This document shows positions 1-32,208 of a DNA stretch of 32,208 nt, piece after piece. Below the pieces are notes generated by a model that searched no databases, was not told where the DNA came from, and saw nothing but the letters and a program-made list of their open reading frames with translations. The position numbers and the translations under genes are program-made. Numbering within the stretch: the first letter of the stretch is position 1; each line of letters starts with the position of its first letter. This stretch comes from Psychrobacillus soli (lineage in GTDB: Bacteria; Bacillota; Bacilli; Bacillales_A; Planococcaceae), in NCBI RefSeq assembly GCF_006861775.1, contig NZ_VDGG01000045.1, positions 1 to 32,208 of the forward strand, given 5' to 3'.

Positions 1-24
1 TGATAAGTAAGCAATTTCCGTTGA

Positions 25-190
25 TTTTCGCTGTGGGCGACGACTCCTGCCGGATGAGTGGGCAAATGAGTCATCCCTACGACGCCTAAGCGGCGGGGAT
101 GGCTCATCGCTCACCCGGCGGAAAGCGTTCGACTGCAGAGGAAATCCCAGCGAACACTTTATCTCAACTCACTACCACGCATTACCCCTA
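25..190 (+). repeat. Structured intergenic repeat, left copy
   Basis: This is a GC-richer, palindromic element in AT-rich DNA. Arms at 49-77 and 96-119 form a long imperfect stem of about 24 pairs with a small bulge. The loop holds GCCTAAGCGGCG. Outer ends TTCGCTG (27-33) and CAGCGAA (148-154) are also inverted repeats. Bases 101-158 match the reverse complement of 32111-32168 at about 50 of 58 positions, and both copies share ACTACCACGCA further out. No ORF is visible. Similar extragenic repeats with GGAAAGCG and CGACTGCAG cores are common in Bacillaceae as far as I recall; I cannot give it an established name. Confidence 0.8.
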
Positions 191-213
191 TAATCATTAG
201 TTTGCTACAATAT

Positions 214-244
214 AAAAAAAGCTAGCTGAGCGCTAGCTTTTTTT
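214..244. terminator. Rho-independent terminator of the phoPR-ligase run
   Basis: Perfect 13-bp inverted repeat (214-226 with 232-244) whose GCTAGC core has a 5-base loop. It is flanked by A7 on one side and T7 on the other, so it could work in both directions. It lies 82 bases beyond the stop codon of the minus-strand ATP-grasp gene. The stretch 245-325 holds nothing else I recognise. Confidence 0.9.
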
Positions 245-325
245 AGGTAAATCGTTTGGAAAAGGGGTCTATTTAAATGTAACAGACGATTGTAAATCTA
301 TTATGAATATATTGTAAATTTTTCC

Positions 326-1540
326 TCACCAATTATTATTTTTATATTTTTTATAATAATTAAACTGACGAGCAATTAAATATATTTTTCTCATGAAACT
401 TGTATCTTTTTTATAAAACAATGGATTTCCCCATTTTCCTGTTCTCAATAGATGTCTAATTTCTCTTTGAATTTCTTTATTATCGACAAACTTCTTTAAC
501 ACAATCTTAGGCACTACCGTAAACAAATAATGCTCATTTAATAATGTCAGCTGTTTTGGTTTGTTATGAATAACATCATCCACAAAATATCTTGCCATAT
601 TATGTCCAAGTGCCGTCGTATAATAACTTGAGCGTCCTTGACGAATATTCACTTCAAACACTTTAAATTTACCGTCGCGTTCATCAAACTTCAAATCAAA
701 GTTAGCAAACCCTACATACCCTACTGCTTCTAAAAAATGTTGAAGCTTTTTCATCAATTCTTCATCATATCTCGTAATAAGCGCTGTATAGTTTCCAATT
801 GCAGTTACCGTATGTTCTTGCAAAACAACTTGTGCAAGCGTACTTAACTGCGCTTTTCCCTTGGAATTCATATACAAAACAGAATCCCACATATACGTAT
901 CATCACCCGGAATATAATCTTGAATGATTAAATCTTCCGAATATCCACTAGCATTCACTTTATTAATGACATCATTTAGTTCTTCACGTGATTCTACTCG
1001 ATATACTTTTTGTTGCCCTGGAAATTTATTTTTATAATATTGAACACCATTACTTGGTTTAATGATTAAAGGAAACAATACTTCTTCTGTAAAAGGTTCC
1101 TTTTTGGCACAAGAATAATAGTACGTTTTTGGTGCATCAATTCCATGCTCTTCGCAAAGCTTATAAAAATTCGATTTCACCAGAAGATTATTCATTAACT
1201 CTTCTGACATATAATTAAATACATACATTTCTTTTAACGCTCTCGCATTTTCGATAATTAGTCGGACATAGAAATCATTTGTTCCGATTAACAGCAATTG
1301 CTTGCCAGCAGTCTTATATTTTTTTGCCACTTCCGTTAAAACGGTGACAAACGCAGCTTTATCCCATAAATTCGGATGAATTTCAATATGATCAATGACA
1401 CTGCTCCATTTCGTAAAGGACATTTCTTCCTTCCCGACTAAAATTGGCTTTATATTGTATTCTTCATGAAATGAAATAGCCATATTATAAGCATTCATAT
1501 CTGTTCCCACAATAATTGGGATAAATGATTCGTTATTCAT
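326..1540 (-). CDS. ATP-grasp D-aspartate (or D-glutamate) ligase-like protein
   Basis: A 404-residue ATP-grasp carboxylate-amine ligase. It resembles, from memory, the Enterococcus faecium D-aspartate ligase (Aslfm), which activates beta-D-Asp and attaches it to the Lys side chain of the peptidoglycan precursor. Visible matches include N-terminal FIPIIVGTDMNAY, IIKPSNG around K161, a GNY motif near 249, GFANFDLKFD (277-286) and FEVNIRQGRSS (295-305), whose Glu/Asn fit Mg-ATP binding. Length fits the family. An ATG at 1552 overlaps the phoR stop (TAATG), but GGAGGTAAAT directly precedes the ATG at 1540, so I chose that start. It is probably co-transcribed with phoPR. The amino acid used (D-Asp, D-Glu or other) cannot be read from sequence. 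Confidence 0.8.
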   Translation of the reverse strand: MNNESFIPIIVGTDMNAYNMAISFHEEYNIKPILVGKEEMSFTKWSSVIDHIEIHPNLWDKAAFVTVLTEVAKKYKTAGKQLLLIGTNDFYVRLIIENARALKEMYVFNYMSEELMNNLLVKSNFYKLCEEHGIDAPKTYYYSCAKKEPFTEEVLFPLIIKPSNGVQYYKNKFPGQQKVYRVESREELNDVINKVNASGYSEDLIIQDYIPGDDTYMWDSVLYMNSKGKAQLSTLAQVVLQEHTVTAIGNYTALITRYDEELMKKLQHFLEAVGYVGFANFDLKFDERDGKFKVFEVNIRQGRSSYYTTALGHNMARYFVDDVIHNKPKQLTLLNEHYLFTVVPKIVLKKFVDNKEIQREIRHLLRTGKWGNPLFYKKDTSFMRKIYLIARQFNYYKKYKNNNW

Positions 1541-1551
1541 ATTTACCTCCA

Positions 1552-3087
1552 TTAACTTTTAACCAGTGGTATGTACACAGTAAAACAGGTACCTTTACCA
1601 ACTTCACTATCTACTTCTATCAACCCATGATGCGCTTCTACAAGATGCTTCACAATCGCAAGACCTAAACCAGTACCACCTGAATTTCTACTTCTTGCGC
1701 GATCTACGCGGTAAAAACGTTCAAAGATTCGACTAATCTCTTCTTTACTAATCCCAATGCCCTCATCTTGAATTCGGAATATACCATACTTTTCATTTTT
1801 GAAAATGGAAATATGTAAAGTAGTATGATCAGATGAATACGTAATTGCATTTGTCACAAGGTTCATCATAATTTGCATTAAACGATTAGAATCTCCTAAT
1901 ACTTTTACGGAGTCTTCTACCGAAAACGCTAATTCGATTTCCTTTTCTTCTAGAAGATGTGTAGACATATCAATGCAACGATTTAGTACATCATTCAATT
2001 TTACTTTTTGCAAATTCACTTCATATCCTACTTGTTCGACTTTGGATAAGTCTAATAAATCAGTAATAAGCATTTGCAATCGATTACTTTCTTTATGGAT
2101 AATTTCTAGAAAAGAAATTAATGTTTCTTCATTTTTGTATGCTCCGTATAATAATGTCTCCGAAAATCCTTTAATAGAAGTTACCGGTGTTTTTAGTTCG
2201 TGGGAAACATTTGCTACAAAATCTTTTCGAACTTGCTCTAACTTAATAAGCTCCGTAATATCGTGCATTACTACAACGATACCTAACCATCTTCCATGTT
2301 CTCCAATTACAGGCGCCCCGTAAGCATCCTTATAATAAGTATGTAAATTGCGCTTAATCTGGATTTGCTCTCGGTATGAAGATTCTGTTAAAAATAATTT
2401 ATCAATAAAAGCTTCTACTTGATCCGGAAGCCCAATTTTCCGAAAAAGTTTTCCATCAACATTTTCAATAGAAATTTGTAATTGGTCCATAAAAGATCGA
2501 TTTATAATCGTAACAAGTCCGTTTCGATCAATCATTATTAAAGCACTACCCATGTTCTCAATTAGTGTTTTTAATCGCTCTTTTTCTGTTTCTCGCATAA
2601 CAGAAATATCATGTAAATTACGTGCAAGGATATTGATGGAATTACTTAATGTAGACATACCTGAAAAATCATCTTCAAATGCGCGTATACGATAGTTACC
2701 TCGTGCAAGCTCCATTGCAGTTTCAGTTAAATGTTCAATAGGTTGTGCATACTTCTTAAATATATTAGATCCTAAAAACAAAGCAACAAGAAAAGTGATT
2801 AATAATACAAAAAATAAAAATAACCAAAGAGAATGTTGGCCATTCTCAATTTCCTGATATTGAAGAGTAGAATTTAATAGCTGCTTTACATTTGCTTGCT
2901 CTTCTTTTGAAAGTTCTGTTTCAACTAAATAAGTCGAGATTTGCTCCATTTTAGAGTCGATTAAAGTAACTGTGGAGTAATTAACAAAAACAGGATACAG
3001 TTGTCCAAGAACTAGACCAAGACTAGCTAATATTAATCCAATTATTATTGAATATGTTCGTAATAGTTTGGATTGAAATCTCTTCAT
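1552..3087 (-). CDS. phoR: Sensor histidine kinase PhoR, short sensory region
   Basis: Membrane kinase paired with PhoP for phosphate-limitation control. Of 511 residues, TM1 is about 11-35, an extracytoplasmic segment only about 36-86, TM2 about 87-108, HAMP 110-162, PAS about 170-280, and HisKA carries phosphoacceptor His296 in FVANVSHELKTP. The ATPase domain has N-box NLVTNA (409-414), DEGIGIS (441-447) and GTGLGLA (471-477). The start codon overlaps the phoP stop (TAATG), so translation is coupled. B. subtilis PhoR is, as I recall, about 579 residues with a folded extracytoplasmic PAS-like domain; here that region is far too short to hold one. Its role as PhoR rests on the phoP neighbour and gene order after mdh. 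Confidence 0.92.
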   Translation of the reverse strand: MKRFQSKLLRTYSIIIGLILASLGLVLGQLYPVFVNYSTVTLIDSKMEQISTYLVETELSKEEQANVKQLLNSTLQYQEIENGQHSLWLFLFFVLLITFLVALFLGSNIFKKYAQPIEHLTETAMELARGNYRIRAFEDDFSGMSTLSNSINILARNLHDISVMRETEKERLKTLIENMGSALIMIDRNGLVTIINRSFMDQLQISIENVDGKLFRKIGLPDQVEAFIDKLFLTESSYREQIQIKRNLHTYYKDAYGAPVIGEHGRWLGIVVVMHDITELIKLEQVRKDFVANVSHELKTPVTSIKGFSETLLYGAYKNEETLISFLEIIHKESNRLQMLITDLLDLSKVEQVGYEVNLQKVKLNDVLNRCIDMSTHLLEEKEIELAFSVEDSVKVLGDSNRLMQIMMNLVTNAITYSSDHTTLHISIFKNEKYGIFRIQDEGIGISKEEISRIFERFYRVDRARSRNSGGTGLGLAIVKHLVEAHHGLIEVDSEVGKGTCFTVYIPLVKS

Positions 3088-3800
3088 TACGACTTTGGTT
3101 CCTCAAATTTATATCCAAGACCTCGTATCGTTTTGATAAAAATTGGCTTTCTACTATTCTCTTCAATTTTATCTCGTAAATGGCTAACGTGAACATCTAC
3201 AATCCGCGTATCTCCTGCAAAATCATAGTTCCAAACAGCGCTTAATAATTGGTCTCGTGTAAGTACTCTATTTTTGTTTTCGATTAAGTAAACAAGCAAT
3301 TCAAATTCCTTCGGTGTAAACTCAATTGGTTCTTCATTTAAAAGTACTTCAAAACGCTCTGGATAAATTTGCAGTGGTCCAAACAAGTACATTTCTTCTT
3401 TTTGCTTTATATCATTCAGCTGATGCTCGGTAGAAATGGTAGAACGTCGTATCATCGCTTTTACACGAGCGGTCACTTCACGTGGGCTAAACGGTTTGGT
3501 CATATAATCATCTGCCCCTAATTCAAGACCAAGCACTTTATCAAATTCTTCATCTTTCGCGGTAAGCATAATAATCGGTGTTTGAATCTTTTTCAGACGA
3601 AGTTCTTTACATACTTCCATTCCGTCCATATGTGGTAACATCCAATCTAACACGATAACATCTGGATTTTCCTCCATTGCACGATTCAAGCCTTCTAAAC
3701 CATCATTTGCAGTAATGACCTCAAAACCCGCATCTTCTAGATTATATTTTAATAATGTTACAATTGAGCTTTCATCATCCACAACTAATACTTTTTTCAT
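3087..3800 (-). CDS. phoP: Response regulator PhoP (OmpR family)
   Basis: A 237-residue DNA-binding response regulator. The receiver domain (about 1-120) has the acidic pocket VVDDE (6-10), phosphoacceptor Asp52 in VLDWMLP, Thr80 and Lys102. The C-terminal winged helix (about 135-235) ends in the typical VDVHVSHLRDKIE and RGLGYKF motifs of the OmpR/PhoB family. Phosphorylated by PhoR, it would bind Pho boxes of phosphate-starvation genes. A GGAGG sits 7 bases before the ATG. Downstream phoR overlaps by one base; upstream is a hotdog-fold gene 63 bases away, probably in the same transcript. The mdh-phoP-phoR order is standard for Bacillales. Confidence 0.95.
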   Translation of the reverse strand: MKKVLVVDDESSIVTLLKYNLEDAGFEVITANDGLEGLNRAMEENPDVIVLDWMLPHMDGMEVCKELRLKKIQTPIIMLTAKDEEFDKVLGLELGADDYMTKPFSPREVTARVKAMIRRSTISTEHQLNDIKQKEEMYLFGPLQIYPERFEVLLNEEPIEFTPKEFELLVYLIENKNRVLTRDQLLSAVWNYDFAGDTRIVDVHVSHLRDKIEENSRKPIFIKTIRGLGYKFEEPKS

Positions 3801-3863
3801 TTATATGCCTCCAAAAGTTGATTTGAAACCCCTATTCCAAATCATTTAACTTCAAATGTTGAT

Positions 3864-4310
3864 CTACTGTTCAATAGCTGGCGGGTTCACGTAAAAAGTA
3901 CCAACTAATACTGCATTATTTTGTTCATCTTTCGCAGCAACAGAAATTACTATTCCATTTGCCTCTACATCAATCTCTATTACTTCAAACGTAAACTTTA
4001 AAGTTGAGTAGTGGTAAGCAGGCGCTAGAAAGCTGATGTCTTGTTTAGCTATATACGCTCCGGGACCAGGTAAGTATTTGGAAATAGCAGCTGTTATAAT
4101 GCCCATTAACATAATTGGTGGGACAATCGGTTTTGCATAAATTGTTTTGGAGGCAAAATCGTGCTGAATATATAAAGGATTATTATCATTTGTTAACCCT
4201 AAATATAGAAGCAAATCTTTATCTTCTATTTTTTCAGTAATGGTTAATTTTTCACCAACAACTAAATCGTTAACATTCCTACCCTTTTTTTGTATTTTAC
4301 CCAATAACAA
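3864..4310 (-). CDS. MaoC-like hotdog-fold protein, catalytic His replaced
   Basis: A 148-residue protein of the MaoC/R-specific enoyl-CoA hydratase hotdog family. The hydratase motif is recognisable as TNDNNPLY (40-47): the Asp42 and Asn44 of the usual D-x-N-P-x-H are present, but the His is Tyr47. It may therefore lack hydratase activity and act as a binding or thioesterase-like protein. Start is a TTG with GGGAGG 8 bases upstream. The gene lies between the mdh terminator and phoP, and the 63-base gap to phoP holds no obvious terminator, so it probably shares the phoP transcript. I recall related proteins at this place in other Bacillales, but know of no assigned function. Confidence 0.75.
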   Translation of the reverse strand: MLLGKIQKKGRNVNDLVVGEKLTITEKIEDKDLLLYLGLTNDNNPLYIQHDFASKTIYAKPIVPPIMLMGIITAAISKYLPGPGAYIAKQDISFLAPAYHYSTLKFTFEVIEIDVEANGIVISVAAKDEQNNAVLVGTFYVNPPAIEQ

Positions 4311-4356
4311 TATTTCATCCTCCCATCAATTAGCTATATCTATCTTAACAATAAGT

Positions 4357-4392
4357 ACAAAAAAAATCGAGCGGGTTTCCCACGCTCGATTA
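4357..4392 (-). terminator. Terminator of the citZ-icd-mdh operon
   Basis: Arms AATCGAGCG (4365-4373) and CGCTCGATT (4383-4391) form a 9-bp stem with a 9-base loop. On the minus strand it is followed by a run of eight T. It lies 14 bases after the mdh stop codon. Confidence 0.88.
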
Positions 4393-4405
4393 ATATTATC
4401 ACTAA

Positions 4406-5344
4406 TTATGCTAAAACGTTCATAACTGCTTTAACGGAATCGGCAGATTTGCTTAGTAATTCTTTTTCTTCTTCCGTTAAATCCAGCTCAATAATTTTCT
4501 CGATGCCACCTGCACCAAGTACAGTTGGAACTCCAAGATAAATACCGTCCATACCATATTCGCCTTCTAAATAAGCGATAGACGGTAACACACGTTTTTG
4601 GTCTTTCAAGATCGCTTCAGCCATTTCAACTAGTGCCGCAGCTGGAGCATAGTAAGCAGAACCGTTTCCTAAAAGGTTAACGATTTCCGCTCCGCCTTTA
4701 CGAGTGCGATCAACGATTTCTTCTAAACGCGCAGCATCGATTAGCTTTTCTAATGGAATACCACCAGCATAAGAATATCTTACTAATGGAACCATATCAT
4801 CGCCGTGTCCCCCAAGAACAAAACCAGTTACATCTTTAACCGATAAGTTTAACTCTTGTGCTACAAACGTACGGAAACGAGCTGTATCCAGTACACCAGA
4901 CTGCCCGATTACACGTTCTTTTGGCAATCCTGACTCTTTGTATACTGTATAAGTCATCGCATCCACTGGATTCGTTAATACGATGATTATTGTATTTGGT
5001 GAATATTTTACGATTTCGCTTGTTACAGATTTCATTACTTTTTGGTTTGTTTGAACTAAATCATCACGACTCATACCTGGTTTACGTGCAATACCAGCAG
5101 TAATAATGACAACATCCGAATCTTTTGTATCTTCATAATTCGAAGTGCCAATAATGCTTGCATCAAAGCCTTGTACTGGGCCTGCTTCTGCCATATCTAA
5201 AGCTTTCCCTTTTGTAGGGTTTTCTGCTTGAGGAATGTCCACAAGTACAATATCTCCAAGTTCTTTTTGTGCAAGTAAGAATGCCGTAGTAGCACCAGTG
5301 AATCCGCCGCCGATAACCGAGATTTTATTGCGTTTCAATGTCAT
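4406..5344 (-). CDS. mdh: Malate dehydrogenase (NAD, LDH-like)
   Basis: A 312-residue enzyme that oxidises malate to oxaloacetate in the TCA cycle. The Rossmann loop GGGFTGA (12-18) and Asp36 bind NAD. The substrate loop [10 protein letters not shown] carries Arg87 and Arg93 (two arginines, malate rather than lactate), Arg157 binds the carboxylate, and catalytic His180 is in LGGHGDDM. Length and motifs fit the Bacillus type. GGGGAG lies 7 bases before the ATG. It is the last gene of citZ-icd-mdh and has its own strong terminator. A hairpin precedes it in the icd-mdh gap and may lower its expression relative to icd. Confidence 0.97.
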
Positions 5345-5369
5345 TTAGAAACTCCCCTTTTGTTCATAT

Positions 5370-5398
5370 TTAAAAAGAGGGGAAATCCCCTCTCTTAA
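5370..5398 (-). terminator. Intercistronic hairpin between icd and mdh
   Basis: AGAGGGG (5376-5382) pairs with CCCCTCT (5387-5393) over a 4-base loop. On the minus strand it is followed by TTTTTA, giving a compact terminator-like structure 22 bases after the icd stop. Because mdh follows with no evident promoter, it may be a partial terminator or mRNA processing barrier. The downstream arm also resembles a complement of the mdh ribosome-binding site. Confidence 0.6.
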
Positions 5399-5419
5399 AA
5401 AACCAAATTTCATTTAAAA

Positions 5420-6685
5420 TTACATGTTTTTGATTAGTTCATTAGCGAACTCAGAACATTTAACTTCTGTAGCTCCGTCCATTAGACGAGCAAAGTCATA
5501 AGTTACTACTTTTGAAGCGATAGATTTTTCCATTGAATCCATGATTAGTTTTGCAGCTTCGTTCCAACCAAGGTGTTCAAGCATTAATACACCAGAAAGG
5601 ATAACAGAAGATGGGTTTACTTTATCAAGTCCAGCATATTTTGGAGCTGTTCCGTGAGTTGCTTCGAAAATAGCATGTCCAGTTACGTAGTTGATGTTAG
5701 CACCTGGAGCGATACCAATACCACCAACTTGAGCAGCTAGTGCATCTGAAATATAGTCTCCGTTTAAGTTCATTGTAGCAACTACATCGAACTCTTTTGG
5801 ACGAGTTAAGATTTGTTGTAAGAAGATATCAGCGATTGAATCTTTTACTAAGATTTTTCCAGCTGCAAGTGCATCAGCTTGTGCTTTGTCAGCAGCTTCT
5901 GTTCCTTGCTCTTCTTTAATTTGATCGTATTGGTTCCAAGTGAATACTTTATCGCCGAATTCTTGTTCAGCAACTTCATATCCCCAATTTTTGAAAGCTC
6001 CTTCAGTGAACTTCATGATGTTTCCTTTATGAACAAGTGTTAAAGATTCGCGACCTTCTTTAATAACATAGTTAAGTGCAGCACGAACTAAACGTTTTGT
6101 ACCTTCTTCAGAAACCGGTTTAATCCCAATACCTGAAGTTTCAGGGAAGCGGATTTTGTTAACGCCCATTTCATTTTGAAGGAATTCAATTAACTTTTTC
6201 ACTTCATCCGAGCCTTTTGCATATTCAATACCAGCATAAATATCTTCTGTGTTTTCACGGAAAATAACCATATCCGTATCTTCAGGACGTTTTACTGGTG
6301 AAGGAACACCAGTGAAATAACGAACTGGACGTAGGCAAGTATATAAATCTAATTCTTGACGTAATGCTACGTTTAATGAACGAATACCACCACCGATTGG
6401 TGTAGTAAGAGGTCCTTTAATAGCGATTAAATATTCATTGATCACATCAAGCGTTTCTTGTGGTAACCATTCGCCCGTTTGATCGAATGCTTTTTGACCA
6501 GCAAGTACTTCTTTCCATTCAATTTTCTTTTCACCGTTATATGCTTTTTCAACTGCTGCTTCTAAAACGCGTGAAGCTGCTGCCCAAATATCAGGACCAG
6601 TCCCGTCTCCTTCGATGAAAGGAATAATTGCTGTGTTTGGTACATTAAGTACGCCGTTTTCTACAGTGATTTTACCAGTTGTCAT
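5420..6685 (-). CDS. icd: Isocitrate dehydrogenase (NADP)
   Basis: A 421-residue decarboxylating dehydrogenase converting isocitrate to 2-oxoglutarate with NADP. Substrate residues Ser103, Asn105, Arg109, Arg119, Arg143 and Tyr150 line up with the E. coli enzyme at a constant offset of ten. The coenzyme loop [11 protein letters not shown] carries the Lys-Tyr pair typical of NADP rather than NAD specificity. Length matches Bacillus Icd. It sits 80 bases after citZ and 75 before mdh in one TCA operon. Confidence 0.97.
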
Positions 6686-6765
6686 TTTATCATTTCCTCC
6701 TACTATATCTATAATGCTATCAACTCATAGTGGTTGATTAACTCTAACTCTTTTGAGCAATATGA

Positions 6766-7881
6766 TTATCTTTCCCCGATAGGAATATATTGTTGCATAC
6801 CAGGTCCTACATAATCTGCGCGTGGACGGATTAAACGGTTGTTAGCGTACTGCTCAAGAATATGTGCAGTCCAACCCGACACACGTGATACCGCAAAAAT
6901 AGGTGTAAATAGATCATGGTCAATGTTTAATGAATGATAGACAGATGCAGAGTAAAAATCTACGTTAGGCGGTAAATTCTTTTGGCCTGTAACAATTTCT
7001 TCAATGCGAATTGACATATCATATAATTTTGACTCACCGCGAAGCGTAGTAAGTTTTTTAGACATTTCACGTAAGTGTTTTGCACGTGGGTCTCCTTGAC
7101 GATAAACACGGTGACCGAAGCCCATAATTTTTTCTTTGTTTGCTAATTTATCGTTAATATACTCATCCACTTTTTCTAGTGAATCGATTTCTGTTAACAT
7201 TTTCATTACTTGTTCATTTGCTCCACCATGAAGTGGTCCTTTTAAAGCACCGATAGCTGCTACAACACCTGAATATATATCTGATAAAGTAGCTACACAA
7301 ACACGTGCAGTAAATGTAGAAGCATTTAATTCATGATCTGCATGTAGTACAAGTGCTTTGTCAAAAGCTTCTATTTCAATGTCTTGTGGAAGTTCGCCAG
7401 ATAGCATGTACAAGAAGTTTGCAGCATAACCTAAATCGGTTTTTGGTGCAACTGGTTCCAAGCCTTTTCGAACACGTGAAAATGCAGTTACTAATGTTGA
7501 AAGTTTTGCTTGTAATTGAATTGCTTTTAAGTAATTAGCTTCTTCGGACATATCTTCTGCAGCATCATCATATAATGCTAGCATAGATACAGCAGTTCTT
7601 AGAGCGGACATCGGGTGCACTTTATTAATTGGATACGTTTTGAAATGATTTAAAACTTCTTGAGGAACTGCCATATTGTCAGCTAGTTGTTGTTTTAACT
7701 CTGCTAGCTCATCTGCTTTTGGTAGGCGTTTATGCCATAATAAATATACCACTTCTTCAAAACTTGCATTTGTTGCTAAATCGTCAATATTGTAGCCAAC
7801 GTATGTAAGTGTGTCATCAATGATAGAACTGATGGCAGTCTCCGCAGCTACAACACCTTCTAAACCACGAGTTGTTGTCAT
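6766..7881 (-). CDS. citZ: Citrate synthase (type II, Bacillus CitZ)
   Basis: A 371-residue enzyme condensing acetyl-CoA with oxaloacetate. Catalytic residues are visible as His218 in LHGGANEQ, His257 in GFGHRVY and Asp308 in NVDFYSAS; His183 lies in ADHELNAS. The frame is open upstream to 7929, but GGGGAG lies 8 bases before the ATG at 7881, and homologous proteins begin close to this TTTRGLEGV sequence, so I start there. It is the first gene of citZ-icd-mdh. A consensus-like promoter and a cre-like box sit about 110-150 bases upstream, which suggests catabolite control. Confidence 0.95.
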   Translation of the reverse strand: MTTTRGLEGVVAAETAISSIIDDTLTYVGYNIDDLATNASFEEVVYLLWHKRLPKADELAELKQQLADNMAVPQEVLNHFKTYPINKVHPMSALRTAVSMLALYDDAAEDMSEEANYLKAIQLQAKLSTLVTAFSRVRKGLEPVAPKTDLGYAANFLYMLSGELPQDIEIEAFDKALVLHADHELNASTFTARVCVATLSDIYSGVVAAIGALKGPLHGGANEQVMKMLTEIDSLEKVDEYINDKLANKEKIMGFGHRVYRQGDPRAKHLREMSKKLTTLRGESKLYDMSIRIEEIVTGQKNLPPNVDFYSASVYHSLNIDHDLFTPIFAVSRVSGWTAHILEQYANNRLIRPRADYVGPGMQQYIPIGER

Positions 7882-7988
7882 TTCGAAATCTCCCCTTCTA
7901 CAGTATAATACTTCGCTCCACTTGAACATTGAACGAAGAACGAAGAATCATCTGTATGTATTATGTACCTTTTAATCCTTACAATCTT

Positions 7989-8017
7989 AGTATAATCATA
8001 TTTGGCTATTTTGTGAA
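7989..8017 (-). promoter_or_regulatory. Sigma-A promoter of citZ
   Basis: Read on the minus strand: -35 TTCACA (8012-8017), a 17-base spacer, and -10 TATACT (7989-7994). This is the best promoter in the window. Initiation would fall near 7982, giving a leader of about 100 bases. Confidence 0.75.
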
Positions 8018-8031
8018 TGAAAACGCTTAAA
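8017..8031 (+). promoter_or_regulatory. cre-like CcpA site between citZ and ytvI
   Basis: ATGAAAACGCTTAAA matches the cre consensus WTGNAARCGNWWWCA at all positions but one. It abuts the citZ -35 box, a position suited to blocking polymerase. In B. subtilis, citZ is known to be repressed by CcpA and CcpC; I saw no convincing CcpC box here. It also lies 49 bases before the ytvI start. Confidence 0.6.
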
Positions 8032-8079
8032 ATTATTAAAAAATAATGTTTCTATATCCTAATATTTTGAAAAGAATGG

Positions 8080-9054
8080 ATGAAAATGATTACTCTACAA
8101 ATAAATAAGAAAGAAATTATGTCTCTTTGGATACCATTTGGAATTATTATACTAATTTCACTCGTTGCTTATCCTCTATCTTCAGCTATTATTTGTGGCT
8201 ATTTTTTATATCCTATTACAAATTTCTTTTATAAAAATGTTAAACTTCCTGTTGCCTTAAGTGTGCTGTTAACAGAAGCACTTATTTTATCTAGTTTTAT
8301 ATTATTTCTATATATAATAGTACAAGCACTCCTAGATCTTCTCCCACTAATACACGAACATATTTTATTATTACCATTCGTCGAGTTGAAGCAACATCCC
8401 ATCTTCTTATTTTTTGAAGGAAAGTTTCAAAACTTATTAAATAAAATTTTGAATGATCTATTATTAAACCTGACAAATTTACCTTCCTATTTTTTTGAAG
8501 TTTTTTTATTTAGTATTGGTTTGTTTTTTTCTTTATATGAATCGATGAAAGACCGCCATTGGTTTCTCGTTTACTTTCCTAAAAAAGCACGAAGCTTCTC
8601 TCAAAGAGCATTAAAAAAATCATCCGGTGTTATGAACAAATTTATATCGGTAGAATTAAAACTGTTTTTTCTAACGTTTGTTCTTTTATCCATTGGGTTT
8701 CAATTATTAGGTTTACATAATCCAGTAAAATACGCTTTTCTCGTATCGTTAGTAGATAGTATTCCTTTTTTAGGAACAGGCATTATTCTAATACCACTCA
8801 GTGTTTACTTTTTCCTTATGGATCAACGAATGGCCGGAATAATAGTTCTGCTTCTTTATATATTTGTTCAATTGACGAGACATATCGTAGAAAATGTGCT
8901 TTGGTCGTCCTCTATGCAAATAAAGGCTGTCCACGTATTCTTTCTAAGCGCGGCAGCCATTTTAATCTTTGGGTTTATAGGAATATTATTTAGCCCGTTT
9001 ATTTATTTGATCGCAAATAAGTGGGAGAATCTTACGAAGACTTCATCACGATAA
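8080..9054 (+). CDS. ytvI: AI-2E family membrane protein YtvI-like
   Basis: A 324-residue polytopic membrane protein of the AI-2E/PerM-type exporter family. Hydrophobic segments fall roughly at 15-45, 52-82, 140-155, 195-215, 220-245, 250-270 and 280-310; the region KYAFLVSLVDSIPFLGTGIIL is the family's hallmark. B. subtilis YtvI is, as I recall, somewhat longer (about 370). It is divergent from citZ, exactly as in B. subtilis. The ribosome-binding site is weak (GAAAAGA), and two nearby in-frame ATGs (8080, 8086) leave the start uncertain. Its 3' end overlaps the convergent fxsA by 23 bases. Substrate unknown. Confidence 0.85.
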   Translation: MKMITLQINKKEIMSLWIPFGIIILISLVAYPLSSAIICGYFLYPITNFFYKNVKLPVALSVLLTEALILSSFILFLYIIVQALLDLLPLIHEHILLLPFVELKQHPIFLFFEGKFQNLLNKILNDLLLNLTNLPSYFFEVFLFSIGLFFSLYESMKDRHWFLVYFPKKARSFSQRALKKSSGVMNKFISVELKLFFLTFVLLSIGFQLLGLHNPVKYAFLVSLVDSIPFLGTGIILIPLSVYFFLMDQRMAGIIVLLLYIFVQLTRHIVENVLWSSSMQIKAVHVFFLSAAAILIFGFIGILFSPFIYLIANKWENLTKTSSR

Positions 9055-9424
9055 CTTGACCATTTTTCATCTTTTTACGGATCCAACGATATAGTAGTGG
9101 TTTAAATAGGTTCCGTGTAGGGGCGAATAAAAGCATAAAGCCGAGGATATCTGAAATAAAACCCGGTAATATGACTAAAATAGAACCTATAAAGACGAAG
9201 ATTCCATTAATAGCCGCTTCACCTGGTGCTTGACCATTTTTAATATTATCCGAAACTTCCCGGAAAGCTCTTATTCCTTGTCTTTTTGCAAAATAAGCAC
9301 CGATAATCCCACTTGCTAAAATTAAGAGGAACGTATACCCTGCTCCAATCGTTTTACCAGATAAAAGCAGTATATATAATTCTATTGCTGGAATTACAAT
9401 AATAAGACCTATCAGCCATTTCAT
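9032..9424 (-). CDS. fxsA: FxsA family membrane protein (YtzA)
   Basis: A 130-residue cytoplasmic membrane protein of the FxsA family. Segments at about 3-21, 27-45 and 73-100 are hydrophobic, and PGFISDILGFMLL near 86-98 is the family signature. The C-terminus is basic. E. coli FxsA relieves F-exclusion of phage T7 when overproduced; the native role in Bacillales is not known. It lies between pyk and ytvI as in B. subtilis. Its last 23 bases overlap the end of ytvI on the opposite strand. The pyk terminator separates it from pfkA-pyk. Confidence 0.9.
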   Translation of the reverse strand: MKWLIGLIIVIPAIELYILLLSGKTIGAGYTFLLILASGIIGAYFAKRQGIRAFREVSDNIKNGQAPGEAAINGIFVFIGSILVILPGFISDILGFMLLFAPTRNLFKPLLYRWIRKKMKNGQVIVMKSS

Positions 9425-9470
9425 AAATTCACCTTCCTAGAATATAGGGTTGTACAATAAGTAAGGAAAT

Positions 9471-9517
9471 ACTAAAAAAGTAGGGTGGAAATCATTGAAT
9501 TCCCCTCTACTTTTTTA
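9471..9517 (-). terminator. Terminator of pfkA-pyk
   Basis: An imperfect inverted repeat with outer AAAAAAGTAG / CTACTTTTTT arms, inner G-rich/C-rich pairs and a loop around 9491-9500. It lies 17 bases after the pyk stop. T runs occur on both strands. Confidence 0.8.
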
Positions 9518-9533
9518 GCTTGAAGATAATCTT

Positions 9534-11294
9534 TTATATGATGCTTGCGTGACCGTGATAAATAGCGCCACTTGTTGCGTCTATTGTTAACTCTTGACCA
9601 TCTTTTATTAATTTGGTTGCATTTTCTACACCAACGATGACGGGAATTCCTAAACTTAGTCCCACCACTGCAGCATGGCTAGTTAATCCGCCTTCTTCTG
9701 TAATTAGACCTTTGCATTTTTCAATACTCGGAACCATATCACGATCAGAACCAATTGTAACAATAATACTATTTGTTGTATCTTGTCCTTCTAGTTCTCT
9801 AGCGTTATTCACAACAATTGCTTTTCCAAATGCAGAAGTTTTACCAATTCCTTGCCCTTTAGCAACTTTGTCTCCAATTACATGAACTTTCATCAAGTTC
9901 GTTGTGCCAGCTTCACCAACAGGAACTCCTGCAGTAATCACAACTAAATCACCATGCGATACATACTCATGAACGATGCTTTCCTCGATTGCTATTTCTA
10001 GCACTTCATCTGTTGAATAAGCTTTTTTCCCAACAATCGGATAAACACCCCATACGAGTGTTAGCTTTCTAGAAGGTAAATTAGACGAAGTCACTGCAAT
10101 AATTGGCACACCAGGTCTGAATTTAGAAATCATTTTAGCAGTATGGCCGCTCTCTGTTGGAGCAATTACTGCTTTTACTTTTAAGTTAATTGCAGTATGT
10201 GCTACAGCTTGTCCAATTGCGTCTGTTAAATTTACTTCACGTGCCTTACTTAACTTGGATACATGTGCACGATAATCAATTGCATTTTCCGTTCTTTTTG
10301 CAATTTTATCCATCGTTTGAACAGCCTCTACTGGATAATAACCAGCTGCTGTTTCACCTGACAACATAATAGCATCTGTTCCGTCTAAAATGGCATTTGC
10401 AACGTCACTAGCTTCTGCACGGGTTGGTCTTGGATTACGTTGCATAGAGTCTAGCATTTGAGTTGCTGTAATGACAGGTTTCCCCGCTACATTACATTTT
10501 TTAATAAGGCTTTTTTGCACTAAAGGAACTTCTTCCGCTGGAATTTCTACACCAAGATCTCCCCTTGCAACCATTAAACCATCTGAAACTTGAATAATTT
10601 CATCAATGTTGTCGACGCCTTCTTGGTTTTCAATTTTCGGGATGATTTGAATATGAGAACCACTATTATTTTCAAGCAACTCTCTAATTTCTAGTACGTC
10701 TTTCGCTCGTCGAACAAAAGAAGCCGCGATGAAATCTACATCTTGTTCAATTCCAAATAGAATATCTTTCGCATCTTTCTCTGTAATACCTGGTAGTTGA
10801 ACAGAAACTCCTGGTACATTTACGCCTTTATTATTTTTTAGCGTTCCCGCATTTTGAACATACGTGGAAATAACGCCGTCAGTCGTATTAATATTCGTTA
10901 CGATTAGCTCGATTAAACCGTCATCAAGTAAAATAATAGAACCTTCTTGCACATCTTCTATTAGTTTTTCATACGAAATAGAAAAACGTTCGTTGTTACC
11001 TAAAACTTCTGTCATAGAAATATCAATTGTTTGACCAGTCGTCAATTCAATTGCGTCATTTTCCATTTTATGTGTACGAATTTCAGGTCCTTTTGTATCT
11101 AATAAAATACCTACAATTTTCCCTACTTTTTTAGACACTTCTCGAATTGTTTTAATTCTTGCAGCATGTTCTTCATGACTTCCATGTGAAAAATTTAATC
11201 TGGCTACGTTCATCCCTGCCTCGATTAATTTTTCTAACATTTCCTCTGATTCACTTGCAGGTCCAATTGTACAAACTATTTTCGTTTTTCTCAT
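9534..11294 (-). CDS. pyk: Pyruvate kinase with C-terminal PEP-utiliser domain
   Basis: A 586-residue glycolytic enzyme converting PEP and ADP to pyruvate and ATP. The barrel begins [13 protein letters not shown], includes [10 protein letters not shown], the active-site strand [10 protein letters not shown], and GDLGVEIP plus the TATQMLDSM signature. Beyond the usual C domain (to about 470) is an extra swivelling domain with [11 protein letters not shown] (near 535-545), homologous to the phosphohistidine domain of PEP-utilising enzymes. This is typical of Bacillus and Staphylococcus pyruvate kinases, and the whole length fits that form. It follows pfkA by 32 bases, so both are co-transcribed. 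AAAGGA precedes the ATG. Confidence 0.97.
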
Positions 11295-11326
11295 CGTCCA
11301 ATTCCTTTCTATGTAAAAGAATTTTT

Positions 11327-12304
<978 letters not shown>

Positions 12305-12341
12305 TTAAATTTGATAATTCCATCTTATCATGAATGGAGTC

Positions 12342-12375
12342 AAAAAAAATGCGTCACTATAGACGCATTTTTTTT
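12342..12375 (-). terminator. Terminator of accDA
   Basis: Perfect 14-bp inverted repeat (12342-12355 with 12362-12375), AAAAAAAATGCGTC over a 6-base loop. T8 follows on the minus strand. It overlaps the accA stop codon. The A/T flanks are symmetrical, so it could act in both directions. Confidence 0.92.
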
Positions 12376-13327
12376 ATTCGTTGTATTCTCCCATATGTTT
12401 GAACTTATTATAACGAGCCTCTATTAACTCTTCAGCAGAAAGCTTGGAAAGCTCGCGTAAAGAGTTGATTAGAACATCTTTCATGTATGTTGCTTGTGCC
12501 TCTGAATCTCTATGGGCACCGCCATATACTTCACGAATAACTCCATCTATAATATTCATTTTTTTCAAATCAGGCGCAGTAATTTTCATCGCTTCCGCTG
12601 CTTGCTTCGCAAGTGATGCATCTTTCCATAAGATAGATGCTGCTCCTTCCGGGGAAATAACGGAATATGTGGAGTTTTCCAACATATGAATATGATTAGC
12701 AACTCCAAGTGCAAGCGCACCACCACTTCCGCCTTCTCCAATTACAACACTAATAACCGGTACTTTTAAACCAGCCATTTCTACTAAATTTCTCGCGATT
12801 GCTTCACTTTGTCCACGCTCTTCAGCCGCTTTACCTGGATAAGCCCCTTTTGTATCGATAAAACAAATAATCGGGCGATTAAATTTTTCCGCTTGCTTCA
12901 TTAAACGTAATGCTTTTCGATAGCCTTCCGGATGTGGCATTCCGAAATTACGTTTAATATTTTCTTTCGTATCAATCCCTCGCTGATGACCAATGATCGT
13001 AATAGGTTTACCATCAAACAGTGCAATTCCACCTATGATCGCTGCGTCGTCTCCGTAAAGACGATCTCCATGTAGCTCGATGAAATCTGTAAATAATAAT
13101 TGAATATAATCTCTTGTCGTAGGACGACTTGGATGACGAGCCACTTGCACACGATCCCAAGGTTCCATATTTTCATAAATTTCTTGTTCTAATTTGTGTA
13201 ATCTTTTTTCTAGATTTTTTATTTCTGCAGTCAGATCCACTTCTGCGCTTACTGTATATTCTTTTAACTCTTCAATTTTAGCTTTTAACTGGACAACCGG
13301 TTCTTCAAAAGGCATTGTTTTTACCAT
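12374..13327 (-). CDS. accA: Acetyl-CoA carboxylase carboxyltransferase subunit alpha
   Basis: A 317-residue subunit which with AccD transfers the carboxyl group from biotin to acetyl-CoA, giving malonyl-CoA for fatty-acid synthesis. An N-terminal helical region (about 1-60) precedes the crotonase-like fold, with [23 protein letters not shown] and [17 protein letters not shown] typical of the alpha subunit. The ATG at 13327 lies inside the accD stop (ATGGTAA overlap) with AGGAGG 7 bases upstream, so translation is coupled and the subunits are made in step. accB and accC are not in the window. Confidence 0.97.
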
Positions 13328-14190
13328 GTAGAAACCTCCTTATTCATATGCATTTGGACAAGTGTTGCCACTTTTTCACGCATATCTTTTCGATGAATTA
13401 CTGCATCTAATTGACCATGATCCATTAAAAATTCCGCAGTTTGAAAATCCTCTGGAAGTTTTTCGCGGACCGTTTGTTCAATTACTCGTCGACCAGCAAA
13501 CCCGATCAATGCTTTTGGCTCTGCAATATTAATGTCTCCTACTGAAGCAAAACTTGCTGAAACGCCGCCTGTAGTAGGATGCGTTAAAATGGAAATGTAT
13601 AAAAGACCGTGATCACTATGTCTTCTTAAAGCTACGGAAGTTTTCGCCATTTGCATTAAAGATAATACGCCTTCTTGCATTCTGGCACCACCACTAGCTG
13701 TGAAAATAATAAATGGGACTTGAAGCTGCGTTGCTTTTTCAATAGCTCTCGTAATTTTCTCTCCTACAACCGAACCCATAGACCCCATTCTAAAATGAGA
13801 ATCCATAATTGCTACAACTACTTTTTGACCGTCTAATTGCCCCACACCAGTAAGCACTGCTTCGTTTAAACCAGTTTTCTTCGCATCTGATTTAATTTTT
13901 TCAGTATAGCTAGGGAAATTTAATGGATTTACTGTTTCTAAGTGGTCATCCATCGATTCAAATGTGTTTTCATCTAAAAAGATTTCTACTCGTTCATGCG
14001 CAGTCATTTTCATATGATGGTCACAAGTAGGGCAGACTTTTAAATTTTTCATCAAGTCCTTTGTGAAGACGTTTTTTCTACATTCCGGACATTTCACCAT
14101 AATTCCTTCTGGCACATCATTTTTCGCTTTTTCAGTTGGTATTGTCGCATATTTCTTTTTTTGATTTTTTCTAAATATATCTCGAATCAT
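13321..14190 (-). CDS. accD: Acetyl-CoA carboxylase carboxyltransferase subunit beta
   Basis: A 289-residue partner of AccA. An N-terminal four-Cys zinc ribbon is visible (Cys34, Cys37, Cys53, Cys56), followed by the crotonase-like carboxyltransferase domain with [12 protein letters not shown] and [14 protein letters not shown]. Length is normal. Its ATG overlaps the stop of the upstream GntR regulator (ATGA), and the ribosome-binding site GGGGAG lies within that gene. This places the regulator and accDA in one transcript. Confidence 0.97.
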
Positions 14191-14831
14191 TTTATTTCTC
14201 CCCTATTCATTAACAATTTCCATTCATTATAATTGGATATTGCTTGTTGCTCATTCCCAACTTTTAAATTGCCTAAAAGCATTTTCCAGGCTTCTTTCTC
14301 TTTTACATTCATCAAACTACGATAAGGTTCTCCTGCAAACTGTTTCAACAAAAACCAGATTTTCAAGCCTAATCTATTATTGGATATAATAATTATTTCT
14401 CGGATAATGTCTTCTTGAAACATTTCTTCTTGTAATTTATCTATGAAAGCGTCCCAAATCGATTGTTTTTGAAGTTGTTCGGTCAGACATATTGTCCGAA
14501 TAGCCTCTTTTTCTAATGCATGCATTGTTGTATGCACATCTTTTTTTGATCTAGAATCCTGTAATATAAAAGTAGATAATAATTCCACTAGTTGGTGTTT
14601 ACGAAAATCAGAAAGAAAAGTTCCTTCTCCTCGTCTAGTTTCTATTATTCCAAGCAATTCTAAACTTCTAAGCGCTTCCCTAACTGTTGAACGTCCAACT
14701 TGTAAACGCTCAGCAAGTTCTCTTTCGGATGGCAATTTGCCACCTACTGGTATGTTTTCATCATGAATGAGTTGTCTTAGTTGCTTCACTATTTCTAAAA
14801 ACATTTTTCTGGAGTTATTATTTGGGATCAT
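14187..14831 (-). CDS. GntR/FadR-type transcriptional regulator upstream of accDA
   Basis: A 214-residue DNA-binding protein. The GntR winged helix (about 5-75) is clear: [20 protein letters not shown], then [23 protein letters not shown] split over 54-76. The C-terminal helical half (80-214) is FCD-like in size but diverged; I cannot see a full set of the metal-binding His/Asp residues. The gene overlaps accD by four bases. A perfect palindrome (14860-14874) of the FadR operator type lies just upstream, so autoregulation and control of malonyl-CoA synthesis are likely. I recall a FadR-like gene near accD in other Bacillales; the ligand is unknown (acyl-CoA is one guess). Confidence 0.85.
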
Positions 14832-14859
14832 CCAATCCTCACTCTTCCATTAATTACAA

Positions 14860-14874
14860 AGTGGTCTGACCACT
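14860..14874. promoter_or_regulatory. Perfect palindromic operator, FadR/GntR type
   Basis: AGTGGTCTGACCACT is a perfect 7-1-7 palindrome containing TGGTCTGACCA. It matches the TGGTnnGACCA half-sites bound by FadR-subfamily GntR proteins. It lies 29 bases before the regulator's start codon and 10 bases after the proposed -10 box, so a bound protein would sit at the transcription start. Confidence 0.8.
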
Positions 14875-14884
14875 CATAGTTAAT

Positions 14885-14913
14885 AGCATACAAAAAAATG
14901 TGGTAAACGTAAA
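14885..14913 (-). promoter_or_regulatory. Promoter of the gntR-accD-accA operon
   Basis: On the minus strand: -35 TTTACG (14908-14913), a 17-base spacer, and -10 TATGCT (14885-14890). It sits between the dnaE terminator and the palindromic operator. Confidence 0.55.
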
Positions 14914-14942
14914 GAAAAAACTGTACTACATACGTACAGTTT
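14911..14942 (-). terminator. Terminator of nrnA-dnaE
   Basis: AAACTGTAC (14918-14926) pairs with GTACAGTTT (14934-14942) over a 7-base loop. A T-rich tract (TTTTTTTCTTT) follows on the minus strand. The hairpin overlaps the dnaE stop codon. Confidence 0.85.
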
Positions 14943-17900
14943 ATAGTGAAACTAGTTTTCCTATTATTTGAGTTCGACCATTGCGTCGCTCGGATTTTCC
15001 TTCCACTACAAGGATGGCAAGTTCTTCTAACAAGAGATTGTACTTTGCGTAATCCTCTGGAAATAGCGTAACGGAGATGCTTCCCGTTTCATCTTGGATC
15101 GTGACAAAGGCCATCGATTCCCCTTTTTTTGTTCTTATTTTTTTGATGTCCTGTATTAATCCTACTACTGTTACTTTTCCATCTCTAGTTGATTGTAAAA
15201 TATCCCAAATATTATTTACTTTCTGTTGAATACTCTTTTTCTTAGAAACCGTCGGATGCTCTGAGAAATACTGACCTAACACTTCTTTTTCAAATTGGAG
15301 TTTTACCATTAATGGCAATTCATCGGTTCTAATATATTTTGATTTTCCAAAATGAGTGGCATTTCCTTCAAATAAGTCAGTGTCTTCTGTAGGACTAACA
15401 AGTTCCGCATATTTCACAGCTGCATCTAGTGTTGCAAGCAGAGTAGATCGCTCTTCCTGAAAGTTATCTAGTGCACCCGCTTTGATGAGCGGCTCTATAT
15501 TTTTCCTAGTAAAATGGATAGCGGATAAATCAGCGGCTAGATCAAAAAGATCATCCCACTTTCTTGCTCCATTTCTTCTTAGTTGCAATAACTTCTGGGT
15601 AAATGTATGTGAAACACCCTTAATCGCTTGCAAACCAAATCTCACTCCATCATTTTCCACTGTGAAAAAGGTGTGGCTATTAAAAATAGAAGGCGGAAGT
15701 ATTGGAATTCCTTTCTGCTTCATTTCCATTACTAGTTGATTTATCTTTTCTTGATTGCCAGTTGCTGTGCTAAGTAATGCACAATAAAAAGCTACAGGAA
15801 AATGTGCTTTTAAAAAAGCCATTTGATAAGAAATAACACTATATGCTACCGCATGGCTTTTTGGAAAACCATAATCCGCAAAACGCACGATCAGATCATA
15901 AACAGATGAAGCGGCCGGTTCGGCATGACCTAGTTGTATTGCTTTTTGTACAAAATGTGTTCTTTCTTTTTGCAAAATATCCCGATTTTTCTTACTTACT
16001 GCTCTACGAAGTAAATCTGCTTCTCCAAAAGTAAAGCCCGCCATTTGTGATGCGATTTGCATGATTTGTTCTTGATAGACAATTATGCCATACGTTTCTT
16101 GTAGGATCGGCTGTAATACTGGATGCTCGTATGTTACCGGTAATTGACCTAATTTTCGTTTCGCATAAAGTGGTATACTCTCCATTGGACCTGGTCTATA
16201 AAGGGCATTTACCGCTACAATATCTTCAAACTTGGTCGGTTGAATTTGCTTGAGGGAGTGTCGCATCCCCTCTGATTCTAGTTGAAAGACACCCGTCGTA
16301 TCGCCATTTTGTAATAGGCGAAATGTACGCTCATCATCGAAAGAAATAGTAGCTAGCGAAAACGATTGCGACTTATTTTTATGGATAATCTTTAAAATTC
16401 GTTCAATAATCGTTAAGTTTCTTAGTCCTAGGAAATCCATCTTTAACAAGCCGGCCTGTTCTACTTCTTTCATTGGCCATTGCGTTAAAAATAGATCGTC
16501 GTGTCCCATTTGAATTGGGACTACATCCACTAAAGGTATCGGTGATAACACAACTCCCGCAGCATGTGTAGAAGCATTTCTAGGTAACCCTTCTAACGCA
16601 AGTGCGACCTCAAACCATTTTTTTCGTATTTCTTCTGTTTGTATAAACTCGCGTAGCTTTTGAGATTGTGCATACGCCTCTTTCAATGTAATACCGTTTT
16701 TGTTTGGGATAAAAGAAGAAATAGCTTCTAATGTAGAAGATTCAAAACCAAAGATTCTAGCAACTTCCCTCGCTACTGCCTTTGCGGATAATGTACCAAA
16801 TGTAATTATTTGTGAAACATAGTTTTTCCCGTATTTTTCAGCAACATACCGAATTACTTCCATTCTTCTCGAATCTGCAAAGTCAATATCAATATCCGGC
16901 ATAGTGATACGTTCTGGATTTAAAAAACGTTCGAATAGAAGACCGTATTGGAGAGGATCCACATCGGTTATAAATAGAGAATAGGCAACAAGTGAACTTG
17001 CTGATGACCCCCGACCTGGACCTGTCAAAATACCTGTCCGTTTAGCATATTTCATAAAATCTTGCACGATTAGAAAATAGTCTTCGTAATTCATTTCATT
17101 AATAATTTGAAGTTCATAATGAAGCCGCTCTTTATACTTTTGCGTCACTTTACCTAAACGAATGTTTAAACCTTCTTCACAAAGTGCTCGCAAATAATCT
17201 TTCGCATTTTCCTGCGCAGGCAAAGGGAATTTCGGCATAATATGTGCTTGTTTATCGAGTTGGACATGACATTTTTCTAGCATTGACCTCGTATTTTCAA
17301 GCCATTCTGGAACGTCCGAAAACCATTCCTTCCACTCTATTTCTGTCAGCACATGAAACGAATCGTCCGTAGGTTTTAAGCGATTACGATCGGTCATTTT
17401 TAGTGATTGATCCATTGCGTTCAATACTTCATATGCAAATGCATCTTCTTTTTGCACATAGCGACTCAAATGATAGACAGTAATTTTAATAGAAGTTTGC
17501 TGTGCTGCGGCTATTATTTCGTCTTCGATGTCTTGCTTTATCCCATTTGGTCGCTCTAACCCGATATACAAATTACCAATTCCAAAGAGGTCATTTAGTT
17601 CCACTAATGCCTCTTTGGAAAACTGCTTATCCCCTTTATAAACTGCAATAATGCCATCTTTATAAGCTTCCAACCATTTCTTTGGAAGTTCCGCTAGTTC
17701 TCTCGTTTCCAAACTGCTTGAAATTTTTAATATATTTTCATACCCATTATTATTTTTTGCATAAATAACAAGCGAAACACATTTTTCATCTAATTGGACA
17801 TTTAACGTTAGTCCGATAATCGGATGAATATGATGTTTTTTCATTTCATGCCAAAAAGGCATTATGCCATACAAAGTACTGTTTGTAATAGCGACTGCCT

Positions 17901-18000
17901 TTGCATGATTGCTTTTTAGCTTTTCAATAAGTGGCTCCAATTGAATTGTACTTTTCAGCATATCCGCTGATGTCACAATTTGTGGATATACTGTTTCCAT
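14941..18000 (-). CDS. dnaE: DNA polymerase III alpha subunit DnaE, degenerate PHP domain
   Basis: A 1019-residue replicative polymerase that in low-GC Gram-positives works with PolC, extending primers mainly on the lagging strand. Catalytic motif PDIDIDFADSRR holds Asp369 and Asp371, and the third Asp is in LLKMDFLGLRNL. GPGRGSSASSLVAYSL, RNASTHAAGVVLS and GFPKSHAVAYS are also intact, and an OB-fold lies near the C-terminus (VTVVGLIQDIKKIRTKKGES). The N-terminal PHP domain has lost the usual HxH and TDH metal ligands: it reads YPQIVTSADMLKS and AITNST. GAGGTG lies 7 bases before the ATG at 18000; an in-frame GTG at 18009 is too close to it. The protein is about 100 residues shorter than B. 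subtilis DnaE as I recall it. Confidence 0.95.
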   Translation of the reverse strand: METVYPQIVTSADMLKSTIQLEPLIEKLKSNHAKAVAITNSTLYGIMPFWHEMKKHHIHPIIGLTLNVQLDEKCVSLVIYAKNNNGYENILKISSSLETRELAELPKKWLEAYKDGIIAVYKGDKQFSKEALVELNDLFGIGNLYIGLERPNGIKQDIEDEIIAAAQQTSIKITVYHLSRYVQKEDAFAYEVLNAMDQSLKMTDRNRLKPTDDSFHVLTEIEWKEWFSDVPEWLENTRSMLEKCHVQLDKQAHIMPKFPLPAQENAKDYLRALCEEGLNIRLGKVTQKYKERLHYELQIINEMNYEDYFLIVQDFMKYAKRTGILTGPGRGSSASSLVAYSLFITDVDPLQYGLLFERFLNPERITMPDIDIDFADSRRMEVIRYVAEKYGKNYVSQIITFGTLSAKAVAREVARIFGFESSTLEAISSFIPNKNGITLKEAYAQSQKLREFIQTEEIRKKWFEVALALEGLPRNASTHAAGVVLSPIPLVDVVPIQMGHDDLFLTQWPMKEVEQAGLLKMDFLGLRNLTIIERILKIIHKNKSQSFSLATISFDDERTFRLLQNGDTTGVFQLESEGMRHSLKQIQPTKFEDIVAVNALYRPGPMESIPLYAKRKLGQLPVTYEHPVLQPILQETYGIIVYQEQIMQIASQMAGFTFGEADLLRRAVSKKNRDILQKERTHFVQKAIQLGHAEPAASSVYDLIVRFADYGFPKSHAVAYSVISYQMAFLKAHFPVAFYCALLSTATGNQEKINQLVMEMKQKGIPILPPSIFNSHTFFTVENDGVRFGLQAIKGVSHTFTQKLLQLRRNGARKWDDLFDLAADLSAIHFTRKNIEPLIKAGALDNFQEERSTLLATLDAAVKYAELVSPTEDTDLFEGNATHFGKSKYIRTDELPLMVKLQFEKEVLGQYFSEHPTVSKKKSIQQKVNNIWDILQSTRDGKVTVVGLIQDIKKIRTKKGESMAFVTIQDETGSISVTLFPEDYAKYNLLLEELAILVVEGKSERRNGRTQIIGKLVSL

Positions 18001-18015
18001 ATAACACACCTCAAT

Positions 18016-18945
18016 TTACAGCTTTTTTAAATCTTCTATTACTAGATCTGCTTCTTCCCAACTTTGTACGGAAGCACCGGAAGCAAGTGGATGACCTCCA
18101 CCCCCATATTTCTTCGCAACTGTATTAATAACGGGACCTTTAGATCGCAAGCGAACTCGAATAGTATCTGTATCTTCTATGAAAAATACCCAGCACTTCA
18201 TGCCTTTTACGTCTGCAAGTACACTAACTAATAGGGACGCTTCTGAATCGGATACATTGTATTCTTTTAACAATTCCCTCGTCAGTTTCATATGCCCTAC
18301 ACCATTGTCATCCATTTCAAAGTTTGCATATATATACCCTTTTAATTGGAGTAGGTTGCTTTCTACTTCATACATTCCATTGAATAATTCAGTACGATCA
18401 AACCCATAAGCAAGTAATTGACCTGCAAAATTCATCGTTTGCTCTGTTGTACTTTGGAACATGAATCGACCAGTATCACCTACTATACCTGCATAAAGTA
18501 GTCTTGCAACGGTGGCATCCATTGTCCAGTTTTTATAGACTTTTGCTTCTGCAAATAGCTCGCATATTAACTCGCTAACAGAGCTTGCATTTGTATCGAC
18601 CCAAAGTAAATCCCCATATGCGTCATCATTTGGATGATGATCGATTTTTATAAGATAACTTCCTAGTTTATAACGTTCGTCATCAATTCTTTCCGTATTC
18701 GCTGTATCTGTAACAATGATTAATGCATCTTTAAAATCCTCATCAAGAACTGTGTTAGGACGCGCAAGAAAGTCTAACGTGTGTTCATGTTTTCCGGTAG
18801 CCAATACCTTTTTATTCGGATAGTTTAAGGAGATTAACTCTTTCAGTCCAATTTGAGATCCATATGCGTCTGGATCTGGTCTCACATGTCGGTGAATAAT
18901 TATTTTGTCATAGCGTTCGATTGTGTCAATGATTTGTCTTTTCAT
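18016..18945 (-). CDS. nrnA: Bifunctional oligoribonuclease/PAP phosphatase NrnA
   Basis: A 309-residue DHH/DHHA1 phosphoesterase (YtqI) that degrades nanoRNAs of 2-5 nucleotides and dephosphorylates 3'-phosphoadenosine 5'-phosphate. Metal ligands are seen in HRHVRPDPDAYGS (Asp24, Asp26), Asp80 in IVTDTA, and the DHH motif at 102-104; the DHHA1 substrate loop is GGGGHPLASGA (281-291). AAGGAG precedes the ATG. The stop lies 15 bases before dnaE, so they are co-transcribed. In B. subtilis the sporulation genes ytrH and ytrI lie at this junction; here they are absent. Confidence 0.95.
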   Translation of the reverse strand: MKRQIIDTIERYDKIIIHRHVRPDPDAYGSQIGLKELISLNYPNKKVLATGKHEHTLDFLARPNTVLDEDFKDALIIVTDTANTERIDDERYKLGSYLIKIDHHPNDDAYGDLLWVDTNASSVSELICELFAEAKVYKNWTMDATVARLLYAGIVGDTGRFMFQSTTEQTMNFAGQLLAYGFDRTELFNGMYEVESNLLQLKGYIYANFEMDDNGVGHMKLTRELLKEYNVSDSEASLLVSVLADVKGMKCWVFFIEDTDTIRVRLRSKGPVINTVAKKYGGGGHPLASGASVQSWEEADLVIEDLKKL

Positions 18946-19050
18946 TTCAGTTCTCCTTAGTTAGTCAAGTTTACCATTCGCATTTTTTGAAATTTACTAT
19001 TACAATAATAGAAGGATATGATGGAAGTTTCACTTTATTGGAGGTTCATA

Positions 19051-19359
19051 ATGATTGTTAATGGAATATTAATATGTGCAATAGTTGTCTCATTTGTTTG
19101 GTATTTTTATTTTAAAACGAAACAGTTGCGAACACATTTACCGATTCGAAAAAAATGGTTTGCGGCAAAAGCAGCTGTATGTCTTGGTGCTTTCGTGTTT
19201 TTCTTTGGTATTAACTTTTTATTTATTTACCAATCCTCTGTCACTTATGCTGTTACTGGATTGTTTGTCTTACTTGGTGGTTATTTTATGTATCATAATT
19301 ATAAAGCGAGCAAACATTACGGACAGTTTGTTGAAGAAGAACTAACGTTAAATCAATAA
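19051..19359 (+). CDS. ytpI: YtpI family small membrane protein
   Basis: A 102-residue integral membrane protein of unknown function, matching YtpI in size and position. Three hydrophobic segments are seen, about 2-22, 40-62 and 66-85, followed by a short charged tail (EEELTLN). The frame is open from 19018, but GGAGG 6 bases before the ATG at 19051 fixes the start. It is divergent from nrnA and convergent with ytoI, with its own terminator. I can suggest no function. Confidence 0.8.
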   Translation: MIVNGILICAIVVSFVWYFYFKTKQLRTHLPIRKKWFAAKAAVCLGAFVFFFGINFLFIYQSSVTYAVTGLFVLLGGYFMYHNYKASKHYGQFVEEELTLNQ

Positions 19360-19367
19360 GTATTAGA

Positions 19368-19401
19368 ATGGTGCAGCCTATGAAAGCTGCATCATTTTTT
19401 T
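19368..19401 (+). terminator. Terminator of ytpI
   Basis: ATGGTGCAGC (19368-19377) pairs with GCTGCATCAT (19386-19395), including one G-U pair, over an 8-base loop. A run of seven T follows. It ends at the stop codon of convergent ytoI. Confidence 0.85.
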
Positions 19402-20707
19402 ATCTCTCCAGCAGTTGGTATGTGAGCATCGCTTTTCCTACTAATTGTTTTTCGTTGAATACTTCTATGTCTATTTTCGCCACTTTTCGACTCATTTCTA
19501 AAACGCGCGCATGAACACGAAGAACACTTTCCAACTGAATAGGTTTCGTGTAATAAATCGTCATGTTCTCCACGACACTTTCTCCCCGTTTTCGAATCTT
19601 CAACGTTTGGGATCCAGTTTCTGTTACTAATATTGTAAATGCGCCATATGACATCGCCCCGAAATGGTCGGTCATTTGAGGGGTTACTTCAAATTCAAAG
19701 ATGAATTCCTCGGTAGAAATGGCTTTTATTTGTTGTTTCACAATATCATCAATAGTTTCTCCATTTTGGGGCTGTCTAGACGCCGCTTGTAAAGCTTTTA
19801 AAACGTCCTGCCTGCTAATAACCCCTTCCAGATTATTATTATCACCTACAACTGGCAACAAATCGATCCCTTCCCAAATCATTCGGTGACTTGCAGAAGC
19901 AACACTCGTTTTCATCGTAATCGATATAGGTGTTTTCGTCATAACTTTTTCGATAATTTCATGATTTTCTTTCCCAATAACATCTCTAGCAGTAACAATT
20001 CCAACTAATTTGTTGGATTTATCTACTACTGGAAAACCTCCATGTGTGGTGACATCATTCAATTCGCGATATTGCTTCACATGATCGGTCGTACGAAGAT
20101 ACGCTGTTTTCTCTAAAGGAATATAAATATCCTCAATAAGAAGTACATCTTTTTTAATCAATTGGTCATCAATTGCACGGTTAATCATCGTGGCAACAGT
20201 AAAAGAGTCATAACTTGTCGAAATAACAGGTAATTCTAGTTCATCGGCTAGTTTTTTTGTAGGTTCTGGAACATCAAAGCCTCCTGTCACAAGGATTGCC
20301 GCTCCTGCCTGTAGTGCGGTCTCATGAACTTTTAAGCGATTTCCAACAATTAGTAAATTACCAGGCTCCACATAACGCATCATATCTTCTAACTGCATGG
20401 CACCTATTACAAATTTATTCAACGTTTTATAAAGACCCGTTTTACCACCTAATACTTGTCCATCTACAATATTTACAACTTCTGCAAATGTTAGGCGTTC
20501 AAAATGTTCTTTTTTCTTTAGTTCGATTCGTATCGTTCCTACTCGTTCAATCGTGCTAACTAATCTTCTGGTTTCTGCTTCCTTTATGGCACGATAGGCA
20601 GTTCCTTCACTTACTGTTAAATCTTTTGCAATTTGCCTAACCGATATTTTATCTCCAACTGGTAGTTTTTCTATATATGCTAAAATTTGCTCGTGTTTTG
20701 TTGTCAT
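19400..20707 (-). CDS. ytoI: YtoI: HTH-DRTGG-CBS-hotdog regulatory protein
   Basis: A 435-residue multidomain protein. In order: an N-terminal winged helix-turn-helix (about 1-62, with VRQIAKDLTVSEGTAYRAIK), a DRTGG domain (about 70-185), a pair of CBS domains (about 195-310, with GGFPVVDKSNKLVGIVTARDV split across the first), and a C-terminal hotdog thioesterase-like domain (about 325-435, with MTDHFGAMSYGAFT). CBS pairs usually bind adenine nucleotides, and DRTGG domains are often found with them. The architecture suggests a DNA-binding sensor of nucleotide or acyl-CoA state. Its ligand and targets are unknown to me. It is 55 bases from ytkL on the same strand and probably co-transcribed. 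Confidence 0.88.
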   Translation of the reverse strand: MTTKHEQILAYIEKLPVGDKISVRQIAKDLTVSEGTAYRAIKEAETRRLVSTIERVGTIRIELKKKEHFERLTFAEVVNIVDGQVLGGKTGLYKTLNKFVIGAMQLEDMMRYVEPGNLLIVGNRLKVHETALQAGAAILVTGGFDVPEPTKKLADELELPVISTSYDSFTVATMINRAIDDQLIKKDVLLIEDIYIPLEKTAYLRTTDHVKQYRELNDVTTHGGFPVVDKSNKLVGIVTARDVIGKENHEIIEKVMTKTPISITMKTSVASASHRMIWEGIDLLPVVGDNNNLEGVISRQDVLKALQAASRQPQNGETIDDIVKQQIKAISTEEFIFEFEVTPQMTDHFGAMSYGAFTILVTETGSQTLKIRKRGESVVENMTIYYTKPIQLESVLRVHARVLEMSRKVAKIDIEVFNEKQLVGKAMLTYQLLER

Positions 20708-20762
20708 GTAGTCACATCCAAACGATTGTTATACGTTTATTGTACCACATTTTCCTATTTTT

Positions 20763-21452
20763 CTAATCACGTGGCAGTTGTACACAATCCCCTGCATGCA
20801 ATATTTGTACTTCTGCTGTCGTTACAAGTTCTTTAAAATAATGTGGATCTTGTTTAATAGGCGGGAATGTATCATAGTGAATCGGCACTACAACTTTTGG
20901 TTTTATTAATTCTGTAGCATAGGCGGCATCTTCCGGTCCCATTGTAAAGTTATCTCCTATTGGTAAAAATGCGACATCAATATTATTTCTATCGCCGATT
21001 AGCTTCATATCCCCGAATAATGCAGTATCGCCAGCATGGTAAATAGTTTTACCTTCCGCCGTAAATAATACTCCAGCAGGCATCCCGGTATAAATCGATT
21101 GACCACCTTCTGTTGTATACGATGAACTATGGAATGCGTGTGTAAATTTCACTCTTCCAAATTCAAAATCTCTTGCACCGCCTAAGCCCATTGCATGCAC
21201 CTTTACACCTTGAGTTTCTATATATTCGGCAAGTTCAAATGGAGCGATTACTAATGCATCACATTTTTTTGCAATCTCCACTGTATCCCCTACATGATCA
21301 TTATGTCCATGTGTCAATAAAATGGCATCTGCCGTTACTTCCTCAGCATCTAAATCAGTTTGTCCATTTCCATTTATAAAAGGGTCAATCAATATTGTAT
21401 GTGTATTTGTTTTAATCTTTACTACCGAATGTCCATGATAACTAATAATCAT
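20763..21452 (-). CDS. ytkL: Metallo-beta-lactamase-fold hydrolase, UPF0173 (YtkL)
   Basis: A 229-residue member of the UPF0173 family of metal-dependent hydrolases. The metal-binding signature HGHNDH (His48, His50, Asp52, His53) is intact, with further ligands likely in [19 protein letters not shown] and VPIHYDTFP. It has no signal peptide, so it is cytoplasmic. The substrate is unknown. AAGGAGAG precedes the ATG. Its position next to ytoI is as in B. subtilis, and it is divergent from the M24 peptidase gene. Confidence 0.9.
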
Positions 21453-21565
21453 CTCGTTATCTCTCCTTTAGAAATTATTATACTTCTTCTGTATTCATTC
21501 TACGTAGATGCGATATTTCCTTTATTCTGCTATTCTTAATTTATAAATTTAAAAGAGGTGTCCGT

Positions 21566-22657
21566 ATGAATCAAGTCAAAAAAATCCAAAACTTTCTACA
21601 AACGAACAATATCGAAGCAGCTTTCATCACCACTCCGGATAATGTATTTTACTTCACTGGTTTCCGAAGCAATCCACATGAGCGCTTACTTGGTGTAGCT
21701 ATTTTTAAAGAAGCAGAGCCTTTTATCATTTGTCCGCAAATGGAAATCCCAGATGCAAAAGTTGCCGGCTGGCAAGGTCAAATTGTTGGCCATCAAGATA
21801 CGGAAAATGCATGGGATATTGTCGTACAAACAATGAAAGAAAAAGCAGGAGATATTACGACGCTCGCAGTGGAAAAAGCACATTTAACTGTAGAAAGATT
21901 AGAAGCATTAGTAGAAAGAATTCCTGCTTTACAAGTTTCGAGAATCGATGAAAAAATCAACGATCTTCGCGTGATTAAATCCGAAGAAGAATTAGAAAAT
22001 ATGCGAAAAGCAGCCGAACTTGCAGATTATGCTATTGAAGTAGGATGTAAAGAAATTGCAGAAGGTAAAACGGAGATCGAAATATTAAACGCAATCGAAC
22101 TGGCTGTAAAAGAAAAAGGCGCTGCCCAAATGTCTTTCGATACAATGGTACTTAGTGGACCCAAAACAGCTTCTCCGCACGGAACGCCTGGAGACCGTAA
22201 AATCCAAAAAGGCGACTTTATTTTATTCGATCTTGGTGTAGTTTATAATGGCTATTGTTCTGACATCACACGCACGGTTGCTTTTGGGGAACCATCACCT
22301 GATAAACGTGAGATATATGAAACCGTTCGACGTGCAGAAGAAGCAGCTGTACAAGCTGTAAAACCAGGAATTACTGCGATGGAACTAGATAAAATAGCTC
22401 GTGATGTCATTACAGATGCAGGCTACGGAGAGTACTTTACCCATCGTTTAGGGCATGGACTTGGAATTTCTGTACATGAGTTCCCATCTATTACTGGTGT
22501 AAATGAGATGAAATTGGAAACTGGTATGGTATTCACAATTGAACCTGGCATTTACCACCCAGAAATAACAGGCGTTCGCATTGAAGATGATGTGGTTGTC
22601 ACAGCAGACGGCGTCGAAGTTTTAACTAAATTCCCGAAAGAATTACAAATCTTATAA
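21566..22657 (+). CDS. M24 family aminopeptidase (Xaa-Pro dipeptidase type)
   Basis: A 363-residue pita-bread-fold metallopeptidase with an N-terminal creatinase-like domain (about 1-125) and a catalytic domain (about 135-360). The five metal ligands are present: Asp222, Asp233, His297 (in LGHGLG), Glu326 and Glu340. It probably releases residues from Xaa-Pro dipeptides; related proteins are PepQ and YqhT. AGAGGTG precedes the ATG. The gene is single, divergent from ytkL, and closed by a terminator. The exact specificity (dipeptidase or aminopeptidase P) cannot be told from sequence. Confidence 0.9.
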   Translation: MNQVKKIQNFLQTNNIEAAFITTPDNVFYFTGFRSNPHERLLGVAIFKEAEPFIICPQMEIPDAKVAGWQGQIVGHQDTENAWDIVVQTMKEKAGDITTLAVEKAHLTVERLEALVERIPALQVSRIDEKINDLRVIKSEEELENMRKAAELADYAIEVGCKEIAEGKTEIEILNAIELAVKEKGAAQMSFDTMVLSGPKTASPHGTPGDRKIQKGDFILFDLGVVYNGYCSDITRTVAFGEPSPDKREIYETVRRAEEAAVQAVKPGITAMELDKIARDVITDAGYGEYFTHRLGHGLGISVHEFPSITGVNEMKLETGMVFTIEPGIYHPEITGVRIEDDVVVTADGVEVLTKFPKELQIL

Positions 22658-22664
22658 GTAAAAC

Positions 22665-22692
22665 AAAAGCATCCTAGCAAGGGTGCTTTTTT
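22665..22692. terminator. Terminator between the M24 peptidase and crcB genes
   Basis: AAAAGCATCC (22665-22674) pairs with GGGTGCTTTT (22681-22690, one G-U pair) over 6 bases. T6 follows on the plus strand, and TTTTGTTTT on the minus strand. It probably serves both convergent units. Confidence 0.85.
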
Positions 22693-23044
22693 ATCTACCT
22701 AACAAATAGCCTAAAAATGCAAATACTAATCCTCCTGCGTAAGTAATCACAAAGTACAATACCCATGTTCGTGGATATTTTTGAAGGATAAACAGTTCTT
22801 TATGGAGAGTAGAAAAAGTCGTAAAAGCTCCTAGAAATCCGGTACCAATAAGTAAAATGTAGATATCCTTTAAGCCAACGTTTAAAATGAATCCAAGGAG
22901 AAAAGAGCCGATCAAATTAACTGCAAGTGTTCCAAGAGGCAAACGATCTACTACAGTTTTGTTCCATTTTTGAGAAGTATAATACCTTGCAATCGCTCCT
23001 AAAAATCCTCCAGTTCCTACTGCTAAAACATAATAAACATTCAT
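22691..23044 (-). CDS. crcB: Fluoride channel subunit CrcB/FluC, second gene
   Basis: A 117-residue four-helix membrane protein of the CrcB/Fluc family that exports fluoride as a dual-topology or paired dimer. Signatures are GTGGFLGAIARYY, NLIGSFLLGFI and GTGFLGAFTTFSTLHKE. The frame extends to 23065, but AGAGGTGA lies 5 bases before the ATG at 23044. This ATG overlaps the stop of the first crcB gene (ATGA), which fits coupled synthesis of two subunits with opposite topology, as known for paired Fluc genes. Confidence 0.92.
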   Translation of the reverse strand: MNVYYVLAVGTGGFLGAIARYYTSQKWNKTVVDRLPLGTLAVNLIGSFLLGFILNVGLKDIYILLIGTGFLGAFTTFSTLHKELFILQKYPRTWVLYFVITYAGGLVFAFLGYLLGR

Positions 23045-23412
23045 TCCATCACCTCTTTTTTCCATCCTAAATTACTCATAAAAATACCACCAACAATACT
23101 TACAACTATATACAAGAAAGCTAGTAACATTTTTCCTTGTTCAAACAATTCAACAGTTTCCACACTCAAAGCGGAAAAAGTAGTAAAGGAACCTAAAAAG
23201 CCTGTACCAATGACCGTCTTTAACTGGCTAGACAAAGAGAAAAATCTAGAAGTTAAAAAGGTCAACGCATAACAACCAACTAAATTAACGAGTAATGTTG
23301 CAAATGGAAAAAGGGAATTAGAAAAAAAGAGAATCCCTACTAAGTAACGTGAAATGGCACCTAAAGATCCAGCTAATCCAATATATAAATAAATCAATTG
23401 TATCCACTCCAT
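23041..23412 (-). CDS. crcB: Fluoride channel subunit CrcB/FluC, first gene
   Basis: A 123-residue paralogue of the following gene, with four hydrophobic segments and the signatures GSLGAISRYLVG and GTGFLGSFTTFSALSVE; the pore region NLVGCYALTFL is more diverged than in its partner. The start is uncertain. ATG 23412 (MEWIQL) has no good ribosome-binding site, while TTG 23439 lies within the ald terminator and is too close to AAAGGA. No fluoride riboswitch fold is evident in the 64-base gap to ald, so expression may depend on read-through from ald or on a weak local promoter. Confidence 0.85.
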   Translation of the reverse strand: MEWIQLIYLYIGLAGSLGAISRYLVGILFFSNSLFPFATLLVNLVGCYALTFLTSRFFSLSSQLKTVIGTGFLGSFTTFSALSVETVELFEQGKMLLAFLYIVVSIVGGIFMSNLGWKKEVME

Positions 23413-23430
23413 TATGCTGCGTAATGAGAA

Positions 23431-23462
23431 ATCACCCAAATCCTTTAACAGAGTTGGGTGAT
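23431..23462 (-). terminator. Hairpin after ald
   Basis: ATCACCCAA (23431-23439) pairs with TTGGGTGAT (23454-23462) over a 14-base loop. On the minus strand it is followed only by TTCTCATT, so termination may be weak, allowing read-through into crcB. Confidence 0.6.
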
Positions 23463-23476
23463 AGTTTGTCCTATTA

Positions 23477-24592
23477 TTAATTCAAAAGCGTTGCAACATC
23501 TACATAAGGTAATCCTTGTGCTTCAGCAACTGCTTTAAATGTTACATGACCTGCTAGCGTATTAATACCTTTTTGTAATGCAAGATTATCCAAACAAGCT
23601 TGTTTATAGCCTTTATTTGCTATTTGAAGCGCGTAAGGTACTGTTGCATTGATCAATGCCATTGTTGACGTTCTAGGAACTGCTCCAGGCATATTCGCCA
23701 CGGCATAATGCACAACACCATGCTTTTCATATGTTGGATTATCATGCGTTGTAATACGGTCAGAAGTTTCGAAAATTCCACCTTGGTCAATAGCAATGTC
23801 GATCACTACAGAACCTGGAGACATAGATTTAATCATTTCTTCTGAAACAAGCTTCGGTGCTTTTGCCCCCGGAATAAGAACTGCTCCAACGACTAAATCG
23901 GCCTCTCTTACTGCTTCTCCGATATTATATGGATTAGAGATTAAAGTTTGTACTTGACTCCCAAATAAATCTTCTAATTGACGAAGACGATCTGGGTTTA
24001 AGTCAATAATCGTTACTTGGGCACCCATACCTAACGCCACTTTTGCTGCGTTTGTACCGGCAATACCACCACCCACTATTGCTACTTTCGCTCGTGGAAC
24101 ACCTGGTACTCCACCAAGTAATATTCCTTTACCACCGTTAATTTGTTCTAAATATTGAGCACCAATTTGAGTTGCCATACGCCCTGCTACTTCACTCATT
24201 GGAGATAGTAATGGAAGTGTATTATTCGGAAGTTGCACTGTTTCATAAGCTATAGCAGTTACTTTCTTTTCCAGAAGCACTCTTGTTAAATCATCTTCTG
24301 GTGCTAAATGTAAATAAGTGAAAAGGATAGATTCTTCTCGTATAAGATCAAATTCAGCATGTGTAGGTTCTTTTACTTTCATTACCATCTCTTGATCCCA
24401 TGCTTCTTGTGCCGTTTGAACGATGGTTGCTCCAGCATCAATATAATCTTGATCTGTAAAGCTCGAACCTATTCCTGCTCCACTTTCAATATATACCTCA
24501 TGATTATAGTGTGTTAAACTCACTACCCCAGCAGGTGTCATTGCCACACGGTTTTCATTGTTTTTTGTTTCTTTCGGAATTCCAATACGCAT
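23477..24592 (-). CDS. ald: Alanine dehydrogenase
   Basis: A 371-residue enzyme that reversibly deaminates L-alanine to pyruvate and ammonium with NAD. The N-terminus [20 protein letters not shown] is the family signature, with substrate residues Arg15, Lys74 and His95. The NAD-binding loop [18 protein letters not shown] lies near 174-191. Length is normal. GGGGG lies 7 bases before the ATG. In Bacillus it supports alanine use and sporulation. A long gene-free stretch lies upstream. Confidence 0.96.
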
Positions 24593-24673
24593 TTTTATAT
24601 CCCCCTATGTAATACGATATTGTTGGATGAATGATTCGTCTAGCTACGTTAATCACTTTCGAACAATTCCATT

Positions 24674-24702
24674 TTATCACTTCTATATTCATAATGCTTC
24701 AA
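24674..24702 (-). promoter_or_regulatory. Possible ald promoter
   Basis: On the minus strand: TTGAAG (24697-24702), a 17-base spacer, and TGATAA (24674-24679), about 80 bases before the ald start. The spacing is right, but the -10 box is only a partial match. Confidence 0.35.
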
Positions 24703-24867
24703 TAATTTGAATAATATAAGCGCTCCGTGCAAATTCTCATAAAAATAACATACTTATTGATTATCGTAATTTATTCAATGCAGTATTAACACTATAGTAA
24801 AATGTTCAATTACGTCTTCGGAGTACTCTGAATTTGAATTTTTAGTAACACCTTTACCGAGAATTCA

Positions 24868-24899
24868 ATAGTGGGATGCGGCAAAGCCGCATCCCCTAT
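24868..24899. terminator. Perfect hairpin with AAA loop (GGGATGCGGC)
   Basis: GGGATGCGGC (24873-24882) and GCCGCATCCC (24886-24895) pair perfectly over the loop AAA; ATAG/CTAT extends the stem past a one-base bulge. No long T run follows on either strand, so termination is uncertain. Confidence 0.6.
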
Positions 24900-25011
24900 T
24901 CTTTCGATAATCCTATTACTTCTATTCATCCCTCGTACTCCTACAACGTATTTGAACAAAATACAAAAGCTTTAGATTAATGAGAGAATAGCTCCTTTCT
25001 CATATCTTAAA

Positions 25012-25041
25012 AGGCAGCCAAAAATACAATTTTGGCTGCTT
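25012..25041 (-). terminator. Orphan terminator-like hairpin, minus strand
   Basis: GCAGCCAAAA (25014-25023) pairs with TTTTGGCTGC (25030-25039) over 6 bases. On the minus strand CCTTTTAAG follows. No gene lies upstream on that strand within the gap, so an unrecognised leftward transcript is possible. Confidence 0.5.
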
Positions 25042-25160
25042 ACCACCTCTCTATATGTTTTCCGCCTTACTATTATTTAAAAAGTGTCACCCTTTTAGTT
25101 AGTATTACTATGGTCATGGTGTTTCTTTGTAAAGAATAAAAAAGAGACTTCCAATAAGAT

Positions 25161-25201
25161 AAGAAATGTGCTTGCGAAATTGCATCTTCGCAAGCTTTCT
25201 T
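25161..25201. other. Hairpin AAGAAA..GCTTGCGAA / TTCGCAAGC..TTTCTT
   Basis: GCTTGCGAA (25170-25178) pairs with TTCGCAAGC (25187-25195) over 8 bases. Outer AAGAAA/TTTCTT pairs add to the stem past a 3-base bulge. The role is unknown. Confidence 0.5.
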
Positions 25202-25304
25202 AATAGAAAGTATATCCTATCTTCTTATCCAAAGCATTTGCATTTTTCACTTGAACTTTTTCGGGTAGGGACGGACAAATACCTGCCACAAGATTATCTG
25301 GAAA

Positions 25305-25350
25305 AATGTTTAGGGGTGTGACAAAGTCACACCCCTAAACATTGTTTTTA
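25305..25350 (+). terminator. Perfect 18-bp hairpin with AAA loop
   Basis: Bases 25305-25322 and 25326-25343 are perfect complements (core AGGGGTGTGAC) over the loop AAA. GTTTTTA follows on the plus strand, and TTTTCC on the minus strand. It looks like a strong, possibly bidirectional terminator, yet no recognisable gene precedes it. Confidence 0.7.
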
Positions 25351-25539
25351 CGATATTGGTGTAGCAATCATTTCGTCCAAAGCAATCCGAAGATATAGAA
25401 GTGTAAGCCATGCCCTTGTTCATTTCTTGACAGAATAAAATAACTATTCAACAAATGTGTAAAAATAAATAATAAAAATAAGCAGGAATATGTCAATTAA
25501 TATCGAAATATATATATAAAGAAAAAGGAGGTTTTTATC

Positions 25540-25992
25540 ATGACATTAAAATATAAACAAATTCTCGTTGCAGTGGACGGTTCAAAAGAAGCGGAGTATG
25601 CATTTAAGAAGTCAGTTTCTATCGCAGCTAGAAACAATGCAACATTAAATTTAGTTAATATCATTGATACAAGGTCGTTTGCTGCAATTGAAGCATATGA
25701 CCGCTCCATAGCTGAAAGAGCTCAAACATTTGCAGAAGAATTGCTAGAAGGTTATAAAACAGAGGCACATGCTGGCGGAGTCCAACATGTAAATGTCATC
25801 GTTGATTATGGTTCTCCAAAAACGATGATTTCTAAAGACCTTGCTAAAAAAGTGGTAGCAGATTTAATTATTTGTGGTGCCACTGGTTTGAATGCGATGG
25901 AACGATTTTTAATTGGTAGTGTGTCCGAGTATATTGTACGCTCCGCATCTTGCGACGTATTAGTTGTTCGTACAGAAGAAATTCCTGACTAA
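25540..25992 (+). CDS. Universal stress protein, UspA family, ATP-binding type
   Basis: A 150-residue cytoplasmic protein with the Usp alpha/beta fold. The N-terminus QILVAVDGSKEAEYAF and the motif G-x2-G-x9-G-S (Gly113, Gly116, Gly126-Ser127 in the segment starting GATGLN) mark the ATP-binding subgroup. AAGGAGG lies just before the ATG. It is a single gene with its own terminator. Usp proteins accumulate under starvation and stress; the specific role here is unknown. A TTGACA at 25427-25432 lies upstream without a convincing -10. Confidence 0.92.
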   Translation: MTLKYKQILVAVDGSKEAEYAFKKSVSIAARNNATLNLVNIIDTRSFAAIEAYDRSIAERAQTFAEELLEGYKTEAHAGGVQHVNVIVDYGSPKTMISKDLAKKVVADLIICGATGLNAMERFLIGSVSEYIVRSASCDVLVVRTEEIPD

Positions 25993-26033
25993 GAAAAGCT
26001 TAAGCAAATAATTTAATTATTTTAATATTAGGT

Positions 26034-26066
26034 AAAGGGTAGCCCGTGAGGACTACCCTTTTATTT
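26034..26066 (+). terminator. Terminator of usp
   Basis: AAAGGGTAG (26034-26042) pairs with CTACCCTTT (26053-26061) over 10 bases. TTTATTTT follows. It overlaps the stop codon of convergent ytxK. Confidence 0.85.
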
Positions 26067-26990
26067 TGCGTTTTCTTCTTGCCATATGTCTATTTTTTGG
26101 AAAAATAATTCCATTGCTTCTTTATTCGTCATATTTGGAACTTTTGCAAGCAATACTTCACGTGGTCCCTTTAAATCTTCCCTTTTCTTTTGCAACACCA
26201 ACAAGCTTTTCTCTTGTCCTTTTGTTTTAAAAATAGAAGCGGGGAATTGAATGACTGCTTGAATCCATCCATTTTCTTTCATAAACTTATGAAGCTGCGG
26301 TGCTTGTTTAGATTCAAAAATAGTGTTTGGCACTAAAAAGTATAAATATCCACCTGGCTTTACATGCTTCATCGATTGTTCGATGAATAAATGATGAGCA
26401 TAAGACATTTCCTCTTTACTATGCAAAAAATAGTCCTGTGCTGTTTCATCATCTGGATAATATCCAACTGGTAAATCACTTACTACTACATCCACAGGAT
26501 CTATTAATAATGGTTTTAAAGCATCTTGTCGGAATAGTTGAATATCATGTGTAAGCAATTCTCCAGTTTGAGCTGCTAGTTGTATTAATAACTCATCTAT
26601 TTCTACACCGTAAGCATGATTTTCAGAAGGCAATGCATTCATCACTGTATAAAGCAAATTTCCCGTTCCAAATGCAGGATCCAAAATGGACAATTCTTTT
26701 TTGTCTTTTGCCACTACTTTTACAAAATAACTTACTAGAAGTCCAATAGCATCTGGTGTCATTTGGTGATTCACTTGAGAAGTTGATTTCATTCCTTTTA
26801 ATATCGCCAATTGAATCGCTTTTCGAATTTGTTCTTTCGTCGGGTTAGTTACTGTAGGCACTTTTTTGTCTTCTAACCATAATTCTAGCGCGTATACTAC
26901 CCCTTCTAAGTAAGTGGCTGATTGTTGTTCTTCTATAAATGTACTTTCTTGATCTATAAACGTAAATATTTGTTCGACATTGGTGTGCAT
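26061..26990 (-). CDS. ytxK: YtxK family class I SAM-dependent methyltransferase
   Basis: A 309-residue protein resembling N6-adenine DNA methylases. A helical N-terminus (about 1-95) precedes SAM motif I LDPAFGTGNLL (103-113), the acidic GVEID (128-132), and motif IV SDLPVGYYP (171-179), the YtxK-family form of NPPY. No target-recognition or restriction partner is nearby, so a housekeeping role is more likely than restriction-modification. Its substrate is unknown to me. It lies after tpx, as in B. subtilis, but ackA, which usually follows, is missing; the convergent usp gene is there instead. Confidence 0.9.
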   Translation of the reverse strand: MHTNVEQIFTFIDQESTFIEEQQSATYLEGVVYALELWLEDKKVPTVTNPTKEQIRKAIQLAILKGMKSTSQVNHQMTPDAIGLLVSYFVKVVAKDKKELSILDPAFGTGNLLYTVMNALPSENHAYGVEIDELLIQLAAQTGELLTHDIQLFRQDALKPLLIDPVDVVVSDLPVGYYPDDETAQDYFLHSKEEMSYAHHLFIEQSMKHVKPGGYLYFLVPNTIFESKQAPQLHKFMKENGWIQAVIQFPASIFKTKGQEKSLLVLQKKREDLKGPREVLLAKVPNMTNKEAMELFFQKIDIWQEENAK

Positions 26991-27008
26991 CTATACATCC
27001 CTCAAATG

Positions 27009-27043
27009 AAAACCCACTAAACTAGAATTAGCTGAGTGGGTTT
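27009..27043 (-). terminator. Terminator of tpx
   Basis: AAACCCACT (27010-27018) pairs with AGTGGGTTT (27035-27043). On the minus strand the stem runs into TTTTC. It sits 9 bases after the tpx stop. The T run is short, so some read-through to ytxK is likely. Confidence 0.65.
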
Positions 27044-27051
27044 GATTTTAT

Positions 27052-27561
27052 TTATTTGTTTGTTGCTTGTTTAACTGCTTCTAATGCTTTGTCGTAGTCT
27101 GGATGATTCGTTCCTTCACTTACATATTCAGCGTAAGTAACAACATCATTTTTATCCACTACGAATACAGAACGCGTTAATAAACGCAATTCTTTTATAC
27201 CAACACCGAATGCTTCTGCGAATGAAAAATCACGGTGGTCAGATAGAGTTTGAATAGCATCTGCAGCGTTTGCTCCACACCAACGTGCTTGAGCGAATGG
27301 TAAGTCAGCAGAAATTGTTAAAATCACAACATCTTCACCTAAACTAGCAGCAGCTTGATTGAATGTGTTTGTTTGCGTTGAACAAACGCCTGTATCAAGT
27401 GATGGGACTACACTGATTAAACGTACTTTACCTGCAGAATCTTGTAGCGTTACTGGTGATAAATCATTTGCTAACACCGTAAAGTTCGGTGCTTTCTCGC
27501 CAACTACTACTTCTTGACCAACTAAAGTTACTGGATTGTTTTTAAATGTTACTTGTGCCAT
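27052..27561 (-). CDS. tpx: Thiol peroxidase Tpx (atypical 2-Cys peroxiredoxin)
   Basis: A 169-residue thioredoxin-fold peroxidase that reduces H2O2 and organic peroxides using thioredoxin. Peroxidatic Cys60 is in SLDTGVCSTQT, and resolving Cys95 in ARWCGA. The length equals the family's. AGGAGG lies 10 bases before the ATG. It starts 36 bases after yteJ with no terminator between, so it may be read from the sppA promoter as well as its own. Confidence 0.96.
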   Translation of the reverse strand: MAQVTFKNNPVTLVGQEVVVGEKAPNFTVLANDLSPVTLQDSAGKVRLISVVPSLDTGVCSTQTNTFNQAAASLGEDVVILTISADLPFAQARWCGANAADAIQTLSDHRDFSFAEAFGVGIKELRLLTRSVFVVDKNDVVTYAEYVSEGTNHPDYDKALEAVKQATNK

Positions 27562-27597
27562 AAATATGTAGCCTCCTTTTTCATTACCTTCATCTTA

Positions 27598-28179
27598 CTA
27601 GAATACATTCTGTTCTTGCAACTCTTTTGCAACAGAAGTACGTTCATATTCAAGTTTTTCTTTTTTATCATACACTGCTTCATGAACGACTAGAGTGTCT
27701 GCGATAAAATCATGAATAGCTTGTTTTTTCGGTGTAAATGCAGTAACAAGATACGGAATATTTAAAGGGATGACGGAAATAAGTCTTCCAATCCATTCTC
27801 TAAATAAGACTGTACTCCATGTTAAATTCGCCCCATCTTTCGACACAACTCGAATGCCAAATATCATTTTCCCAACTGTTTGACTACAAAATTTAGTCAT
27901 CAGAACAAAATATGCATAGAATAGAAGCGCTGTAATAAGACTAAATGGCGCATACCAAACCGGATTACTTAGATCCAACGAAAAGAGCCGGAATACAGGT
28001 TTAATAATCAACATACCGATAGAAGATAATATTAGGATATCCGCTGTATAAGCCCAAAATCGAATCCAAAAACCAGCAGCTTTATGTTCATAATTCGCTG
28101 TCCGATGAACTATCTCATGTTCAATTTTTGTTGTATTTTCTTGTACATGCTGTTCATCTGGCTGTTCAATCTCACTCAT
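27598..28179 (-). CDS. yteJ: RDD family membrane protein (YteJ-like)
   Basis: A 193-residue membrane protein of the RDD family. After a polar N-terminus (about 1-35), the Arg/Asp motif appears in AGFWIRFWAYTADILIL (about 35-51), followed by hydrophobic segments near 45-65, 80-98 and a diverged third one near 130-155 (FREWIGRLISVIPLNIPYLV). SQTVGKMIFGIRVVSKDG is typical of the family. It lies 12 bases after sppA with AGGAGG before the ATG. In B. subtilis SppA and YteJ (SppI) work together in resistance to lantibiotics and bacteriocins, YteJ restraining SppA; the pairing here suggests the same. Confidence 0.88.
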   Translation of the reverse strand: MSEIEQPDEQHVQENTTKIEHEIVHRTANYEHKAAGFWIRFWAYTADILILSSIGMLIIKPVFRLFSLDLSNPVWYAPFSLITALLFYAYFVLMTKFCSQTVGKMIFGIRVVSKDGANLTWSTVLFREWIGRLISVIPLNIPYLVTAFTPKKQAIHDFIADTLVVHEAVYDKKEKLEYERTSVAKELQEQNVF

Positions 28180-28191
28180 CTAAACTCCTCC

Positions 28192-29205
28192 TTAATTATT
28201 TCCGTATAAGTACATCATTTTAGGTGCACTATTATCAGCGATTAACTTCCCAATAAGTTTCGATTCCATATCAACACCTAAAAACGATTGTGCTTTCATG
28301 GCAAATAAAGAAGCAAAGCTCTGCGAGTATCCATACTCAAATACTTCCGCATTTTCTAAGTTATAATCAGTTTTGATCGCTGCTACCACGTCTTCTACAA
28401 ACCCAAAATCATCTGCAAGCCCAGCTTCAATAGCTTGACGACCATTCACAATTCGACCATCTGCTACTTTTTTCACTTCTGCTTCCGTCATATTTCGCCC
28501 TTGTGCAATAATATCGACAAAGTCTTCATATGAATCATTTAACATTTCTTGCAACATATTTCTTTCTACCTCTGTCATTTCTCTTGTAGGACTCATAATA
28601 TCTTTATACGGTCCCGATTTTATCGTAACGAACTCAACGCCATATTTTTCAGCTAATTTTCCATAGTTAATGCTTTGCATAATGACACCAATGGAGCCTG
28701 TCATCGTTTCTTTGTTTACAAAGATTTTATCGGCTGGTGCTGAAATGTAGTATCCACCTGAAGCAGCCATACCTCCCATTGAAACATAGATTGGTTTAGC
28801 CGTTTCTTCTTGAATTTCTTTAATTTCTTTATAAATTTGTGCAGATTCGACCACTCCTCCCCCAGGTGAATTCACTTCCAGCACAATTGCTTTTACGGAA
28901 TCGTCCTCTTTTACTTGTTCTAATTGTTGTAAAAAGACAGAATGGTTATATCCCTCTGCTGCAAAAAGGGAACCCGCACTTCCCGTATCTTGAATTACCC
29001 CGTCTACCGTTAGTAATGCGATACGTTCATTCATACTACCCTCTTCTAATACCGTCTCGAAAAACTCGGCACTCGAAACAGCCGCAAATTCGTCTAACAT
29101 AGCAGTCCAGTCCTTTGAAAATATACTAGACATCGTATTGACGCCTATGGAAATAACTAATAATACAGATGCTCCTAAAATAGCAAGCCAGCGTTTCATA
29201 TTCAT
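28192..29205 (-). CDS. sppA: Signal peptide peptidase SppA
   Basis: A 337-residue membrane-anchored serine protease. An N-terminal transmembrane segment (about 4-22) precedes the protease domain. With the start at 29205, the Ser/Lys dyad is Ser149 (in GGMAASGGYYIS) and Lys201 (in KSGPYKDIMS), close to Ser147/Lys199 of B. subtilis SppA. NSPGGGVVES and TGSIGVIMQ are also typical. The frame opens at 29232, but AAAGGAGG lies about 10 bases before the ATG at 29205, followed by MNMKRW. It probably forms an octameric chamber that trims membrane peptides. It is followed closely by yteJ. Confidence 0.94.
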   Translation of the reverse strand: MNMKRWLAILGASVLLVISIGVNTMSSIFSKDWTAMLDEFAAVSSAEFFETVLEEGSMNERIALLTVDGVIQDTGSAGSLFAAEGYNHSVFLQQLEQVKEDDSVKAIVLEVNSPGGGVVESAQIYKEIKEIQEETAKPIYVSMGGMAASGGYYISAPADKIFVNKETMTGSIGVIMQSINYGKLAEKYGVEFVTIKSGPYKDIMSPTREMTEVERNMLQEMLNDSYEDFVDIIAQGRNMTEAEVKKVADGRIVNGRQAIEAGLADDFGFVEDVVAAIKTDYNLENAEVFEYGYSQSFASLFAMKAQSFLGVDMESKLIGKLIADNSAPKMMYLYGNN

Positions 29206-29306
29206 ATTATATTTTCCTCCTTTTGTTCTCATCTTTACTTACGTAAAAAATGTCTAAACGTTTCATAAATAGTTAAAATAATTATTATAGCAATATAAAA
29301 ATATGC

Positions 29307-30221
29307 TTATACCTTCCCAACATGCTGTTTACGTTTTCGTACTTCTATAATTTTAGATACAGTAAACAATATAAGTGCACACCAAATAAATGAAAAGGAT
29401 AAAAATTCGATTTTACTAAACTGCTCCTTATAGATAAACACACCTACTAAAAGCATAAGCGTTGGTGCAATATATTGTATAAACCCAGACAAATATAAAG
29501 GAATACTTTTGGTTCCCTTTGCAAATAAAATGAGCGGAACAGCAGTTGCAACACCTGTGAATAAGAGCAAAACTACTGTCATAAAATCAGTTGAAAAAAA
29601 GACTGCTTTTTCGGTCGCAACTAAGTAAGCAAAATAGATAAGTGCTACTGGTAGTACAAAGAAAGTTTCAATCGTTAACCCTCTAAGCGCATCCACTTTT
29701 AACGTTTTCTTTATCAAACCATAAAAAGCAAATGAAATCGCCAATGAAAAAGAAATCCATGGTACTTGCCCATAAGAAATAGATAAAATCAGAACACCAA
29801 TAGCTGCAATTATTACCGATAGCACTTGTGCTCTAGATAACTTTTCCTTTAAAAAGACAATTCCAAGTACAACAGAAAGTAATGGATTTATGTAATAACC
29901 TAAACTCGTTTGAACTATGTATCCTGCATTTACAGCGAAGATGAATATAAACCAATTTCCTGTTATTAAATAAGAAGCAAGCACTAGACTCCAGAAAGCT
30001 TTCTGATCTTTCCATAGTTCTTGTATATCCATCACGAGCTGTTTATAATTACGACCAATAACTACTAGTAACAAAGTAAATACGAATGACCAAATAACAC
30101 GACCCGCTAATATTTCATCACTTGAAACATGACTGAGCATTTTCCAAAATATTGGCATAAATCCCCATAAAACATATGCAGCAGCGACAATTATAATTCC
30201 TTGTTTTTCTTCTGTTTGCAC
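29307..30221 (-). CDS. rarD: EamA/RarD family transporter
   Basis: A 304-residue protein of the drug/metabolite transporter superfamily, RarD branch, with about ten hydrophobic helices. The N-terminal signature AAAYVLWGFMPIFWK and GYYINPLLSVVLGIVFLKEK are characteristic. The substrate is unknown; the name comes from a chloramphenicol-sensitivity locus. The start is GTG, with AAGGAG upstream. The gene stands between the acyl-CoA synthetase terminator and sppA. I see no clear terminator in 29206-29306, so some read-through into sppA is possible. Confidence 0.88.
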   Translation of the reverse strand: MQTEEKQGIIIVAAAYVLWGFMPIFWKMLSHVSSDEILAGRVIWSFVFTLLLVVIGRNYKQLVMDIQELWKDQKAFWSLVLASYLITGNWFIFIFAVNAGYIVQTSLGYYINPLLSVVLGIVFLKEKLSRAQVLSVIIAAIGVLILSISYGQVPWISFSLAISFAFYGLIKKTLKVDALRGLTIETFFVLPVALIYFAYLVATEKAVFFSTDFMTVVLLLFTGVATAVPLILFAKGTKSIPLYLSGFIQYIAPTLMLLVGVFIYKEQFSKIEFLSFSFIWCALILFTVSKIIEVRKRKQHVGKV

Positions 30222-30292
30222 TTCCCCATCTCCTTATTTTTCCACACAAAAATAATAGATTCATTATATGGCTTTAATAGGTTAAAGTAAAC

Positions 30293-30325
30293 AGAAAAAA
30301 CACGGAGAACATTATTCCTCCGCGC
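30293..30325 (-). terminator. Terminator of the acyl-CoA synthetase gene
   Basis: ACACGGAG (30300-30307) pairs with CTCCGCGC (30318-30325), with two G-U type pairs, over 10 bases. T7 follows on the minus strand, 25 bases after the stop codon. Confidence 0.75.
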
Positions 30326-30350
30326 TTTTTAATTTTGATCATATATGTTT

Positions 30351-31919
30351 TTATTGTTTTCTTTGTCTTAACTCGACTCTTCTAATTTTTCCAGAAGTAG
30401 TTTTCGGTAATTCGTTTACGAATTCTATTTCTCTAGGATACTTATATGGAGCAGTAATAGTTTTCACATGATCTTGGAGTTCCTTCACTAATTCAGGGGA
30501 ACCTTCGTTAGATGTATCCAGTAATACAACAAAAGCTTTCACAATCGTCCCACGAATTTCATTTGGACTACCAACTACGGCACATTCTTGCACTGCAGGA
30601 TGTTTTGTTAAAGCGTCTTCTACCTCAAAAGGTCCGATGGTGTAACCGGAACTAATAATGATGTCGTCACTTCTACCTTCAAACCAAAAATAGCCGTCCT
30701 CGTCTTTCTTCGCTTGGTCACCCGTTATATAATAATCTCCCCTAAATTGCATTGCAGTACGCTCAGGATCTTTTAAATATTCTTTGAAAAGAGCTGGAGT
30801 TTCTATATGCACCGCAATATCTCCAACTTCACCAGGAGCACAAATTTCGCCAAGATCATTAACAATCTCTACTGTATTCCCCGGAGTTGGCTTGCCCATA
30901 GAACCAGGTCTAGCTTCCATTCCTTTCATCGTTCCAACGAGTAAAGTATTTTCTGTTTGGCCATACCCATCTCGAACTTCCAGATTGAAATTTCTCTCAA
31001 AAATCTCAATTACTTCTCTATTCAATGGTTCTCCTGCGGAAACAGCACTATGAAGTGAAGAAAGGTCATAGTTTGTTAAACCTTCTACTTTTGCCATAAT
31101 TCTATATTCAGTTGGAGTACAACAAAGCACATTCACTTTTTTCTCTTGAATATTTTTTAAATACGTATTTGGCTCAAATTTACCATTATATACATATCCT
31201 ATTGCACCACTTCCAAGAACCGCAAGAAACGGACTCCAAATCCATTTTTGCCATCCTGGACTTGCTGTAGCCCAAACGACATCTCCTTCTTGGATACTAA
31301 GCCAATTTGGCCCAGATGTACGTAAATGTGCAAATGCCCAAGCATGCGTATGCACAACCCCTTTTGGATTGCCAGTTGTTCCACTTGTATACGATATGAA
31401 TGCCATATCGTCTTTTAGTGTATCTACTAGTGGAAATACATCATCTTCACTGGTCATTTCATCTGTTAGGGACTTCCAACCACCTTGACTTTTCCCAATC
31501 ACAAATAATTGTTTATCATCTAAGTTTGACACTTCGTCAAATTGGTCCAAAAATGGCTCAAAGGCAATAATCGCTTTTGCATCACTATGAACAAGTCGAT
31601 ATTCAATATCCTTTGCTCGTAACATTTCTGAACTTGGAATAACAACTAAACCAGCTTTCAGAGCAGCCACGTATACTTCGTATGCTTCTATTAATCGAGG
31701 TACCATTACAAGGACGATATCCCCTTTTTTTAGACCATTACGGGTAAATACATTCGCAATTTGGTTGGACCGTTGCATTAATTGTTTATATGTACTCTTT
31801 TTCGTTTCTCCGTTTTCGGATTCCCAAATGAGCGCTAATTTTTCTTCGTTTATACTATATTTTTCAAACTCACTTACTAAGTTATAATGAGCTGGCGCGA
31901 TTAGATCTTGCTTATTCAA
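30351..31919 (-). CDS. Acyl-CoA synthetase, AMP-forming (YtcI/AcsA-like)
   Basis: A 522-residue adenylate-forming enzyme that activates a short- or medium-chain carboxylic acid with ATP and CoA. The AMP-binding P-loop ISYTSGTTGNPKG (175-187), GYGQTEN, GDQAKKDEDGYFWFEGR with the hinge Asp, and the C-terminal TTSGKIRR with catalytic Lys511 are present. It is shorter than true AcsA (about 570 or more) and fits the YtcI/MbcS type. The start is TTG with GAGGAGG 7 bases upstream. It is transcribed alone. The chain length of the substrate cannot be read from sequence. Confidence 0.9.
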   Translation of the reverse strand: MNKQDLIAPAHYNLVSEFEKYSINEEKLALIWESENGETKKSTYKQLMQRSNQIANVFTRNGLKKGDIVLVMVPRLIEAYEVYVAALKAGLVVIPSSEMLRAKDIEYRLVHSDAKAIIAFEPFLDQFDEVSNLDDKQLFVIGKSQGGWKSLTDEMTSEDDVFPLVDTLKDDMAFISYTSGTTGNPKGVVHTHAWAFAHLRTSGPNWLSIQEGDVVWATASPGWQKWIWSPFLAVLGSGAIGYVYNGKFEPNTYLKNIQEKKVNVLCCTPTEYRIMAKVEGLTNYDLSSLHSAVSAGEPLNREVIEIFERNFNLEVRDGYGQTENTLLVGTMKGMEARPGSMGKPTPGNTVEIVNDLGEICAPGEVGDIAVHIETPALFKEYLKDPERTAMQFRGDYYITGDQAKKDEDGYFWFEGRSDDIIISSGYTIGPFEVEDALTKHPAVQECAVVGSPNEIRGTIVKAFVVLLDTSNEGSPELVKELQDHVKTITAPYKYPREIEFVNELPKTTSGKIRRVELRQRKQ

Positions 31920-31947
31920 TACTATTCCTCCTCTACATTATTAGTTA

Positions 31948-31975
31948 ATTATAAAGGAAATTATTAGATTGTTAA
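31948..31975 (-). promoter_or_regulatory. Sigma-A promoter of the acyl-CoA synthetase gene
   Basis: On the minus strand: TTAACA (31970-31975), a 16-base spacer, and TATAAT (31948-31953), 29 bases before the TTG start. This gives a very short leader that contains GAGGAGG. Confidence 0.7.
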
Positions 31976-32084
31976 ATATAAAAATAACTTTCTGAATATA
32001 AAAGCGTGAGTGTTTGAATAAGCATAGCGTTTTGCAAGGAACACCTATGCACCGGTAATGCTAACTTGAAGGGTGGCATTTTAG

Positions 32085-32208
32085 GGATACTGCGTGGTAG
32101 TGCGTCAACTAGTGACCGCTAGGATTTTCACTGCAGTCGTACGCTTTCCACCGGGTAAGCGATGAGCCTTCACAGGCGTCCGCCTAAGCGGCGGTGAAGG
32201 CTCATCGC
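32085..32208 (-). repeat. Structured intergenic repeat, right copy, cut by the window end
   Basis: This is an inverted copy of the left-end element. GCGATGAGCCTTCAC (32159-32173) and GTGAAGGCTCATCGC (32194-32208) form a perfect 15-bp stem; the outer part of the second arm lies beyond the window. Bases 32111-32168 match left-copy bases 101-158 in reverse complement with about 8 differences. ACTACCACGCA (left) is also matched near 32090-32103. The loop, however, matches the left loop in the direct orientation. The stretch 31980-32084 otherwise holds nothing I recognise. Confidence 0.78.

Follow-up and report, generated by a model that had tools for sequence, protein, structure and literature searches.

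We think that the window, i.e. the whole stretch of 32,208 nucleotides of Psychrobacillus soli DNA that was analysed, carries directly behind phoP and phoR a gene that is probably an AslA/Aslfm-like ATP-grasp ligase for the interpeptide bridge of peptidoglycan, that its substrate is probably D-glutamate, and that a predicted small RNA behind it suggests a Planococcaceae counterpart of Bacillus PhoS. In the proposed mechanism, the ligase would act on a peptidoglycan precursor and attach a single D-amino acid, D-glutamate most likely, to the side chain at position three of the stem peptide, where Psychrobacillus would have ornithine; the product would be the interpeptide bridge. The enzyme would be translated from the phoP-phoR transcript, which would carry a hairpin leader ahead of phoP and would have its 3' end at a terminator common with the small RNA, the putative PhoS of the family. 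The latter, with its own PhoP-box-like promoter, could pair with the phoP leader and, by analogy with Bacillus PhoS, might open it and raise PhoP under phosphate shortage. Taken as a whole, we consider this reading reasonably probable. All of the genes and elements concerned are on the minus strand:

212..270, minus: predicted PhoS-like small RNA of 59 nt, an unpaired C-rich 5' end (AGACCCCUUUUCCAAAC) followed by a terminator; the start is predicted
213..245, minus: intrinsic terminator hairpin with U-run, found by folding (z -4.6 and z -5.4)
291..318, minus: PhoP-box-like array, three TT[ATC]ACA hexamers with 11-bp spacing, 17 of 18 positions matching, the best of the whole window
326..1540, minus: clade-A ATP-grasp ligase of 404 aa (ORF translation, homologues, tree and AF2 model), proposed D-Glu interpeptide-bridge ligase
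326..1552, minus: open reading frame of the ligase including an upstream ATG
1545..1550, minus: Shine-Dalgarno sequence GGAGGT of the ligase, one base past the phoR stop, read from the sequence
1552..3087, minus: phoR, PnpS-type sensor kinase of 511 aa (NCBIfam NF046044, 438.4 bits against a cut-off of 400)
3087..3800, minus: phoP, response regulator of 237 aa (Response_reg and Trans_reg_C)
3819..3844, minus: predicted hairpin of the phoP mRNA leader, with a G-rich loop and the UUUGGAAUAGGGGUUUCAAA core, immediately 5' of the phoP Shine-Dalgarno sequence

phoP and phoR overlap by one base and form an orthologous PhoP/PhoR (PnpR/PnpS) pair, even if the phoP product, full-length and adjoining phoR, stays under the cut-offs of the models shown. 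The phoR stop codon TAA occupies 1554-1552. The ATG at 1540 is the likely start of the ligase, 11 nt from phoR, because GGAGGT (1550-1545) precedes it and the alternative ATG at 1552 is unconserved, relatives having either TAATGGAG or TAACGGAG there. The first-pass annotation had described a ligase tightly joined to phoPR with its own ribosome-binding site at the phoR stop, which is what this junction bears out; a pattern scan, which also misses the 213-245 hairpin, gives no terminator between the two genes. The motifs that it quoted as Aslfm-like (FIPIIVGTDMN, GFANFD and FEVNIRQGRSS) are all present in the translation. A ligase promoter inside the 3' end of phoR was considered and rejected: codon conservation along phoR shows no clear signal of an internal promoter, staying flat at 0.44-0.65 in bins of 20 codons (mean 0.53; 0.65 in the last bin, which has 10 codons), and the scan gave 17 promoter-like sites against 23.6 in shuffled sequences.

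The synteny survey suggested in the same annotation did find phoR-ligase pairs in other genomes. The tight junction recurs in four genera of Planococcaceae (Psychrobacillus, Chryseomicrobium, Planococcus and Paenisporosarcina, the last in P. indica), always with ligases of the group that we call clade A. In the first set of loci, an orthologous phoR (at least 48% identity) is directly upstream of 29 of 57 clade-A ligases and of none of the 33 from clades B and C; among named loci, phoPR adjoins 13 of 41 in clade A and 0 of 38 in clade B. GGAG is present at the phoR stop or directly past it in all 51 phoR-linked locus rows, some genomes being counted twice, and in all 51 the spacing is no more than about 24 nt, with a strong Shine-Dalgarno sequence. 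The linkage is more than chance.

A homologue of the ligase was found in each of the 151 Planococcaceae genomes searched, and the homologues fall into two groups, A and B/C. In a quick tree with some long branches, made from the 135 of 193 ligase rows kept after removal of near-copies (L217 had been excluded beforehand), a branch with an SH-aLRT support of 99 separates clade A from B, C and the named Lactobacillales ligases; three long-branch rows, one of them with racD (L210), join nearer clade A with a support of 82. Clade A was defined by E < 1e-150, and the clade lists used for genome counts were compiled by hand. The window protein is homologous over its full length to D-Asp bridge ligases, with 30-34% identity over 95% of the length to those of L. 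crispatus, L. fermentum and L. curvatus, which stand in for AslA; one of these named ligases is behind an amino acid racemase and another behind asnB. The AF2 model (pLDDT 92) matches ATP-grasp folds, which assigns the protein to this superfamily. Its nearest solved structures are other ATP-grasp enzymes (2pn1, 3vot, PurK and biotin carboxylase), no bridge ligase being among the solved-structure matches listed, and a PDB profile search with profile A3 gave nothing at 1e-3. Pfam gave no match to the ligase and NCBIfam gave matches only under the cut-off. FemX-like genes are found beside or near some relatives, in both clade A and clade C loci, and no match to a FemX-like gene was obtained in the window genome.

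The distribution of the aspartate racemase gene follows the two groups. With TIGR00035 and E values up to 1e-20, a racD-family gene is present in all 73 genomes that have only B/C ligases; of the 78 clade-A genomes, 18 have one (3 of these 18 carry a B copy too) and 60 have no match, among them the window genome, in which murI is present. The same pattern holds within the genera g3, g4, g6, g9 and g19. At the level of loci, 30 of the 38 named B ligases have racD just downstream, and none of the 41 named A ligases has it nearby; in the tree rows, it is near the ligase in 44 of 54 from B, 6 of 9 from C and 0 of 72 from A. Non-adjacent racD-family genes are found in 8 of 20 named clade-A genomes and in 8 of the 11 clade-A genomes of genus g7. 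Asparagine-synthase-like genes, otherwise found with D-Asp ligases, are 130 nt upstream of one clade-A ligase (L190) and 1.24 kb upstream of another ligase (L186).

The wall of Psychrobacillus is of the Orn-D-Glu type, of which a cited title names ornithine alone. For other genera, PMC5786688 gives L-Lys-D-Glu for Planococcus, L-Lys-Gly-D-Glu for Sporosarcina and L-Lys-D-Asp for Paenisporosarcina, and Lysinibacillus is reported as Lys-Asp. The loci split into 6 A and 5 B in Planococcus/Planomicrobium, 14 A and 2 B in Sporosarcina, 2 B and 1 A (P. indica) in Paenisporosarcina, and 13 B and 4 A among those labelled Lysinibacillus. Reported wall types agree in part with the clade split: P. citreus, P. 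quisquiliarum, 14 of 16 Sporosarcina and 13 of 17 Lysinibacillus loci fit the genus-level type, whereas the remaining loci of the mixed genera conflict with it, as does Planococcus antioxidans Y74 (L141), which has a B ligase plus racD and is reported as L-Lys-D-Glu (PMC7294307).

Assignment to the AslA/Aslfm-like ATP-grasp wall ligases, made in the first-pass annotation, is upheld by the homology to Lactobacillales ligases and by the FemX-like neighbours; the D-aspartate specificity that came with it is probably wrong, given a clade separate from the racD-linked ligases, the lack of a racemase partner and the presence of MurI. We place D-aspartate second because of the racemase pattern and the tree. 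Clade A might still consist of divergent D-Asp ligases supplied by a non-adjacent racemase or by a transaminase, in favour of which one can count the identity to Lactobacillales ligases located beside a racemase or asnB, the racD-family gene somewhere in 18 of 78 clade-A genomes, the D-Asp reported for the genus of P. indica and the gene directly upstream in L190. However, the 60 clade-A genomes without a racemase-family match, the 41 named A loci without racD nearby, the separation of the clade, and its occurrence in P. citreus and in most Sporosarcina loci, of genera reported with D-Glu, make this alternative unlikely in our opinion. The structural matches and the lack of matches above cut-off in Pfam and NCBIfam would also suit an ATP-grasp ligase acting outside peptidoglycan synthesis, on a peptide, a cofactor or some other amide, but a homologue in all of the family genomes searched, the racD link of the sister clade and the FemX-like neighbours of A and C loci render it very improbable. 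A putative D-Glu bridge ligase is the reading that we retain for the window gene.

Behind the ligase, the hairpin at 213..245 would terminate both the operon and the predicted small RNA. The RNA is complementary to the phoP leader: the duplex in the window reaches -25.6 kcal/mol, compared to -11.4 ± 2.7 for 200 shuffles that keep the base make-up, and the UUUGGAAUAGGGGUUUCAAA core has a single site in the window genome, at 3822-3841, with one mismatch. Across 61 loci, the mean duplex energy is -27.2 kcal/mol (mean z -4.1), 57 of the 61 surpass at least 194 of 200 base shuffles, and the leaders with their own RNAs beat 5000 of 5000 re-pairings, a figure uncorrected for relatedness; in Planococcus, the leaders pair better with RNAs other than their own. 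The fold of the leader hairpin by itself is modest (z -1.6, with 16 of 200 shuffles as good), and the hairpin is conserved with pair changes across 57 distinct leader/RNA pairs. These loci belong to a table of 74, one of which (L357) has no phoR; the other 73 comprise 61 with leader and RNA, 6 with neither and 6 with the leader only, i.e. with no C-run at the set distance. Four of the leader-only loci (L334, L344, L345 and L351) do show a C-run on reading, and none was found within 170 nt in L329 and L332. Since the 40 loci L319-L358 were picked through matches to R1, a model of the array/RNA region, the unselected test consists of 16 phoR loci alone, among which 10 have both leader and RNA and 6 have neither. 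R1 is a sequence-only model because MAFFT left the unequal terminator stems unaligned, and RNAalifold gave no consensus structure. It matches 122 of 151 genomes, a count that overstates the spread of the RNA because many weak matches (E 1e-5 to 1e-2) cover the PhoP-box part only; 54 genomes match at E 4e-8 or better. The seed 11-mer TGGAAAAGGGG has a few matches per genome in 18 Psychrobacillus genomes. No Rfam family was found for the small RNA, a sub-threshold match to isrD at 214-251 (E 0.039) being discarded as the terminator alone.

As for phosphate control, the array at 291..318 is not equalled in score by any of 500 shuffles of the 60-nt stretch, and no strong PhoP-box-like array was found in the window ahead of phoP or of the ligase. 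The sole strong array would belong to the predicted small-RNA gene; therefore, as it fronts an RNA able to pair with the phoP leader, the unit may be drawn as phoP leader, phoP, phoR, ligase and phoS. Arrays exceed shuffles at P <= 0.01 in 19 of 21 other linked loci (the exceptions being the two of Chryseomicrobium). Among unlinked loci they do so in 8 of the 10 that have the RNA, L230 and L232 excepted, and in 0 of 6 that lack it. The proposal that phosphate controls the ligase together with phoPR is not supported by an array situated behind the gene. The role of the enzyme would be independent of phosphate, since only four of the genera seen have the ligase in the unit, the others having it elsewhere.

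The C-rich element might instead be the operator and terminator of the next operon rather than an RNA gene, as an SPFH (hflK-like) or polA gene follows in most loci read; but a terminator ends the element no more than about 60 nt after the predicted start, its C-run is complementary to the phoP leader and, by eye, several hflK-like genes have their own TGAAAC-N16-CGTA, a sequence resembling an ECF-type promoter, so we regard this option as improbable. A different matter is whether the link with phoPR is only positional, the ligase having come to lie behind phoR in one or a few events, under a constitutive promoter, with bridge synthesis independent of phosphate. This concerns regulation and is compatible with our explanation. 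The linkage in just four genera and the lack, in the window, of a strong array ahead of phoP and of the ligase speak for it, and so does the likely need for constant expression, since the L. lactis counterpart is reportedly essential, as the title of its paper has it; against it are the short junction (up to about 24 nt) and strong Shine-Dalgarno sequence kept in all 51 linked rows and the possibility that the small RNA raises the whole message. We give the positional view slightly better than even chances. The bolder combination, in which clade A builds D-Glu bridges (L-Lys-D-Glu, L-Orn-D-Glu and L-Lys-Gly-D-Glu) and, in Psychrobacillus, Chryseomicrobium, Planococcus and P. indica, sits inside a PhoP-PhoS positive-feedback unit so that bridge capacity rises as phosphate and wall teichoic acid run short, is speculative and, we think, quite unlikely to hold in full.

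In the taxonomy of Gram-positive bacteria, the chemistry of the wall bridge is a classical marker, and D-Asp bridge ligases are known. In a limited literature search we found no D-Glu bridge ligase; the entry of one paper listed, PMC3266927, has the words 'D-glutamate ligase'. If clade A is the D-Glu enzyme, the wall type could be read from the genome: clade A would indicate D-Glu, B/C plus racD would indicate D-Asp, and a FemX-like gene plus A would indicate Gly-D-Glu. Moreover, the PhoS-like pair suggests that the phosphate-response RNA loop of Bacillus spans much of Planococcaceae, enclosing in some genera a gene of wall synthesis. What seems to be new, as judged from the same limited search, is the extension of the already known PhoS mechanism to this family and the ligase enclosed in the unit.

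According to PMC4155827, the AslA protein of L. lactis is a D-Asp ligase of the ATP-grasp type whose operon includes racD. Compared with AslA/Aslfm (Lactococcus lactis and Enterococcus faecium), through the three Lactobacillales stand-ins, the window gene is a homologous ATP-grasp ligase, but in a separate clade, with no racD match in its operon or genome, and with D-Glu as the probable substrate. Residues at positions 87, 109, 218, 219, 221, 241 and 340 differ as well, in a comparison that excluded the three long-branch rows L215, L220 and L227.

PhoS of B. subtilis and B. velezensis is a known small RNA from the 3' end of phoR, as described in the review PMC12101431; being prior art with the opposite sign, it led us to drop the idea of a new and probably repressing RNA. 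The predicted Planococcaceae RNA is likewise short and 3' of phoR, with array, C-run and terminator following phoR or the ligase as a gene with its own PhoP-box-like promoter would have, and by computed duplex and leader hairpin it would pair with the 5'UTR of phoP, where the hairpin may be inhibitory. Differently from PhoS, its target is a G-loop hairpin with a pairing of about 17 bp, and in four genera the ligase gene is between phoR and phoS. In other families, ACCCCUUCAUCC follows phoR in 4 of 14 genomes, with a variant in a fifth, an ACCCC..UUC core being seen by eye in these 4-5 of 14 loci, and the likeness to PhoS is one of features. The gene order in Bacillus is mdh-phoP-phoR-polA. The Planococcaceae loci read keep mdh, phoP and phoR, then polA or hflK-hflC-polA; what they add is a MaoC-like gene that separates mdh from phoP, and the ligase behind phoR.

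The window, which is the entire contig C42 of its genome (G000), carries phoP, phoR and the ligase gene, the last followed by a strong hairpin and a U-run. The features relevant here are:

3087-3800, minus strand: phoP
1552-3087, minus strand: phoR
326-1540, minus strand: ligase gene, best start at 1540
212-325, minus strand: predicted PhoS-like small RNA behind the ligase
3819-3844, minus strand: complementary phoP leader hairpin

The first-pass annotation placed a D-aspartate-ligase-like gene next to phoR, and this adjacency is confirmed by the gene order, by GGAGGT at 1550-1545 immediately 3' of the phoR stop codon (the stop-to-ATG gap of the ligase is 11 nt) and by a tight junction with GGAG in 51/51 rows. 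phoR lies immediately 5' of the ligase in 29 of the 57 loci of clade A, the ligase group of the window protein, in a first locus set, and phoPR does so in 13 of 41 in an 80-locus set (41 A, 38 B, 1 C). phoR was directly upstream in 0/33 loci of clades B and C, the other Planococcaceae ligase groups, in the first set, and in 0/38 B loci in the second. The linkage is genuine and retained in four genera; the enzyme family does not depend on it, because phoR has no ligase gene behind it in 16 other genomes and the B/C loci are unlinked.

No Pfam family matched the window ligase, and its NCBIfam matches are ATP-grasp models only, far under the cut-off. The AlphaFold model, with 45 sequences as input (pLDDT 92.1, pTM 0.89), has an ATP-grasp fold, the best structural matches being an L-amino acid ligase (3vot), PurK, biotin carboxylase and 2pn1. 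Its sequence relatives include a 'carboxylate--amine ligase' of Latilactobacillus curvatus, located after aspS and an amino acid racemase gene, and a Lactobacillus crispatus ligase located behind asnB. The D-Asp ligase of L. lactis, AslA, is an ATP-grasp enzyme whose operon includes the aspartate racemase gene racD, and the D-Asp is amidated by an asparagine synthase (PMC4155827). Because of these Lactobacillales relatives near racemase or asnB genes and of AslA being an ATP-grasp enzyme with racD, the window protein most likely groups with the bridge ligases, and this part of the first-pass reading stands. Its D-Asp substrate does not fare as well: given the racemase pattern of clade A and its separate position, we think that D-Asp is probably wrong, in favour of D-Glu.

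A ligase homologue is present in 151/151 Planococcaceae genomes searched, 78 with clade A, whose members are 57-100% identical to the window protein, and 73 with clade B or C only (36-44%). At E up to 1e-20, the aspartate racemase family TIGR00035 was matched in 73/73 B/C-only genomes versus 18/78 clade-A genomes, three of these 18 also holding a B copy; the window genome has no match at this threshold. The pattern recurs within genus groups g3, g4, g6, g9 and g19, and is broken by g7, with a racD-family gene elsewhere in 8/11 clade-A genomes, and by g11, whose sole clade-A genome has one. In the 80-locus set, racD lies just 3' of the ligase in 30/38 B loci and in 0/41 clade-A loci. Further tests found a non-adjacent racD-family gene in 8/20 clade-A genomes and a racD-family gene, whatever its position, in 13/13 B genomes; among five A-type genomes from other families, four are without one and G494 has two. 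The ligase tree splits clade A (72 rows) from B, C and the Lactobacillales ligases with an SH-aLRT of 99; three rows on long branches, one of them with racD, attach near A with unsure placement.

A D-Asp ligase requires a racemase partner, and, since D-Glu is made by MurI, present in the window genome, a D-Glu ligase does not need one. The Psychrobacillus wall type is taken as L-Orn-D-Glu here; a cited title on this genus gives only 'ornithine'. Reported wall types match the D-Glu reading in part. One source gives L-Lys-D-Glu for Planococcus, L-Lys-Gly-D-Glu for Sporosarcina and L-Lys-D-Asp for Paenisporosarcina (PMC5786688), and Lysinibacillus is reported as Lys-Asp; Solibacillus, a genus outside the locus set, is reported as L-Lys-D-Glu. 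Clade A contains P. citreus and 14/16 Sporosarcina loci, and clade B 13/17 Lysinibacillus-labelled loci, including the type species L. boronitolerans, and P. quisquiliarum. Against D-Glu, however, Planococcus/Planomicrobium loci are mixed (6 A, 5 B), four Lysinibacillus-labelled loci fall in clade A, P. indica is clade A though its genus is reported as D-Asp, and a clade-A Sporosarcina MAG (L190) has an asparagine-synthase-like (AsnB/AsnH) gene 130 nt upstream. Clade-A Paenibacillus sp. FSL A5-0031 (L186) has such a gene 1.24 kb upstream; these genes could serve amidation of a D-Glu bridge or argue for D-Asp. Planococcus antioxidans Y74 (L141), described as L-Lys-D-Glu, has a clade-B ligase and racD; either the reported wall type or the clade rule is wrong there.

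FemX-like gene products would supply Gly or Ala. Such a gene lies 67-71 nt 3' of the clade-A ligase in Metalysinibacillus-type loci and about 2.1-2.3 kb 3' in three Sporosarcina loci, and it adjoins clade C together with racD in loci L089, L090 and L222. The L-Lys-L-Ala-D-Asp wall reported for Sporosarcina highlanderae, a species outside the locus set, would fit clade C. Both A and B ligases occur in Metalysinibacillus jejuensis (L134/L202), where a FemX-like gene adjoins the A copy, and in Lysinibacillus yapensis (L144/L161); such genomes possibly make mixed bridges. Loci L218, L219 and L221 (g14, Lysinibacillus type) hold additional, more divergent ligase copies, adjoined by racD in L218 and L221. 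Outside Bacilli, ligases of types B and C occur in Clostridia-labelled MAGs (L198, L199, L201, L203), accompanied by racD, asnH or FemX-like genes.

In most loci the ligase stop codon, or phoR itself if it has no ligase behind it, is directly followed by a PhoP-box-like array (the one behind the ligase is the window's strongest), a -10-like element that surrounds an invariant TA, a run of Cs (AGACCCCUUUUCC, AGAACCCCCUUCAACC or AGAAACCCCC) and a terminator. A sequence model of this element found 54/151 genomes at E 4e-8 or better; Rfam has no family for the window's small RNA. Immediately 5' of the phoP SD, 67/73 loci carry a hairpin whose core resembles UUUGAAA-UGGGGG-UUUCAAA; this core is found with at most one mismatch in 19/39 family genomes versus 1/357 other genomes of the class. 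The hairpin stem varies with pairing retained (n=57; pair 3: AT 41, GT 13, GC 3; pair 4: GC 50, AT 5). This hairpin is matched by complementary sequence in the C-run RNA, with a mean duplex of -27.2 kcal/mol (61 loci) and a mean z of -4.1 versus base-shuffled RNAs, 4/61 loci not standing out. Own RNA-leader pairs are better than 5000/5000 random re-pairings (-24.2 versus -21.7, uncorrected for relatedness); the own leader's median rank is only 9 of 57 candidates, and between genus groups own pairing is best in 3/5 leaders. RNA and hairpin occur in most Planococcaceae loci read and are jointly absent from L238 and L240-L244, Bhargavaea- and Sporosarcina-type genomes among these; 16 phoR loci chosen independently of the RNA comprise 10 with both parts and six with neither. 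The ends of the operon resemble RNA elements belonging to the phosphate response; this would make the proposed tie between bridge synthesis and that response testable.

In loci L004, L169, L184, L031 and L034, an SPFH (hflK-like) gene lies 3' of the ligase; in front of it stands TGAAAC-N16-CGTA, which we take to be an ECF-sigma-type promoter-like sequence. A GC-richer stretch (GGAAAGCG... / GACGCTTTCCG...) at window 30-170, at the contig end, recurs behind the equivalent terminator in L009, L010 and L015 and looks like a dispersed repeat.

A close known system is PhoS, a 66-nt RNA located at the phoR 3'UTR and described from Bacillus, B. subtilis and B. velezensis being the species named. PhoS has a promoter of its own, is induced by phosphate shortage and increases phoP translation by blocking an inhibitory 5'UTR structure (PMC12101431). 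Among 14 non-family loci, ACCCCUUCAUCC stands behind phoR in four and a variant in a fifth. A limited literature search found no report of a PhoS-type RNA from Planococcaceae, and we take the predicted window RNA as the counterpart of PhoS in this family. The mechanism is borrowed and therefore not new, PhoS being already described in Bacillus. Whereas PhoS lies in the phoR 3'UTR, the window RNA lies behind a ligase that follows phoR. What seems new is how widely the RNA is spread, that its target is a hairpin, and that a ligase gene is enclosed.
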